Assembly: GCF_900109285.1 (NCBI RefSeq)
Contig: NZ_FNZQ01000001.1
Span: 525,001 to 589,000 of the forward strand
Source of the DNA: Jannaschia helgolandensis
GTDB lineage: Bacteria > Pseudomonadota > Alphaproteobacteria > Rhodobacterales > Rhodobacteraceae
Direction: 5' to 3'
Length of the DNA stretch: 64,000 nt
Positions 1 through 64,000 of this stretch are shown one piece after another; position 1 is the first letter of the stretch, and every line of letters starts with the position of its first letter. The position numbers were made by a program, and so were the translations under genes. The notes beneath the pieces were generated by a model. It did no database searches and was not told the origin of the DNA. It worked only from the letters and a program-made list of their open reading frames with translations.

Positions 1-2
1 TG

Positions 3-1427
3 CTGCGTATCATCAACGAGCCGACGGCGGCCGCGCTGGCCTATGGTCTGGACAAGAAAGAAACGCGCACCATTGCGGTTTATGACCTTGGTGGCGGTAC
101 GTTCGACGTAACCATTCTGGAAATCGATGACGGCCTGTTCGAGGTCAAGTCGACCAACGGCGACACCTTCCTGGGTGGCGAAGATTTCGACATGCGGATC
201 GTGAATTACCTCGCAGAGGAGTTCAAGAAAGAGCATGGCACCGACCTGACGCAGGACAAAATGGCCCTTCAGCGCCTGAAAGAGGCGGCGGAGAAGGCCA
301 AGATCGAGTTGTCCTCGGCCAATCAGACCGAGATCAACCAGCCCTTCATCTCGATGGGGTCCAATGGTCAGCCGCTGCACATGGTCATGAAGCTGACCCG
401 TGCCAAGCTGGAATCGTTGGTCAGCGATCTGATCAAGGCGTCGATCAAACCGTGCAAGGATGCGCTCAAAGACGCGGGCCTGTCCACGTCGGATATCGAC
501 GAAGTCGTTCTGGTCGGCGGTATGACCCGCATGCCCAAAGTTGTTGAAGAGGTCACCAAGTTCTTCGGGAAAGAGCCGCATAAAGGCGTGAACCCCGATG
601 AAGTCGTGGCTCTGGGTGCCGCCATTCAGGCCGGTGTTTTGCAAGGCGACGTCAAGGATGTGGTCCTGCTGGACGTGACTCCGCTGAGCTTGGGGATCGA
701 GACTCTGGGTGGTGTGTTCACTCGTCTGATCGACCGCAACACGACGATCCCGACCAAGAAATCCCAGGTCTTCTCGACCGCCGAGGATAATCAGAACGCT
801 GTCACAATCCGGGTCTTCCAGGGTGAGCGCGAGATGGCGTCCGACAACAAGATGCTCGGAAACTTCAACCTCGACGATATCCCGCCCGCCCCGCGCGGCC
901 TGCCGCAGATCGAAGTGACTTTCGATATCGATGCCAACGGCATCGTGTCGGTCAGCGCCAAGGACAAGGGCACCGGCCGCGAGCAGCACATTACAATCCA
1001 GGCGTCGGGCGGTCTGTCGGATGAAGACATCGAACAGATGGTCAAGGATGCTGAGGCGAATGCCGAAGCAGACAAGGGACGTCGCGAGTTGGTCGAAGCC
1101 CGGAACCAGGCCGAAAGCCTGATCCATTCGACCAAGAAGTCCTTGGAAGAGCATGGCGACAAGGTCGATCCGTCCACCGTCGAAGCGATCGAGCTAGCCG
1201 TCACTTCGCTGGAAGAGTCGATGGACTCGGAGGATGCCGGCAAGATCAAATCCGGTATCCAGAACGTATCCGAAGCCGCGATGCGTCTGGGCGAGGCGAT
1301 CTACAAAGCCTCGGCTGCTGCCGAAGAAGGGGATGAAGCCGCACCGGCCGATGGTCCCCGTGACGAGAGCGAGGATGAGATCCTGGATGCCGATTTCGAG
1401 GACCTCGATGACGAGAAGCGGGCCTGA
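3..1427 (+). CDS. dnaK: Molecular chaperone DnaK (Hsp70), 5' end outside window
   Basis: The last 474 codons of Hsp70; the reading frame is open from base 3, so the start lies upstream of the window. The visible part begins in the ATPase domain with the [12 protein letters not shown] motif and the phosphate-binding [13 protein letters not shown] stretch. It then passes the [11 protein letters not shown] linker into the peptide-binding domain, and ends in an acidic tail ([15 protein letters not shown]), as in bacterial DnaK. DnaK binds exposed hydrophobic segments in the cytoplasm and cycles with DnaJ and GrpE. dnaJ follows 66 bp downstream on the same strand, and grpE and hrcA lie 7 kb away. 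A GC-rich hairpin separates dnaK from dnaJ. Confidence 0.97.
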
Positions 1428-1447
1428 TCGTCTTATGAATGACAGAC

Positions 1448-1476
1448 AAGGCCGGCCCCAAGCGGGCCGGTCTTTT
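1448..1476 (+). terminator. Hairpin with T-run between dnaK and dnaJ
   Basis: An 11-bp stem (1448-1458 with 1464-1474, one G-T pair, core CCGGCCC/GGGCCGG) with a 5-nt loop, followed by TTTT. It lies in the 66-bp dnaK-dnaJ gap. It has the form of an intrinsic terminator and may act as an attenuator that keeps DnaJ below DnaK; that role is inference. Confidence 0.65.
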
Positions 1477-1493
1477 CGTTGGAGACCTGAGTA

Positions 1494-2663
1494 ATGGCGA
1501 AACGTGACTACTACGAGACGCTCGGCGTGTCGAAGGGGGCCGGGCCGGACGAAATCAAAAAGGGGTTCCGGGCCAAGGCCAAGGAACTGCACCCGGACCG
1601 CAATTCCGACAACCCGAACGCCGAAGCGCAGTTCAAGGAAGCGAACGAAGCCTACGACGTCCTAAAGGACCCCGAAAAAAAGGCTGCCTATGATCGCTTT
1701 GGTCATGCCGCATTTGAGGGCGGCATGGGCGGTGGTGGCCATGGTGGACCGCGTCGCGGACCTGCGGGGGCCCAGCAAGGAGACTTTGCCAGCGCGTTCT
1801 CGGACGTGTTCGAAGACCTGTTCGGCGACTTCATGGGTGGCCAGCCCGGTCGCGGTGGTGGTGGTCGGGCGCGTGCGACCCGTGGCTCGGATCTGCGATA
1901 CAACATGCGGATTTCGTTGGAGGAAGCCTTCGCCGGACAGCAAAAGACAATTACCGTTCCGACCGCCGTGCAGTGTTCCACCTGTAACGGCAAGGGCACC
2001 GAAGGCGCATCCGAACCCGCGACCTGTCCGACCTGTTCGGGCATGGGCAAGGTGCGTGCCCAGCAGGGTTTCTTCACTGTCGAGCGCGCCTGCCCGACCT
2101 GTTCGGGCGCGGGCCAGATCATCAAGAACCCGTGCAAGGTCTGCGGCGGCGGTGGACGCGTTGAAAAAGAACGGCAGTTGTCGGTGAACATCCCCGCCGG
2201 CGTCGAAACCGGCACCCGTATTCGCTTGTCCGGCGAGGGCGAGGCGGGGTTGCGCGGCGGGCCAACCGGCGATCTGTATATCTTCATCGACGTAGCCGAT
2301 CATCCGATTTTTCAGCGCGACGGTGTGAACCTCTATTGTACGGTCCCGGTCTCGATGACCGCCGCGGCCCTTGGGGGCGAAGTAGAGGTGCCGACCATCG
2401 ATGGCGGACGCAGCCGGGTTAAAGTGCCAGCCGGGTCACAGACCGGGCGACAGATGCGCCTTCGGAGCAAGGGGATGCCCGCGTTGCGGGGCGGCGGCTC
2501 GGGTGACATGATGATAGAACTGGCCATCGAGACGCCGGTCAACCTGACGTCCCGCCAGAAGGAACTGTTGAAGGAGTTTGACAAGATCGACGCCGACAAC
2601 AATCCGCAGGGCGACAGCTTTTTCCGAAAGGTCAAAGGCTTCTGGGATGGAATGACGCAGTAG
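1494..2663 (+). CDS. dnaJ: Co-chaperone DnaJ (Hsp40)
   Basis: A full-length type I DnaJ of 389 residues that stimulates DnaK ATPase activity and delivers substrates. The J domain (about 1-70) has the HPD motif at 33-35. A Gly/Phe-rich segment follows (about 72-130). Four CxxCxGxG zinc-finger repeats start at C161, C178, C200 and C214 and form two zinc sites; the C-terminal substrate-binding domains follow. The start is ATG with GGAGA a few bases upstream. It lies downstream of dnaK with a hairpin between them and ends at a strong stem-loop shared with the convergent esterase gene. Confidence 0.97.
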
Positions 2664-2684
2664 CGCCATCGAATTTGATACGGC

Positions 2685-2716
2685 GAAGGGCACCCTTGGA
2701 ACAGGGCGCCCTTCTT
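2685..2716. terminator. Probable bidirectional terminator between dnaJ and the esterase gene
   Basis: Eleven paired positions (2685-2695 with 2704-2714) with one A/C mismatch and an 8-nt loop. The right arm runs into TTCTTCTTT, so it reads as an intrinsic terminator for dnaJ; the A-containing left flank is weaker for the opposite strand. It sits in the gap between two convergent genes. Confidence 0.7.
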
Positions 2717-2726
2717 CTTTGATATT

Positions 2727-3740
2727 CTAGGTGATCGAAGCTTCGCGGAAGAACCGCACCATCTCCGCCGTTGCATCGGGTCCGGCGGGGTCGGCATAGC
2801 TGCCGGAGTGGTGACCGCCCGACCACGCATGACCCAACCCCTCAACCTGCCATAACTCGGTCGCCAGGGTTTGACCGCGTTTGGCTGCGCGCGAGACGGT
2901 GACACGGCGCCCGTTCGCAGTGACCTCGCTGCGGTCGGCATCGGTCATATCCGGCGGCAGGAAAGAAGCACCATTGACAGGTGCGACGGTGCTGTCTGCC
3001 GTACCATGGAAGACGATGGCGGGAACGGCCAGTGGCAGCACGGCATCGCCCCCGGATCGCATCGCACCGAAAGCCGACATCACGTCCTGCGCAGACCCGA
3101 CCGGCAAACCGGAGTGGATGCCAACCGAAGCGAAGACTTCGGGATAATGCGCACCCAGAATGGCGGCCATCGCGCCCCCGGCTGACAATCCGGCAACGTG
3201 AACCTTGCGGGTTCCACCGATCCGGGCAAGCACGTCGCCGACGACCGACACGATCGCCGCAGCCTCTCCGGCACGACCCTGATGATACGGCTCGAACCAG
3301 TTCCAGCAGCCATTGGCGTTCGCAGCGCGCGATTGCTCGGGCCAGATGACGTGCGCACCAATGGCTTCGGCGGCGGCATTCATCCGGGTACCTGCGGCAA
3401 AATCTTCGGGTGTCTGGGTGCAGCCGTGCAGCATGACGATCAGTGGCGCGTCGTCGGATGGAGTGGATGGCGAAAAGAGACGGTAAGGAAGCAGTCCTGT
3501 TTCGCGGACCATGCCAGTATCGGCTACGGCCCGTCTGGGTCGTACCGCCTTGCCGCGCTTTGGCTTCGGAGACGGGGCACCATCAGGCAGTGCGCGTGAC
3601 ACGGGGGTGACATCCCGCATCGGCATCTCTTCCTGAAACGTTCCGGTCGGGGAACCGCGAAGAAGAGATTGGATCTTGTCCGTAGCGTCCCCGAGACGGC
3701 CAGTACGAACTAGGTCCAGTATAGTTTTCATCTCTGCCAT
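2727..3740 (-). CDS. PHB depolymerase-family esterase (alpha/beta hydrolase)
   Basis: 337 residues. The pattern matches the short PHB-depolymerase/LpqC-type esterases: an HGCTQ oxyanion motif at about 105-109, the nucleophile elbow GLSAGG with Ser186, an acid region HGTADSTV and a C-terminal GLGHAWSGG histidine. The start is placed at 3740 because AGGAGG lies 8 nt upstream; an in-frame start 15 codons earlier has no such site. No signal peptide is seen, so it probably acts in the cytoplasm. The first 75 residues are a variable, basic extension (MAEMKTIL...) typical of this subgroup in alphaproteobacteria. The natural substrate is uncertain: polyhydroxyalkanoate, its oligomers or other esters. 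Confidence 0.8.
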   Translation of the reverse strand: MAEMKTILDLVRTGRLGDATDKIQSLLRGSPTGTFQEEMPMRDVTPVSRALPDGAPSPKPKRGKAVRPRRAVADTGMVRETGLLPYRLFSPSTPSDDAPLIVMLHGCTQTPEDFAAGTRMNAAAEAIGAHVIWPEQSRAANANGCWNWFEPYHQGRAGEAAAIVSVVGDVLARIGGTRKVHVAGLSAGGAMAAILGAHYPEVFASVGIHSGLPVGSAQDVMSAFGAMRSGGDAVLPLAVPAIVFHGTADSTVAPVNGASFLPPDMTDADRSEVTANGRRVTVSRAAKRGQTLATELWQVEGLGHAWSGGHHSGSYADPAGPDATAEMVRFFREASIT

Positions 3741-3846
3741 CGAAGCCTCCTGACAGGTGTTTGTCTTTGCAGACGTCCCTGCCAAAAAATATGCCGCAAT
3801 GCAGCATTATCAAGTGCAGGTGCAGCATAATACTTATGAACACCGG

Positions 3847-6108
3847 TCATCCGCCTACTCGACAGGCAGCCAGCAATGCCATGTTCAGAATATCCGACGA
3901 AGTGGAGCCGGTGGATGCGATCTGGACCGGACGGTCAATTCCGGTCAGGATCGGCCCGATGACCGTCGCTCCCGCCATTTCCTGCATCAGCTTGACGGAA
4001 ATCGACGCCGAATGGCGTGCCGGAACCACCAGGACGTTTGCCGGTCCGGTGAGACGCGAAAATGGATAGTTGGCCGCGACTTCGGCGTTCAGGGCGACAT
4101 CGACAGTCATTTCGCCCTCAAACTCGAAATCGACCCCACGCGCTTCCAGAACGGCAGGCGCGCGGTTCATTTTTTCTGCGCGCTCGCTAACTGGGTATCC
4201 GAAGGTAGAGAAACTGACGAAGGCCACGCGCGGTTCCATCCCAAGCCCACGAGAAACGCGCGCGCCCGCCTCGGCGATCGTGGCGAGGTCTTCAGGCTCG
4301 GGCCATTCATGGACAAGCGTATCGCCGATCAGAACGATCCTGCCCCGATGCAGCAGCGCGGTAATGCCAACCGCCTGAGGGTTGTTCTGAATATCGAACA
4401 CATGATCCAGAAGGCGAATTGCATGCGCCGATTTTCGGGTTGCGCCGGTGACCAGTCCGTCACCATGCTCGTGCGCCAACATCAAAGCCGCAAAGACATG
4501 GCGATCCCTGCTGGCCAGACGATGGATATCCTGCGCATCGAAGCCTTGGCGCTGCAGACGTTTATAGAGGTATGTCTTGTATTGATCGAGATGGCGGGTA
4601 TTGGCCGCATTGATTACCTCCAGCTCGCGAACGGCATCTCCTAGGCCCGCCGTCTCCAGCTTGGCCCGCACATCCTCGTCGCGTCCGACGATCAAAGCCT
4701 TGCCATATCCGTTGCGTTGATAGGCGACGGCGGCGCGCAGCACTCGGGGGTCGTCGCCCTCGGCAAAGATCATCCGGGCCTGAGCTTGGCGCGCACGGGC
4801 GGAAATACCCTGAACGATAGTCGCTGTCGGGTCCATCCGTGCGGCCAGATCGTGGGTATACCGCTCCATATCGACAATCGGACGCCGTGCGACGCCGGTG
4901 TCCATGCCAGCGCGCGCAACGGCGGGCGGGATCACATGGATCAATCGCGGATCGAAGGGCGTGGGGATGATATAGTCTCTGCCAAAGGACAATTTACGCC
5001 CATAGGCCATCGCAACCTCATCCGGAACGTCTTCACGGGCCAGGGCTGCCAGCGCCTCCGCGCATGCGATCTTCATCTCATCGTTGATGGCGCGGGCGTG
5101 GATGTCCAAGGCACCCCGGAACAGATAGGGAAAGCCCAGTACATTGTTGACCTGGTTGGGGTAATCGCTGCGTCCTGTCGCCACGATGGCGTCGGGGCGG
5201 ACGGCATGTGCCTCTTCGGGCGTGATCTCGGGGTGGGGGTTCGCCATTGCGAAAATCACAGGGTTTTCCGCCATGTCAGAGACCATTTCAGGTGTAACCG
5301 CACCTTTGGCCGAAACGCCCAGAAATACATCTGCGCCTTTCATCGCCTGATCCAGCGTGCGTAAGTCGGTCTTGATCGCATGCGCCGACTTCCACTGGTT
5401 CATTCCTTCGGTCCGGCCCTGCCAGATCACACCTTTGGTGTCGCACATTACGCAATTCTCATGTCGCGCACCCATCGTCTTGAGCAGCTCCAGGCAGGCG
5501 ATTCCTGCCGCACCGGCCCCGTTCAGGACAATCTTGACGTCTTCGATTTTCTTGCCGGAAATGTGCAACGCGTTGATCAACCCGGCGGCGCAGATCACGG
5601 CGGTGCCATGCTGATCGTCGTGGAAGACGGGAATATCCATCGCCTCTTTCAGCTGGCTTTCGATCATGAAGCATTCGGGCGCCTTGATGTCCTCGAGGTT
5701 GATGCCGCCGAACGACGGGCCCATCAGCTTGACGGCGGCCACGAAGGCGTCGACGTCTTCGGTATCGAGTTCGATATCGATCGAGTTCACATCGGCGAAG
5801 CGTTTGAACAGCACCGCCTTGCCTTCCATTACCGGTTTCGACGCCAGCGCGCCCAGATTGCCCAGTCCTAGCACGGCCGTGCCGTTGGAAATCACCGCCA
5901 CCAGATTACCCTTTGTGGTGTAATCGTAGGCCAAAGCCGGGCTTTTCGCGATTGCTTCACAGGGGACGGCGACGCCGGGGGAATAAGCCAGCGACAGATC
6001 GCGTTGCGTCGCCATCGCGGTGGATGCATTGATCTCGATCTTTCCCGGTCTGGGATCAAGATGGTAGGCAAGCGCCTCCTCATCGGTGATTTTTGTGCGC
6101 CCGGTCAT
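3847..6108 (-). CDS. maeB: NADP-dependent malic enzyme with phosphotransacetylase-like C-terminal domain
   Basis: 753 residues, the length of MaeB-type multidomain malic enzymes, which decarboxylate malate to pyruvate and make NADPH. The N-terminal part (about 1-165) has the malic-enzyme fold with the LAYSPGVAVPC motif. A dinucleotide-binding domain follows (VLNGAGAAGIACLELL). Residues from about 430 resemble phosphotransacetylase (for example LDHVFDIQNNPQAVGITALLHRG), which in this family is regulatory, not catalytic. The start at 6108 is chosen because GGAGG lies 7 nt upstream; a start five codons earlier lacks a site. Divergent from mutS across 81 bp. Confidence 0.95.
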   Translation of the reverse strand: MTGRTKITDEEALAYHLDPRPGKIEINASTAMATQRDLSLAYSPGVAVPCEAIAKSPALAYDYTTKGNLVAVISNGTAVLGLGNLGALASKPVMEGKAVLFKRFADVNSIDIELDTEDVDAFVAAVKLMGPSFGGINLEDIKAPECFMIESQLKEAMDIPVFHDDQHGTAVICAAGLINALHISGKKIEDVKIVLNGAGAAGIACLELLKTMGARHENCVMCDTKGVIWQGRTEGMNQWKSAHAIKTDLRTLDQAMKGADVFLGVSAKGAVTPEMVSDMAENPVIFAMANPHPEITPEEAHAVRPDAIVATGRSDYPNQVNNVLGFPYLFRGALDIHARAINDEMKIACAEALAALAREDVPDEVAMAYGRKLSFGRDYIIPTPFDPRLIHVIPPAVARAGMDTGVARRPIVDMERYTHDLAARMDPTATIVQGISARARQAQARMIFAEGDDPRVLRAAVAYQRNGYGKALIVGRDEDVRAKLETAGLGDAVRELEVINAANTRHLDQYKTYLYKRLQRQGFDAQDIHRLASRDRHVFAALMLAHEHGDGLVTGATRKSAHAIRLLDHVFDIQNNPQAVGITALLHRGRIVLIGDTLVHEWPEPEDLATIAEAGARVSRGLGMEPRVAFVSFSTFGYPVSERAEKMNRAPAVLEARGVDFEFEGEMTVDVALNAEVAANYPFSRLTGPANVLVVPARHSASISVKLMQEMAGATVIGPILTGIDRPVQIASTGSTSSDILNMALLAACRVGG

Positions 6109-6189
6109 GATGTTCCTCCCCATGGTTCAGATGGTGTAGCGGAGGTCGGCGCAGGGAGATAGGTTGCCTGGACGACCAAGGGGGCCTTC

Positions 6190-8793
6190 ATGTCAGTCAC
6201 GCCGATGATGGCGCAATATCTCGCGATCAAGGCAGAAGCGCCCGAGGCGTTACTGTTCTATCGTATGGGCGATTTCTACGAACTTTTCTTCGATGACGCA
6301 GTCGCCGCGTCCGCCGCACTCGATATTGCACTGACCAAGCGCGGGCAACATCTGGGGCAGGACATCGCGATGTGCGGCGTACCCGTCCATTCCGCCGAAA
6401 ATTATCTGATGACACTGATCAGAAAGAGTTTTCGCGTGGCGGTCGCTGAACAGCTCGAATCACCGGAAGACGCCAAAAAGCGTGGGTACAAGTCGATCGT
6501 CGCGCGCGGCATCGTGCGGCTTGTCACACCCGGAACGTTAACCGAAGACACACTGCTGGACGCACGGGCCCATAACTACCTTGCCGCGTGGTGCGAAGTG
6601 CGGGGTAAAGGGGCGCTGGCCTGGGCCGATATCTCCACGGGCGCGTTCCATGTCGCGGAGTGTCCGCGCGTGCGGTTAGGGCCGGATCTGGCGCGGCTGG
6701 GTGTTGCTGAGGTGGTGCTGGGCGAAAACTCGGGCGTCGAAGGCATAGTCGAGGAGCAGGGTGCCGCCGTCACACCGCTGGGGCGCAGCGCATTCGACTC
6801 AGGTTCGGCTGAAGGGCGATTGAAAGCCTTGTTTGACGTGGGATCACTGGATGCCTTCGGGACGTTCAGCCGGGCGGAGCTTGGCGCGATGGGTGCGCTC
6901 GTCGAATATGTCGAGCTCACGCAGCGCGGCAAACTGCCGTTGATGCGCCCGCCGCGCCGCGAAGCCACGTCCGAATTGATGGCCATTGATGGTGCCACCC
7001 GACGCAACCTGGAGTTGACGCGCGGGGCAGGCGGAGGACGAGACGGATCGCTTCTCTGGGCTATCGACCGGACGGTGACTGCGGGCGGCGGGCGTTTGCT
7101 GGAACGGCGCCTATCCGCACCTTCAACGGTCGAGGCGGTTATAAAGGCGCGGTTGGATGCGGTGAGCTGGGCGGTCACGAATGACGCCATGGGAAACGAT
7201 ATCCGTAGCCGCTTGCAACATGCGCCAGACATGGATCGCGCCCTGTCGCGACTGTCTCTGGATCGAGGCGGGCCGCGCGATCTGGCGGCCGTTCGCGGTG
7301 GTTTGGAGGCCGGGGAAGCGTTGTTTTCCTATTTATCAGAGACTGATTTGCCCCTCGATATTTCGGACATGATTGGGCAGGACGCACTGCTATCCCTGCT
7401 GAGTGCCGCGCTGGCCACCGAACCGCCGCTGCTTTTGCGGGACGGTGGCGTAATCGCCCCCGGATATGACGCCGATCTGGACGAAGCCCGGAAGCTGCGC
7501 GACGAAGGGCGCGGTGTCATTGCCGCCTTGCAGGCGGAGTATGCCAAAGCGACCGGGATCACCTCGCTCAAGGTCAAACATAATAATGTACTGGGGTATT
7601 TCATCGAAGCGACTGCGACGCATGCCGACAAGATGCGCGCCGACGAGCGGTTTATCCATAGACAGACGACGGCCAATCAGGTGCGGTTCACGACCGTCGA
7701 ATTGTCCGAGTTAGAGACTAAAATTCTGAATGCGGGCGGGCGGGCACAAAGCATAGAGGACCGCATCTTCGCCGAATTGTGTGCGCGTGTTCTAACTGCA
7801 TCCAACGCGATTTTCGGAGTTGCCCGTACATTGGCCGAACTGGACGTCGCAACCGCTTTGGCCGATCTGGCACGGGGCGAAAGCTGGACACGTCCGAGGG
7901 TCGATAGCAGCCGAGCCTTCGATATCGACGCTGGTCGCCACCCTGTGGTGGAACGCGCCCTCAAACGCGATGGCGCACCGTTCGTAGCCAATGACACACG
8001 CCTGACCGCCGAGAACGGCGCAGCAATCCGCCTGCTCACCGGACCGAACATGGCAGGCAAGTCGACGTGGCTGCGGCAGAATGCCCTGATCGCAGTGCTG
8101 TCCCAGATGGGTAGTTTCGTGCCCGCAGACGCAGCACATATCGGTATCGTCAGCCAATTGTTCAGTCGTGTCGGCGCGTCTGACGATTTGGCGCGGGGGC
8201 GCTCCACGTTCATGGTCGAGATGGTCGAAACGGCGGCGATCTTGAATCAGGCCGACGAACGCAGCTTCGTCATTCTGGATGAAATCGGACGCGGAACCGC
8301 CACGTATGATGGCCTGTCCATTGCCTGGGCCACCATGGAGCATCTGCACGACGTGAATCGCTGCCGCGCCTTGTTTGCCACGCATTACCACGAGATGACG
8401 GCGTTGTCGGGCAAGCTGTCGGGGGTTGAGAATGCCACCGTCGCGGTGCGCGAATGGGACGGCGAAGTGATTTTTCTGCACGAAGTGCGGGACGGGGCCG
8501 CGGACCGGTCTTATGGTGTGCAGGTCGCGAAGCTGGCGGGCCTTCCAGAAGCAGTCGTTGCCCGCGCACGCGACGTGTTGCAGGCACTGGAGGAGGGGGA
8601 GCGGGCAGGGGGAGCGAATCCCCGTGCGTTGATTGATGATCTGCCGCTCTTTTCCGCGACACCTGCCCCCGCACCCGCACCGAAAGCGAAAAGCGCGGCC
8701 GAGGACCGGCTGCGCGATGTACTTCCAGACGAGCTGACGCCGAAAGAGGCGCTCGATCTTCTGTATGAGCTAAAACGACTGGCCGACGGCTGA
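6190..8793 (+). CDS. mutS: DNA mismatch repair protein MutS
   Basis: 867 residues, full length. It recognises mismatches and small loops and recruits MutL. The N-terminal mismatch-binding domain carries the FYELF motif in the GDFYELFFDDA segment. The clamp and lever domains follow, then the ABC-type ATPase with Walker A GPNMAGKST at 618-626, the STFMVEM signature region, Walker B VILDEIGRGT and the ATHYHEM histidine. A Pro/Ala-rich linker near 820 precedes a C-terminal helical tail that in MutS helps dimer-tetramer assembly. Its stop is one base from the convergent grpE stop, so no separate terminator is visible. Confidence 0.97.
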   Translation: MSVTPMMAQYLAIKAEAPEALLFYRMGDFYELFFDDAVAASAALDIALTKRGQHLGQDIAMCGVPVHSAENYLMTLIRKSFRVAVAEQLESPEDAKKRGYKSIVARGIVRLVTPGTLTEDTLLDARAHNYLAAWCEVRGKGALAWADISTGAFHVAECPRVRLGPDLARLGVAEVVLGENSGVEGIVEEQGAAVTPLGRSAFDSGSAEGRLKALFDVGSLDAFGTFSRAELGAMGALVEYVELTQRGKLPLMRPPRREATSELMAIDGATRRNLELTRGAGGGRDGSLLWAIDRTVTAGGGRLLERRLSAPSTVEAVIKARLDAVSWAVTNDAMGNDIRSRLQHAPDMDRALSRLSLDRGGPRDLAAVRGGLEAGEALFSYLSETDLPLDISDMIGQDALLSLLSAALATEPPLLLRDGGVIAPGYDADLDEARKLRDEGRGVIAALQAEYAKATGITSLKVKHNNVLGYFIEATATHADKMRADERFIHRQTTANQVRFTTVELSELETKILNAGGRAQSIEDRIFAELCARVLTASNAIFGVARTLAELDVATALADLARGESWTRPRVDSSRAFDIDAGRHPVVERALKRDGAPFVANDTRLTAENGAAIRLLTGPNMAGKSTWLRQNALIAVLSQMGSFVPADAAHIGIVSQLFSRVGASDDLARGRSTFMVEMVETAAILNQADERSFVILDEIGRGTATYDGLSIAWATMEHLHDVNRCRALFATHYHEMTALSGKLSGVENATVAVREWDGEVIFLHEVRDGAADRSYGVQVAKLAGLPEAVVARARDVLQALEEGERAGGANPRALIDDLPLFSATPAPAPAPKAKSAAEDRLRDVLPDELTPKEALDLLYELKRLADG

Positions 8794-8794
8794 C

Positions 8795-9361
8795 CTATAC
8801 CGGGGTGGATGACACTCCGACCTGCGCTGGCCTGAGCAGGCGATCATGTAGCATGAACCCCTCGGCGGCGATCTGAATGATCTCGCCGGCCTTGGTGCCG
8901 GGCAGGGGTGCCTCGAACATCGCCTGATGGATTTGCGGGTCGAACTTGTCACCCACTTCGGGAGCAATCAGGGTAACGCCGTGCTTGTTGAACACATTCA
9001 ATACTTCTTTCAGCGTCAGTTTCACGCCTTCGATCACACCATCCTCCGCTTCTCCGGCGGCATCCAATGCGCGACGCAAATTGTCGTAGATCGGCAGCAT
9101 GTCCCGTGCCAGACGGGAGGAGCCGTATTGTTCGGCCTCGACCTTGTCGCGGGCGGCACGCTTGCGCACGTTTTCGGCCTCGGCCAGCGCACGCATCAGT
9201 CGATCGTGTATTTCGTCCCGTTCTGCAACAATAGCCTCGACCGTGGCGCGACCCGATTTGGGCGCAGCCTCCGGCTCTTCCTCCATTGCGGCATCGAGAT
9301 CGAACTCCTCTTCCATCATTTCGGGATCGTCGAGGAACGCGTCTTCCTTCGGCTCGGCCAT
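8795..9361 (-). CDS. grpE: Nucleotide exchange factor GrpE
   Basis: 188 residues. GrpE releases ADP from DnaK. The N-terminal 50 residues are acidic (for example MMEEEFDLDAAMEEEPEA). A long coiled-coil helix follows (about 50-95, ERDEIHDRLMRALAEAENVRKRA), and a C-terminal beta domain contains the family motif GVTLIAPEVGDKFDPQIHQAM. It lies 18 bp downstream of hrcA on the same strand, the common alphaproteobacterial hrcA-grpE operon, apart from dnaKJ. Confidence 0.96.
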   Translation of the reverse strand: MAEPKEDAFLDDPEMMEEEFDLDAAMEEEPEAAPKSGRATVEAIVAERDEIHDRLMRALAEAENVRKRAARDKVEAEQYGSSRLARDMLPIYDNLRRALDAAGEAEDGVIEGVKLTLKEVLNVFNKHGVTLIAPEVGDKFDPQIHQAMFEAPLPGTKAGEIIQIAAEGFMLHDRLLRPAQVGVSSTPV

Positions 9362-9379
9362 TCTTAAACCTCTTGCGAG

Positions 9380-10444
9380 TTATCGTTTGGGACCGGACAA
9401 CATGCGTCCGACCAACTGTGCTGTGTAGTCCACGATCGGAACGATCCGACCGTAATTCAGGCGGGTTGGGCCGATCACGCCGACCGCGCCCACGATTTTG
9501 CGATCCGCGTTCATATAGGGTGAAACAACCAGAGATGAACCGGAAAGTGAGAAGAGTTTGTTCTCAGACCCGATGAAAATGCGCACACCTTCGCCATCTT
9601 CCGTCAAAGACAGAAATTCAGTGATGTCGCGCTTGCGCTCAAGATCGTCGAACAGGGTACGAATACGTTCCAACTGCTCGTCATCGCCGCCGTGTTCCAG
9701 CAGATGCGACCGGCCCCGCACGATCAGGCGTTCCGATCGCTCGCCCTCGTTCTCCCAGGCAGCCAGGCCCTTTTCAATCAGGTCGTGCGCCAACACATCG
9801 ATTTCACGCCGCCGCTCGTTGACTTCCCGCTGCATCAGGTTTTGCAGATCGGAAATCGTGCGCCCCTCGATCAGGGCGTTCAAAAGATTCGCTGCCTCGC
9901 GTATCGAACTGGGCGTCTGCCCGGCGGGCGGCACAAAAATGCGGTTCTCGACGTGTCCATCCGCAAAGACCAGCACAACCAGTGCACGGTCGGGAGCAAG
10001 TGAGACGAACTCGATATGCTTGATCGGAGCTTCGCGCTTGGGGGCCAGAACCAGCGATGCGCCTTTGGTGATACCCGACAGCGCGCTTCCAACACGGTCC
10101 ATCATCGCGGTCACGTCGTCTTCCGAGGTCCCGACACTCGCTTCGATCCGGTCGCGGTCGTCATCACCCAGATGCGCCTCCAACAGGCCATCGACGAACA
10201 TTCGAAGACCCGCCTGGGTAGGAATGCGACCGGCGCTGATGTGCGGGGCCTGCAACAGACCCAGAATTTCCAGATCCTGCATGACATTGCGGATCGTGGC
10301 GGCAGAAACCTGCTCGCTCATCGCACGGGTCAGGGTGCGGCTGCCAACCGGGTCGCCGGTGCCCAGATAGCCCTCGACGACGCGGCGGAATACTTCGCGT
10401 GATCGGTCGTTCATTTCAGACAGGGTCTGGGCGTTGGAATTCAT
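9380..10444 (-). CDS. hrcA: Heat-inducible transcription repressor HrcA
   Basis: 354 residues, normal HrcA length. It has an N-terminal winged-helix DNA-binding domain (about 10-90, with [24 protein letters not shown]-type family sequence) and a GAF-like central and C-terminal part ending in [21 protein letters not shown], the HrcA signature. HrcA represses groE-type operons through CIRCE elements. I found no CIRCE in its own upstream region or near dnaK-dnaJ or grpE here, so its targets in this organism are probably elsewhere. Divergent from rph across 120 bp. Confidence 0.96.
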
Positions 10445-10476
10445 GACGCTTTCTTTGAAGGGGCGTCCGGGATGTA

Positions 10477-10512
10477 TGCAACCCCAGGCCCAGGGTCAAT
10501 CGCAGGGTTGCA
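10477..10512. repeat. Inverted repeat between hrcA and rph
   Basis: Perfect 8-bp arms TGCAACCC (10477-10484) and GGGTTGCA (10505-10512) separated by 20 bp, in the divergent hrcA-rph region. It does not match CIRCE. It may be an operator or be fortuitous. Confidence 0.4.
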
Positions 10513-10564
10513 CCTGTTCCGAGGCAGAGGCATGTCGGACGCAACCCAGATCAGGAGAAATATG

Positions 10565-11278
10565 ATGCGACCCTCGGGACGAGCCCTCGATCAGATGCGA
10601 GATATTTTCATCGACACGGACGTCACCATGCACGCCGAGGGGTCTTGCATGATCCGTTGCGGCAACACGCATGTGCTGTGCACGGCGTCACTGGAAGAAC
10701 GTGTGCCGCCCTTCCTGCGCAACACCGGGCAGGGCTGGGTGACTGCAGAATACGGCATGCTGCCGCGAGCCACTACAACTCGGATGCGGCGTGAGGCCAC
10801 AACAGGCAAGCAATCGGGGCGGACGCAGGAAATTCAGCGTCTGATCGGGCGGTCGCTGCGTGCTGGAATTGACCGGAATGCCCTTGGCGAGAGACAGATC
10901 ACCATTGATTGCGACGTCATACAGGCCGATGGCGGGACAAGGTGTGCGTCGATCACCGGCGGTTGGGTCGCCCTGCGTCTGGCGATCAACAAGCTTATGA
11001 AAGCCGGCGATATCGTCACCGATCCGATCATCGATCACGTCGCCGCCGTCAGCTGCGGCATCTATGCCGGGCAATCGATTCTGGACCTCGACTACCCTGA
11101 GGATTCCGAAGCCGGGACGGATGGCAATTTCGTCATGACCGGCGACGGTCAGATGATCGAACTGCAGGCCAGTGCCGAGGGCGCAACCTTCAGCAAGGAT
11201 CAGTTTGGTGAACTGATGGCCCTTGCCGACAAGGGTGTGGCCGAATTGGTTGCCGCGCAGAAAGCCGCCACCGCGTGA
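10565..11278 (+). CDS. rph: Ribonuclease PH
   Basis: 237 residues. RNase PH is a phosphorolytic 3'-5' exoribonuclease that trims tRNA precursors and takes part in rRNA turnover. The family N-terminus [14 protein letters not shown] and the core [19 protein letters not shown] and [14 protein letters not shown] segments are present. AGGAG lies 7 nt before the ATG at 10565 (an adjacent ATG at 10562 is possible but closer to the site); the longer open frame upstream does not look like RNase PH. It starts a rightward set with rdgB and hemW joined by 4-nt overlaps. Confidence 0.95.
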
Positions 11279-11907
11279 GACGGTTCGAAGGCAATGAACT
11301 TCTGATTGCGACTCACAACGCAGGCAAACTGGCGGAGTTTCAGACGCTGTTGGCCCCGTTGGGTATCGCCTGTCGATCGAACACAGATTTCAACCTGCCA
11401 GAGCCGGAGGAGACCGAGGAAACTTTCGTCGGCAATGCGCGCATAAAGGCGAAGGCCGCCGTCGATGCGACCGGCCTGCCCGCATTGGCAGACGATTCGG
11501 GGATCGAGATCGCTGCGCTGGGCGGTGCTCCGGGCGTACGTACTGCCGATTGGGCTGAAACCGGGACCGGTCGCGATTTCAAGCTGGCCATGACCCGTGC
11601 CTGGACAGAATTGGAAGCGAAAGCCGCGCCCGAGCCGCGCAACGCCCGGTTTTGCGCTACGCTCTTGTTGATGTGGCCAGATGGGCATGAGGAAATCTTC
11701 GAAGGTCACCTGAACGGGCGAATTGTCTGGCCGATGCGCGGCGCGGAAGGCCACGGCTACGACCCGATCTTTTTGCCCGATGGACTCGATCAGACTCTGG
11801 GCGAGATGTCGGCTGAAAGGAAGAATACCATCAGCCACCGGGCTGTCGCCTTGCGCAAGATGGCGGGCTGCTTCGGGGGCACCACAGCTGGATCGCTGGA
11901 CGAATGA
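11275..11907 (+). CDS. rdgB: Non-canonical purine NTP pyrophosphatase (RdgB/HAM1)
   Basis: 210 residues. It hydrolyses ITP, dITP and XTP to monophosphates and so keeps deaminated purines out of nucleic acids. Family motifs: the N-terminal [11 protein letters not shown], the metal-binding [11 protein letters not shown], the GYDPIF segment and a C-terminal [11 protein letters not shown]. It starts with GTG at 11275, overlapping the rph stop as GTGA, and its own stop overlaps the hemW start as ATGA, which indicates translational coupling. Confidence 0.95.
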
Positions 11908-13067
11908 CCGAGAACTGGCAAAGAGCCGGGTTCGGTCTTTATATTCATTGGCCATTCTGCGCGGCGAAGTGCCCCTATTGCGACTTTAACAGTCACGTCA
12001 CGACCATGGTCGACCAGGCAAGGTGGCGCGACGCGCTGCTCCGGGATCTGGCCCACTGGGCCGGTAAAACGGAAGGCCGCGTCCTGACCTCGATTTTCTT
12101 CGGGGGTGGAACGCCCTCAATGATGCCGCCCGATACAGTCGCCGCGCTGATCGACGCTGCGCGGCGACATTGGACCCCTGCGAACGATCTGGAAATCACG
12201 CTGGAGGCAAACCCCACATCTGTCGATGCCGCGCGGTTTGCGGGATATGTGGATGGAGGCGTAAATCGATTTTCTGTCGGGCTTCAGGCGTTGAAGAACG
12301 ATGACCTGCGCGCTCTGGGCCGCCTCCATACTGTGGCCGAGGGACGGCGCGCCTTCGACATTGCCCGCGACCTGACCGATCGAGTGTCCTTCGACCTGAT
12401 CTATGCGCGGCAAGGTCAGGCGCTTGCCGATTGGCAAACTGAATTGACGGCTGCCCTGAAGATCGCGGGTGAACACCTTTCGCTTTATCAGCTGACGATC
12501 GAGGACGGCACGGCCTTTTCTGCCCGGTATGCCGCCGGGGGACTTACTGGATTGCCCGACGAAGACCTTTCCGTCGATTTATATAATCTGACGCAGGATC
12601 TCTGCGGTGCCGCTGGTTTGCCGAGATACGAGACCTCCAATCATTCTCGACCGGGTCGGGAATGTCGGCACAATCTGATCTATTGGCGAGGGGGCGACTG
12701 GGTCGGCATCGGGCCAGGCGCACATGGGCGCCTGTCTTTGTTCGACGGCAGATGGTCGACCGTGGCCGAGAAAATGCCGCAGGCCTGGCTGGTGCAATCC
12801 GAAAAGGTCGGGACCGGCAACAAAGCGATGAATATCCTTCCGCAGACCGATATTTCCGATGAATATGTCCTGATGGGCCTGCGGACGCGGGAGGGTATGG
12901 ATCTGGCCCACCTGGACCGCATCGGCGGACGCCTCGACCCGGCAGGACTGGCGGAAATGGTCGGGGATGGCCATTTGCAGCTGCACGACGGATGGCTCAA
13001 AACGACCGAAAGCGGTGCTTTGCTGTTGAACGCCGTCTTACGGAAGATCGTCGCGGTCGATCCCTGA
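11904..13067 (+). CDS. hemW: Heme chaperone HemW (radical SAM, HemN-like)
   Basis: 387 residues. The radical-SAM cluster ligands are C19, C23 and C26 in CAAKCPYCDF. The sequence then follows the HemN/HemW family (FFGGGTPSMM, EANPTSVD, NRFSVGLQAL, RYETSNHS). At this length, and lacking the N-terminal extension of oxygen-independent coproporphyrinogen oxidase HemN, HemW is the better call; HemW binds heme and is thought to insert it into respiratory proteins. It overlaps rdgB by 4 nt. Its last 30 bp are also the 3' end of the convergent parB. Confidence 0.9.
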   Translation: MTENWQRAGFGLYIHWPFCAAKCPYCDFNSHVTTMVDQARWRDALLRDLAHWAGKTEGRVLTSIFFGGGTPSMMPPDTVAALIDAARRHWTPANDLEITLEANPTSVDAARFAGYVDGGVNRFSVGLQALKNDDLRALGRLHTVAEGRRAFDIARDLTDRVSFDLIYARQGQALADWQTELTAALKIAGEHLSLYQLTIEDGTAFSARYAAGGLTGLPDEDLSVDLYNLTQDLCGAAGLPRYETSNHSRPGRECRHNLIYWRGGDWVGIGPGAHGRLSLFDGRWSTVAEKMPQAWLVQSEKVGTGNKAMNILPQTDISDEYVLMGLRTREGMDLAHLDRIGGRLDPAGLAEMVGDGHLQLHDGWLKTTESGALLLNAVLRKIVAVDP

Positions 13068-13949
13068 CGACAGCAAGGCGCAAAGCCTGTCCAGTTGCTC
13101 CAAGGACCGATAGCGGATTGAAAGGCGGCCGCCCTCTTCACCACTCGCATGATCGATGGACACGCCGAGACCCAACGCAGCAGCAAGATCACCTTCCAGG
13201 GCGCGCGTATCCGCGTCTTTCTCCGCCGGGGATGCAGCGGTGGCTCGCTTGCCCTTTGGCTCGGACGCACCGCGCGCAAGACGTTCGGTCTCGCGGACGG
13301 AAAGACCGCCATTCACCACCTGGCGGGCCAAAGCTTCCGGATTCGGCGCGTTGATCAGGGCGCGGGCATGCCCAACGGATAATGTACCTTGCCGCAGAAG
13401 ATCTTGAACTGCGTCCGGTAGTTTGAGAAGGCGCATCAGATTTGCGATGTGACTGCGCGATTTGCCAAGAACCGTGCCTAGCTGTTCCTGCGTGTGGCCG
13501 AACTTCTCCATTAGCTGCCGAAAGCCTAACGCCTCCTCGATTGCGTTCAGATCGGCCCGCTGAATGTTCTCTATGATAGCGATTTCCAGCACTTCAATGT
13601 CGTCCAGATCCCGCTGGATGACAGGAACCTCGTGCAGCCCGGCCCGCTGCGCCGCCCGCCAGCGTCGCTCTCCCGCAACAATCTGGTAATCGCCGGACAC
13701 TTTAGGATCAGGGCGAACGATCAGCGGTTGGAGAATGCCTTTTTGGGAAATCGAGGCAGCCAGGTCAGACAGATCTTCCTCATCAAACGTGCGCCGAGGC
13801 TGATCCGGATTCGGATGTATTTTTTCGATCGGGACGAAAGCTTCGCTCGATATGGTTTGCATGGCCATATCCGAAGCCGAAACGCCAACGTCAGCCATCA
13901 ATGCCGACAAGCCACGCCGCATTGCTCGTTTTTGTGGTGCGTCAGACAT
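13038..13949 (-). CDS. parB: Chromosome partitioning protein ParB (parS-binding CTPase)
   Basis: 303 residues. ParB binds parS, uses CTP to slide along DNA, and drives origin segregation with ParA. Visible parts: a basic N-terminus (RRGLSALMAD) that in ParB contacts ParA, the IHPNPDQPRR segment, the CTP-binding motif GERRWRA at 93-99, a helix-turn-helix region (LGTVLGKSRSHIANLMRLL) and a C-terminal dimerisation domain. The start is placed at 13949, where the ATG overlaps the parA stop as ATGTCTGA with GAGGGG upstream; a start 15 codons earlier would run through parA. Two perfect parS sites are 1.3 and 3.2 kb away. Confidence 0.95.
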   Translation of the reverse strand: MSDAPQKRAMRRGLSALMADVGVSASDMAMQTISSEAFVPIEKIHPNPDQPRRTFDEEDLSDLAASISQKGILQPLIVRPDPKVSGDYQIVAGERRWRAAQRAGLHEVPVIQRDLDDIEVLEIAIIENIQRADLNAIEEALGFRQLMEKFGHTQEQLGTVLGKSRSHIANLMRLLKLPDAVQDLLRQGTLSVGHARALINAPNPEALARQVVNGGLSVRETERLARGASEPKGKRATAASPAEKDADTRALEGDLAAALGLGVSIDHASGEEGGRLSIRYRSLEQLDRLCALLSSGIDRDDLP

Positions 13950-14730
13950 CAAGCCCCTCAACCATTTGATTTTTATTAATAAGTTCTGACGCAAGACTCC
14001 GATAGGCTATTGCGCCACGACTTGTGGGGTCATAGTTCAACACTGGCATGGCATAGCTAGGCGCCTCACTCAGACGAACATTTCGCGGAATTTTAGTCTC
14101 GAAAACCAGATCACCAAGATTCTGTCGCGCATCTTCCTCGACTTGGAGACAAAGATTGTTGCGACGGTCAAACATCGTCAGAACTATTCCCTCCAACCGC
14201 AGATCAGCGTTTGCTGTGCTTCTGACCTCCCGAACTGTCAGCAATAGCTGTGACAGACCTTCCAGAGCGAAGAACTCCGCCTGTAAAGGGACGAGCACGG
14301 TGTCAGAAGCCACAAAAGCATTTAAAGTAAGTAGGTTAAGGGACGGCGGACAATCGACGAGAATATAGTCGTACGGAGCGTCACGCAGCCGCAGCGCTTT
14401 GCGAAGGTGCATCACACGTCTGGCACTATTCATGAGCTCTGTATCGGCGGAGCTCAGATCCATCGTTGCTGGAATAATCCATAGATGTTCGACACTTGTC
14501 TCAAGTGCGATGTCGAGAGGTGACGCTTCGCCTAAAATTAGGTCATAGGTACTTTGTCCACGAACCGACTTTGAAACGCCTAGCCCAGTGGACGCATTTC
14601 CTTGCGGGTCAAGGTCGACAAGCAGAACGCGATGGCCGCGCATAGCGAGCGCGGCTCCCAGATTTATCGCAGTTGTCGTCTTGCCGACACCACCCTTCTG
14701 GTTCGCGATACTAATGATTCGCGCCTTCAT
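13942..14730 (-). CDS. parA: Chromosome partitioning ATPase ParA
   Basis: 262 residues, a ParA/Soj deviant-Walker ATPase: KGGVGKTT at 12-19 with the signature lysine, LVDLDPQGN and DCPPSLNLLTLNA. It lacks the long N-terminal DNA-binding extension of plasmid RepA/ParA proteins, which fits the chromosomal type. ATP-bound dimers coat the nucleoid and pull ParB-parS complexes. It lies 1 nt downstream of rsmG and overlaps parB by 8 nt. It is more AT-rich than parB and the genes beyond, as are rsmG, mnmG and much of mnmE. Confidence 0.96.
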   Translation of the reverse strand: MKARIISIANQKGGVGKTTTAINLGAALAMRGHRVLLVDLDPQGNASTGLGVSKSVRGQSTYDLILGEASPLDIALETSVEHLWIIPATMDLSSADTELMNSARRVMHLRKALRLRDAPYDYILVDCPPSLNLLTLNAFVASDTVLVPLQAEFFALEGLSQLLLTVREVRSTANADLRLEGIVLTMFDRRNNLCLQVEEDARQNLGDLVFETKIPRNVRLSEAPSYAMPVLNYDPTSRGAIAYRSLASELINKNQMVEGLDV

Positions 14731-14731
14731 A

Positions 14732-15334
14732 TCATGCTCGATTCAGGTTTTGGGCATGCAGAATGACGGACTCTTCATCGGTCTGACTATTCAGCACATC
14801 CAAATCATAGACCCATTCTTCGCGAGCCGCCAGAACCTCTTCCCGCCATGTTCGGCCCTTGGGGAATAGATAATGGCAGCTCTCATGTGCATGCGGCTTC
14901 GCAAGATTAAAAAGTGTGCTCAATGATGCCACCGCGCGTGCGCTAATGACATGAGCATTGATTGGCGGAATTCGTTCGATGCGTCCGTTGATAATTCTCA
15001 CATTGAGGCCCAGCTCTCTCCGGACAGTATGCAGGAAGGCACACTTCCGAGCATCGCTTTCAACCAAAACGACATCAATCTGATGCCCCATGCATGCGGC
15101 AACCACGAGTCCGGGAAAGCCGCCCCCACTACCAATGTCAAGCCATGGTCCCGTCTCGGGTCGGTGGGCGTTAGCAATTTCGAGAGAATCTTCAATATGA
15201 CGCCTACGAAGATCTCGCAGACTTGCTTTGGAGACTATGTTGATGCGTGGCGACCATTTTCGAACCAGGTTTTCAAGTTGCTCAAGAACATCCTGTGTTT
15301 CACGTGAAACAATTTGCTGTCTATGATCCGTCAC
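14732..15334 (-). CDS. rsmG: 16S rRNA (guanine-527-N7) methyltransferase RsmG
   Basis: 200 residues. RsmG methylates G527 in the 530 loop of 16S rRNA. The SAM-binding motif [12 protein letters not shown] is at about 65-76; the HIEDSLE and SARAVASL segments are typical. The start is GTG at 15334, overlapping the mnmG stop (GTGA). Codons 8-13 (IVSRET) are encoded by a perfect parS site. It forms the conserved mnmE-mnmG-rsmG-parA-parB series. Confidence 0.95.
15296..15311. other. parS: parS site 1 (ParB nucleation site), inside rsmG
   Basis: The 16-bp palindrome TGTTTCACGTGAAACA, an exact match to the universal bacterial parS consensus. It lies within codons 8-13 of rsmG, about 1.3 kb from parB. 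It is the expected loading site for ParB clamps. Confidence 0.95.
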
Positions 15335-17208
15335 GCGGAACGGCGTTCTTGTCGACGCACGGCCGCAAGAATCGCCACAGTGGCCGCAGGTGTCATCCCT
15401 TCGATCCGACCGGCCTGAGCTACAGTTTCTGGTCGCACGTTAAGAAGCTTTCCGAGTAGTTCTGTCGATAGGCCGTTGATGGCTGCATAGTCCATATCAC
15501 ACGGAATCAAAACGCCTTCTCCAGCCTTCAGAGCTTGAATTTCTCGATTTTGACGCACAGTATAATTTGCATAAAGCGCATCTCTCGCCACTTGAAGCTT
15601 AGTTTTAGAACTATGCTCATCCAGTTCCGGGACGATATTTTCAAGCAGCGGCAATAGATCAGAACCAAGCCCCAGAGCTTCGTATCCTGACTTTGCTGGG
15701 CCGCCCGATCGAATATTGAACCCCGCGGCAGACAATCTTGCACTGGAAATGGATTTTTCTTTCAGTACATTAGCGCAATGGTCTATCGCATCACGCTTCT
15801 GCGAAAAATGCGCCCAGCGGCGATCGGAAATGCAGCCTATCTCACGACCAAATGGCGTAAGGCGTTGATCCGCATTATCAGCACGCAGCGAGAGTCGGTA
15901 TTCTGCACGTGAAGTGAACATCCGATATGGCTCGGATACGCCTTTTGTCGTGAGATCATCGATCATGACACCGATATAACTTTCCGACCGAGAAAAAGTT
16001 ACACCAGATTTACCGGAAGCTTGCAGAGCAGCGTTCAGACCAGCAACGAGACCCTGCGCGGCTGCCTCCTCATATCCAGTCGTTCCATTAATCTGACCCG
16101 CCAGGTAAAGCCCATCCATTGACCGCATCATCAATCCTGACGTCAGGCAACGTGGATCAACGTAATCATATTCAATTGCATAACCGACTTGCGAAATCTC
16201 CGCTCGTTCAAGGCCCTCAATTGTATGAACGTAATCTTGCTGAACATCTTCGGGAAGAGACGTCGAAATACCGTTAGGATAGACCAGATCTGTCGAAAGT
16301 CCTTCTGGCTCGAGAAAAATCTGATGAGATGACTTTTCAGAAAACCGGACGATTTTATCCTCGATCGATGGACAATAACGAGGACCGGTTCCATCGATCA
16401 TTCCACCATACATCGCTGATTTTTCAAGATTGTCGCGGATGATATCGTGGGTTCGCTCGTTTGTGTGAGTGATGGCGCAAGAAATCTGCTGTACAAATGG
16501 CCTGTCGTGCAGAAAAGAAAACATTTCCGGATCGTCATCGCCATCCTGGCGTGCCAACACATCCCATCGGATTGTACTTCCCCGAAGACGCGGCGGCGTC
16601 CCGGTTTTCAAACGGCCCAATTCAATCCCAAGATCAATGATTTGATCCGCAAGGCGCGTCGATGCCTTGGCATTCATACGGCCACCTATGATCTTACGAT
16701 CCCCAATATGGATAAGGCCTTTGAGAAATGTGCCGGTCGTCAGAATCAATGCATCCGACGTTATCCTTGCGCCATTCGCTAAAATGACCCCACGCGCCTT
16801 TTTCCCATCTTCAAATATTAGCGCCGTCACTTCACCTTCGACAAATGTCAGGTTTGGGTGTGACTCGATTTCTTCGCGCATGACACTTTGATACAATGCT
16901 CGGTCCGCCTGGACCCGCGGACCTTGCACCGCGGGACCCTTGCGACGATTCAAAAGTCGGAATTGGATCGCCGCGCGGTCGGCAACGCGTCCCATCACAC
17001 CATCCATAGCGTCGATTTCACGAACCAGGTGACCCTTGCCTAGCCCACCAATTGCCGGGTTGCAGGACATTATTCCCAGGTCATCAACTTTGAACGACAC
17101 CAGTGCCACTGAACAGCCCATACGCGCGCCGACGCAAGCAGCCTCGCATCCTGCGTGACCGCCTCCAATGACGACGATGTCATAGTCCTGATGTTTCACG
17201 TGAAACAA
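15331..17208 (-). CDS. mnmG: tRNA uridine-5-carboxymethylaminomethyl modification enzyme MnmG (GidA)
   Basis: 625 residues. With MnmE it installs cmnm5 on the wobble uridine of certain tRNAs; it binds FAD. The Rossmann motif GGGHAG is at 15-20, and [21 protein letters not shown]-type sequence and the C-terminal helical domain (ARIEGMTP-like region) are present. The annotated start is TTG at 17208, 2 nt after the mnmE stop, giving MFHVKHQ; these first codons are a perfect parS. A GTG at codon 4 is an alternative start. Base composition is clearly lower in GC than genes outside the parA-mnmE block. Confidence 0.96.
17192..17207. other. parS: parS site 2 (ParB nucleation site), at the mnmG start
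   Basis: A second exact TGTTTCACGTGAAACA, overlapping the first codons of mnmG (TTG TTT CAC GTG AAA CAT). It is 1.9 kb from site 1, about 3.2 kb from parB and about 3.2 kb from the proposed oriC. ParB binding here could also affect mnmG initiation or transcription (inference). Confidence 0.95.
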
Positions 17209-17210
17209 CC

Positions 17211-18506
17211 TTATTTACCTATGCAGAAAGAAGAAAAGACTTCATCTAAAATTTCGTCAATATCAACCCCGCCGATAATTTCGGATAGTGCACTTGCGGA
17301 ATCTCGCAAGGACAATGACACCAATTCAGGTTCAGCATCAGACATCTTTGCCTGTACTTCGACCATGATCGAGAGTGCCACATCAAGTGACGCCCGATCG
17401 CGCTCGCGGGATATTAATCCGGCATCAGGAATCCGTTCAGAAAGTATGGTGCCTATGCACAAAAGCAGCCCCGGTATACCCGCTCCGGTACTGACAGATA
17501 TAGCGTTGGCATCGCCATTCAGATCACCCTTGGATCGGATCACTATGTCCTGATCCAAGACAGGTACATCCCAGGTCGGAGGAGTTGCTTGCTCATACAG
17601 GAAAATGCGCAAATCTGCAGATTTTGCGCGAGTGATAGCCCTGTTTACGCCAATCAGTTCAACTTCATCTGATGTTTCTCTAAGCCCGGCCGTATCTAAC
17701 AGCGTCACAGGCAAACCATTGATATCACACCTAACTTCTACAATATCACGTGTTGTTCCGGCTACTGCAGTCACGATAGCAGCATCTGAATTGCTCAGGG
17801 CATTCAAAAGTGACGATTTTCCAGCATTTGGCTCTCCCACCAATGCCACCTCGAATCCTGTCTTCAATCGCGCCACCGATCTCACAGTTTCAAGTTCGGC
17901 TGAAACGCTCTCAATCACTCCGGAAAGAAGCATCGAAACTTCACGGGAAACATCCTCAGGTACATCCTCGTCAGCAAAGTCGATCGTCGCTTCAACCAGA
18001 GCGATGGCCCGCAACAAATCTCGTCGCCACCCTTCGACCCGACGTGATACTTCGCCGTCCAGAACACGCATAGCATGACGTCGCTGCCCTTCCGTCTCCG
18101 CATCAATGACATCCGCAAGACCTTGAACTTGGGTCAGGTCCAGCCTTCCATTCATAAGGGCACGGCGCGTGAATTCTCCCGGTTCCGCCATGCGAAGCGG
18201 TGGCATCCGCTCCAACTCCATCAGAACCGCGCGTACGACGGCGACACTCCCATGAAGATGCAGTTCGATGACATCTTCGCCGGTAAAGCTTGCACCACGT
18301 TCAAAAAACAGGACAAGCGCCTGATCCAGAATATCGCCCTCGGAATCTCGTAATGTAGCGAGGCGGCTGGACCTTGGTACAGGTGGTGACACGCCCATTG
18401 CCGTCAGCGCAGCGCAGCATTCCGGCCCGGAAATCCGCACAATCGCGACTCCCGCCTTGCCCTGCGCCGTGGCCAGGGCAAAGATCGTATCTCCGGCCCC
18501 GGTCAC
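17211..18506 (-). CDS. mnmE: tRNA modification GTPase MnmE (TrmE)
   Basis: 431 residues. A potassium-activated GTPase that works with MnmG on wobble uridines. It has an N-terminal tetrahydrofolate-binding domain ([34 protein letters not shown]) and a helical domain. The G domain is inserted with G1 GEPNAGKSS at 224-232, the G2/K-loop region TAVAGTTRD and G3 DTAG. It ends with the catalytic C-terminal motif CIGK. The start is GTG at 18506, 6 nt after the rho stop. Confidence 0.96.
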
Positions 18507-18512
18507 CTTGGA

Positions 18513-19835
18513 TCAGGAGTTCATAGAGTCGAAGAAATCCGCGTTGGTCTTCGTCTGTTTGAATTTTCCGATGAGAAATTCAATCGCATCAGTCGTGCCC
18601 ATCGGATTCAGAATCCGCCTCAACACGAAGGTTTTCTGCAGGTTCTTGGGATCGACCAGCAGCTCTTCTTTTCGTGTGCCCGATTTCAGGATGTCCATCG
18701 CCGGGAAAACACGCTTGTCGGCGACCTTGCGGTCCAGAACGATCTCGCTGTTGCCGGTGCCCTTGAATTCTTCGAAGATCACTTCGTCCATCCGGCTGCC
18801 TGTATCAATCAGTGCTGTTGCGATGATCGTCAGCGATCCGCCTTCTTCGATGTTCCGCGCCGCGCCGAAAAACCGTTTCGGCCGCTGCAGGGCATTCGCA
18901 TCGACACCACCCGTCAACACCTTGCCCGAAGATGGTACAACCGTGTTAAAAGCCCGGCCCAACCGAGTGATCGAATCCAGCAGAATCACCACATCCCGCT
19001 TGTGTTCGACCAGACGCTTGGCTTTCTCGATCACCATTTCACTGACCGCGACATGCCGCGTTGCCGGTTCGTCGAACGTCGAGGAGATGACTTCCCCCTT
19101 CACCGACCGTTGCATGTCTGTGACTTCCTCGGGCCGTTCGTCGATCAGCAGAACCATCAGATAACACTCCGGATGGTTCGTTTCGATCGACTTTGCGATG
19201 TTCTGCAACAGCACGGTCTTACCTGTCCGGGGTGGCGCAACTATCAGAGAACGCTGACCTTTTCCGATAGGCGCAACCAGGTCAATGATCCGGGCGGATC
19301 GGTCTTTGATGGTAGGGTCCTCGATTTCCATCTGGAACCGCTCATCGGGATATAGCGGTGTCAGGTTATCAAAGCTGACCTTGTGCTTGGCCATTTCCGG
19401 ATCGGCAAAGTTGATCTTCACCACTTTGGTCAGGGCGAAATATCGTTCATTCTCGTCGGGCGCCTGGATGATGCCATCGACAGTATCGCCAGTTCGAAGC
19501 GAATGCTTCCGGATTACGTCAGGCGACACGTAAATATCGTCCGGGCCTGACAGATAATTTGCCTCGGGCGACCGCAGGAAGCCGAAGCCGTCCTGCAAGA
19601 CTTCCAGCACACCTTCACCGGAAATTTCCCATCCTTCGTCTGCCCGTTCCCGCAGGATCGAGAACATCATCTCACCCTTGCGCATAGTCGAGGCGTTTTC
19701 AATCTCAAGCTCTTCCGCCATATCGACCAGCGCCTTGGGTGACATAGCTTTGAGGTCACGCAGGTTCAGTTGCTCGGGCGGTCCGTCGTTATCGTCTTCG
19801 GGACGGGTATCGTCGAGGATGTCGTCATCGCGCAT
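18513..19835 (-). CDS. rho: Transcription termination factor Rho
   Basis: 440 residues with the start used here. Rho is a hexameric RNA helicase that ends transcription. The N-terminal RNA-binding fold (about 23-140) has [12 protein letters not shown] at 83-94. The ATPase part has Walker A APPRTGKT at about 200-207 and the Q/R-loop region [25 protein letters not shown]. The ATG at 19835 has GGAG 8 nt upstream, while the longer frame (12 more codons) has no site. An acidic N-terminal extension ([17 protein letters not shown]) precedes the usual start. It belongs to the leftward hemJ-rho-mnmE-mnmG set; the 130-bp leader has no clear feature. Confidence 0.95.
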
Positions 19836-19965
19836 GGCAAAGCTCCGCAGCGGAAGGGCATAGCGACCCAAAGGGTGCAGCCGTATTGGTCTTCGGGAAA
19901 TCGGTAACCGGACCAGGACGGTCCACCGTTGGCAGCCAGTTAGGCATCTGATCTCCCCAAGTCAA

Positions 19966-20403
19966 TCAGAACGGTCGTACGATAACCGAAATAACGATGA
20001 TGATCATCAGAACCGTCGGTACTTCGTTCATCAACCGGTAACTCCGCCCGGTGGCCGCTGCCGTCCCCGCCGCCAACGCCTTGCGCTGCCCCCCACACCA
20101 CATGTGAAATATGGTCATCCCGATTATGCTGATCGCCTTGATCCAGGGCCAGACCTCGCCCCAATCGACGCCGCCCATTCCGACGATGGACAGGCCGAAG
20201 ACCCATGTCGCAATCATCGCCGGAGTCATTATCGCCTGCAGCAGACGGCGTTCCATCACCTCCAGCACCGGGATCATCTGCGGCACTGCGTCCCGTTGTT
20301 CGACATGATAGACGAACAATCTCGGTAGATAGAAAATCCCCGCCATCCAGGCGATCACCGAAATGACATGCCCCGCCTTCAACCACAGATACAGATCGTT
20401 CAT
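19966..20403 (-). CDS. hemJ: Protoporphyrinogen IX oxidase HemJ
   Basis: 145 residues, a small integral membrane protein with four hydrophobic segments. The N-terminal LYLWLKAGHVISVIAWMAG, with a histidine in the first helix, is characteristic of HemJ (formerly UPF0093). HemJ oxidises protoporphyrinogen IX in the penultimate step of heme synthesis in many alphaproteobacteria that lack HemG and HemY. It is the first leftward gene from the proposed origin, next to rho. Heme made here would serve the cytochromes encoded later in the window. Confidence 0.93.
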   Translation of the reverse strand: MNDLYLWLKAGHVISVIAWMAGIFYLPRLFVYHVEQRDAVPQMIPVLEVMERRLLQAIMTPAMIATWVFGLSIVGMGGVDWGEVWPWIKAISIIGMTIFHMWCGGQRKALAAGTAAATGRSYRLMNEVPTVLMIIIVISVIVRPF

Positions 20404-20798
20404 CGGTCCCGCCTTTCGCCTTACTTCCTAACAATAAGAAAGAAAGAAAAAAGGATGATGTTGTATGTAGGGGCAGTGGATATCGGGGATTAAATTCTCC
20501 GCACAACACAGTCCACAGATCGGTATTCCGATCTGCGGCGACAGACAATCCGGTGGATAAGCTGTCAAGTTTGCAACCATGCATGTGAGTGGCGGTGTGT
20601 ATCGTTTTGGGGAGATCCCAGAACATCGCAGGGGAGGAATCGTCGGGCCTCACAGCTCGGGCCAACCGACAGGTCGCGTGCAAAAGATCTCGACAGTGGC
20701 GGAGAAACCGGCGACTTGTCCTCAGACAGTGCAGGGTCCAATCCTGTCACAGGGTTACCGACAGGTTTATCCGCCCCTTTGTCCCCGGATCTATCCCC
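20404..20798. other. oriC: Candidate chromosomal replication origin (oriC) between hemJ and maf
   Basis: A 395-bp region between divergent hemJ and maf with no plausible gene. It holds an AT-rich purine tract (about 20421-20453); DnaA-box-like 9-mers GGTGGATAA at 20552-20560 (one mismatch to TGTGGATAA), AGTGGATAT at 20475-20483 and TTATCCGCC at 20767-20775 (two mismatches each); a perfect inverted repeat at 20516-20535; and a GANTC methylation site at 20637-20641. The gene order on both sides (rho-mnmE-mnmG-rsmG-parA-parB one way, maf-aroE-coaE-dnaQ the other) is that found around alphaproteobacterial origins, and parS sites lie within 6 kb. The assignment is inference. Confidence 0.6.
20516..20535. 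repeat. Perfect inverted repeat in the candidate origin
   Basis: CAGATCGG-TATT-CCGATCTG: 8-bp arms with a 4-nt spacer. It sits between two DnaA-box-like sites. It could be a protein-binding site or a hairpin in a hemJ transcript leader. Confidence 0.6.
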
Positions 20799-21380
20799 GT
20801 GCTGATTCTCGCTTCCACCTCCCGCACCCGTCAGAATCTGCTGCGCAATGCCGCGATTCCTTTCGAGTCGCGCCCGCCGCGCGTGGATGAGGTGGCCGTG
20901 AAGGACGCGCTTCTGGCCGACGGCCAACCACCCCGGAACATTGCCGATGCCCTGGCCGAGATGAAGGCGCTCAGGATTCGCGCGCCGGGCTTCATCCTTG
21001 GCTGCGATCAGGTTCTGGACCATGACGGTGCGCTGATGTCCAAGCCTGCATCGCCTCAGGAAGCCAAAGCGCAACTGACGATGCTTTCAGGTAAAACGCA
21101 CAACCTCTTGTCCGCAGCCGTGATCGTCGAAGATGGCGAGCCGATCTGGCGGCATGTCGCCACTGTCAGGATGACAATGCGAAAGGTGACGCCGGGATAT
21201 GTCACGGGCTATGTCGAGCGAAACTGGGACACGATCCGAAATTCCGCTGGAAGCTACGCACTCGAAGGTGAAGGAGCGCGGCTGTTCCACCGGGTCGACG
21301 GTGATTATTTCGCGGTGCTGGGATTGCCGCTGCTGCCACTGCTCGATTTCCTGATCACACGTGGTAAACTCGACGCATGA
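20799..21380 (+). CDS. maf: Maf-family nucleotide pyrophosphatase
   Basis: About 193 residues. Maf proteins hydrolyse (d)TTP, UTP or modified nucleotides and were first linked to septum inhibition. The N-terminal LILASTSRTRQNLLRNA and the LGCDQVLDHDG (catalytic Asp) and ALEGEGARLFHRVDGDYFAVLGLP segments are diagnostic. The open frame extends upstream to 20589, but that part is origin-like non-coding DNA. GTG at 20799 is the only usual start codon next to the conserved N-terminus, and it has no clear ribosome-binding site. The stop overlaps the aroE start (ATGA). Confidence 0.88.
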   Translation: MLILASTSRTRQNLLRNAAIPFESRPPRVDEVAVKDALLADGQPPRNIADALAEMKALRIRAPGFILGCDQVLDHDGALMSKPASPQEAKAQLTMLSGKTHNLLSAAVIVEDGEPIWRHVATVRMTMRKVTPGYVTGYVERNWDTIRNSAGSYALEGEGARLFHRVDGDYFAVLGLPLLPLLDFLITRGKLDA

Positions 21381-22192
21381 CATGTCTGGCCGGGGTCATC
21401 GGCGACCCGATTGCTCAAAGCCGCTCGCCTCGTCTGCATGGCCATTGGTTGCGTCGGTATGAAATCGACGGACATTATGTGCCTCTGCACGTAACGCGCG
21501 ACATGTTGAGCCAGACGCTGGAGACACTTCCGAAACTGGGGTTTCAGGGGTTGAACGTGACCATTCCCCATAAGGAAGCGGTGTTTCGCCTGGCCAACGA
21601 TGTCACCGAGCGGGCCCGTGAGGTCGAGGCGGCGAATACGCTGACCTTCCGTGACGGGCGCATTCTTGCGGATAATACCGATGGCATCGGGTTCATTGCC
21701 AATCTGCGACAACAGGCCCCGGTGTGGCAGGTGAATGCGCCTGCACTGGTATTGGGGGCAGGGGGCGCAGCGCGGGGAATCATTGCCGCACTGCTGAACG
21801 AAGGTGTGCCGCGGGTGACCATCGTAAACCGGACGGCCGCGCGGGCAGAAACGCTGGCGGATTTGTTCGACCGACGGGTGCGGACCATGCCGTGGGAGAT
21901 GGCCAGCCCGGCGCTGGCGGATCACGGGTTGCTGGTAAACACCACCAGCCTGGGAATGACTGGCCAGCCGCCTTTGGTGCTCGACCTGGCTGCACTGCAC
22001 GCCGACACCACCGTGTCCGATATCGTCTACACGCCTCTCATGACGCCGCTGTTGAAAGATGCTCAGGACCGTGGCGCCACTGTGGTCGAGGGTCTGGGGA
22101 TGCTGCTGCACCAGGCCGTTCCAGGATTCACGGAATGGTTTGGCGTCGTGCCAGATGTGGATGACGAGTTGCGTGCTGCGGTGCTGGCGTGA
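21377..22192 (+). CDS. aroE: Shikimate dehydrogenase
   Basis: 271 residues. It reduces 3-dehydroshikimate to shikimate with NADPH. Key residues are visible: the SRSP substrate-binding region near 15-18, Lys66 in NVTIPHKEA, Asp102 in NTDGIGF and the dinucleotide motif GAGGAARG at 127-134. It overlaps maf (ATGA) and coaE (GTGA) by 4 nt each. aroC of the same pathway lies elsewhere in the window at 36.5 kb. Confidence 0.96.
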   Translation: MTCLAGVIGDPIAQSRSPRLHGHWLRRYEIDGHYVPLHVTRDMLSQTLETLPKLGFQGLNVTIPHKEAVFRLANDVTERAREVEAANTLTFRDGRILADNTDGIGFIANLRQQAPVWQVNAPALVLGAGGAARGIIAALLNEGVPRVTIVNRTAARAETLADLFDRRVRTMPWEMASPALADHGLLVNTTSLGMTGQPPLVLDLAALHADTTVSDIVYTPLMTPLLKDAQDRGATVVEGLGMLLHQAVPGFTEWFGVVPDVDDELRAAVLA

Positions 22193-22755
22193 TCCTTGGC
22201 CTGACCGGCTCCATCGGGATGGGAAAATCCACGACGGCGCAGATGTTTCGCGATCTTGGTGTGCCGGTATGGGACGCTGATGCGACCGTGCATCGTCTCT
22301 ATGCAAAGGGTGGGGCGGCGGTGGAACCGATCCTGGCCCTGTTTCCCGATGCTTTGCGTGACGGTGCCATCGACCGCACCGTGATGCGCGCCATCGTCGC
22401 CGCCGATACGGGCGCCCTGACGAAGATCGAGGCGGTTGTTCACCCTCTTGTCGCCCAGGACCGCGCGGAATTCCTGAAGACCCAGGCACCGCTGCTTGTC
22501 CTCGATATCCCGCTCTTGTTCGAGACCGGCGCCGATGCGACCGTTGATCGCATCGCCGTGGTCACTGTCCCGCCGGAAATACAGCGCGCTCGTGTGCTGG
22601 AACGGGGGACGATGACGGCTTCAGAATTTGACGCGATCCTGGCGCGGCAGGTGCCGGATGCTGACAAACGGGCGCGTGCCGATTACATCATTCCGACGAC
22701 TGACATGCAGACGGCGCGCGATGCCGTCACCGATATCGTAGCGGAGCTGACATGA
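22189..22755 (+). CDS. coaE: Dephospho-CoA kinase
   Basis: 188 residues. It phosphorylates dephospho-CoA in the last step of CoA synthesis. The P-loop GSIGMGKST is at 7-15, and the family segments DADATVHRLY and VLDIPLLFETG follow. The start is GTG at 22189 overlapping the aroE stop, and the stop overlaps dnaQ (ATGA). Confidence 0.95.
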   Translation: MILGLTGSIGMGKSTTAQMFRDLGVPVWDADATVHRLYAKGGAAVEPILALFPDALRDGAIDRTVMRAIVAADTGALTKIEAVVHPLVAQDRAEFLKTQAPLLVLDIPLLFETGADATVDRIAVVTVPPEIQRARVLERGTMTASEFDAILARQVPDADKRARADYIIPTTDMQTARDAVTDIVAELT

Positions 22756-23438
22756 GGGAAATCGTCCTCGACACCGAAACCACCGGGTTCGAACCTGAAT
22801 CGGGTGATCGCATCGTTGAAATCGGTGCGATCGAGCTGATCAACCACGTTCGCACCGGCAAGGAGTATCACCAATATATCAACCCCGAGCGGTCCATGCC
22901 CGACGGCGCGTTTCAGGTGCATGGGCTGGGGGATGATTTCCTGAAGGATTTTCCCGTCTTCAAGCAGGTCGGGCAGGCGTTCATAGATTTTATCGGTGAC
23001 GCCAGGCTGGTCATTCATAACGCCGCATTCGACATGAAATTCCTGAACGCAGAACTGGACGGCATGGGCCTGCCACGCCTGCCCTATGATCGGGCCATCG
23101 ACACTCTGGCCATCGCACGGTCGAAATTTCCCGGCTCGCCTGCATCTCTGGATGCTTTGTGCCGCCGGTTCGGGGTCGATAACGCGGCACGCACAAAACA
23201 CGGCGCTTTGCTCGACAGCGAAATTCTTGCGGAAGTCTATCTGGAACTGATCGGCGGACGGCAACCGACGATGTCGCTGGTCAGCCAGCAGGAAGGGCAG
23301 TCCACGGCACAGGGCAACTGGACCCCACGCCCCCGGCCGGAGCCGCTTCCATCGCGTCTGACCGAAGAAGAAGCCGCCGCCCATGCCGCATTTGTCGAAA
23401 CACTGGGCGACGGCGCGATCTGGAAGACCGGGGGATAG
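22752..23438 (+). CDS. dnaQ: DNA polymerase III epsilon subunit (3'-5' proofreading exonuclease)
   Basis: 228 residues. The proofreading subunit bound to the alpha polymerase. The three exonuclease motifs are clear: DTETTG at 7-12 (D7, E9), HNAAFDMKFL, and the C-terminal HGALLDSEILAEVY. The tail after residue 175 is Gln/Pro-rich and would carry the alpha-binding segment. It is the last of four coupled genes reading away from the proposed origin and stops 1 nt before the convergent secB stop. Confidence 0.95.
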   Translation: MREIVLDTETTGFEPESGDRIVEIGAIELINHVRTGKEYHQYINPERSMPDGAFQVHGLGDDFLKDFPVFKQVGQAFIDFIGDARLVIHNAAFDMKFLNAELDGMGLPRLPYDRAIDTLAIARSKFPGSPASLDALCRRFGVDNAARTKHGALLDSEILAEVYLELIGGRQPTMSLVSQQEGQSTAQGNWTPRPRPEPLPSRLTEEEAAAHAAFVETLGDGAIWKTGG

Positions 23439-23439
23439 A

Positions 23440-23979
23440 TCAGGACGGTTTGACCTGTGCGGCCTCGGCCTGGACCCGGCGCGTCAATTCGTTGCGATAC
23501 AGCGCCACGAAGTCGATATTTTCGAGGTTGAGCGGCGGAAACCCCCCATCGCGCGACACGTCAGACACGATCCGGCGCAGAAAAGGGAACAGCATCCGCG
23601 GGCATTCGATCATCAGATAGGGATGCATCTGGTTGTCGGGCACATTGGCGATCTGGAAGACACCGGCATAGTCCAGCTCCAGCGCGAAGATCGGGTCGGT
23701 CCCGCCCTTCACCTTTGCCGTGACGTTCAATTTCACCGCGACTTCGTACTGACCTTCTGTGGTGCGCTTCTTGGCCTCCAGACCAACCTGAACATTGATG
23801 TCCGGCTGTCCTTCCATCGCCTGACCCTTCTGGACGGCGATGTTTTCAAACGACAAATCCCGGATGAACTGACCCAGGACCTGCATCTGCGGCATTTGCT
23901 GGGGCTGTGCGGCTCCGTTCGTGGAGGCCGCGTCAGTCGGGGCGGCAGCGTCGGTCGTAGTCTTTTCTTCGTCGGCCAT
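23440..23979 (-). CDS. secB: Protein-export chaperone SecB
   Basis: 179 residues. SecB holds preproteins unfolded and hands them to SecA. The core (about 25-165) has the typical QVLGQFIRDLSFENI start, INVQVGLEAKK and the CPRMLFPFLRRIVSDVSRDGGFPPL segment. A low-complexity Ala/Thr-rich N-terminus precedes it. Convergent with dnaQ; fxsA follows the same direction 87 bp upstream. Confidence 0.96.
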   Translation of the reverse strand: MADEEKTTTDAAAPTDAASTNGAAQPQQMPQMQVLGQFIRDLSFENIAVQKGQAMEGQPDINVQVGLEAKKRTTEGQYEVAVKLNVTAKVKGGTDPIFALELDYAGVFQIANVPDNQMHPYLMIECPRMLFPFLRRIVSDVSRDGGFPPLNLENIDFVALYRNELTRRVQAEAAQVKPS

Positions 23980-24066
23980 CTGGCGAAATCCTCGGTGTAG
24001 AAGCGTTGCCCTCAGCTACCAGAGGGGCTGGAGCGTCACAACCGGAGCCTGCCCGACTCACTCCTG

Positions 24067-24537
24067 TTATTCTCTGGTCCATCCGGACGGGCCGTCCCTG
24101 CGGGGAACTTCGACATAATCCCCCTCGACAACGTCATTGTCAGCGGTGGGCGACCTGCTGTGCAGGTCGGTGCCGACGGAAAAGGACTGCACTTTGATGC
24201 GCGCGCGAACCTGCCGCATCACAAAATCCCGCACGGCCGGTATCAGCAGAGCAAAGCCTATCGCGTCGGTGAAGAAACCCGGTGTCAGCAACAGAAGGCC
24301 CGAGGCCAGAATCATGGCACCATGTGCCAGCGCGCGCGTCGGATCGGTCAATTCGTTGAGCGAGGCCTGCACTTGCGCCAATGCGGCCAGCCCCTGCCGC
24401 TTGACCAGCGTTGTGCCCAAAATCGCGGTCAGAACCACGATGGCGAGGGTCGGCCAAAGGCCAAGCCAGCCGCCCACCTGAATAAACAGCGCGATCTCGA
24501 TGATCGGAACGACGATAAAAATTGCCAGCAGCCACAT
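24067..24537 (-). CDS. fxsA: FxsA family membrane protein
   Basis: 156 residues. FxsA is a cytoplasmic membrane protein known in E. coli for relieving phage T7 exclusion by F; its normal role is unknown. The start MWLLAIFIVVPIIEIALFI and the GGWLGLWPTL segment match the family. Further hydrophobic segments lie near 25-45 and 75-105, and a polar tail follows. The start at 24537 is chosen because AGAGG lies 8 nt upstream. Divergent from the Tim44-like gene across 104 bp. Confidence 0.85.
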   Translation of the reverse strand: MWLLAIFIVVPIIEIALFIQVGGWLGLWPTLAIVVLTAILGTTLVKRQGLAALAQVQASLNELTDPTRALAHGAMILASGLLLLTPGFFTDAIGFALLIPAVRDFVMRQVRARIKVQSFSVGTDLHSRSPTADNDVVEGDYVEVPRRDGPSGWTRE

Positions 24538-24641
24538 GGTTTCGCCTCTCATTTCGGGGGATTGCTTTCCTTGACCCGCCTGAGGCCTTACATATGTAGA
24601 AGGCGCGAGATACCAAGTCCGAGTGTGTGCCGGAGAAAAGG

Positions 24642-25301
24642 ATGAACGACGCCGTGATACAACTTCTTGTCCTTGCGGCGATTGCCCTGTTTCTGGTGAT
24701 CCGTCTGAAGAACGTGCTGGGCACCCGCACCGGCTTTGAAAAGCCCACCGCGATCGATCCGGCGCGGTCGAACGATGTGCGCCGTGATTTCGAAGTTATC
24801 GAAGGTGGGCCTGATCGCGACATTACCGATCACGTCGACGACGGCACCGACAGCGCCAAGGCGCTGGCCGCGATGAAGCTGGTTGAGCCGGGGTTCAGTG
24901 TTACCGAGTTCGTCAGCGGTGCGCGACAGGCCTATGAAATGATTCTGATGGCATTTGAGAACGGCGACCTGTCCGAGGTGCAGCCGTTCCTGTCTGAAGA
25001 TGTCTATGAAGCCTTTCTGGCTGGTATATCCGACCGCGAAGACAAGGGCCTGAAGGTCGAGGCCAATTTCATTGGTGTGCGAGAAACCTCAGTTCGGTCT
25101 GCGGAGATCGACCGCGACACGAACGAGGGGCAGATCACCCTGCGGTTCGTGGCCGAGTTGACCAGCGTCGTGCGAGACGAAGAGGGTACCATCGTCGAAG
25201 GCAATCCGAACGAAATCAAGAAACAGCGCGACGTCTGGACCTTTGCCCGCAAGCTGGGCACCGGCGACCCGAACTGGAAGCTGGTCGCGACGGGGGACTG
25301 A
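24642..25301 (+). CDS. Tim44/TimA family protein
   Basis: 219 residues. An N-terminal hydrophobic segment (about 5-20, VIQLLVLAAIALFLVI) anchors a soluble Tim44-like domain (about 80-219, NTF2-like fold; GARQAYEMILMAFENGDLSEVQPFLSE is typical). In mitochondria Tim44 binds the import motor; the bacterial relatives are poorly understood membrane-associated proteins. The start is ATG at 24642 with GGAG 6 nt upstream. It is 1 nt from the MltA start, and smr follows, a conserved alphaproteobacterial order. Confidence 0.88.
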   Translation: MNDAVIQLLVLAAIALFLVIRLKNVLGTRTGFEKPTAIDPARSNDVRRDFEVIEGGPDRDITDHVDDGTDSAKALAAMKLVEPGFSVTEFVSGARQAYEMILMAFENGDLSEVQPFLSEDVYEAFLAGISDREDKGLKVEANFIGVRETSVRSAEIDRDTNEGQITLRFVAELTSVVRDEEGTIVEGNPNEIKKQRDVWTFARKLGTGDPNWKLVATGD

Positions 25302-25302
25302 G

Positions 25303-26172
25303 GTGTTCCGGACCGACCCGACCAGGGCCGCCCCCGAAACGGGGCGGCTTTGCTTTGTCGATCTGCCGGGTTGGGCCGAGGATGATCTGGAAGATGCACT
25401 GGAGGCGTTGCGCCTGAACCCCGCGACAGTCGATGGCGATGCGAGAAGCTTTTTCGAGACCCGTTTTCAACCGGGAGAGCCGATCGCCGGACATTTTACA
25501 GGCTACTATGAACCTGAACTGGATGCTGCGCTGACTCCTTCGGACGCATTTCCCGTTCCGATCCATGCCATGCCGCCGACTGGAGCGTCTGCACCCCGCG
25601 CAACGATCCTCCCGATGTTACAGGGCGGCGAAATTGCGTGGCTGCGAGACGAGGTGGACCGGTTCTTTCTTCAGGTGCAGGGGTCGGGCCTGTTGCGCCT
25701 GCCTGACGGTGGGACGTTGCGGGTCGGTTATTCCGGATCGAACGGGCATCCTTATCGGTCCGTTGGCAAGCTGCTGAGCGACCGCGGCATCTTCGGCCCG
25801 AACATAACGGCCGAGGCTTTGAAAGACTGGCTGCGCGCCGATCCCGCGCGGGGTCGGGCGGTAATGAATGAAAACCCCAGCTACATCATGTTCCGCAAGA
25901 TGGATGCACCGTCAGGGCAGGGACCGCTGGGTACGCTTTGCCCCGTAACCCCGCTGCGCAGTCTTGCCGTCGATCCGGTGCATACCCCGCTGGGCACCCC
26001 GGTCTGGATCGAGACCGATGGCCATGCCCGGCTGTGTATCGCGCAGGACACAGGGTCGGCGATCATAGGGCCGGGCCGGGCGGACCTGTTCTTCGGAACA
26101 GGTGATGCGGCGGGGCTGGCGGCGGGACGGCTGAACCATCCGGGGCGGTTTATTCCGTTGCTGCCGCGATGA
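25303..26172 (+). CDS. mltA: Membrane-bound lytic murein transglycosylase A-like protein
   Basis: 289 residues from GTG at 25303, just after the Tim44-like stop. The MltA barrel domain and the C-terminal 3D domain are present: HFTGYYEPELDAAL, FFLQVQGSGLLRLPDG, and IAQDTGSAIIGPGRADLFFG with the catalytic aspartate. MltA cleaves peptidoglycan to 1,6-anhydro products in the periplasm. No signal peptide or lipobox can be seen from the available starts, which is odd for a periplasmic enzyme; an upstream start within the Tim44 gene adds no hydrophobic segment. The stop overlaps smr (ATGA). Confidence 0.88.
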   Translation: MFRTDPTRAAPETGRLCFVDLPGWAEDDLEDALEALRLNPATVDGDARSFFETRFQPGEPIAGHFTGYYEPELDAALTPSDAFPVPIHAMPPTGASAPRATILPMLQGGEIAWLRDEVDRFFLQVQGSGLLRLPDGGTLRVGYSGSNGHPYRSVGKLLSDRGIFGPNITAEALKDWLRADPARGRAVMNENPSYIMFRKMDAPSGQGPLGTLCPVTPLRSLAVDPVHTPLGTPVWIETDGHARLCIAQDTGSAIIGPGRADLFFGTGDAAGLAAGRLNHPGRFIPLLPR

Positions 26173-26747
26173 AACGGCGGGGCCTGACTCCGGAAGACCG
26201 GGATATCTGGTCGCGTTATTCCCGTACCGCGGATCCGCTGCATCCCGTGCGCCGCGACAAGGCACCCGTACCGCAGACCACGCCCAGGCCCACGGCGAAA
26301 ACGCCCGACCCGATTGCTCCGTTCGAGATGGGCACCCGCGCCCGGTCCAAAACGTCGAGCAGTGCGCTCGCCCCGTCGCTTTCGGATCAGGTGAATGGCG
26401 CACCGCTGCGCATGGATGCCAAGGCGCACAAACGGATGCGGGCGGGCAAACTGCGGCCCGAGGGGAAATTGGACCTGCATGGCATGACGCTGGACATGGC
26501 ACACCCGGCATTAATGCGCTTCATCCTGTCTGCCCATGCAAATGGCAAGCGGCTGGTAATTGTTGTGACCGGCAAGGGTAAGGCCAAGCCCAGCGAAGGT
26601 CCGATCCCGACGCGTCTGGGCGTGCTGAAGCATCAGGTGCCGCAATGGCTGCGAATGGCGCCACTGTCGAACGTGGTGCTGCAGGTCACGGAGGCGCATC
26701 GATCACATGGTGGATCAGGCGCGTACTATGTCTATCTTAGACGTTAG
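26169..26747 (+). CDS. Smr domain protein
   Basis: 192 residues. The N-terminal half is basic and Pro/Ala-rich with little predicted structure. The C-terminal Smr domain (about 95-190) has LDLHGMTLDMA and VVTGKGKA, the HGxT and GxG motifs of small MutS-related nucleases. Proteobacterial proteins of this shape (YdaL-like) have DNA-nicking or RNA-cleaving activity in some cases; the role here is not known. The last 33 bp overlap the 3' end of the convergent MFS gene. Confidence 0.87.
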   Translation: MKRRGLTPEDRDIWSRYSRTADPLHPVRRDKAPVPQTTPRPTAKTPDPIAPFEMGTRARSKTSSSALAPSLSDQVNGAPLRMDAKAHKRMRAGKLRPEGKLDLHGMTLDMAHPALMRFILSAHANGKRLVIVVTGKGKAKPSEGPIPTRLGVLKHQVPQWLRMAPLSNVVLQVTEAHRSHGGSGAYYVYLRR

Positions 26748-27965
26748 AGACGCTTTCGCACGGCGGACGGCCAGCGTGGCAAGGATGGCGGAGATGACGA
26801 AGTAAACAGCGATCGCAGGCATCTGCTCAGGCAAGTCGTATCCCGCATCAATCAATACCCCGGTCAGCCCCGGTCCTATGGCCGACCCCAGAACCATGAT
26901 CGCCACCGCCATCGCCTTGATCGAACCCAGATGCCGCGTGCCGTAGTATTCCGCCCAGAATGCCGTTGGAACGGTGGCTTGCGCGCCGGTGCCAAGGCCC
27001 AGAGTCATCAGCCCAAGGGCAGCGCCCGCAAGGCTTTCGCTTTGCCCTAGGACAAGGAACGCCAATGCGAATGGCAGAAGGTATATCGACATCAGACGCC
27101 CCGTCCCGATTCGATCGAGGGCTGCGCCCGAAGCGAAGGTCGTTACGACCGATACCAGCATGAACAGGGGCATCAGGGCGACGTAATCGACCAGCGCCCA
27201 GCCCTTGACCGTTGTCAGGTGCACCTGGTGAAAGAACAGCGCCGTGCCGAACGCGGGCGGCCCCAGAAGCAGCGGGATAAGCGCCCAGAACAGCCAGTGC
27301 CGCAGCATGTTGCCGCGCGTCCAATGGTGCCCGCCCATGCCCGCGACTGGCGTATCGGCAGCCAGCGATTGTGGCGTACGTTCGGCCCGCAAAAGCCGCA
27401 GGATCACCGGCATCGCCAGCAGGACCAGGGCGGCGGCGACAAGCCAGAGTCTGCGCCAGTCGCCCAGCGCCAGCAGGGCGACGAACACGATGGGCAGGAT
27501 GGCTTGGCCCAGCGCAAACCCCATCGATGCGACCGACAGGGCCTTGCCTCGCGTCGCGACGAACCACCGCGCCATGGCGACCGCCGAAATATGAGTCATC
27601 AGCCCCTGACCGAAAAACCGCAATGCCAGCACCGTCGCGATCAAAGCGATCACGCTTTGCGCATTGGCCATCGCCAGAGAGGACAGTGCCAAACCGCCCG
27701 CCGCAAACATCGCCAGATGTCGTACCCGCAGCCGGTCGGTCAATCCGCCCGCTAACACCATCGCCATCGCCGAAGTTGTGGTGGCGACCGTATAGGCCAA
27801 CCCCCATTCGCCGTCGGTCAGGCCAAAGTCCGCTTTGATGCCATCCGCGAACAACGAAATGAAGTATGTCTGCCCGAAGCTGGATGTGAAGCAGATCAGG
27901 ACGCCGGCCGACAGGAATGCCGCATTGTCGCGCAGGAAGCGCAGGTAGGCGGCAGGCCCCTTCAA
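26715..27965 (-). CDS. MFS transporter
   Basis: 416 residues with about twelve hydrophobic segments, the major facilitator layout. The sequence resembles the oxalate/formate-antiporter-like and NarK-like subgroup (FTSSFGQTYFISLFADGIKADFGL at the N-terminus), but the substrate cannot be read from it. The gene starts 13 bp downstream of the hslU stop on the same strand and overlaps the convergent smr gene by 33 bp. Confidence 0.85.
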   Translation of the reverse strand: MKGPAAYLRFLRDNAAFLSAGVLICFTSSFGQTYFISLFADGIKADFGLTDGEWGLAYTVATTTSAMAMVLAGGLTDRLRVRHLAMFAAGGLALSSLAMANAQSVIALIATVLALRFFGQGLMTHISAVAMARWFVATRGKALSVASMGFALGQAILPIVFVALLALGDWRRLWLVAAALVLLAMPVILRLLRAERTPQSLAADTPVAGMGGHHWTRGNMLRHWLFWALIPLLLGPPAFGTALFFHQVHLTTVKGWALVDYVALMPLFMLVSVVTTFASGAALDRIGTGRLMSIYLLPFALAFLVLGQSESLAGAALGLMTLGLGTGAQATVPTAFWAEYYGTRHLGSIKAMAVAIMVLGSAIGPGLTGVLIDAGYDLPEQMPAIAVYFVISAILATLAVRRAKASLTSKIDIVRA

Positions 27966-27978
27966 GATTGTGGGCCAG

Positions 27979-29277
27979 TCACAGCACGTATCGGGACAGG
28001 TCCGTAGACCGCGAAAGTTCGCCCAACTGCGCTTCGACGAACCCGGCGTCGACCGTGACTTCCTTGCCGGGTGTGTCGGGTGCGTCGAACGACAGCTCTT
28101 CGAATACGCGCTCCAATACGGTATAAAGCCTGCGTGCGCCGATGTTTTCCACCGCCTCGTTGACCTGTGCTGCGATCTGCGCCAGTGCAGCGATGCCTTC
28201 GTCGGTGAAGGTTACAGTGACTTTTTCAGTCGCCATCAGGGCGGTATATTGCCGCGTCAGCGCGTTGTCGGTCTCTGTCAGGATGCGCACGAAATCGCCT
28301 TCGGTCAGTGCACGGAGTTCGACGCGGATCGGCAGGCGGCCCTGCAATTCCGGCAAAAGGTCTGATGGCTTGGCGATGTGAAATGCGCCTGAGGCAATGA
28401 ACAGGATGTGGTCAGTCTTGACCGGGCCATGCTTGGTGCTGACGGTCGTGCCTTCGATCAACGGCAACAGGTCACGCTGCACACCTTCGCGGCTGACGTC
28501 GCCGCCGCGCTGGTCGCTGCGGGCACAGACCTTGTCGATTTCGTCGATGAAGACGATACCCGATTGTTCGACCGCACGGATCGCTTCGCGCGTGACTGTC
28601 TCGGCGTCCAGCAACTTGTCCGCCTCCTCGTCGATCAGCAGGTCATAGCTGGCGGCGACGGAAAGGCGCTTCTTGACGGTGCGCTGCATCATCTTGCCGA
28701 ACAGATCGCCCAGGTTCGCCATCTGATCCATGCCCGGTTGACCGGGGATCGCCATCCCCATCGGGTTCGAAGTATCGGCCACCTCCAGTTCGATCACCTT
28801 GTCGTCCAGCTCTCCGGATCGCAATTTCTTGCGGAACGACTCGCGTGTGCCTTCGCGGGCATCGGTTCCGGCCAGGGCGGAAATGACGCGATCTTCGGCG
28901 GCGGTATGCGCCTTTGCCTTCACATCTTCGCGCATCTGTTCACGGATCATCAGCTGCGCCGCGTCCACCAGATCGCGAATGATCTGCTCCACGTCACGTC
29001 CGACATAGCCGACCTCGGTGAATTTCGTGGCTTCGACTTTCAGGAACGGCGCGCGCGCCAGCTTGGCAAGCCGGCGACTGATCTCGGTTTTGCCGACGCC
29101 GGTGGGGCCGATCATCAGAATGTTCTTGGGATAGACCTCGTCACGCAGATCGTCGCCCAGCTGCTTGCGACGCCAGCGATTGCGGAGCGCCACAGACACG
29201 GCCCGCTTGGCATCTTTCTGTCCGATGATGAACCGGTCGAGTTCGGATACGATTTCGCGCGGGGTCAGGTCGGTCAT
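27979..29277 (-). CDS. hslU: ATP-dependent protease ATPase subunit HslU
   Basis: 432 residues, close to the usual 435-445. The AAA+ unfoldase of the HslUV protease. Walker A GPTGVGKT is at 57-64, the insertion (I) domain covers about 110-240, and Walker [11 protein letters not shown] and the C-terminal LSRYVL tail, which docks into HslV, are present. hslV lies 157 bp upstream on the same strand; that gap shows no clear terminator. Confidence 0.97.
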
Positions 29278-29434
29278 CGGTCACTCCTTCGTTGAGGATG
29301 TAGTTAAGGACCCATCACGGAAACGCAACGCCACTTACGGTGTGGTGCAGTGGGGTATCGCGAAATCGGTCTGTCGCGCAGGGCGTGGCCAAACCCGGCC
29401 ATTAATGCAGCAGTTCCGATCAGCTAAGGGTGGA

Positions 29435-29992
29435 TCACTCTCCGCCGATGGATTCCACTGTCAGGTTGCCATTTGTATAGACACAGATGTCCGCCGCGAT
29501 CGCCATCGCCTTGCGCGCCACGTCCTCGGCCGACAGATCGCCATCCATCATGGCGCGGGCGGCAGCGAGGGCATAATTACCGCCCGATCCGATGGCCGCG
29601 ACGCCATTTTCCGGTTCCAGCACATCCCCCGCTCCGGTGATGATCAACAGGTCGGTGCCGTCGGTGACGATCAGCATCGCCTCCAGCTTCTGCAGATATT
29701 TGTCCGTGCGCCAGTCCTTGGCAAGTTCCACGCTGGCACGGGCCAGTTGTCCGGGCGTGGCTTCCAGCTTGGTTTCCAGCCTCTCTAACAGGGTGAAAGC
29801 ATCGGCGGTCGATCCGGCGAAACCCGCGACGACGCTATGACCACCCGGCGACAGGCGTCGCACCTTGCGGGCAGTGCCTTTGATGACGGTCTGGCCAAGG
29901 CTGACCTGACCGTCGCCCGCGACCACCACGCGGCCCGCCTTGCGGACGCCGATAATCGTGGTGCCGTGCCAGCCGGGGAAGTCGTCAGCCAT
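29435..29992 (-). CDS. hslV: ATP-dependent protease peptidase subunit HslV
   Basis: 185 residues. A proteasome-like threonine peptidase. The sequence [10 protein letters not shown] shows the expected processing site before the catalytic Thr at position 11 or 12. Other family segments are [32 protein letters not shown] and [13 protein letters not shown]. It is the first gene of the hslVU pair. Confidence 0.97.
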
Positions 29993-30061
29993 ATGTTCGC
30001 TCCGTCGTCGGTTTCGTGCCTGATATGGGACGCTCAGGCGCAGGATGCCAGAGGCGTCACG

Positions 30062-30637
30062 TCAGCGCGCCGTCGCGACGTTGTCCGCATTTCCGAAAAT
30101 CCGGGCGTGGTGGTCACGCAGATAGATGCGCAGCCATGGCGTGAAAATATCCGGGCGGGCCTCGATTTCGCTCGTCAGACTGGAGAGTTCGGCCCATCGG
30201 GTCGCCTGAACCTCTTCCGGGTTCGGCTGGATGGTCAGGGCCTGATCGGTTCGGGCGACGAAGATTTCGGCGACCTCATGTTCGATCATGCCGCCCCCCA
30301 CGTCGGCGCGGTATTCAATCGCCGGTCGTGGAGACAGGGTCAGCCCGGTAATCCCCAACTCCTCGGTCAGACGCCGGGAGGCGCAGGCAGCGGAAGCTTC
30401 GTTCCATTGCGGATGGGTGCAGCAGGTGTTCGCCCACAGGCCAGGGGTATGGTATTTTCCTGCCGCGCGGCGCTGGATCAGCAGATGGCCATTGGCAACG
30501 ACAAAGACCGAGACGGCCTTGTGACGTAACCCTTGCCGATGCGCCGCCAGTTTTTCCACAGGCGTCAATTTGCCGTTCACCCAAGCGGGGATCATGGTCT
30601 GGGCACCGGCATCCGGAGTGAGGGTCGTAGGAGTCAT
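30062..30637 (-). CDS. idi: Isopentenyl-diphosphate delta-isomerase (type I)
   Basis: 191 residues from ATG 30637, which has AGAGG 4-5 nt upstream; an ATG 14 codons later (MIPAWV) is also possible. It interconverts IPP and DMAPP for isoprenoids such as quinones and carotenoids. Family motifs: RHKAVSVFV, the active-site NTCCTHP with a catalytic Cys near 72-73, a Nudix-like RRLTEELGI and the EHEVAEIF glutamate region. The open frame continues upstream for 82 codons, but that part has no resemblance to the family. Confidence 0.92.
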   Translation of the reverse strand: MTPTTLTPDAGAQTMIPAWVNGKLTPVEKLAAHRQGLRHKAVSVFVVANGHLLIQRRAAGKYHTPGLWANTCCTHPQWNEASAACASRRLTEELGITGLTLSPRPAIEYRADVGGGMIEHEVAEIFVARTDQALTIQPNPEEVQATRWAELSSLTSEIEARPDIFTPWLRIYLRDHHARIFGNADNVATAR

Positions 30638-30971
30638 GAGGCCTCTGCGGCTGGTCCCATCGGAGTCATCGGGCGTCAGCCCACAAGACAGAGCGCACGA
30701 TGTCCTGCATAATGGGTCTGAGGGCAGAGGCCCAGTACCTCTGTCAACCGTCTGTCGACAAGGGCGGTGGGTGGTAGAATAACGGTTTGTCCGTTCGCAT
30801 ACATTGACAGTCTTCTCTACCAAGTGGGCATGAAAGGCTGGGAATTGCCGCGCCGGGACGATCTGACACAGGCGAACTGCCATATCTGACAGAGAATTGT
30901 GTTGCCGATCAGCGGCTCTGAGTGTTCATCTTGATGAACGACTATATCCGCAGAACCCACGGGAGTGCCGA
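30638..30971. promoter_or_regulatory. Intergenic region between divergent idi and cytochrome c
   Basis: 334 bp without a credible gene. It must contain the promoters of idi (left) and the cytochrome c gene (right). The only clear structure is the inverted repeat at 30924-30939. I looked for TGT-N12-ACA photosynthesis-type operators and did not find one with correct spacing. Confidence 0.5.
30924..30939. repeat. Inverted repeat upstream of the cytochrome c gene
   Basis: GTTCATC-TT-GATGAAC: 7-bp perfect arms with a 2-nt centre, ending 32 bp before the cytochrome start, followed by ACTATAT. The position suits an operator or a leader hairpin. Confidence 0.5.
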
Positions 30972-31412
30972 ATGAAACAGAGCCTTTACATGATCGCAGC
31001 GATTCTTTTCGCCGGTCCCGCGCTGGCCGACGCCCATCTTACCGCGACCGGCGATGCCGCCGAGGGCGAAAAGGCGTTCCGCCAGTGCCAGTCGTGCCAC
31101 GTGGTTCAGAATGCAGATGGCGAAGTGCTCGCGGGTCGCGCCGCGAAAACCGGGCCGAATCTGTTTGACGTCGTGGGACGCGAGGCCGGGTCTGTCGAAG
31201 ACTTCCGGTACTCCGACCTGATGGTGGCCGCAGGCGAAGCCGGAATGATCTACGATGAATCCAGTTTCATGGCCTACGTCATGGACCCGACGAATTATCT
31301 CCGGGAAGTCACGGGCGAGACTTCGGGCCGATCCAAGATGAGCTACAAGGTTCGCAAGGAAGAAGATGCACTGAACCTCTATGCGTTTCTGGCACAGTTC
31401 TCGGATCAGTAA
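30972..31412 (+). CDS. Cytochrome c2-type periplasmic electron carrier
   Basis: 146 residues. A Sec signal peptide (about 1-21, ending ALADA) leads a class I c-type cytochrome: heme-binding CQSCH at 39-43 and the axial methionine Met123 in KMSYK. The fold is of the larger c2/c550 type (TGPNLFDVVGREAGS). Such proteins carry electrons from the bc1 complex to oxidases. GGGAG lies 6-7 nt before the ATG at 30972; the frame is open further upstream but without family sequence. Ends 3 bp before the convergent thiQ. Confidence 0.92.
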   Translation: MKQSLYMIAAILFAGPALADAHLTATGDAAEGEKAFRQCQSCHVVQNADGEVLAGRAAKTGPNLFDVVGREAGSVEDFRYSDLMVAAGEAGMIYDESSFMAYVMDPTNYLREVTGETSGRSKMSYKVRKEEDALNLYAFLAQFSDQ

Positions 31413-31415
31413 CCG

Positions 31416-32108
31416 TCACCCCAGATAGGCGCGCAATGCAGGCGTAGGGTCGTCGAACAATGCTCCGGTCGCGACTGGCGGCTCCAGCACACCGTCTGAA
31501 ATCAGGGCTGTCCGGTCGGCAATCATCCGCGCGTCTTCCGGCGCGTGGGTGACCATCAGAACCGACAGTCCTTCGGACTTTGCCGTATCGCGCAGCAGCG
31601 TCAGCATCTCGGACCGCAACGCCGGGCCAAGTGCTGAAAACGGCTCGTCCAGCAAAAGCCAGGGCCGACCTCTCAGCAGGGCACGGGCCAGGGCAGCGCG
31701 GCTTTGCTGTCCGCCCGACAGATCGCGGGGCAGACGGTTGCCCATGCCGGTCAGGCCGACACGCTCCAGAACCGAATCACGGGCGATTTTCTGGTCCGAT
31801 GTCAGCCGCAGATCCGGACGCAGGCCCAGCCCGACGTTTTGCGCGACGGTCAGGTGCGGAAACAGGTTCTGATCCTGAAACAGCAGCGAGAGGGGGCGCT
31901 CTCCGGGAGGCAGATCGGTGATGTCCTTCCCGTCGACCGTGATACGACCAGCGGCAGGGGGCAGAAATCCGGCGATGGCAGCCAGCAACGTGGACTTTCC
32001 CGATCCGCTTGCACCCATGAGCGCGGTGATGCCGCCTTCGTCGAAGACAGTATCCGCAAAAAGCTGAAATTCCCCTTGTTCGAGACGGATCTGGTCAAGT
32101 TTAAGCAC
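31416..32108 (-). CDS. thiQ: Thiamine ABC transporter ATP-binding protein ThiQ
   Basis: 230 residues. Walker A GASGSGKS is at 32-39, and the LSGGQQSRAALARALL signature and LLDEPFSALG Walker B follow. GTG at 32108 overlaps the thiP stop by 8 nt and starts at the conserved LKLDQIRLE; the longer frame lies inside thiP. It energises uptake of thiamine or TPP with ThiB and ThiP. Confidence 0.94.
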   Translation of the reverse strand: MLKLDQIRLEQGEFQLFADTVFDEGGITALMGASGSGKSTLLAAIAGFLPPAAGRITVDGKDITDLPPGERPLSLLFQDQNLFPHLTVAQNVGLGLRPDLRLTSDQKIARDSVLERVGLTGMGNRLPRDLSGGQQSRAALARALLRGRPWLLLDEPFSALGPALRSEMLTLLRDTAKSEGLSVLMVTHAPEDARMIADRTALISDGVLEPPVATGALFDDPTPALRAYLG

Positions 32109-33630
32109 GGCGCCCCCCGCGTTCGAACAGCCAGAACAATCCGAGAGACAACAGTACAAGAAGGAGGGCGGCCGCCTTGGCGTCGTCCATCCGATAGGCC
32201 CCCATCAGTTGATACAACACCAGCGGCAAAGTTGCCTGATCAGGCGAAGCAAACAGAGCAATCACCCCCAGGTCACCCGCCGCCAGAGCCGCTGTCAGCC
32301 CGGCGGCAAAGCCCCCAGGTCGCCGCAGGCGCGGGATGGCAACAAGACGCACCCAGGTCAGCCCCGCAATTCCCAACGATTCCGACAGGCGTCCGTAATC
32401 GTCACGCAGGTCCCGCATCGCGGGGATCAAGGCGCGAAGGGCAAATGGCAGGGCGAAAATTGTGTTCACGAAGGTCGTCACCGGCAAGGCCAATGACACT
32501 GGGTTTATCCACGGCAGCAGAAGAATATAGAGACCGGTGCCCAGAACCAGAGGCGACGCTGCGATGGAAAGCGACCCGACCACTTCGATCCACCCCCCCC
32601 GAGGCAGGTCGACAATGGCTTTGGACATGAAAAATGCCAGAGTCAGGGTCGATGCGGCTGCAACCAGTGCCACGATCAGGGACCGCAGTGCTGCGGCCCA
32701 GACACCTGCGCTCAGGCCGGTCAGGTTCAACACCCCTTCGCCCAGAACCAGGATCATGGGCACGAGAAGGAACATGCAGGCCAAAGCGATCACGGCAATG
32801 TCCTGTGCGCGCAGGCCAAGTCCTCGACTGTCCCAGCGGGGGATGGCCCGGTCCAACCCGGCACCGAACCCGGAAGGCAGCGTCAGACGGAGCGATACAA
32901 GGGCGGCAGTGCCCCCGATGACCAGCTGCACGGCACCCAGGAGGGCAGCGCGGGACAGGTCGAAATCGAAGCGAAAAGCCTGATAGATCGCCAGTTCCAC
33001 AGTCGTTGCCCGCGGGCCGCCGCCGAGGGCAAGCGCAACTGCGAAAGATGTCGTGCTGATCAGGAAGATCACGAGGAAGATGCCCGGAACGACGGCCCGC
33101 AACATTGGCCATTCCAGACGGCGGAACGTATCGGTAGCCGTGAAGTCCAGCGATGCGGCCAGCCGCAACCGCTCGCCCGGTATCGACAGCCAGCCTTGCA
33201 GGATCAGGCGGGTTGCAAGCGGCATGTTGAAGAAGACATGGGCCAGGATAACGCCCTGCCAACCATAGATAGAGACTGTTTCAACGCCGATCCAACCCAA
33301 GGCCGTGTTCACGATGCCGGATCGTCCGAAAACCGCGATAAGTCCTAGGACTGCGACAATCACCGGCAGAATGAACGGCGCGCCCAGCAGCACGATGACC
33401 ATGCTGCGCCCGATAAAGCGGCGACGCGCCAGCGCGCGGGCAATAGGCACGGCCAGCAGGACCGAGATACCGGCGGACAAGGCGGCTTGCCACAACGTAA
33501 ACCACAGAGCGCCCCAGTCCGACGGGTCGAGGCCGCCCCAGCCTTCGGCCCGCCAGGCGACCGCACTCAGCGGCAGCAAAAGGGCACCCGCGACGATGAT
33601 CGCGGCGATCAATCCGAGGCGGGCGCCCAT
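32101..33630 (-). CDS. thiP: Thiamine ABC transporter permease ThiP
   Basis: 509 residues with about twelve hydrophobic segments in two permease halves, as in fused ThiP/FbpB-type proteins; an EAA-like loop occurs in each half (for example around EWPMLRAVVPGIFL and AIPRLRRPGGFAAGL). It sits in the inner membrane between ThiB and ThiQ. It begins 5 nt after the thiB stop. Confidence 0.94.
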   Translation of the reverse strand: MGARLGLIAAIIVAGALLLPLSAVAWRAEGWGGLDPSDWGALWFTLWQAALSAGISVLLAVPIARALARRRFIGRSMVIVLLGAPFILPVIVAVLGLIAVFGRSGIVNTALGWIGVETVSIYGWQGVILAHVFFNMPLATRLILQGWLSIPGERLRLAASLDFTATDTFRRLEWPMLRAVVPGIFLVIFLISTTSFAVALALGGGPRATTVELAIYQAFRFDFDLSRAALLGAVQLVIGGTAALVSLRLTLPSGFGAGLDRAIPRWDSRGLGLRAQDIAVIALACMFLLVPMILVLGEGVLNLTGLSAGVWAAALRSLIVALVAAASTLTLAFFMSKAIVDLPRGGWIEVVGSLSIAASPLVLGTGLYILLLPWINPVSLALPVTTFVNTIFALPFALRALIPAMRDLRDDYGRLSESLGIAGLTWVRLVAIPRLRRPGGFAAGLTAALAAGDLGVIALFASPDQATLPLVLYQLMGAYRMDDAKAAALLLVLLSLGLFWLFERGGRRA

Positions 33631-33635
33631 TTGGG

Positions 33636-34613
33636 TCAGCGTCCCAGTCCGGCCTCGAACTCGGCCACGACGATATCGCGCAGAGCTTCGGCCTCGGCGG
33701 AATCGTAAATCAGGGCGACGTCGGGCAGGGGCAGATTGGCGAAACCTGCGGGCATCTTGGCCGGGTCCAGCTTGGCGGGCAGGGACCAGTTGCCTTCGGG
33801 AATGATGCTCTGGAAGTCTTCGGTCAGGATGAAATCCATGAAAGCCTGCGCCAAATCGGGTTGATCTGTCATGGCCAGTTGCGCGGCGGTTTCCACCATG
33901 ACGTAGTGACCCTCGGGGAAGATCGCGGCCTTCTTGGTTTCATCCCCTTCGGCAATGATATGATAGGCCGGGCTGGTCGTATAGCTGAGTACCATGTCAA
34001 CCTCGCCTTCGGTGAACATGCCATAGGCTTCGGACCACCCCTTCGTGACGGTCACGATCTTGGGGGCCAGCTTTGCCCAGGCGGCTTCGGCATCGTCGCC
34101 GAACACCTTGTGAATCCACAGGGCAAGGGCCAGTCCGGAAACGCTGGTACGCGGGTCCTGAATGGCAATCCGCAACGTATCCGGGGCATCCAGCAAAGCC
34201 TGAAAACTAGCGGGAGCGTCCATTTTCGTAGCGTCGTAGACGAAGGCGGTGTGCCCCCAGTTGAAAGGAAGGAACGTATCGTCCGTCCAGTCGACCGGCA
34301 TGGTCAGCCCGTCAATCATGACGTTATGCGGTGCGAACAGCCCGGTCTGGCGTGCGCGTTCGGCGTCATCGGTATTCAGTCCGATCACGACGTCGGCGCG
34401 TGTCGCATCACCCTCCAGACGCAAGCGCGGCAGCAAATCGCCGGTAACATATTCGATTTCGCAGCCGCACTTGGTCTCAAAAGCTTGTTTGATAGCTGGG
34501 CCGGGGCCCCACTCGCTGGCAAAGTAGTCAGGGGCATAGATCGTCAGCGGTTCCGCAGTGGCGGCAGCCGTCAATAGGCTCAGGCCCGCAGCGATGGTGG
34601 TGGTCAGTTTCAT
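33636..34613 (-). CDS. thiB: Thiamine-binding periplasmic protein ThiB
   Basis: 325 residues with a Sec signal (about 1-20, LSLLTAAATA). The mature part begins PLTIYAPDYFASEWGPGPAI, typical of ThiB, and the protein belongs to the extracellular solute-binding family 1. It is the first gene of thiBPQ and follows a TPP riboswitch, which supports thiamine/TPP as substrate. Confidence 0.94.
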   Translation of the reverse strand: MKLTTTIAAGLSLLTAAATAEPLTIYAPDYFASEWGPGPAIKQAFETKCGCEIEYVTGDLLPRLRLEGDATRADVVIGLNTDDAERARQTGLFAPHNVMIDGLTMPVDWTDDTFLPFNWGHTAFVYDATKMDAPASFQALLDAPDTLRIAIQDPRTSVSGLALALWIHKVFGDDAEAAWAKLAPKIVTVTKGWSEAYGMFTEGEVDMVLSYTTSPAYHIIAEGDETKKAAIFPEGHYVMVETAAQLAMTDQPDLAQAFMDFILTEDFQSIIPEGNWSLPAKLDPAKMPAGFANLPLPDVALIYDSAEAEALRDIVVAEFEAGLGR

Positions 34614-34655
34614 CTCTCACTCCCATGGCGACGGACGGGGGTAGGAGCATGAGAC

Positions 34656-34744
34656 ATCGCACCTTCCCTCCGCCGGTCTTAACCGGTTCAGGTTCAACGG
34701 GTCCGCATGCGCATCTCAGCCGGTGAAGGCCCCCCGAGGTGGGT
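34656..34744 (-). ncRNA. TPP (THI-box) riboswitch upstream of thiBPQ
   Basis: Read on the minus strand, the element has the two conserved blocks of the TPP aptamer: CTGAGA (plus-strand 34714-34719) and ACCTGAACCGGTTAAGACCG followed by GCGGAGGGAA (about 34666-34693). The closing P1 stem pairs 34736-34741 with 34660-34665. It ends about 45 bp before the thiB start, so ligand binding probably controls translation or early termination of thiBPQ. Confidence 0.95.
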
Positions 34745-34789
34745 TCTGGATAGCGCCCTTGCCCTGTGGGGTCCAGTGAAGGATTTCAG

Positions 34790-34822
34790 GGGTGATTTAC
34801 GGGTGATCCACGGGTGATCTGC
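34790..34822. repeat. Three 11-bp tandem repeats upstream of the TPP riboswitch
   Basis: GGGTGATTTAC (34790-34800), GGGTGATCCAC (34801-34811) and GGGTGATCTGC (34812-34822): a perfect GGGTGAT core repeated exactly every 11 bp. It lies 46 bp upstream of the riboswitch, about where the thiBPQ promoter should be. A protein binding one face of the helix is possible. Confidence 0.6.
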
Positions 34823-35131
34823 GTCATACCCAAAAAATGCACAGAAATTAGTCTTGTCGTGAGGGATGGTGCGGTGCTCGGATCCGTCCAAGCGGGAAGC
34901 GGTGCTCCGAGGAAGGCATTCCGGCCGGGCGGAGCTGCCATTGGCCGATGCCGCCCCGCAGGTTCTGCCGTCAGATCGAGACTGCCCGGCTTGTCCCGTG
35001 GATCGCGGATGCGCCGCGCGCGCGTTCCCGGAGCTGAATGTCGCGGGCGCGCGCCGCGAAGAACGGGTCCGGGCCGACGCAGACCCGGGCGCCTCGTCGA
35101 TGCGATGGCAGGACGGATTTCGAAGGTCGTT
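34823..35131. other. Region without a recognisable gene
   Basis: 309 bp between the repeats upstream of thiBPQ and the 3' end of the TPR gene. Several open frames cross it because it is very GC-rich, but none has recognisable protein sequence or a good start site. No terminator hairpin with a T-run was seen. Confidence 0.5.
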
Positions 35132-36406
35132 TCACAGGCCGGCCACGAGGTTCCTGGTCAGTGCGCCGGGCCGCGTGATCGACAGGACCGTCCGGGCCTC
35201 TTGCCGTCGACCGTCGCGAACGAGGCACGCCGCGAGGGAGAAGTCTATCAGATCGCGCTGTGCGTTCGAGCCGCCGATACGGGCGTGATCGTGCATCGCC
35301 TCGCCGAAGTGCGCTGCGGCCCGTGCCCAGTTTCCGTCCTCCATCTCGCGATAGGCCGTCGCGATCGTTCGTGTCATGTCGCCCACCGGCCCCGTCGCGC
35401 AGTCGATAATGGCGTCGAGAGCATCCCGATTCCCACCGCGCGCATGGGCGATCGCCGCGTGGACATCGGCGAAGGCGAGGCCCGGTTTCGGAAACCGGGC
35501 TAGTGCATAAGCACTCAGGGTCTTCCATCGCTCCGCCGGTACATCGACGCCGACAAGTTCGGCCCGGAACAGCAGCGCGGCTGCATCCGTCAGCACATTG
35601 AGAGGCGGACCTTGGCTGCTTTCCGGCGAAATCCCCTCGTCCAGGACCTGCCACATCCGGTCCAGGTCACCGGTTTCCAGCGACCATAGCCCGACATGCC
35701 AGGAGACGTGGTTGTAGAGGATTCCGGACCGGTCATAGGTCCGTGACCAGTCCGACAGGTATTCGAGTCCCTCCCGATCCTGAAGGTTCTCGTAGTAGAG
35801 ATGCGCCCGGATATGTGCGGAATGCGCGCTGTCCGGATTGGCGGCAAGCGCGGCCTCGACGTTGGTTTCCGCAGCCGCCAGTTGCCCGACCTCCAACTGG
35901 GCGAATGCCAGTTGCGCGCGGCACCACCAGTTGTCGCCATAGTGGGGCGCCAGACGCGAGACGAAAGCCAACTGTTCCGCCTCGCGCCCGGGCAGGCCGG
36001 AAAAACCGATCAGGCCGAAGACGCTCGTGCACATCTGTGCGATCAACACGTCCGTCGGCCATTCCTCGACGTGTTCATAGACGGCGGCCCGCGCCGCGGC
36101 CGCCTTTCCCTCCAGCAAAAGGCCGGACGCATTTATGTGCGAGCGTTCGCGCGCGCCGAGGCCGGACGCCAGGTCGCGGGCGCGTGCCAGGCTTGCCATG
36201 ACCCGGTCGGGACGCGCGCGCATCTGCATGTCGCGGGCGATCCCGATATGAGCGAGCGCAAATCCCTCGTCGGCGTCGATCGCCGCCTGAAAGGCATCGG
36301 CCACGCCCGGCTCCGCGCCCAGAAACCTGTGGACGCCGAGGTCGTAGGCGTTTCGCGCCTGCGGCGACCGCGTGCCGATGGAATTCTCGTATGCATCGTC
36401 GAGCAT
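35132..36406 (-). CDS. TPR protein of the TTC38-like family
   Basis: 424 residues. It resembles the tetratricopeptide-repeat protein 38 family: [79 protein letters not shown] and [17 protein letters not shown] are helical-repeat segments. The function in bacteria is unknown; a role as a scaffold is only inference. The start at 36406 has GGAAGG upstream. It stands alone, divergent from aroC, and is GC-richer than most of the window (42 of 60 G+C in 35341-35400), so recent acquisition is possible. Confidence 0.7.
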
Positions 36407-36558
36407 GTCAGGTTCCTTCCCGGACGCGGACGCGTCAAAGACTGGCAGTGTCGCCGGTTCCAAGTCAACACGCCGGACGGTTTGACGGGAGCGCCGCCGG
36501 GCGGGGCGGTTGCGTGGAATGCGCGGGATGGCTAAGCCGTCGCGCGAGGAGAGCGCCC

Positions 36559-37662
36559 ATGTCGATGAACACCTTCGGTCACCTGTTTCGCGTCACGACT
36601 TGGGGCGAGAGCCATGGGCCTGCGCTGGGCGCCACGGTGGACGGCTGCCCACCGGGTGTTCCAGTCACTGCGGATGGCATCCAGCAATGGTTGAACAAGC
36701 GCAAACCGGGTCAGTCCAAGCACACGACGCAGCGCAAGGAAGCCGATGAAGTCGAGATTCTGTCGGGCGTGTTCGAAGGCGTCAGCACCGGCACTCCGAT
36801 TCAGTTGATGATCCGCAACACCGATCAGCGGTCCAGGGATTACGGCGATATCATCGAAAAATTCCGGCCCGGCCACGCGGACATCACCTATTGGCAGAAA
36901 TACGGCGTTCGCGATTATCGCGGCGGCGGCCGGTCTTCGGCGCGGGAGACAGCGGCGCGCGTCGCGGCCGGGGGCGTGGCGCGATCGGCGCTGGGACATC
37001 TGCTGCCAGACGTGCGGATCACCGGGTACATGGTCCAGATGGGTGAGCTGGAAATCGACCGCAGCCGATTCGACTGGGATGCGATCGGGCGTAACGACTT
37101 CTGGTGTCCCGACCCCGTCGCCGCAGAGGAATTCGCGGATCATCTGGATTGGCTGCGTAAGGACGATCACAATTCGGTCGGCGCGGTCATCGAATGCGTT
37201 GCGCGCGGGTTGCCTGTCGGTCTGGGTGCGCCGGTCTATGGCAAGCTGGACACCGATCTGGCCGCCGCGATGATGTCGATCAATGCTGTCAAGGGCGTCG
37301 AGATCGGCGAAGGCATGAACGCCGCCCGCCTGACCGGACGGAGCAACGCCGACGAGATTTCAATGGGACCTGACGGCCCGGTTTATTCGTCGAACCATTC
37401 GGGCGGAATTCTGGGCGGCATCAGCACCGGCCAGGACGTTGTGGTGCGGTTCGCGGTCAAGCCGACCTCGTCCATCCTGTCGGAACGGCGCACGATCACC
37501 AAGTCCGGTGAAGATACCACCATCGTCACCAAGGGCCGCCACGACCCCTGCGTCGGTATCCGTGCCGTGCCGGTTGGTGAGGCGATGATGGCCTGCGTCG
37601 TGCTGGATCACTTTCTGCTGCACCGCGGTCAGGTCGGCGGTGCGGGCGGGGTGATCGGTTAG
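36559..37662 (+). CDS. aroC: Chorismate synthase
   Basis: 367 residues. It converts EPSP to chorismate with reduced FMN. The N-terminus [20 protein letters not shown] and the signature segments [29 protein letters not shown] and [14 protein letters not shown] are all present. AGGAG lies 7 nt before the ATG at 36559. The last 4 bp overlap the convergent EamA transporter gene. Confidence 0.97.
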
Positions 37663-38528
37663 GCCCGTTTCAGGCGGCTGAGCTGTACCGCCAGTATCCC
37701 GAAGGTCACGATCACGACGCCGACGATATCTAATGGTCCCAGCCGTTCGCCCAGAAGAGCCCAGGCGATGACGACGCCGAAGAACGGATTGAGGAAGTGG
37801 AACGTCGCGGCAGGTGTTGCGCCGATGCGGGCGACCAGAAGGAACCAGATCCAGGTGGCGGCCAAGCCGGGGATCAGCGTGGTATAGGCGAACGCCGCGA
37901 TCAGACGGGGGGTCCAGATGACATCCCAGGTTTCCAGAACAAGACCGACAGGCAGGAGTGCGGACGCCCCGACCAGCATCTGGAGGCCGACCACCATCAA
38001 CAGATTGCCCCCTCCGGATGCGCCGCGCACCGATAGCGTGGCGATGGTTAACGCGATCACGGCCAAGAGACCCATGGCAATTCCGGTCAGATCGGCCCCG
38101 CCCTGCAACCGTGTCCCCATGATGAGAAGGACGCCGAACGTTCCGGCCAGCAGGCCCGCGACACCCAGCAGGCGTGTGCGTTCGGAAAAGATCACCCAGT
38201 TCGCCAGTGCCACCAGAAGCGGCAGGGAGGATGCGATGATGGCGGCCAGCGAGGCTTCGATCCATTGCATCGCCACAAAATTCAGACCCAGATAAAGAGC
38301 GTTCTGGCAGATGCCGAAGACGATCACTGCCCGCCACTGGCCGCGCGTCAGCTGCATTCGTTGTCCGATGGCATAGGCGATGGCGATGCCCAGCATACCC
38401 GATATGGCGAACCGCAAGGCCAGCGACAGGATCGGCGGCGCCTCGGCCACGATGATGCGGGCCGAGGTGAACGCCGACGACCACATCAGAGCGAACAGAA
38501 GACCGTAAAGAAGAGAGCGCAGGTCCAT
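37659..38528 (-). CDS. EamA/DMT-family transporter
   Basis: 289 residues with about ten hydrophobic segments and two EamA repeats (for example the [12 protein letters not shown] end of the first and the [18 protein letters not shown] end of the second). The family exports metabolites such as amino acids; the substrate cannot be told. The start at 38528 begins at the first helix; an ATG 14 codons upstream is possible, and neither has a strong ribosome-binding site. Confidence 0.85.
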
Positions 38529-38607
38529 GACGTATCCGAGCGGTGTATATACGGGCCAGACCCTGACCATTTCATACGGATGAGCAAGGTGCGGTCGGTC
38601 TGGGCAA

Positions 38608-38633
38608 GAAAAAAGGCCCCGCGAGGAGGCCTT
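38608..38633 (-). terminator. Intrinsic terminator of the HU gene
   Basis: On the minus strand AAGGCC pairs with GGCCTT (38628-38633 with 38613-38618) around a 9-nt loop, followed by TTTT. It lies 32-58 bp past the HU stop. Confidence 0.8.
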
Positions 38634-38665
38634 GGTTCATCTTGTTTGATGGATAGTGAACCCGA

Positions 38666-38956
38666 TTATTCGTTGACAGAATCCTTGAGAGCCTTGGCGA
38701 TCGTCATCTTGACGACCTTGTCGGCGTCCTTCTTGAACTGCTCGCCCGTGGCGGGGTTGCGAACCATCCGCTCGGGACGTTCGCGGCACATGATCTTGCC
38801 AACACCGGGCAGGGTCACGGCACCGCCGGCAGACACTTCCTCGGTGATGATCGAAACGATTGCATCCAGCGCGCCGGATGCGGTTTTCTTATCCGCATCC
38901 ATCTTATCGGCCAGAGCGGCGACAAGTTGCGTCTTGGTCATCGGTTTGTTGGCCAT
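38666..38956 (-). CDS. HU-family DNA-binding protein
   Basis: 96 residues, one HU/IHF domain. It has the N-terminal helices (TKTQLVAALADKM) and the DNA-binding arm region (VTLPGVGKIMCRERPERMVRNPATGE). The arm has RNPATGE where typical HU has RNPQTGE, so it binds and bends DNA without strong sequence preference by family knowledge. AGGGAG precedes the ATG, and a terminator follows: a single-gene unit. Confidence 0.92.
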   Translation of the reverse strand: MANKPMTKTQLVAALADKMDADKKTASGALDAIVSIITEEVSAGGAVTLPGVGKIMCRERPERMVRNPATGEQFKKDADKVVKMTIAKALKDSVNE

Positions 38957-39072
38957 GTGGCTCTCCCTTTCCCCGTAGGGACTTGCTTGAATCGCTGGAC
39001 CTTAACCCGTGAATTCACCGGGTCACAAGATTTTGTATGTCTGAAATTCACGAGAACGGGTGGAAATCCACC

Positions 39073-40557
39073 TTAAAGGAAGGCTGTTTCCTCGAAACTG
39101 CGCAACTTTCGGCTGTGCAGCCGCTCCAGAGGCATTTCGCGAAGCGATTCCATGGCGCGAATTCCGATCATCAGATGGCGGCTGACCTGGGTCTTGTAGA
39201 AGGCCGAAGCCATCCCCGGCAGCTTCAGCTCGCCATGCAGAGGCTTGTCCGATACGCATAGCAGCGTGCCATAGGGCACCCGGAACCGAAATCCGTTTGC
39301 GGCAATGGTCGCCGATTCCATGTCCAGCGCGACGGCGCGGCTTTGCGACAGGCGCTGCACAGGACCGGCCTGTTCGCGCAATTCCCAGTTCCGGTTGTCA
39401 ATTGTGGCCACGGTTCCGGTGCGCATGATGCGCTTGAGCTCATATCCCTCTAGGGCGGTAACCTGCTCGACGGCATCTTCCAGCGCGACCTGCACTTCGG
39501 CCAGTGCCGGGATCGGAACCCAGATCGGCAGGTCATCGTCCAATACATGATCTTCGCGCAGATAGGCATGGGCCAGAACGAAATCGCCCAGGCTCTGCGA
39601 ATTTCGAAGGCCGGCGCAATGCCCGACCATCAGCCAGACATGCGGACGCAGGACGGCGATATGGTCTGTCGCGGTCTTGGCATTCGAGGGGCCGATTCCG
39701 ATATTCACCAGAGTGATACCCGCGCCATCTTCGCGGGTCAGGTGATAGGTCGGCATCTGCGGCATCTTGGGCAGATCGATCATCAGCGCATCGGGATCGT
39801 CCGCCGTCACCCGCTGTCCCGCCGGACCGACCAGCGCGACATAGCCCGAGGTCGGGTCGCGCAGTGCCTCGCGCCCGTAGGCGATGAACTCATCGACGTA
39901 GAACTGGTAATTGGTGAACAATACATGGTTCTGGAAATCGACCGGATCGGTCGCGGTATAATGCGCAAGCCGGGCCAGCGAATAATCAATGCGCTGTGCC
40001 GTGAAGGGCGCAAGCGGACGGGCACCGTCTTCGTATGTGAAACCGACGCCGTTGACGATGGCATCGTTCGTGGTGTTGAGATCGGGCACATCGAACACGT
40101 CGCGCATCAGGAAGGGCAGGACGCCGTCCTGCGGCACGTTCAATTCGGAATCGTTGAGAACGGCGAAATGGACCGGGATCGGCGTGGACGACAGACCCAC
40201 GGTCACCGGCACGTCGTGTGATTTCATCAGCAGCTCGATCTGCTGCGTCAGGTATTTCCGGAACAGGTCGGGCCGGGTGATGGTGGTGGCGTAATGCCCC
40301 GGCTCGGCGACATGACCGAAGGACAGGCGGCTGTCGGTGCGACCATAGCTTGTCGTCGTGATCCGCACTTCAGGATAGAACGCACGAAAGCGACTGTCGG
40401 GCATCCCGCCTTCGATGGCCTTCTGGAACGCCTGCCGCAGATAATCCGTCCCCTGAGCATAGAGCCGGATCAATTCCGCGACTGCGGCTTTGGCGTCGGT
40501 AAAGCTGCGGTGCGGGGCAGGGTCCGGGCTGCAAATCGGGGTGCGGTTCAAGGTCAT
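39073..40557 (-). CDS. amn: AMP nucleosidase
   Basis: 494 residues. It splits AMP into adenine and ribose 5-phosphate. The N-terminal domain (about 1-185) has family sequence (SYGRTDSRLSFGHVAEPGHYATTITRP). The C-terminal nucleoside-phosphorylase-like domain has NIGIGPSNAKTATDHIA, MVGHCAGLRNSQSLGDFVLAHAYLR and the ALDMESATIAANGFRFRVPY-type end. It overlaps the ade stop/start by 4 nt, so adenine is passed to adenine deaminase. Confidence 0.94.
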   Translation of the reverse strand: MTLNRTPICSPDPAPHRSFTDAKAAVAELIRLYAQGTDYLRQAFQKAIEGGMPDSRFRAFYPEVRITTTSYGRTDSRLSFGHVAEPGHYATTITRPDLFRKYLTQQIELLMKSHDVPVTVGLSSTPIPVHFAVLNDSELNVPQDGVLPFLMRDVFDVPDLNTTNDAIVNGVGFTYEDGARPLAPFTAQRIDYSLARLAHYTATDPVDFQNHVLFTNYQFYVDEFIAYGREALRDPTSGYVALVGPAGQRVTADDPDALMIDLPKMPQMPTYHLTREDGAGITLVNIGIGPSNAKTATDHIAVLRPHVWLMVGHCAGLRNSQSLGDFVLAHAYLREDHVLDDDLPIWVPIPALAEVQVALEDAVEQVTALEGYELKRIMRTGTVATIDNRNWELREQAGPVQRLSQSRAVALDMESATIAANGFRFRVPYGTLLCVSDKPLHGELKLPGMASAFYKTQVSRHLMIGIRAMESLREMPLERLHSRKLRSFEETAFL

Positions 40558-42365
40558 GGGGTCTCGATAAGGTCGGTGAGTTCAAATTTCGTGACATCCA
40601 CCAGCCCCAGATCGCTGATCCGCAATTCTGGGATCACGACGAGGGCCAGCAGGGAATGTTGCATGTAAGCGTTGTTCAGGATGCAGCCGGCGTCACGCAT
40701 GGCCTGGATCAACGCTTCGGCCTTGGCGGCGACGTCTGCGGCGGGGCTGTCGGACATCAGGCCGGCGATGGGCAATTCAACCAAGGCGCGTTCCGTGCCG
40801 TCGGCCCAGAAGGTGACGCCACCGCCGACTTCGGCCAGCCGGTTGGCGGCCTGCGCCATCGCGGCGCGGTCGGTGCCGACGACAATCATGTGGTGACTGT
40901 CATGCGCCACGGTCGAGGCCATGGCCATCTTGCCGGTATATCCGAACCCCGCGACCAATGCGTTGACGACGCCGCCGGTTCCTCGGTGCCGTTCGACCAG
41001 AGCGATCTGGCACGTATCGCCCTCTGCCTCGACCCGGCCATCGCGGACCGGAAGACGGCGGGTCAGAGCCTTGGTCGGGGCTTGATTTTCGACGACACCG
41101 ATGACCTTGGCGGTGACTTCGTTCGCTCCGATCGGGGCGGGAATTTCGAAGTTCGTATCAGTCAGAGTCTTGCCCATGTGGACGGTGTTGCGGGCAGCAT
41201 CGGGCCAGTCGAGGTGCGGGCAGTCTACGATCAGCTTGCCATTCTCGGCGACCGTCCTGCCCATCGCGATGACCCGTTCGATCGGAAGCGTCGTCAGGTC
41301 CGACGTCAGGATGACATCGGCCCGCCGACCCGGCGCGATTGAGCCGAGTTCGCGTTCCAGGCCAAAGTGCGTCGCCGTATTGATCGTGCACATCTGCAGC
41401 GCCACCAGTGGGTCGCAGCCGCAGGCGATGGCATGACGAAGAACGCGATTCATGTGGCCATCGTTCACCAGCGTCCCGGCCATGCAATCATCGGTGCACA
41501 GAATGAAATTGCGCGGATCGAGGCCACGCTCGGTCACGGCTGTAATCTGTGTTTTCACGTCGTACCAAGCCGATCCCAGTCGCATCATCGAGCGCATCCC
41601 CTGCCGCACCCGGGCCACGGCATCCGCTTCGCAGGTGCCTTCGTGGTCATCGGCGGGGCCACCGGCGGCATAGGCGTGAAATGCGGGTCCAAGATCGGGC
41701 GATGCGTAATGTCCGCCGATGGTCTTGCCGGCCCGTGCGGTCGCCGCCATCTCGGCCAGCATCTTCGGGTCGCCGTTCGCCACGCCCGGAAAGTTCATCA
41801 TCTCGCCCAGACCAACGATGCCGGGCCATGTCATAGCCTCGGCCACGTCGTCGGGCGTGATCTCGTGCCCGGTGGTTTCCAGACCGGGGGCCGAAGGCGC
41901 GCAGGATGGCATCTGCACGAACATCGAACAGGGCTGTATCCGCGCCTCGTCATGCATCAGGCGGACGCCGGGCAGGCCGAGGACATTCGCGATTTCATGT
42001 GGGTCGGTGAACATCGCCGTGGTGCCATGCGGGATGACGGCGGCGCAGAATTCGGCCGGAATCAGCATACCGGATTCGACGTGCATATGCGCGTCGCACA
42101 GGCCGGGAATGACGTATCGCCCCTCCGCTTCGATGATTTCGGTATCCGGTCCGATGCAGTGACCGGCATCGGGACCGACATAGGCGAAGCGGCCCTGCGC
42201 GATGGCGATCTGCCACTCCAGCACTTCGCGCGTGTGGACAAGAACGACCTTGCCGCCCCGGATCACGGTGTCGGCGGGCGCGCGTCCGGCGGCGATGGCA
42301 ATGAGGGTCGGGGCCGCGTCGGGCCAGGAAGGGAGGGTCTGAGGCGTCATGGCGAAAGGTGTCAT
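40554..42365 (-). CDS. ade: Adenine deaminase
   Basis: 603 residues, normal for Ade, which deaminates adenine to hypoxanthine. The amidohydrolase metal motif is GLCDAHMHVESGM; HGTTAMFTDPHEIANVLG, LCTDDCMAGTLVNDGHMNRVLRHAI and the C-terminal HDSHHMIVVG follow. An ATG five codons later is an alternative start; neither has a clear ribosome-binding site. It is the first gene of the ade-amn pair and diverges from the topoisomerase gene. Confidence 0.94.
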   Translation of the reverse strand: MTPFAMTPQTLPSWPDAAPTLIAIAAGRAPADTVIRGGKVVLVHTREVLEWQIAIAQGRFAYVGPDAGHCIGPDTEIIEAEGRYVIPGLCDAHMHVESGMLIPAEFCAAVIPHGTTAMFTDPHEIANVLGLPGVRLMHDEARIQPCSMFVQMPSCAPSAPGLETTGHEITPDDVAEAMTWPGIVGLGEMMNFPGVANGDPKMLAEMAATARAGKTIGGHYASPDLGPAFHAYAAGGPADDHEGTCEADAVARVRQGMRSMMRLGSAWYDVKTQITAVTERGLDPRNFILCTDDCMAGTLVNDGHMNRVLRHAIACGCDPLVALQMCTINTATHFGLERELGSIAPGRRADVILTSDLTTLPIERVIAMGRTVAENGKLIVDCPHLDWPDAARNTVHMGKTLTDTNFEIPAPIGANEVTAKVIGVVENQAPTKALTRRLPVRDGRVEAEGDTCQIALVERHRGTGGVVNALVAGFGYTGKMAMASTVAHDSHHMIVVGTDRAAMAQAANRLAEVGGGVTFWADGTERALVELPIAGLMSDSPAADVAAKAEALIQAMRDAGCILNNAYMQHSLLALVVIPELRISDLGLVDVTKFELTDLIETP

Positions 42366-42442
42366 GGGATGACGGGCGGTGCAATGGGGGCTGCAACACG
42401 ACGGCGGGGAACCGACTCGGCCAGCTTGGGCGTTACCCCTGC

Positions 42443-43405
42443 ATGAGCGCCCCGGATCTGATCTATTACCCCGACGACCGTCCTGGCATCACCCGCCGCA
42501 AGGCCGGTCGTGGCTGGTCGTATCGCGCGCCTGACGGCACAACCATCGACGACGATGCAGAGCGGTCGCGCATTTCGGCGCTGGCCGTCCCTCCGGCCTA
42601 TGCTGATGTCTGGATCAGTCCACGCAAGCGGGGCCATCTTCAGGCCACGGGATACGATGCGCGGACCCGCAAGCAATATCGCTATCACGCTGATTGGTCC
42701 GAATGGCGGTCGCTGCAAAAGTTCGACGGTCTGGGCGACTTCGGTGCAGCCCTTCCCTCGCTGCGCAGAACCATTGCCCGCGGCCTGAGTGGAGAGGCGG
42801 GAGAGCGTGATTTCGCAATCGCTGCCGTCCTGCGCCTGATTGACCGCGTTTCAATTCGCGTAGGCACCGAGGCCTATCGTTCGGAAAACGGCACCGAAGG
42901 CGCAACGACCCTGCGGTTCCGCAACCTCAAGATCGACAACAATGGCGTAAAGCTGGATTGGCGCGCCAAGGGCGGCAAGCGGGTGCGACGACAGATTTCG
43001 GATCGGACACTTGTGCGCGCGCTGCACGATCTGGCCGATCTGCCCGGTGCGCCGGTCTTCGAGTGGATAGACAGCGGCAAGCGCCGCACTGTGCATGCAG
43101 AACATGTCAACGACTGGCTGCGAGAGGCGACGGGACTGGATCATGCCACCGCCAAGACGTTCCGCACCTGGAACGGATCGGTCGCAGCGATGGAAGCGGC
43201 GATGCGCGCGGGCGAAGGCGTAACCATCAAGGCGATGTCCGAGGCCGCCGCCGAGGCGTTGCACAACACGCCGACCATCGCGCGCAATTCCTACATCCAT
43301 CCCGAGGTGATCGCCCTGGCGGAAAACTGGCGCGACGTGACGGTACCCGATCACCCGCCGACCCTGCGTCAGGGCGAACGGGCACTGCTGGATCTGTTAG
43401 GTTAG
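42443..43405 (+). CDS. DNA topoisomerase IB (poxvirus type)
   Basis: 320 residues. Type IB enzymes relax supercoils through a 3'-phosphotyrosyl link. The catalytic set is visible: Arg near 135-139 in LIDRVSIRVGTEAY, the KTFRTWNGS helix (K238, R241), the His/Asn region and the nucleophile Tyr284 in ARNSYIHP. The N-terminal part (PPAYADVWISPRKRGHLQATGYDARTRKQYRYH) is the eukaryote-virus-like fold of bacterial TopIB. The start at 42443 lacks a strong site; the frame is open to 42359 but would overlap the divergent ade gene. The last 9 bp overlap the convergent HupE-like gene. Confidence 0.92.
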   Translation: MSAPDLIYYPDDRPGITRRKAGRGWSYRAPDGTTIDDDAERSRISALAVPPAYADVWISPRKRGHLQATGYDARTRKQYRYHADWSEWRSLQKFDGLGDFGAALPSLRRTIARGLSGEAGERDFAIAAVLRLIDRVSIRVGTEAYRSENGTEGATTLRFRNLKIDNNGVKLDWRAKGGKRVRRQISDRTLVRALHDLADLPGAPVFEWIDSGKRRTVHAEHVNDWLREATGLDHATAKTFRTWNGSVAAMEAAMRAGEGVTIKAMSEAAAEALHNTPTIARNSYIHPEVIALAENWRDVTVPDHPPTLRQGERALLDLLG

Positions 43406-44566
43406 GTAGGGAAGGTCGCCCAGAACGCCGACCCGGTTCAAAAACCAGTAGGCGGCGATCGTCGCAATGATGAGCGAACCGGGAATGGCGATGGCGCGAC
43501 GATAGAACGGGCGGGACCCGAAGGGCAGACCGAACAGCAGGAACGCAACGGCGATGACCGTCAGCTGCCCGATTTCCACGCCGATATTGAACGAGATCAG
43601 CGAAGCGATAAATTGGGTGCCCACGCCGAATTGGGAGAGGACACTGGCGAATCCCAACCCGTGCAACAGGCCGAAACCGAAGACCACTGCGATCCGGGGC
43701 CATCCGATATCGCGGGTGCCGCCTTTCCAGACGTTCTCGATGGCGACCCATATGATCGATGCGGCGATCAACGGCTCAACGATGTTGCCGGGAACGGAGA
43801 CGATGCCGAGCGATGCCAGCGCCAGAGTCACGGTATGGGCCGCCGTGAAAGCAGTGACCTGCCAGAGTAACGGGCGCCAAGCGAGCGCATAGAAGAACAG
43901 GCCCAGCACGAACAACATGTGGTCCATGCCCTTGGGGATGATGTGATCAAATCCGGACACGATATATCGGTCGATCACATCGCCCAGCGATTGCTGCGCC
44001 ACACCGGTGCGCGGCATCGGGTCAGACAGGGCACCGTTGGTCAGATAGGTTTCGTAGGCGTCTTCGCTGCCCGTAGCGACCTGACGGATAATCAACCCGC
44101 CCAGCTTTGCGCCCCAGCCGAACACCACCGGGTCGTTGCCCACAGGCAGACCGGCCGTCAGGATCAGCGTGCTGTCCCGGCGGATCCGGGTGTCGCCGAC
44201 GGACGGAATATCAACCGACGTCAGCGTCAGCGGAAGATCGACCCCGCCGGACTGGAGGGTTATATCCATGGCAATCTCCGGCCATGCAGCATCAAGTGCG
44301 GAGGCCAGTTCGGAGGGGGCAAGCGCGCGCAGGGCATCGTTCTGATCGGCAAGGGGCGACTCGTCGGTATCCGCGACTTCGGACAGGTTCACGCCGACGA
44401 TCAAGGGTTCGACCGATGTGCGCAGCGTGATCGTCACACCCTCGGTGCCGATTTCGATATCGGCAACGGCGGGCTGCACCTCGTGCGCCGCGACCGTGAG
44501 TGGGAAAGCCATTGACAGCAACGTCACCAAAGCCACCCTGATCGAGACCTGCAGGAGAATGATCAT
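43397..44566 (-). CDS. HupE/UreJ-type membrane protein with large periplasmic N-terminal domain
   Basis: 389 residues: a signal peptide (MIILLQVSIRVALVTLLSM to about 26), a periplasmic part starting HEVQPAVADIEIG (to about 190), then about six membrane segments starting with GFDHIIPKGMDHMLFVLGLFF. The His/Asp-rich GFDHI..GMDH and ALASLGI.. NIGVEIGQL segments are those of the HupE/UreJ family, linked to nickel or cobalt uptake. The periplasmic domain is found in the larger HupE_UreJ_2-type proteins. Start codon ATG at 44566 shares two bases with the ATG of the divergent DUF4198 gene, so each promoter must lie inside the other gene. Confidence 0.82.
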   Translation of the reverse strand: MIILLQVSIRVALVTLLSMAFPLTVAAHEVQPAVADIEIGTEGVTITLRTSVEPLIVGVNLSEVADTDESPLADQNDALRALAPSELASALDAAWPEIAMDITLQSGGVDLPLTLTSVDIPSVGDTRIRRDSTLILTAGLPVGNDPVVFGWGAKLGGLIIRQVATGSEDAYETYLTNGALSDPMPRTGVAQQSLGDVIDRYIVSGFDHIIPKGMDHMLFVLGLFFYALAWRPLLWQVTAFTAAHTVTLALASLGIVSVPGNIVEPLIAASIIWVAIENVWKGGTRDIGWPRIAVVFGFGLLHGLGFASVLSQFGVGTQFIASLISFNIGVEIGQLTVIAVAFLLFGLPFGSRPFYRRAIAIPGSLIIATIAAYWFLNRVGVLGDLPYLT

Positions 44567-45374
44567 GCCCACCCTTTCAAAAATAGTCGTTGTCGCACTG
44601 AGCATGTTCGCCGCACCGCTACAAGCGCACGAATTCTGGATCGATGCGGAAGACTTTACCGTCGCCAGCGGTGAAGCGGTCACCGCCAGTTTCCGCAACG
44701 GGGAGAACATGGTTGGATCGGCGCTCAGCTATATTCCGGCCCAGTCGGCGCGGTTCGACATGGTGGTGAACGGCAAGGAGATCGAGGTGCCGACGCGCAT
44801 CGGCAATAATCCGGCGTTCAACGTCGCAGGCCTGCCGGATGGTTTGCTTGCGATCCTGCACGAGACGACGGATCAGAGCGTCACCTATACGGAATGGGAA
44901 AAATGGGTGACGTTCACCGATCATAAAGATTTCGCCTTTGCCCAGCAGGCCCATATCGACCGGGGTCTGTCGCAGGATACCTTCAGGGAAAACTACCGTC
45001 GTTATGCCAAGGCGCTTGTCGCGGTCGGGGACGGGTCTGGCGAAGATCGGTTGAACGGTCTGAAAACCGAAATCGTGGCCGGTCTGAATCCCTATACCGA
45101 CGATCTGTCGGGTGGTTTGCCGGTCCAGGTTTTTCTGGATGGTGCCCCCATCGCCGAGGCGCAGTTCGAGATGTTCGAGCGCGATGCCGCAGGCGAGGTC
45201 GTCATCACGAGACACAAAGCCGATGATCAGGGACGCGCAACGCTGCCGATGATGCCGGGCCGCAAGTATCTGATCGACTCGGTCCAGATCGAAGAACTGG
45301 AGCCCGCCACCGAGGGCGATGCTGGCTGGCTGACCCATTGGGCCGCGTTGACCTTCGCCGTGCCCGAGGCGTAG
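44565..45374 (+). CDS. DUF4198 family periplasmic protein
   Basis: 269 residues. A signal peptide (MPTLSKIVVVALSMFAAPLQ) is followed at once by AHEFWIDAEDFTV, the typical mature start of DUF4198 proteins; the N-terminal His could bind metal. The family is often coded with nickel or cobalt transporters (CbiK/NikK-type). AGGAG lies 7 nt before the ATG at 44565. Its ATG overlaps that of the divergent HupE-like gene by two bases. A joint role in divalent-metal uptake is a reasonable inference. leuD follows 30 bp later. Confidence 0.8.
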   Translation: MPTLSKIVVVALSMFAAPLQAHEFWIDAEDFTVASGEAVTASFRNGENMVGSALSYIPAQSARFDMVVNGKEIEVPTRIGNNPAFNVAGLPDGLLAILHETTDQSVTYTEWEKWVTFTDHKDFAFAQQAHIDRGLSQDTFRENYRRYAKALVAVGDGSGEDRLNGLKTEIVAGLNPYTDDLSGGLPVQVFLDGAPIAEAQFEMFERDAAGEVVITRHKADDQGRATLPMMPGRKYLIDSVQIEELEPATEGDAGWLTHWAALTFAVPEA

Positions 45375-45404
45375 ACCGTCCGGGCAATTCCCCCGGAGGA
45401 CATC

Positions 45405-46010
45405 ATGGACAAGTTCGAGACCATCACCGGAGTCGCGGCCCCTCTGCCGCTGATCAACGTCGATACCGACATGATCATCCCCAAGCAGTTCCTGAAGACG
45501 ATCAAGCGATCCGGTCTGGGCGTGAACCTGTTCGACGAGATGCGTTATGGCGACGATGGGGCGGAGCTGCCGGATTTCGTGCTGAACAAGCCCGCCTATC
45601 GCAATGCCGAGATCATCGTGGCGGGCGAGAATTTCGGATGCGGATCGTCACGCGAACATGCGCCATGGGCCTTGCTGGATTTCGGGATTCGTGCCGTGAT
45701 CGCACCCAGCTTTGCCGATATCTTCTACAACAACTGCTTCAAGAACGGCATTCTGCCAATCGTGCTGCCGCAGGATCAGGTGGATGCCTTGATGAACGAT
45801 GCCCGAAACGGCGAAAACGCGCGCATCACCATCGACCTCGACACGCAGACGGTCACCGGCGCGGACGGCAGGACCTATCCGTTCGAGGTCGACAGTCACA
45901 AGAAGCATTGCCTGCTCAACGGGTTGGATGACATCGGCCTGACGATGGAGAAGGCGTCGTCTATCGACGCTTACGAATCCCGTCTGTCTCAGGACCGTCC
46001 CTGGGTCTGA
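45405..46010 (+). CDS. leuD: 3-isopropylmalate dehydratase small subunit
   Basis: 201 residues. With LeuC it isomerises 2- to 3-isopropylmalate. The swivel-domain motifs are clear: [34 protein letters not shown] and [25 protein letters not shown] lies just upstream of the ATG. No leuC is present beside it in this window; leuB follows 2.1 kb later after two other genes. Confidence 0.96.
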
Positions 46011-46209
46011 CGTCAAGCACATTAACACCATGCTTTAACTATCTGAAAATGTGAAGTTTATCGATAAACCAGGAAGCTTTGCGGCTTTCTGGGCACACAA
46101 ATTCGCCCAAGGCTTTGCGTTCTGCCTCAGCCGGTTGCGAGGCGAAGTTAAACAAGGCACGTTGGTGGCAAGAATGAGGCAGTCGCCCCAACGAGGGCAG
46201 AGCAAACAA

Positions 46210-46230
46210 GGTCCCAACTCATAAGGGACC
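46210..46230. repeat. Inverted repeat upstream of the leuD-leuB middle genes
   Basis: GGTCCC and GGGACC arms with a 9-nt centre, ending 22 bp before the GTG start at 46253. No T-run follows. It lies in a 242-bp gap after leuD that otherwise shows no gene. Confidence 0.45.
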
Positions 46231-46252
46231 ATCCGGCAAGGATGAACAGGCA

Positions 46253-47098
46253 GTGATTTCGCAGCTTCCCGGTGCGTGCATCCGTGCGCTACTCATGGTG
46301 TCGATGGTCTTGACCCCATCGCTGATGCTGCCCGAGATGAATTCCCAGATCAGTGATGCGACAGTTCTGATCGCTTTGTTCGCCGCCCTTTTCGTGATCG
46401 TGGAATATGGCTCCACCTACCCCGGTCTGGTCGAGTTTCGCGGCGCGCCGCCGTTCAACCGCGTGCGCTTCATCACGCTGTTCGTTACGCTGACGCTGAT
46501 TGCCATTGCGCTGTCGGGCAAGCAGGACGCTTCGCTTCTGTCGCGGCTGGTCATGGCTGTGGGCGTTCTGCTGGGGCAGTCAATGGACTTCCCGCTATCG
46601 CCGATCCGCCTGATTTTGTGGTTGCTGCCCGAAGGGACAACATTGTCCGAGGCGCACAGTGTCCGCGCAGCCGCCGGTCTTGCCTACCTGACGTCGCTGG
46701 TGGGGTTGACGATCTTTGCGATCATGATCCGTGTCAAAGGCTGGCCCTCTCCGACGGGCAGCTTCAACGTCTGGATCAATCTGCCGACCTTCGACCCGAC
46801 CGCCGGAGCCGATGTCGTCAAGCGTCTCAATCGTGACGGTGCCGTTAACATTCTGTTAGGGCTTATGCTGCCATATCTGACACCACCGATCGCGATGTTC
46901 ATCGCAAACTCCTACGGGATCTCGATGATGAACAGCGATCTGATGATGGTCTGGGTGATGTCGCTATGGGCCTTTCTGCCTACTTCTCTCTTCCTGCGTG
47001 GCATCGCGATGCGTCGACTTGCGCTGATGATCTCGCAGAAACGTCGCCGTTTCGGCACCGATGGCGCGATCCCCGATCCGGCATTCATGCCCGCCTGA
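46253..47098 (+). CDS. Uncharacterised membrane protein between leuD and leuB
   Basis: 281 residues, start GTG. Six or seven hydrophobic segments (for example ATVLIALFAALFVIVEYG, FITLFVTLTLIAIAL, LTSLVGLTIFAIMI, LLGLMLPYLTPPIAMFIA, LMMVWVMSLWAFLPTSLFL) and a short basic tail. I do not recognise the family; it looks like a conserved hypothetical of this bacterial group. It is translationally joined to the next gene by a CTGA overlap. Nothing in it suggests leucine metabolism. Confidence 0.7.
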   Translation: MISQLPGACIRALLMVSMVLTPSLMLPEMNSQISDATVLIALFAALFVIVEYGSTYPGLVEFRGAPPFNRVRFITLFVTLTLIAIALSGKQDASLLSRLVMAVGVLLGQSMDFPLSPIRLILWLLPEGTTLSEAHSVRAAAGLAYLTSLVGLTIFAIMIRVKGWPSPTGSFNVWINLPTFDPTAGADVVKRLNRDGAVNILLGLMLPYLTPPIAMFIANSYGISMMNSDLMMVWVMSLWAFLPTSLFLRGIAMRRLALMISQKRRRFGTDGAIPDPAFMPA

Positions 47099-48096
47099 CG
47101 TCAATTGGCGCGGCCGTCGCAGCCTCTGTCTGGCTGACGGCCTGTGCCGCATCTGCGGAAATCATCCGCTTTGCAACTTATGATACCGGGCTGGGCCGCA
47201 AGGGGCCGGGCGTGATGCTGCGCGACCTGCGGGCCGCCAGGAACGAACAGTCCGAGGCCGCGCTGGCGGTCATCGCCGCCGGTCAGGCTGACGTGATCCT
47301 GTTGATGGACGTCGACTGGGACCAGGGTGGCCTTGGGCTGGATGCACTGGCCGAGCGGTTGGCCGAACTGGGTCAGAGCTATCCATATCGACTGTCGCTG
47401 CGTCCGAACTCCGGTATCCCGTCCGGTGTCGATCTGGACGGCGACGGCACCACGCACGAGGCGCGGGATGCGCTGGGTTACGGCTGGTTTACCGGCGACA
47501 GCGGGCTGGCTCTGTTGTCGCGCTATCCGCTGGGCACGACACGTGACCTGAGCGGTATGCGCTGGTCCGACAGATCTGAAGCTGCGCAGCTTCTGTCGCC
47601 GGAAGCGCGTCAGATTGTTCCACTGGCCACGACGGCGCAATGGGTCGTGCCAGTGACACTGGGCACGACCGAGATTACGCTGATCACCCTTTCGGCGGGC
47701 ACCCCGGTGTTCGACGGTCCGGAAGATCGGAACGGTCTGCGCAATCGTGACGAGCTGGCGCTGGTCTCGGAACTTGCCCGGGATGCCGACCTACCGTTGG
47801 TCATGGGCCGTGCCAATCAGGACCCGGAGCGGGGGGAAGGTGTTCGGGAGGCCCTGTTCGATTTACTGAACCTGACCGCACTGCAGGATGCCCGACCAAC
47901 CGCGCTGGACGGATCGTCGGCGACTGTACGCTGGGACGGTCCGGGTGAGATGCGCGTCGATTACGTCCTGCCGCCGCGCGCGCTGAGTGTGGTCGGTGCG
48001 GGCATCATCTGGCCCGAGCCGGGCGATCCTCTGCGCGACACCACCGAAACCGCCGGCCCCGCGCGGCTGGTCTGGGTCGATGTGACGGTTCCTTGA
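47095..48096 (+). CDS. Secreted endonuclease/exonuclease/phosphatase-family protein
   Basis: About 333 residues. A signal-like N-terminus ([20 protein letters not shown]) precedes the domain [17 protein letters not shown]..., with [12 protein letters not shown] in place of the usual Glu-containing motif, a long loop with [13 protein letters not shown], and a final MRVDYVLPP in which the Asp and Tyr fit the family. The fold matches EEP-type phosphodiesterases. The only start codons near this end are ATG 46966, which would overlap the previous gene by 133 bp, and CTG 47095, which overlaps its stop as CTGA exactly like the ATGA/GTGA joints elsewhere in the window. CTG is preferred here; the stop is certain. 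Confidence 0.65.
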
Positions 48097-48154
48097 CGCT
48101 TGCCGGGTCAGGGACTACGCCACCGTCAACCGGATAACGAAAGGCCCCAGACAC

Positions 48155-49258
48155 ATGGCGAACCCCTCCCTCCTGATCCTGCCGGGCGACGGTATCGGTC
48201 CCGAAGTCATGGCCGAAGTCCGCCGCGTGATCGACTGGTTCGGTGCGAACAAGAACCTGACCTTCGACGTGTCCGAAGACCTTGTGGGCGGCGTGGCGTA
48301 TGACAAGCACGGCACGCCGCTGACCGACGAGACGATGGCCCGCGCGCAGAAGGTTGATGCCGTCCTGCTGGGCGCTGTCGGTGGCCCGGCCTACGACAAC
48401 CTCGATTTCAGCGTGAAGCCAGAACGTGGCTTGCTGCGCCTGCGCAAGGAGATGGACCTGTTTTCCAACCTGCGCCCGGCACAGTGCTTTGACGCGCTGG
48501 CCGATTTTTCTTCGCTGAAAAAAGAGATCGTCGCCGGTCTGGACATCATGATCGTTCGGGAACTGACCTCCGGGGTGTATTTCGGCGAACCGCGCGGCAT
48601 ACACAAGGAAGGCAACGAGCGGGTCGGGATCAACACGCAGCGTTATACCGAATCGGAAATCGCCCGCGTCGCCCGCTCGGCGTTCGAACTGGCGCGCAAG
48701 CGGTCGAACAAGGTCTGTTCGATGGAAAAAGCCAACGTGATGGAGAGTGGTATCCTGTGGCGCGATGTCGTGCAGGAAATCCACGATGCCGAATACCCGG
48801 ACGTGGAGCTGTCACACATGTATGCCGACAACGGCGCGATGCAGCTGGTCCGCGCGCCCAAGCAGTTTGACGTCATCGTGACCGACAACCTGTTTGGTGA
48901 CGTGCTGTCGGATTGCGCCGCGATGCTGACCGGGAGCCTGGGCATGTTGCCGTCTGCATCGCTGGGTCTGCCGATGGCAAACGGTCGTCCCAAGGCGATG
49001 TATGAGCCGGTTCACGGATCGGCCCCCGATATCACCGGACAAGGCAAGGCCAACCCGATCGCCTGCATCCTGAGCTTTGCGATGGCCCTGCGCTATTCCT
49101 TCGACGAGGGGGCATATGCCGACCTGCTGGAAGGCGCGGTCGAGAAAGTGCTGGCCGATGGCGCACGCACGGCGGACCTGATGGGCCCGGATGGCGGCAC
49201 CCCGATCAGTACGACCGAAATGGGCGATGCAATCCTGGCGGCGCTGGACGCCGCCTGA
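48155..49258 (+). CDS. leuB: 3-isopropylmalate dehydrogenase
   Basis: 367 residues. It oxidises 3-isopropylmalate with NAD+. Family motifs: [73 protein letters not shown] and the nucleotide-binding [18 protein letters not shown]. It ends at a hairpin, and the next gene starts 70 bp later. Confidence 0.97.
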
Positions 49259-49268
49259 CCTGAGCCAA

Positions 49269-49301
49269 CCGCGACGCTCCTTCGGGAGGAGGGTGTCGCG
49301 G
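49269..49301 (+). terminator. Stem-loop after leuB
   Basis: CCGCGAC (49269-49275) pairs with GTCGCGG (49295-49301); an inner CTCC-TTCG-GGAG hairpin lies at 49277-49288. It starts 10 bp after the leuB stop. There is no T-run, so it may be a Rho-type or processing hairpin, not a full intrinsic terminator. Confidence 0.55.
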
Positions 49302-49328
49302 CCTCATATAAAACTCCGGAGCGTGACC

Positions 49329-50303
49329 TTGCCCGACAAATCCTCCCCCCTTCCCGGTATCCTTCTGTCGCTTGCGGCCTTCGGGCTGTTTTCGACTCAT
49401 GACATCGCGGTCAAAATGCTGGGCAGCGATTATGCGGTGTTCCAGATCGTGTTCTTCAGCGTCCTGCTCAGCTTTCCGCTGGTGATCTTTATGCTGCTGC
49501 GGGACAACGAAAACGGCACGCTGATCCCGCGCCATCCCTGGTGGACCGCGCTGCGAACGGTCTCGGCGGTGATCACCGGATTCTGTGCCTTCTACGCCTT
49601 CTCCGTCCTGCCGCTGGCTCAGGTCTATGCCATCATCTTCGCTTCGCCGCTTTTGATCACAATTCTGGCAATTCCCGTTCTGGGCGAAAAGGTCGGCCTT
49701 CACCGCGGGGCCGCCGTCGTGGCCGGTTTGATCGGGGTCATGGTGGTTCTGCGACCCAGCGACCTGAATCTCGGGCTGGGTCACGCGGCGGCGCTGACGG
49801 CGGCTTTCACCGGCGCGCTGGCTTCGGTGATCGTGCGCAAGATCGGGCGCGACGAACGCTCGGCGGTGCTGCTGCTTTATCCGATGGTGGCGAATTTTGC
49901 GGTGATGGGGATGCTGATGCCCTTCGTCTATCGTCCGATGCCGCTGGGCGATCTGGGGCTGTGGGCGATGATGGCCGCCCTGGCATTTCTGGCATCGCTC
50001 GCGTTGATCCAGGCATACCGCAGGGCCGATGCGGTTCTGGTCGCGCCGATGCAGTACAGCCAGATCCTCTGGGCCGCGCTTTACGGATGGGTGTTCTTCG
50101 ACGAGACCATCGACCGGGGAACGGCGATCGGTGCGGGCATCATCATCGCGTCGGGCCTATATATCGTGCTGCGCGAAGGACGGGGGCGATCGCGAAATGC
50201 GCCCGTCCTGCGCACAAGGTCCCGCGCCGAGACGGGAACGACACCGCGCATTTCGCCCCTGCTGTCGGCCAAGGATCGTGCTGTACCGCAGGACGAGACT
50301 TAA
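49329..50303 (+). CDS. EamA/DMT-family transporter
   Basis: 324 residues. About ten hydrophobic segments (PLPGILLSLAAFGLFSTHDIAVKML at the N-terminus; two EamA repeats) and a basic tail. The start is a choice between GTG 49323 and TTG 49329; CGGAG is 7 nt before the TTG but only 1 nt before the GTG, so TTG is preferred. The substrate is unknown. A second transporter of the family is at 37659-38528, but the two are not close copies. Confidence 0.83.
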   Translation: MPDKSSPLPGILLSLAAFGLFSTHDIAVKMLGSDYAVFQIVFFSVLLSFPLVIFMLLRDNENGTLIPRHPWWTALRTVSAVITGFCAFYAFSVLPLAQVYAIIFASPLLITILAIPVLGEKVGLHRGAAVVAGLIGVMVVLRPSDLNLGLGHAAALTAAFTGALASVIVRKIGRDERSAVLLLYPMVANFAVMGMLMPFVYRPMPLGDLGLWAMMAALAFLASLALIQAYRRADAVLVAPMQYSQILWAALYGWVFFDETIDRGTAIGAGIIIASGLYIVLREGRGRSRNAPVLRTRSRAETGTTPRISPLLSAKDRAVPQDET

Positions 50304-50357
50304 CTCGCCTTTAATGCCGCGCTGCTATCGCACAGTGAAAGCAAGTGGGATGCAATC

Positions 50358-50969
50358 ATGCGGCAAAAGGAAACCTGGCAAAACGATCCCATCGTCCGGG
50401 TGGAAAAACACCTGTATCCGTTGATCCCCGGCCTGTTGCGGCATTCCATATCTGCCAAGGCGGCTGGCGCCGACCTGATTCGCGCGGTGCAAAAGGCCGC
50501 CTCTGCACTGCGGGCAGCACAACACAGGTATCTCGACCCGATAGACATCAAGTTGACCCCCGACACGCGATCGAAGTTCGATGATATGGCGAATCTGCTG
50601 GATCGGATCGCCGCAGCCCTGCGCGACCCCGCTGGCCTGGAAGCGACGAATTTTCTGGATGTCGAGTATCTGTGCGGTGCGTTCACCGATCATGTCGAGT
50701 CGACGCTGGACGCGCTGAGGGCTGATTTTCTGAACGAGGTTCTGGCACGGCAGGAGCGGGCAAAAATGCTCTCGACCATCGCGGCCAAGGAAGTGACCTC
50801 GATCAGTCGCCAGATCTATTTCATCTCGATCAATGCGTCGGTCGAAGCGGCGCGGGCGGGGGATGCCGGTCGCGGATTCGCAGTTATCGGAGAGCAGATT
50901 CGCGGTCTGTCACAGGATGCCGCAGCGGCACTGAAACGCATGTCGGGCAGCGGTGCGCGGCTGCAATAA
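50358..50969 (+). CDS. Short protein with a chemoreceptor signalling-tip segment
   Basis: 203 residues, no signal peptide or membrane segment. Residues about 1-125 are helical and unlike known sensor domains to my eye. Residues 133-195 match the tip of the MCP signalling hairpin ([30 protein letters not shown]). The protein ends shortly after the tip, so the second arm of the hairpin is missing or very short. It could be a soluble partner of chemotaxis proteins or a decayed receptor. No che genes are nearby. Confidence 0.7.
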
Positions 50970-51012
50970 CGCTTGCCACCAACGGGTGGGGCCGATATGC
51001 CCCGCGCACGGT

Positions 51013-51089
51013 CGGGCTGTGGCGCAGCCTGGTAGCGCATCTGCTTCGGGAGCAGGGGGTCGGAGGTTCGAATCCTCTCAGCCCGACCA
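51013..51089 (+). tRNA. tRNA-Pro (anticodon CGG)
   Basis: 77 nt with an encoded CCA end. Acceptor stem CGGGCTG/CAGCCCG, D arm GCGCAGCCTGGTAGCGC, anticodon stem TCTGC/GCAGG around the loop TTCGGGA, and T arm GGAGG-TTCGAAT-CCTCT. The anticodon CGG reads CCG, a frequent proline codon in this GC-rich DNA. The sequence is close to E. coli proK. Confidence 0.97.
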
Positions 51090-51194
51090 GTTTCAGCACA
51101 TCGAGAACACCCGGCCTGTTGGACCGATTGCCGAACGAGCGTCCGCTATATAATGCCCGCGCAATCAGAGCTTCGGAGCATTTCAGCGTATCCG

Positions 51195-51791
51195 TCAGGC
51201 CGCTTCGGGCGAGAAGTTCAGTGAAGTGCCATTGATGCAATGCACCAACTTGTTCTCGACGTACAGAATGTGACCAAGATGCGAGGCACAGCGTCGGCAA
51301 TGCACTTCCAGCGACAGCAGCGGGTCAAGGAGATCGCGTTCCTCATCGGAAAACTGTGAAATGTCGACCTCGGTCGGTAGCATGGGCGCGTCTTTATCAC
51401 CGTCTCTTTGGGCGAACTGGGAATAGACCGACTTGTCGATCCCGGTCAGAACCGAATTCGGATAGGAATGGCGATAAAACAGCCAGCCCTTGTCGATCAC
51501 GACCTTGAACCGTCCTTCGTATAGCGGAAGATCGCAGCCCTTGCAGGTGTAGGTTCCGTCCTCCTCACTGTCCCAGAGCGGGTCCGATTTCGGGGCTTCG
51601 GTCCCGCCAAGGCGCATGATCGTGTATTCGGTTTCAGTCAGCATCGCGCGCCATTCCTCGTCAGTCCGCGTGACTTCGAAGTGAAAGGCGTCGCCATCCC
51701 TGGCAATCGCCCGACCTCCCAGTGCCATGCCCGCAAATGCGGCGGGAACTGAGCTGAACAGGAATCGGCGCGTCGTCCTTATCTTCAACAT
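51195..51791 (-). CDS. msrB: Exported peptide-methionine (R)-S-oxide reductase-like protein
   Basis: 198 residues. The N-terminus [20 protein letters not shown] resembles a Tat signal. The MsrB domain has two zinc CxxC pairs (CKGC and CRRC), HLGHILY and the catalytic Cys in [10 protein letters not shown]. The usual GWPSF motif is replaced by GWLFY, so substrate binding may differ. MsrB enzymes repair oxidised methionine. It lies downstream of the formate dehydrogenase genes in the same direction, but a 137-bp gap suggests its own promoter. Confidence 0.85.
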
Positions 51792-51869
51792 AACAATAAC
51801 CTCCGGAATATATCGCTCATCAGACCGGAGATGGAGCCTTTAGGCGACTCAATTGTGCGGCACGAAGTT

Positions 51870-51887
51870 TGATCAGCTTGTGATCAG
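51870..51887. repeat. Two TGATCAG direct repeats 11 bp apart upstream of msrB
   Basis: TGATCAG at 51870-51876 and 51881-51887; each contains the palindrome TGATCA. The 11-bp period puts them on the same helix face, about 80-95 bp upstream of the msrB start. A candidate regulator site. Confidence 0.4.
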
Positions 51888-51928
51888 ACGCGTTCGATCG
51901 GTAGCAATCCGCCTATCGCGCCGGCGGA

Positions 51929-52054
51929 TCAGTTCAGTCTGACGGAGGAAGCGGCCTGTCGCTCGGCTGAAGAAAAACCAGCGTTATCATAGGCAACCTG
52001 TGCGATCACGGCGATCAGCAGAGCGCTGGCGAATGCGGCGAACATGGTTTTCAT
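51929..52054 (-). CDS. Small single-helix membrane protein at the end of the fdh operon
   Basis: 41 residues, too short for most gene callers. It starts at ATG 52054, 5 nt after the fdhC stop, with GGAG 8 nt upstream (the site lies inside the end of fdhC, so it is coupled). MKTMFAAFASALLIAVIAQV forms one hydrophobic helix, followed by a polar tail (AYDNAGFSSAERQAASS). It is probably an accessory subunit or assembly factor of the membrane-bound formate dehydrogenase; the position and the helix are seen, the role is inference. Confidence 0.7.
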   Translation of the reverse strand: MKTMFAAFASALLIAVIAQVAYDNAGFSSAERQAASSVRLN

Positions 52055-52059
52055 CGTCT

Positions 52060-53301
52060 CTACTCCGCTGGTGCGTTGCCGGGTCTGTCCCGCTCAGCCA
52101 TGATTTTTTCTGCCCAGATCGAATGGTGTTCAACCGCCCATTGCTCCTCGACCTCGCCCTTACCCATGGCGTCGTAGGCCCCTTCCATCCCGACAGAGCC
52201 AAGATAGATATGCGCGAAGATCACGGCGGTCATTCCGAAGGCGACGATGCCATGCCAGATCTGGGAATACTGCATCTCTTCCTGCGGAGTCAGGTCGATG
52301 GGCAGCGGTCCAAGCCCGACAAGTTGCGGCAAACCCCAGTCATTGAGCAGCCCGAAGGTCGAGGCGAACATCGGCAATTCGAAAGGGAACAACATCGACA
52401 GGCCGGAAACCGAAAGCGATGCGCCGCCAAGTATAACGATCCAGAAAATGATTTTCTGGCCTGCGTTGAACTTGCGTGCAGGCACATGGCCCTTGCCGAA
52501 AATGCCGCCGCCGCGCGCCAGCCATATCAGGTCGTCCTTGTTTGGAATATTCTGGAGGACCCACATGAAGAAGATCATCACAAGACCGATCATGAAGGCC
52601 CAGCTGATGTTGTTGTGGACCCATTTGGAGGCGATGGCGACCGGCGCCCAGCCTTCGGCCCCAAACAGCGGAATAAATGCGATCCGCCCGAACAGTACCA
52701 ACAGTCCAGTGATCGCCAGGGCAATGAAGCTGCCTGCGGTCAGCCAGTGGCCAAAGCGTTCATAGGTCTTGAACCGCAAAAGGGTGCGCCCGGTTCTGGG
52801 TCCTTCGATCCGGATGCGACCCCGGATCACGAAGAACAGCGCCAGGAGTGCCAGGGTCACCAGCAGCAAGATGCCGCCCCAGATTCGCAGCGGCCCCGCG
52901 CGCCATTTCAGCCAGGTCATACCACCATCCTGAATCAATACGGTCGCAGCCGGGCCACGTTGCTGTGTCGTGATCGGGATGGAGTTGAAACGAATGCCGC
53001 GCCAGAGTTCCGGATCGGATGCGCCACCCAGTGTGCCGAGGTCATCGGTTATCGGCAATCCGATGCCGCCAGTGTCTGCCGCGCGGGAGGCATCGTTGAG
53101 GACAGGCTGATCCTGACCCTCTCGTTGCGCCTGCTGTCGGGCCATGATGTCTGCCAGCGTCGGCGCGCCGCCGGTCGCCGAACGGTCCAGCGACTGAACG
53201 TCCGGAGCGGTGCCCCCCGGTGGAATCACATCCACGGATACGCCTTCCTGCGCCATTGCAGGAAGGGTGAATGCGATCAGAAACAGAAACGCACGGATCA
53301 T
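52060..53301 (-). CDS. fdhC: Formate dehydrogenase cytochrome b (gamma) subunit
   Basis: 413 residues. A signal peptide (MIRAFLFLIAFTLPAMA) and a poorly conserved periplasmic stretch with a membrane segment (about 155-175) precede the cytochrome b556 domain. In that domain RFKTYERFGHWLTAGSFIALAITG carries a heme-ligand histidine, and HNNISWAFMIGLVMIF and HGIVAFGMTAVIFAHIYLG carry further ones. It passes electrons from FdhB to the quinone pool. The start at 53301 has GGGGGAA upstream and the right signal; longer starts do not. It lies 67 bp after fdhB. Confidence 0.93.
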   Translation of the reverse strand: MIRAFLFLIAFTLPAMAQEGVSVDVIPPGGTAPDVQSLDRSATGGAPTLADIMARQQAQREGQDQPVLNDASRAADTGGIGLPITDDLGTLGGASDPELWRGIRFNSIPITTQQRGPAATVLIQDGGMTWLKWRAGPLRIWGGILLLVTLALLALFFVIRGRIRIEGPRTGRTLLRFKTYERFGHWLTAGSFIALAITGLLVLFGRIAFIPLFGAEGWAPVAIASKWVHNNISWAFMIGLVMIFFMWVLQNIPNKDDLIWLARGGGIFGKGHVPARKFNAGQKIIFWIVILGGASLSVSGLSMLFPFELPMFASTFGLLNDWGLPQLVGLGPLPIDLTPQEEMQYSQIWHGIVAFGMTAVIFAHIYLGSVGMEGAYDAMGKGEVEEQWAVEHHSIWAEKIMAERDRPGNAPAE

Positions 53302-53368
53302 GGATGTTCCCCCAGAAGCCAGGACGGCCCGCCCCGATTTGCCGGAGCCAGCCAGATCGGGAATGATT

Positions 53369-53968
53369 TCAGCCGTCGCGGACTTCGGGACCATAGGCCG
53401 TGGACCAACCCCAGGCGCCCGAACCGAATCCACGCGCCACTATCCGCTCGCGGTATATCGAACTGACCTCGTTCGAATCCCCGGCCAGCAAGGCCTTGGT
53501 CGAGCACATTTCGGCGCAGATCGGAAGTTTGCCCTCGGCGATACGGTTGCGACCGTATTTGGTGAACTCCGCCTCGCTGAAATCTTCCTCCGGTCCACCG
53601 GCACAGAACGTGCATTTGTCCATCTTGCCGCGCGATCCGAAATTGCCGGCGGTCGGATATTGTGGTGCGCCGAACGGACAGGCGTAAAAGCAATAGCCGC
53701 ATCCGATGCAGAGATCCTTGGAGTGCAGGACAATGCCGTCATCGGTTTGGTAAAACACGTCGGTCGGACAAACCGCCATGCAGGGCGGATCGGAGCAGTG
53801 CATACAGGCGACCGAGATCGAGCGTTCGCCCGGCTGACCGTCCTGAATGGTGACCACCTTGCGGCGGTTGATGCCCCATGGAACGTCGTTTTCGTTCTTG
53901 CAGGCGGTGACGCAGGCGTTGCACTCGATGCAGCGCTCGGCGTCGACGAGAAATTTCGCTCTTCCCAT
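53369..53968 (-). CDS. fdhB: Formate dehydrogenase iron-sulfur (beta) subunit
   Basis: 199 residues. Four [4Fe-4S] sites can be read: C13/C16/C19/C23, C55/C58/C63/C67, C87/C90/C93/C97, and C119/C122 with the later CAEMC. The order matches the HybA/FdnH/DmsB-type electron-transfer subunits. It has no membrane anchor, so it should sit between FdhA and FdhC. It begins 11 nt after the fdhA stop. Confidence 0.95.
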   Translation of the reverse strand: MGRAKFLVDAERCIECNACVTACKNENDVPWGINRRKVVTIQDGQPGERSISVACMHCSDPPCMAVCPTDVFYQTDDGIVLHSKDLCIGCGYCFYACPFGAPQYPTAGNFGSRGKMDKCTFCAGGPEEDFSEAEFTKYGRNRIAEGKLPICAEMCSTKALLAGDSNEVSSIYRERIVARGFGSGAWGWSTAYGPEVRDG

Positions 53969-53979
53969 GATCTCTCTCC

Positions 53980-56900
53980 TTACGCCGTGTAGATTTTACA
54001 CAGGGTGCACTTGGTTTCCTGCATCTGGGTCACCGAGTCATAGCCGTAGGTCTGGGCAATATTGGTCGATTCCCCCAGAACATAGGGATCGGCCCCTTCG
54101 GGATATTTGTCCCGCAGGTCGCGCCCTTCGAAGATGCCGCCGAAGTGGAATGGCATGAAGGCCACACCTTCTCCGACGCGCGGTGTCACCATGGCCTTGA
54201 CCAGAACCTTGCCCTTTTCAGGGCCTTCGACCCAGACGTCATCTCCGTCGCGAACACCCAGATCATTGGCATCGCGCGGATTCATCTCGACGAACATTTC
54301 CTGCTGCAGTTCGGCCAGCCAGCGGTTGGAGCGGCTTTCGTCGCCCCCGCCTTCATATTCGACCAGACGCCCTGATGTCAGGATAAGCGGGTACTCTTCC
54401 GAAAAGTCATTTTCCTGGATCGAGGCATAGCGCGTCGGCAAACGCCAGAACTTCTTGTCTTCATAGGTACCGTATTCAGCGACCAGATCGCGGCGCGGCG
54501 TATACAGCGGCTCGCGATGCAGGGGCACCGGGTCGGGGAAAGTCCAGACCACGGCACGCGCCTTGGCGTTACCGAAGGGCGCACATCCGCGGGCGATTGC
54601 GACCCGCTGGATGCCGCCCGAGAGATCGGTCTTCCAATTCACACCACCGGTCTTCTGTTGGTAGTCGGATTCGATTTCGCCGGTCATTGTTTTCTCGCCG
54701 ACTTCCTCCCCGTCGGTGGCACCTTCGGCCGGGGCTGTCGTCGCCTCGGGGCGTCCGTCGGGGAAGCCTGCCACCCGGTTAATCGAGTCGACCTCGTCCT
54801 GCGTCAGATCGCTGTCCCATCCCAGGTCACGCAACATCTGCATCGTGAATTCGGGATAACCGTCCTCGATTTCCGATCCGACAGAATAGACCCCCTCTGC
54901 CAGAAGGTTCTCGCCATCGCGTTCAACGCCGAACCGGGCGCGGAAGGTCAGGCCGCCTTCGGCCACCGGCAAGGACATATCGTAAAGGTTGGCCGTGCCG
55001 GGGTGGTTCATCTCGGGTGTGCCCCAGGATGGCCATGGCAGACCATAATAATCCCCGTCGGCCGGTCCGCCCACGGCGCGCAGCGTTGTCTTGTCGAACG
55101 TGTGCTGATTGGCCATGTGCGTCTTGAGACGTTCGGGCGACTGGCCCGTATAGCCGATGGTCCACATGCCGCGATTGAACTCGCGGGTGATGTCTTCGAT
55201 ATTCGGCTCTCCGTTTTCGACCGCGATGTTGCGGAAGATGCGGTCCGCGAAGCCCAGCTTGGTGGCGAACTTGGCCATGATCGTATGATCGGGCAAAGAT
55301 TCGAACAACGGCTCCACGATCCGATCGCGCCACTGCAGGGAGCGGTTGGAGGCTGTGACAGAACCGCGTGTTTCATACTGGGTCGAAGCGGGCAGGATAT
55401 AGACGCCATCTTCGCGATCATTCATCACAGCCGTCAGGGTCGGATAGGGGTCGATCACCACCAGAAGATCCAGCTTCTCCATCGCCGTCTTCATTTCCGT
55501 CATACGCGTCTGGCTGTTGGGCGCATGGCCCCAGAATATCATCGCACGGGTGTTGTCGGGCTGGTCGATATTCTCGGCATCCTCCAGAACGCCGTCGATC
55601 CAGCGCGACACAGGGATGCCCGTCTCGTTCATCATCATGCGGTCGGCCCCGTCGGCGCCCTTGCCCTCCATGACGTCGAAGTTCGACTTGAGCCAGTCCA
55701 GGTCTTCTTCCCACACCCGTGCCCAATGCGCCCAGCTGCCGTCCGACAGGCCGTAGTATCCCGGCAGCGTGTCCGCCAGAACACCCAGATCGGTCGCACC
55801 CTGCACATTGTCATGGCCACGGAAGATGTTGGTTCCTCCACCGGAGATTCCTATGTTGCCCAGTGCAAGTTGCAAAATGCAGTAGGCCCGCGTGTTGTTG
55901 TTGCCGTTGGTGTGCTGAGTGCCACCCATGCACCAGATGACCGTGCCGGGCCGGTTTTCCGAGAGTTGACGCGCAACCCGGCGAAGTTGCGAACCGGGTG
56001 CTCCGGTCACGCGCTCGACTTCTTCCGGGGTCCACCTGGCCACTTCTTCACGAATCTGGTCCATGCCCCAGACGCGGGTGCGGATGAATTCCTTATCCTC
56101 CCACCCGTTATCGAAGATATGATACAGAATGCCCCAGACCAGCGCGACGTCTGTGCCTGGCCGGAAGCGCACATATTCGTCGGCATGCGCCGCAGTGCGA
56201 GTGTACCGGGGGTCGCAGACGATCAACGGGGCGGAATTCTCTTCCTTGGCCTTCAGCAGATGCAGAAGCGACACGGGGTGCGCCTCTGCCGGGTTGCCGC
56301 CGATAAGAAAGATTGCCTTGGAATTGTGGATGTCATTGAAGCTGTTCGTCATGGCGCCATAGCCCCATGTGTTGGCCACGCCGGCAACAGTAGTCGAGTG
56401 GCAGATGCGCGCTTGGTGATCGACGTTGTTGGTGCCCCAGTAGGCGGCGAATTTGCGGAACAGATAGGCCTGTTCATTGTTGTGCTTCGCGGACCCCAGC
56501 CAATAGACTGAATCCGGCCCGCTTTCTTCCTTGATAGACGTTATCTGGTCGCCGATCTCCTCGATGGCCTGATCCCAGCTGATGCGTTCCCAGACTCCGC
56601 CGACCTTCTTCATCGGATACTTCAGGCGGCGCTCGCCATGTGCCGTTTCGCGGACTGCGGCCCCTTTGGCGCAGTGGCCGCCCAGGTTGAACGGACTGTC
56701 ATAGCCCGGCTCCTGGCCGAACCAGACGCCGTTCTCGACCTCGGCGATAACGGTACATCCGACCGCGCAGTGCGTGCAGACCGAGCGAATTTTCTCGGCC
56801 CCGGCAAGGGCCGGATATTCCGACATGTCGGCGCGGGCGACGGTGCCGCCAGTCGCGCCGATTGCGGCAAGACCGCCAATGGCCAGGCCCGATCCGCGCA

Positions 56901-57000
56901 GAAAAGCACGGCGGTCGACGCCAGATTTTGCAGCCCGGTTGATGACGCCGATGCCGCCGTTGCGACCGACTGGCGTGGACGTGGTTTTTCTACGAAGCAT
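53980..57000 (-). CDS. fdhA: Formate dehydrogenase catalytic (alpha) subunit, Cys-type, Tat-exported
   Basis: 1006 residues. A Tat signal (DRRAFLRGSGLAIGG near 29-43) is followed by the N-terminal [4Fe-4S] ligands C75, C78, C82 and C110 and the molybdopterin-guanine-dinucleotide domains. The metal ligand is Cys200 in the QARICHSTTVAG motif, followed by His201; the selenocysteine enzymes have Sec here. An acidic Ala/Glu/Thr-rich linker lies near 760, and the C-terminus has CTLC. It oxidises formate to CO2 in the periplasm or on the outer face of the membrane. tupA nearby suggests tungsten as the metal (inference). Confidence 0.95.
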   Translation of the reverse strand: MLRRKTTSTPVGRNGGIGVINRAAKSGVDRRAFLRGSGLAIGGLAAIGATGGTVARADMSEYPALAGAEKIRSVCTHCAVGCTVIAEVENGVWFGQEPGYDSPFNLGGHCAKGAAVRETAHGERRLKYPMKKVGGVWERISWDQAIEEIGDQITSIKEESGPDSVYWLGSAKHNNEQAYLFRKFAAYWGTNNVDHQARICHSTTVAGVANTWGYGAMTNSFNDIHNSKAIFLIGGNPAEAHPVSLLHLLKAKEENSAPLIVCDPRYTRTAAHADEYVRFRPGTDVALVWGILYHIFDNGWEDKEFIRTRVWGMDQIREEVARWTPEEVERVTGAPGSQLRRVARQLSENRPGTVIWCMGGTQHTNGNNNTRAYCILQLALGNIGISGGGTNIFRGHDNVQGATDLGVLADTLPGYYGLSDGSWAHWARVWEEDLDWLKSNFDVMEGKGADGADRMMMNETGIPVSRWIDGVLEDAENIDQPDNTRAMIFWGHAPNSQTRMTEMKTAMEKLDLLVVIDPYPTLTAVMNDREDGVYILPASTQYETRGSVTASNRSLQWRDRIVEPLFESLPDHTIMAKFATKLGFADRIFRNIAVENGEPNIEDITREFNRGMWTIGYTGQSPERLKTHMANQHTFDKTTLRAVGGPADGDYYGLPWPSWGTPEMNHPGTANLYDMSLPVAEGGLTFRARFGVERDGENLLAEGVYSVGSEIEDGYPEFTMQMLRDLGWDSDLTQDEVDSINRVAGFPDGRPEATTAPAEGATDGEEVGEKTMTGEIESDYQQKTGGVNWKTDLSGGIQRVAIARGCAPFGNAKARAVVWTFPDPVPLHREPLYTPRRDLVAEYGTYEDKKFWRLPTRYASIQENDFSEEYPLILTSGRLVEYEGGGDESRSNRWLAELQQEMFVEMNPRDANDLGVRDGDDVWVEGPEKGKVLVKAMVTPRVGEGVAFMPFHFGGIFEGRDLRDKYPEGADPYVLGESTNIAQTYGYDSVTQMQETKCTLCKIYTA

Positions 57001-57013
57001 TCTGTCGTCCCCC

Positions 57014-57208
57014 TCAGAAGCGCGCGCTGGCGAAATAGGCGCGGGTATGTTCGGTATCGGCGAGGCCCTTTTGCGGCCCGGTCGCGACTTCGGCCTTCGC
57101 GGTGCCGGCTACGGTCGTGGCGGCAACGGCGGCGGGCGCGGCGACGGCCAGCTTCAGAAAGCCACGGCGGCCTTCATCCTGCGTCTTGACGTCGGTCTTG
57201 TCGGTCAT
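57014..57208 (-). CDS. Formate dehydrogenase region Tat-target protein
   Basis: 64 residues. A twin-arginine start (GRRGFLKLAVAAPAAVAATT) and a short tail ending in AYFASARF, the pattern of the small 'formate dehydrogenase region TAT target' proteins found directly before fdhA. The start at 57208 has GGAGGA 7 nt upstream. Its function is unknown; a role in guiding FdhA export has been suggested by position only. Confidence 0.82.
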   Translation of the reverse strand: MTDKTDVKTQDEGRRGFLKLAVAAPAAVAATTVAGTAKAEVATGPQKGLADTEHTRAYFASARF

Positions 57209-57233
57209 GTCTCGTCCTCCAAAGACGCGGCCC

Positions 57234-57848
57234 TCAGGCGGCCGCCAGCCGGAACGCTTCGCGTTCGATTTCCATGAATTCACGCCCCACTTCGCCCACG
57301 CGGGCGTAGAGAGAGGCTTTTTTGGCTTTCGCCAGATCGGCGAAAAAGTGACCTGCCCATGGCGCAACATGCCTGGCCCAGAAATCGCGCTGACGCGACA
57401 AGGTCAGCGGATTGCCGAACCGCCCGACAATGATCGCGCCCAGCACTTCCATCAGTGAAGCGATCCCGTCTTCGGGTTCGAACACGCCGTCGGCACGGGC
57501 CAGACCCAGCGCGGCGAAATCGCGACGCAGCGCGCCCAGTGGCTTTTCATTGAGGAAACCGGTCAGGTAGAAACTGGCGTAAGGCAGCAATTCGCCGCGC
57601 CCCATGCCGATGAACAGATCGTTGTATTCGTGGCGCACAGCAGACGGGTCGGCGGTACGGGCGGCTTTCGCCAACCTGTTGATCGCCTGCCCCAGAGGCG
57701 TATCGTCGCCTTGCAGGGCCGCCGTCTGGTCCAGTGTCATCCGATCCATCGGACGCGCCAATACCAACCCAAGATAATTATAGAGATCCGCGCGAAGGCG
57801 GTCCTCCTGGGACGGCTGCCCCGGTCGCGCGGAAGCGCTGGCGTTCAT
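57234..57848 (-). CDS. TorD/DmsD-family molybdoenzyme chaperone
   Basis: 204 residues, mostly helical. The family segment YNDLFIGMGRGELLPYASFYLTGFLNEKPL with ADG..EPEDGIASLMEVLG is clear. Such chaperones bind the Tat signal of a specific molybdo- or tungstoenzyme until the cofactor is in place, so FdhA is the likely client. It is joined to DUF3306 by an ATGA overlap and precedes the Tat-target gene. Confidence 0.9.
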   Translation of the reverse strand: MNASASARPGQPSQEDRLRADLYNYLGLVLARPMDRMTLDQTAALQGDDTPLGQAINRLAKAARTADPSAVRHEYNDLFIGMGRGELLPYASFYLTGFLNEKPLGALRRDFAALGLARADGVFEPEDGIASLMEVLGAIIVGRFGNPLTLSRQRDFWARHVAPWAGHFFADLAKAKKASLYARVGEVGREFMEIEREAFRLAAA

Positions 57849-58429
57849 GCGTCACTTTCCTCCTCGAAGGTGAAGCGCATCCGTGGGGATGGCATCACCG
57901 GCAGGGTCGCGAACTCCTCCTCCGCGACCTCACATTCCGAGGGTTTCACGGCAACCGGCTTTTCTGCAAGCAGTTTCTTTTCAATGGGCTGAGTCTCATT
58001 TTCCAGAGTCTTTTCGTCGGAAACCGACGTCACGACGCGCTTGACGTGAGCGGCCATACCTTTTCCGACCTCGTGGGATGTCTTTAAAGCGCCGCCATTC
58101 AAGCCGTTTCCGGTAAAGTCCCCGTCATAATCGTTCAGACCGTCGACGCAGGCCAATACGGGGTTCGACCGCCAGAGACTGCGCAGCGCACGATTGCGGA
58201 TATGGGTCGGCACGACCTTGGCCAGAAAGGCGGCCACGTCGTCTCCGGATTTGATGGTGTCCGGGTCGGGCAGGTTCAGGTGCTTCAACAATTCCGCTTC
58301 GGTCATCCCGTCCTGGGTGGCGCGTTCGACCTTCAGGATTTCGGATTCCCTGGCCTCAGTCGCGGCAGCGGTTTCTGCCTTTTGCGCGTCTGCGACCGCT
58401 TGCTTTCGACGGGACCAGAAATCGCTCAT
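57845..58429 (-). CDS. DUF3306 protein
   Basis: 194 residues from ATG 58429 (ATGA overlap with the DUF3305 stop). MSDFWSRRKQAVADAQ and the THIRNRALRSLWRSNPVLACVDGLNDYDGDFT segment are typical of the family, which occurs next to fdh genes in proteobacteria. The sequence between (Ala/Glu-rich) looks disordered. No catalytic motif is seen. Presumably an assembly or stability factor for formate dehydrogenase. Confidence 0.85.
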   Translation of the reverse strand: MSDFWSRRKQAVADAQKAETAAATEARESEILKVERATQDGMTEAELLKHLNLPDPDTIKSGDDVAAFLAKVVPTHIRNRALRSLWRSNPVLACVDGLNDYDGDFTGNGLNGGALKTSHEVGKGMAAHVKRVVTSVSDEKTLENETQPIEKKLLAEKPVAVKPSECEVAEEEFATLPVMPSPRMRFTFEEESDA

Positions 58430-58974
58430 TTCCGCGCCCTCAGCGATTGCGGCGTACGCCAGACGTCGGCGGGTTGAGTGATGCGCGCATCGCCGATGCC
58501 ATCCTGCGCATCGCCCTGCCGATGCTTGTCGCGGCGGCGTTTGACGAACGGCTCGTCTTGGTGATGCAGGGCCACGAAAGCCTCGACCCATTCGATCATG
58601 CCCGCGGGCATCGCGACCTTCTCGACCCGATCCTCGGCGTCGATCTCGTGAAAGCTTGCCTCGAACGGCGAGGCGGTGACCAGAACCGGATCGGGCCGCC
58701 CGCCTCCGCGCAGCCCGACCCACACCGAAGGCACCTGCGACGTCAGGTTCTGCACCAGACTATCGGTATCCTTGCGATGAAGTTGCAACGTCAGGGTGGC
58801 GGCGTGATATTCGATTACGTCCCCATCCGTGCGCGTCATCCGCCAATCTGCGGCGGGCGCGCGCGGGACGATGCCTGCCAAGGTCCAGACATGCGCGATC
58901 CAGCGGGTCACACCGGGGCTGCGGCGCATCACGACGCCGACGGGCATTTCCACGATCTTGAGGGCTTGGAACAT
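58426..58974 (-). CDS. DUF3305 protein
   Basis: 182 residues. Begins MFQALKIVEMPVGVVMRRSPGVTRWIAHVWTLAGIVP-type family sequence with several Trp residues, then a beta-rich middle (LQLHRKDTDSLVQNLTSQVPSVWVGLR) and a basic tail (KRRRDKHRQGD). The family is known only by its link to formate dehydrogenase genes. First gene of the leftward fdh operon. Confidence 0.85.
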   Translation of the reverse strand: MFQALKIVEMPVGVVMRRSPGVTRWIAHVWTLAGIVPRAPAADWRMTRTDGDVIEYHAATLTLQLHRKDTDSLVQNLTSQVPSVWVGLRGGGRPDPVLVTASPFEASFHEIDAEDRVEKVAMPAGMIEWVEAFVALHHQDEPFVKRRRDKHRQGDAQDGIGDARITQPADVWRTPQSLRARK

Positions 58975-59098
58975 GGCACCTATGGTGACGCAGAAAGGTT
59001 GGTCATGAAAAGGGGAATCTTGATCTCTTTGCTGGCATTGCCTTGCAACCCTGCCCGCACCATGGCCATCTGACCTGCGGGAACAGAGGGAGATTGGA
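58975..59098. promoter_or_regulatory. Divergent promoter region of the two formate dehydrogenase operons
   Basis: 124 bp between the DUF3305 gene (left) and the polyferredoxin gene (right). It must carry both promoters, so the two operons can be co-regulated. A 22-codon open frame (59005-59073, ATG with AAAGG upstream, hydrophobic LISLLAL then CNPARTMAI) lies within it on the plus strand and could be a leader peptide; I do not annotate it as a gene. Confidence 0.55.
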
Positions 59099-61018
59099 AT
59101 GGCCGGACACCTTGTCCTGTGCAGTTGTGCGGGGTCGCAGACGCTTGACGCCGATGGCCTGTCGACGGCGACCGGACGTACCTGCTCCCGTGTTCACGAT
59201 GCCTTGTGCCTGGCCGCACCGGATGTTGTCGCCCGTGCCTTTGCCGACGTCGATACGATCATGGCCTGCGGGCAGGAGGCCGAGGCCCTGACTGCTCTGG
59301 CGCAGGAGGTCGGTGCCCCGGCCCCCCGATTCACCGATATTCGCGACCGGGCTGGTTGGGGCGGGGGCGATCCGATGCCCAAGCAGGCCGCATTGCTGGC
59401 CGAAGCCGCCCTGACCCCTCCCGAACCGCGAGTGCTGGATGTCGTATCCGAAGGTCTGTGCCTGATTGTCGGGCCGGCCGACCTCGCCCTGGCGGCGGCG
59501 ACGCGATTGCAGGACGCGCTTACTGTGACCGTACTGCTGTCCGAAGGGGCGGACGCACCTCAGGATCGCCGCTTCGATGCCGTTTCGGGCCGCATCTGTC
59601 GCGCGTCAGGCGCACTTGGCGGGTTCGAAATAACGCTGGACGCCTTGAGGCAGATCGACCCATCCGGGGCGGAGATCACGTTTGGTGCCCCCCGCGATGG
59701 CGCAAAATCCCATTGCGATGTAATTCTGGATCTGACCGGCGGCACGCCGCTGTTTCCCGCACACCACAAGCGGGACGGTTATCTTCGCCCCGACCCGAAG
59801 AACCCGTTGGCCGTGGCAGACGCGGTGCTGGAAGCCAGCCAGATGGTCGGCACATTCGAGAAAGTCCTGCACGTCCGCACCGAGCCGTCGCTCTGCGCCC
59901 ATTCGCGGGCGGGGATCACCGGATGCACGAATTGCCTCGATCTTTGCCCGACCGGAGCGATCCTGCCCGACGGCGACCACGTGACCATCGACCCGATGGC
60001 CTGCGCCGGCTGCGGGGCCTGTTCGTCGGTCTGTCCGTCGGGTGCGGTGAGTTATGACGCGCCGCCCGTCGACGACATCTTCCGCCGGATCGAGGTGCTG
60101 GCCCGGACGTTCCGCAAACATGGTGTGACGCCGACCCTGCTGGTGCATGACGACTACGGGCGCGAGATGATCGCCCTGTCCGCCCGGCACGGCGGGGGCC
60201 TGCCAGACCACGCCGTGCCGCTGCACCTGCCCGCCATCGCTGTCTTCGGTCACGCCGAGATGATGGCCGCGCTGGGGGCGGGCTTCGCGCGCGTCGACAT
60301 CCTGCCTTCACCTCAAACGGAACGCGACCCGATCAACGGCCAGATCATGTTGGCCAACGCGCTGGCCGGGCGCGATGCCGTACGGCTGGCGGAGGTTGCC
60401 GATCCGGATGCGCTGGAACACGCGACAGGCGAAGCATTTTCACCGGTCGATTACGATACCATCCTGCCGCTGGGTACGCGCCGTCAGGTCACGCGCGTCG
60501 CGGCGGCGACGATGCACGATGACACGCCGGTCCTGCCCCTGCCCAAGGGCGCACCCTATGGTGCCGTGATCGTCGATACCGACGCCTGCACGCTCTGCCT
60601 GTCGTGCGTGTCCCTGTGCCCGTCGGGCGCGCTGATGGACAATCCTGACCGGCCCGAATTGCGTTTTCAGGAAGACGCCTGCCTGCAATGCGGTCTCTGC
60701 GCCTCGCTCTGCCCCGAGACGGCGATCACCTTGCAGCCGCAGTTGAACCTGTCGCCCGACGCCCTGTCACCGCGAATTCTGAACCAGGAAGAACCCGCCG
60801 AATGTGTCGAATGCGGCAAGCCGTTCGGCGTCGCCTCCACCATCGAGCGGATCGCCGGAATGCTGGCAGACAAGCACCCTATGTTCGGCGCGGAAAAGGC
60901 CCGGATGATCCGGATGTGCGATACCTGTCGCGTAAACGCGATGGCGCATTCCACCGACAACCCGTTTCAGTCAAAGCCGCGCCCCAAGACGCGGACCAGC
61001 GACGATTATCTGAACTAG
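59099..61018 (+). CDS. Large 4Fe-4S polyferredoxin-like protein
   Basis: 639 residues, cytoplasmic by sequence (no signal). The N-terminal third (LVLCSCAGSQTLDADGL and several Cys) is unfamiliar. Four ferredoxin CxxCxxC..CP sites follow: two together near 275-320 (CTNCLDLCP, CAGCGACSSVCP) and two near 497-540 (CTLCLSCVSLCP, CLQCGLCASLCP). Two more CxxC pairs lie near 568 and 607 (CVEC, CDTC). Such proteins pass electrons between soluble partners. AGGGAG is upstream of the ATG. It heads an operon with DUF6494, Mrp, DUF4444 and DUF6505 genes. Confidence 0.85.
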   Translation: MAGHLVLCSCAGSQTLDADGLSTATGRTCSRVHDALCLAAPDVVARAFADVDTIMACGQEAEALTALAQEVGAPAPRFTDIRDRAGWGGGDPMPKQAALLAEAALTPPEPRVLDVVSEGLCLIVGPADLALAAATRLQDALTVTVLLSEGADAPQDRRFDAVSGRICRASGALGGFEITLDALRQIDPSGAEITFGAPRDGAKSHCDVILDLTGGTPLFPAHHKRDGYLRPDPKNPLAVADAVLEASQMVGTFEKVLHVRTEPSLCAHSRAGITGCTNCLDLCPTGAILPDGDHVTIDPMACAGCGACSSVCPSGAVSYDAPPVDDIFRRIEVLARTFRKHGVTPTLLVHDDYGREMIALSARHGGGLPDHAVPLHLPAIAVFGHAEMMAALGAGFARVDILPSPQTERDPINGQIMLANALAGRDAVRLAEVADPDALEHATGEAFSPVDYDTILPLGTRRQVTRVAAATMHDDTPVLPLPKGAPYGAVIVDTDACTLCLSCVSLCPSGALMDNPDRPELRFQEDACLQCGLCASLCPETAITLQPQLNLSPDALSPRILNQEEPAECVECGKPFGVASTIERIAGMLADKHPMFGAEKARMIRMCDTCRVNAMAHSTDNPFQSKPRPKTRTSDDYLN

Positions 61019-61027
61019 GAGATACCG

Positions 61028-61219
61028 ATGTCCGACGATTTCAACATGTCCATGCGCAAGTTCCTCAAGCAGGTCGGCGTGACCTCGCAGCAGGAAATAG
61101 AAAAGGCCGCGCGCGCCTCCGGCCATTCCGGCCCGTTCAATGCAAAAGTCGTCCTGACGATCGACGGTCTGGAGCTTGAGCATGTCGTGACCGGCACGAT
61201 CACCGGCACTCCGGAATGA
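61028..61219 (+). CDS. DUF6494-type small protein
   Basis: 63 residues. MSDDFNMSMRKFLKQVGVTSQQEIE and GPFNAKVVLTIDGLELEHVVTG match what I recall of the DUF6494 family; no domain of known function. GGAG lies before the ATG, 10 bp after the polyferredoxin stop, and the stop overlaps the mrp start (ATGA). The fixed place next to Mrp suggests a helper of Fe-S carrier function (inference). Confidence 0.75.
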   Translation: MSDDFNMSMRKFLKQVGVTSQQEIEKAARASGHSGPFNAKVVLTIDGLELEHVVTGTITGTPE

Positions 61220-62283
61220 GCGCACCATCGCGCGAGGATGTCCTCGCGGTTTTGAAAACCATTGATGCACCCGGTGGTGGCGACATCGTGTCTGCCGGTC
61301 TGGTCCGCGCGCTGTCGGTCGATGGCGGCGAAGCCCGGTTCGTGATGGAAATCGCGCCCAATCAGGCCACCGTCATGACCCCGGTGCGTGACGCTGCCGA
61401 AACGGCACTTTCGGCAATGCCCGGCATGGTCAAAGCTACTGTTCTGCTGACCGCACACAGCGACAAGGCCCCGCCCGACCTGAAGCCCGCTCGCGCCACC
61501 GCTGCACCTACGGGGCCACAGTCGGTGCCGGGTGTGGCCCGTATTATGGCCATCGCCAGCGGCAAGGGTGGTGTCGGAAAATCGACTCTGTCGGCAAATC
61601 TTGCCGTCGCGCTGGCTGCCGAGGGCCGTCGCGTCGGTCTGCTGGATGCAGATGTCTATGGCCCGTCGCAGCCCCGCATGCTGGGTGTGTCCGGGCGGCC
61701 GCAATCGCCCGATGGCAAAACAATCCTGCCGCTGCGCAACCATGGCGTCACGATGATGTCGATGGGCCTGATGACGAACGAGGATCAGGCTGTCGTCTGG
61801 CGCGGCCCGATGCTGATGGGCGCATTGCAGCAGATGATGACTCAGGTCCAGTGGGGCACGCTGGATGTGCTGATCGTCGATTTGCCGCCCGGCACCGGCG
61901 ACGTGCAGATGACGCTGGGACAAAAGTATGCGGTCGATGGCGCGGTGATCGTCAGCACCCCGCAGGATGTCGCCCTGATCGACGCGCGCAAGGGTATCGA
62001 CATGTTCAAGCAAATGGGCGTGCCGGTCGTCGGTATGGTCGAGAATATGTCGACGCATATCTGTTCGAACTGCGGACATGAGGAACATATCTTCGGCCAC
62101 GGCGGTGTCGCGAAGGAGGCCGAGAAGCTGGGTATTCCCCTTCTGGCCGAAATTCCGCTGCATCTTTCAATCCGCGTGGCGGCGGACGGCGGCGCCCCCG
62201 TGGTGGCATCGAAACCCGAAAGCCCACAGGCAGAAGCCTATCGTGTGCTGGCCCGCAAGTTGGTCGAAATGGGTCATGCCTGA
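61216..62283 (+). CDS. Mrp/ApbC-family iron-sulfur carrier ATPase
   Basis: 355 residues. An N-terminal MIP18-like domain (about 1-80), then the NBP35/Mrp ATPase: SGKGGVGKST at 115-124, LLDADVYGPSQPRMLG, VDLPPGTGDVQ, and the cluster-binding CSNC near 280. The family carries [4Fe-4S] clusters to target apoproteins. Its place between a polyferredoxin and the fdh operon suggests that its clients include FdhA/FdhB or the polyferredoxin. This may be a second, dedicated copy; the rest of the genome is not visible. Confidence 0.93.
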   Translation: MSAPSREDVLAVLKTIDAPGGGDIVSAGLVRALSVDGGEARFVMEIAPNQATVMTPVRDAAETALSAMPGMVKATVLLTAHSDKAPPDLKPARATAAPTGPQSVPGVARIMAIASGKGGVGKSTLSANLAVALAAEGRRVGLLDADVYGPSQPRMLGVSGRPQSPDGKTILPLRNHGVTMMSMGLMTNEDQAVVWRGPMLMGALQQMMTQVQWGTLDVLIVDLPPGTGDVQMTLGQKYAVDGAVIVSTPQDVALIDARKGIDMFKQMGVPVVGMVENMSTHICSNCGHEEHIFGHGGVAKEAEKLGIPLLAEIPLHLSIRVAADGGAPVVASKPESPQAEAYRVLARKLVEMGHA

Positions 62284-62947
62284 GATCATCGGCGACCTTA
62301 CCTTTCCGCCGATGTTGCGCGGTATCATGGCGCCCGATCCTCGGGCGGCGGCCATCGCACAGGCACGAGCGGGGTGTGACGGAGGGTTGATCTGCTGGCG
62401 CGGCGGTGACGCACTTGAGGTTGGTCTGGTGCTGGCTCCGGACGTGGCACTGTCGCGGGCAATACAGATGTTGCCTCTGAGCGCGATGGCCTTGCGTGAT
62501 GCGCTGGGCGCGATCGGTCCACCCGAACTGCCGATCCACCTGACGTGGGACGGGCGAATTCTTCTGAATGGTGCCGAAGCCGGACGGTCGCGGATCATAG
62601 CCTCCGCCGGGCAGGCGGAGGCCGTGCCGGATTGGATCGTCAGTCACCTGATATTTCGATTTCTACCTGTCGATGGCGACATTGATGTCACCGCGCTCTG
62701 GTCGGAAGGGGGCGGGGATGTCACGCCGGAAGACCTGTTGGAATCCTGGTCCCGGCACCTGCTGCATCGTCTTTCGGAATGGGACGACGGGCCGGAATCG
62801 CTGCATGTCGACCTGACGGGCTGTTCCTGGGAGCGGGAATCGAAGGACGCGGCCTTCATAGGGCTGGACGAATCGTTCGGTCGCTTGCGTCGCGACGGGG
62901 ACGCGACCACAATGGACCCCCTGACAGACTTGCTGGAAACGCCATGA
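62276..62947 (+). CDS. Biotin/lipoate-protein ligase-like protein with DUF4444
   Basis: 223 residues from ATG 62276, overlapping mrp by 8 nt. The segment FPPMLRGIMAPDPRAAAIAQARAGCDGGLICWRGGDALEVGLVLAPD resembles the biotin/lipoate A/B ligase-like proteins with a C-terminal DUF4444 (WSRHLLHRLSEWDDGPESLHVDLTGCSWERES). The conserved catalytic Lys of true ligases is not obvious. The real substrate is unknown; an acyl- or cofactor-related role in this cluster is speculative. Confidence 0.75.
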   Translation: MPEIIGDLTFPPMLRGIMAPDPRAAAIAQARAGCDGGLICWRGGDALEVGLVLAPDVALSRAIQMLPLSAMALRDALGAIGPPELPIHLTWDGRILLNGAEAGRSRIIASAGQAEAVPDWIVSHLIFRFLPVDGDIDVTALWSEGGGDVTPEDLLESWSRHLLHRLSEWDDGPESLHVDLTGCSWERESKDAAFIGLDESFGRLRRDGDATTMDPLTDLLETP

Positions 62948-63417
62948 ACCTCGCCCGCGCGATCCATTTCGACGACAGCGACCGGAACGTCTATCATGTG
63001 CCGGCCCGCACCGGCGAATGGTGCATCGCCGGCGGGTTCGAATTTTCGAACTGGTCGGAGGGCGATCTGGCGGGCAAGGCACGGCAGGCCTTCGCAAACG
63101 GCTGGCTGGGTCTGGAAACTTTCGGACGCGTCACCTTTGTCGCCGTCACCCGCATTGAACCTGCGGAGCGCGAGGCGCTGATCGCCGACCTTGCCGATCA
63201 TTTTGTCCAGATGCACGGTGCGCCTTCGCTTGAGGCGGCCTATCCCGTTGCGACTCAGGAAATCGACGCGATGATCGACCTGTGTGACGGTGTCGATGCG
63301 AACCGGGTCCTGACCGTCGCGCGACAGTTGGGCGAGGCAGGCGTGACAGAGACGTTCCGTATTCTCGACGCACGCGAGGCCGAGATCGAGCAGGTCGCCG
63401 TTCACGGCGAGGAGTAG
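62944..63417 (+). CDS. DUF6505-type protein
   Basis: 157 residues from ATG 62944, overlapping the previous stop (ATGA). NLARAIHFDDSDRNVYHVPARTGEWCIAGGFEFSNW and AFANGWLGLETFGRVTFVAV match the DUF6505 pattern as I recall it. No known motif. It closes the rightward operon and is convergent with tupA, 6 bp away. Confidence 0.75.
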   Translation: MNLARAIHFDDSDRNVYHVPARTGEWCIAGGFEFSNWSEGDLAGKARQAFANGWLGLETFGRVTFVAVTRIEPAEREALIADLADHFVQMHGAPSLEAAYPVATQEIDAMIDLCDGVDANRVLTVARQLGEAGVTETFRILDAREAEIEQVAVHGEE

Positions 63418-63423
63418 TGCCGA

Positions 63424-64000
63424 TCAGCGTTCGGCGTTGAAGGTGAACAATTGCTCATCCGCCACGCGGTAGCCGTTGATCAGCACTTCGGCCCGCTCGG
63501 AGACCAGCCAGTCCTCCAGTCTGGCGGCGGCCCCAGCCTTGATGTGATCGTATCGGGCAGGGTTTACGGGCAAATAGGCATATTGATTGAACATCGCCGG
63601 GTCGCCTTCGAATAGGATCGACATGCCGTCCTTGTTCCCGAACTTCAGCCAGCTTGCCCGGTCCGACAGGACATAAGCCCCCATGCCGACCGCCGTATTC
63701 AGCGCGGCCCCCATACCCGCCCCGACTGGGCGGTACCAATCGCCTTCGGTCGGGATACCCGCCGCATTCCATAGGGCCAGCTCGGCCTTATGGGTGCCGC
63801 TGTCGTCGCCACGGCTGACGAATGGAGCTTGCGCGGTTGCGATCCGGGCCAATGCCTCAGTCGCGTCCCCGGCTTGTGCGATACCGGCAGGATCATCGCC
63901 GGGGCCAATGATGACAAAATCATTATACATGATCTCGCGCCGGTGCGTGGCGTTGCCAGCGGCGACGAAGGCCTCCTCTGCAGCTTTGGAATGAACCAGA
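63424..64000 (-). CDS. tupA: Tungstate ABC transporter substrate-binding protein TupA, 5' end outside window
   Basis: The last 191 codons; the frame is open past the Met at 63930 to the window edge (LVHSKAAEEAFVAAG...), so the start is outside. MYNDFVIIGPGDDPAGI, FVSRGDDSGTHKAELALW and the TVGMGAYVLSDR-like segment (with NTAVG) are those of TupA/WtpA-type tungstate binders; SRGDDSGTH carries oxyanion-binding residues. It supplies tungstate to the TupBC permease, presumably for the nearby formate dehydrogenase. Confidence 0.9.
   Translation of the reverse strand, partial: LVHSKAAEEAFVAAGNATHRREIMYNDFVIIGPGDDPAGIAQAGDATEALARIATAQAPFVSRGDDSGTHKAELALWNAAGIPTEGDWYRPVGAGMGAALNTAVGMGAYVLSDRASWLKFGNKDGMSILFEGDPAMFNQYAYLPVNPARYDHIKAGAAARLEDWLVSERAEVLINGYRVADEQLFTFNAER

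Follow-up and report, generated by a model that had tools for sequence, protein, structure and literature searches.

Organization of the hemJ-maf locus

The window analysed here is a 64,000-nucleotide stretch of the Jannaschia helgolandensis genome (C5:525001-589000; 3.56 Mb in 14 contigs). At window positions 20404-20798 it contains a 395-bp gap, to which no strand is assigned and which is gene-free when the left boundary gene is read from an ATG at 20403 (minus strand) and the right one from a GTG at 20799 (plus strand). The left boundary gene (19966-20403, minus strand) encodes a Pfam UPF0093 protein and is presumably hemJ, while the right one, maf (20799-21380, plus strand), encodes a Maf domain. 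An alternative, longer ORF on the maf side (20589-21380, also GTG-started) would enter the gap; the start at 20799 is preferred because the onset of the Pfam Maf domain lies near 20799 and because alignments within the genus begin at the residue encoded there in 16 of 16 cases. The minus-strand genes to the left are, moving outward, hemJ, rho (18513-19871, Pfam Rho domains), mnmE, mnmG, rsmG, parA and parB, and the plus-strand genes to the right are maf followed by aroE, coaE and a dnaQ-type exonuclease gene (21377-23438), all of them transcribed away from the gap. The ORF starts, the ORF strands and the limit of the Maf domain thus bear out the initial annotation, which described a 395-bp gene-free gap between hemJ and maf with genes pointing away from it on both sides.

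The same annotation placed parS sites and parAB close to the gap, and this also held. The products of parA (13942-14730, minus strand) and parB (13038-13994, minus strand; these are ORF limits, and the true start is possibly internal) are recognized by Pfam as AAA_31/CbiA and as ParB_N, HTH_ParB and ParB_C, respectively. The sequence TGTTTCACGTGAAACA, which we take to be the parS consensus, occurs in perfect form at 15296-15311 and 17192-17207 (no strand assigned), 5.1 and 3.2 kb from the gap, and these are the only two parS sites with at most one mismatch in the whole genome, so that the gap has the nearby parS expected of an oriC. The rsmG-mnmG-mnmE stretch in which they lie has a reduced G+C content, falling to 0.50-0.52 per kb at 14001-18000, compared with 0.57-0.61 on the left (12-14 kb) and 0.55-0.61 on the right (18-24 kb); a survey of the family (PMC6699656) used a local GC minimum as a criterion for oriC.

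Within the gap, the 40-mer of lowest G+C content (25%) lies at 20429-20468. Read on the plus strand, it joins a 20-nt AT-rich purine tract (20436-20455), which had been recognized earlier as a purine run, to a GATGATG motif (20454-20460); it is the proposed DNA unwinding element, and it stands next to a pair of box-like sites, as such an element would in an oriC. A similar core of purine tract, GATGATG and GTAGG is found in the gaps of the genus, of its sister genera and of other Rhodobacteraceae. From the hemJ side, the layout consists of the purine tract with GATGATG, a GTAGGGGC linker, two abutting minus-strand sites (20475-20483 and 20484-20492) and then dispersed weak sites up to the maf start.

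This arrangement resembles the basal unwinding system, composed of a box, a spacer and DnaA-trios (PMC8287927), in that the box pair adjoins a purine-rich tract. A trio pattern, TAG-TAG-GAA-AAA, does read away from the first box after a 15-nt spacer and satisfies the rule of at least three NAN trios no more than 16 nt from a box, but 704 of 2000 shuffles do likewise, so the match is not evidence. The inverted repeat (8+4+8) and GANTC site that had been listed as origin features are both present, the former perfect at 20516-20535 and the latter once, at 20637; their proposed significance did not stand. The repeat is part of a hairpin of 11 pairs and a 4-nt loop (20513-20538), which scores as terminator-like on the minus strand and was not seen, by eye, in the 15 aligned genus relatives. 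GANTC, the CcrM site, averages 1.25 per gap in 16 genus gaps vs 1.47 in shuffled ones. Because GANTC is at chance level and the hairpin is not seen in the genus relatives, both are dropped from the oriC argument.

Conservation of the gap among relatives

The hemJ and maf genes diverge across a gap of 382-454 bp, at the equivalent position, in all 80 named-record loci compared, so synteny agrees with the earlier proposal of an origin here. These loci are the top 80 of 373 when ranked by similarity of hemJ, which biases the set towards relatives. Box counts were made in a separate set of 30 loci, 26 of which have both hemJ and maf in the stretch; 24 of the 26, those with a gap below 700 bp, were used, which leaves out the four loci that lack maf in the stretch and two with gaps above 1.2 kb. 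Gap ends outside the genus were extrapolated from alignments, with an error of up to a few codons. The 24 gaps contain 40 sites with at most one mismatch to the canonical box TTATCCACA, vs 1.7 expected, and 132 with at most two, vs 24.0 expected.

Within the genus, hemJ lies beside the gap in 16 of 20 genomes. The other four (G004, G007, G013 and G015, loci L178-L181) have weak or no matches to hemJ, and in these rho faces maf across a gap with a similar core, showing that the gap can persist after loss of a boundary gene.

DnaA-box-like sites in the gap

The gap contains six 9-mers with at most two mismatches to TTATCCACA, where mononucleotide shuffling of its sequence leads one to expect 0.99. 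The best of these, TTATCCACC (20552-20560, minus strand), has one mismatch, and the others have two: ATATCCACT (20475-20483, minus strand), which forms the first site of the abutting pair, and, on the plus strand, TTCTCCGCA (20495-20503), TTGTCCTCA (20716-20724), which lies within a block, GACTTGTCCTC, common to many genus gaps, TTACCGACA (20755-20763) and TTATCCGCC (20767-20775). The claim of three DnaA-box-like 9-mers, one of them with a single mismatch, is thereby borne out, with twice as many sites counted at this threshold. The second site of the pair, TAATCCCCG (20484-20492, minus strand; CGGGGA on the plus strand), adjoins the AT-rich tract and is common to a clade whose DnaA has Tyr at position 422 (see below). 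A genus profile, built from 15 gaps and excluding the window's own, adds TTCTCCGCC (20698-20706, minus strand) and TTGTCCCCG (20779-20787, plus strand).

Across the whole window, 9-mers with at most two mismatches occur at chance level (95 vs 90.75 expected), so it is their clustering in the gap that is unusual. Box clusters were compared in 364 kb, comprising the window and 15 sampled stretches (~10% of the genome), where the highest count elsewhere is five per 395 bp; the gap, with six, is the maximum of the sample, and hence has the box cluster in a non-coding region that is expected of an oriC. By the genus-trained profile, the gap has 12 matches above 5 bits, compared with an average of 2.7 per sampled window; 12 or more matches occur in 0.17% of sampled windows, with at most 13 in any of them, so the gap scores high but has equals elsewhere. 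Exact copies of TTATCCACA number four in the whole genome and none in the gap.

Strand polarity and the probable origin

The gap passes most of the sequence tests for an alphaproteobacterial oriC, and we put the probability that it is the chromosomal replication origin of this Jannaschia species at roughly 0.93. The proposal of a chromosomal origin between hemJ and maf, made in the initial annotation, is supported by synteny, parS, the enrichment of boxes in relatives and a switch in strand polarity near the gap. From the anatomy, synteny, site enrichment, parS location and nearby polarity switch that can be read directly in the DNA, we infer DnaA binding, melting, initiation and segregation at the gap, in the following way. 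DnaA, encoded 177 kb away, would bind the abutting weak pair at 20475-20492 and the other weak boxes that extend as far as the start of maf; its cooperative assembly would open the purine tract within 20429-20468; helicases would be loaded and two forks would depart along the transcription directions of the flanking genes; and ParB, bound at the parS sites 3-5 kb left of the gap, would separate the new origins.

An origin beside dnaA, as in many bacteria, has to be considered since the dnaA domain lies on the same contig (C5:722 kb, to the right of the gap); the hemJ-maf gap would then serve only as the regulatory region of two divergent genes, which need two promoters. Scanning 20300-20900 for the sigma-70 consensus gave no promoter, a result of little weight for or against because 0.3 was expected by chance and other promoter types lie outside the scan. 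The composition of the dnaA region argues against such an origin, in that the 3.5 kb around the dnaA domain contain no box with at most one mismatch and at most three per 395 bp with at most two, and the parS sites lie near the gap.

Strand polarity points the same way. The octamer GGGNAGGG is presumably a KOPS-type motif, and its meaning is likewise assumed here. On the window's own contig, 24 forward and 74 reverse copies lie left of the gap, and 47 and 15, respectively, lie on its right side as far as 948 kb. In the part from the gap to dnaA the count is 20 forward and 7 reverse, which is of the right-hand type, and a model with one switch favours the gap over dnaA by 11 log-likelihood units. 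(An earlier count from the forward strand alone, superseded by this both-strand count, had its best switch at 474.5 kb, with the gap 3.2 and dnaA 7.6 log units below it.) Comparable evidence comes from a congener, G014, whose genome is one contig of 3.32 Mb, with the homologous gap at ~1.63 Mb and dnaA at 2.09 Mb, and which was sampled as 20 evenly spaced stretches (166-kb spacing). GC skew there is negative in eight of ten stretches left of the gap and positive in eight of ten right of it (means ~-0.016 and ~+0.020), the two negative stretches on the right sit just right of dnaA, and KOPS counts change from 10 forward and 34 reverse to 45 and 10. Both measures switch between 1.534 and 1.680 Mb, an interval that includes the homologous gap and excludes dnaA; between the two, all three stretches have positive skew and the KOPS count is 14 forward and 8 reverse. 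An origin beside dnaA is thus regarded as extremely unlikely.

The polarity data also bear on whether the origin is near the gap but outside it, for instance displaced leftward by 20-30 kb. The KOPS counts are fitted best by a switch at C5:516.6-522.2 kb, which lies shortly before the start of the window and 23-29 kb left of the gap; the gap itself scores 4.8 log units lower and falls outside the 2-unit interval (454.4-533.6 kb). In addition, GC skew is net positive over the first 14 kb of the window, where KOPS number three forward and none reverse, contrary to what is expected for an oriC in the gap. KOPS polarity is coarse, however, and is based on few sites (four forward and none reverse from 516.5 kb to the gap), while gene orientation, parS, box density and a conserved non-coding gap with a purine/box core all indicate the gap itself. 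An origin at such a displaced position is considered very unlikely.

This KOPS switch to the left and the weak GC skew of the genome's own speak against the exact placement of oriC in the gap. The presence of a single box with at most one mismatch, a profile score that other sampled windows reach and the absence of TTAA-N7-TTAA from the genus gaps also count against the oriC reading. The initial annotation had predicted a GC-skew minimum at the locus, and the part of this check that was carried out gave a divided result. The cumulative minimum within the window falls in the 2-kb bin that contains the gap (20001-22000) and the switch in G014 agrees, but the minimum is shallow and the skew of the own contig is weak, with means of ~-0.020 in nine stretches to the left and ~-0.005 in six to the right, so that the right side is not positive.

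Altered boxes and DnaA residues in Jannaschia

The placement of this gap is ordinary among relatives; its start-site signals and DnaA, by contrast, appear to have diverged jointly in this group. Boxes with at most one mismatch (canonical-like boxes) average 0.75 per gap in 16 Jannaschia gaps vs 2.74 in 73 others, a statistic that ignores kinship, and the heptamer ATCCACA occurs three times in 20 Jannaschia gaps vs 108 times in 72 others (the 72 omit L183 and eight Jannaschia loci whose genomes were already in the G set, and the 73 include L183). An expectation-maximization search, which skipped the first 70 nt and used a fixed prior of three sites per gap, returned a motif near GTTNTCC[C/A]C[C/A]G in the 16 genus gaps and GTTATCCACAG in the 72 others; a version with a free site number was rejected since it collapsed onto the purine tract in the genus set.

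The change is evident in the box beside the AT-rich tract, where the plus strand has CGGGGA in all 16 genus gaps, in all four genus genomes that lack hemJ (three counted by script and one, L180, by reading) and in four of four gaps of the sisters (Litoreibacter and Thalassobacter stenotrophicus). CGGGGA is present at the core of two of 68 other gaps, and 38 of the 68 have [TC]GTGGA there. The four sister gaps keep 1, 3, 3 and 3 canonical-like boxes.

Changes are also found in domain IV of DnaA. For reference, structure 1j1v is taken to be from E. coli; structure 3pvp, presumably from M. tuberculosis, has Tyr at position 439 as well. Residue numbers are those of E. coli, taken from PMC5043019 and an alignment to 1j1v. 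Tyr occupies the positions of both E. coli Leu422 and His439 in 20 of 20 genus genomes; in 20 other genomes compared, Tyr422 is absent and Tyr439 is confined to G038. According to the list of base-specific contacts in PMC5043019 (residues 399, 423, 432-435 and 438-439), position 439 contacts bases and position 422 adjoins one that does, so the base-contact region of Jannaschia DnaA is altered. The genomes behind 60 of the 72 non-Jannaschia loci were also searched for DnaA, with matches in 30 of 30 and 28 of 30, from which 30 and 27 genomes were read (G098, a weak match, was left out). Tyr422 with His439 is present in three sister genomes and in a fourth, L089, whose DnaA was predicted from its core before being read, and the remaining named-locus genomes (27 + 26 = 53) have Leu422. 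The CGGGGA core is therefore found in 24 of 24 genomes with Tyr422 vs two of 53 with Leu422 (L093 and L106). As a separate observation, L264, from the same genome as L112, encodes a second DnaA-like C-terminal domain, with TVWKAIKM vs TVMHGVKR in the other copy.

A DnaA tree of 61 of the 70 rows (G038, G052, G057 and six others were left out, and the second set of 27 genomes, L070 and L095 among them, is also not in it) places Tyr422 at a single origin with moderate support (87/74), and the Jannaschia rows with Tyr422 and Tyr439 form one clade (100/99). One tentative interpretation, to which we give somewhat less than even odds, is that DnaA and oriC changed recognition together in the clade of Litoreibacter, Thalassobacter stenotrophicus and Jannaschia, in two steps. 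The first would have combined Leu422Tyr with a change of the box beside the AT-rich tract from TAATCCACA-like to TAATCCCCG-like; the second, confined to Jannaschia, would have combined His439Tyr with the loss of most remaining canonical boxes. His439Tyr by itself was rejected as an explanation for the missing boxes: G038, L070 and L095 combine Tyr439 with Leu422, and the latter two keep three and two canonical-like boxes. As one clade represents one evolutionary event, the association is suggestive but short of proof.

Alternatively, the boxes of Jannaschia may have drifted towards G+C-rich bases under relaxed selection, with no co-evolution of DnaA, a possibility that we place near even odds. 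Genus gaps have a G+C content of 0.57 vs 0.49 in others, the box changes are mostly from A to C or G, a single evolutionary event is involved, and L093 and L106 combine the CGGGGA core with Leu422, so drift or relaxed constraint could account for part of the association between Tyr422 and CGGGGA. On the other hand, 32 other gaps with a G+C content of at least 0.5 average 2.44 canonical-like boxes while five genus gaps below 0.56 average 0.8, and a linear fit that includes G+C still assigns the genus -1.75 boxes (this fit, too, ignores kinship). Drift also fits less well with an altered box that is kept rather than degraded in each of the 24 genomes with Tyr422, and with DnaA changes of which one is at a base-contacting position and the other beside one.

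If co-divergence of DnaA and its boxes proves true, it would represent a recent, traceable change in the DNA code of a bacterial initiator, and comparing sister genera in the ancestral, intermediate and derived states would make it possible to ask how an essential initiator and its origin change recognition without losing replication. Among the literature matches listed on DnaA, oriC and Rhodobacteraceae, no mention of a box change in Jannaschia was found in the titles and the openings of the abstracts.

Comparison with known origins

The nearest precedent for a paired change of boxes and DnaA domain IV is in the Epsilonproteobacteria, in which the boxes (core TTCAC) and residues 435, 438 and 439 differ (PMC5043019). 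Other bases and residues are involved there, and the DnaA-box interaction was assayed, whereas the Jannaschia case is known from sequence alone.

The Caulobacter crescentus Cori lies between hemE and a COG1806 gene and is tabulated as 404 bp (PMC1914354, PMC4468827). The Jannaschia gap is like it in being an alphaproteobacterial gap of ~400 bp with parS within 8 kb, an AT-rich stretch and weak rather than perfect boxes, but it is not of the Cori type in its boundary genes (hemJ and maf rather than hemE and COG1806) or in CtrA sites, since TTAA-N7-TTAA is present in none of 16 genus gaps (and in five of 72 others). The G-boxes of Caulobacter carry a T to G change, which differs from the changes seen in Jannaschia.

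Within the Rhodobacteraceae, the family to which Jannaschia belongs, oriCs were predicted with Ori-Finder in 101 closed genomes by the GC-disparity minimum, a local GC minimum and nearness to parAB, and eight strains were left without a settled oriC because over-represented boxes and/or differences in composition were lacking (PMC6699656); neither maf nor hemE is mentioned in the main text of that survey. In contrast to its reliance on composition and classical boxes, a boundary rule, by which maf flanks the gap at one end and either hemJ or rho at the opposite end, combined with the purine/box core could serve as a finder for Rhodobacteraceae origins that lack classical boxes.

Elsewhere in the window, a TPP riboswitch (68.4 bits) lies at 34648-34746 on the minus strand, and a tRNA gene lies at 51013-51086 on the plus strand.
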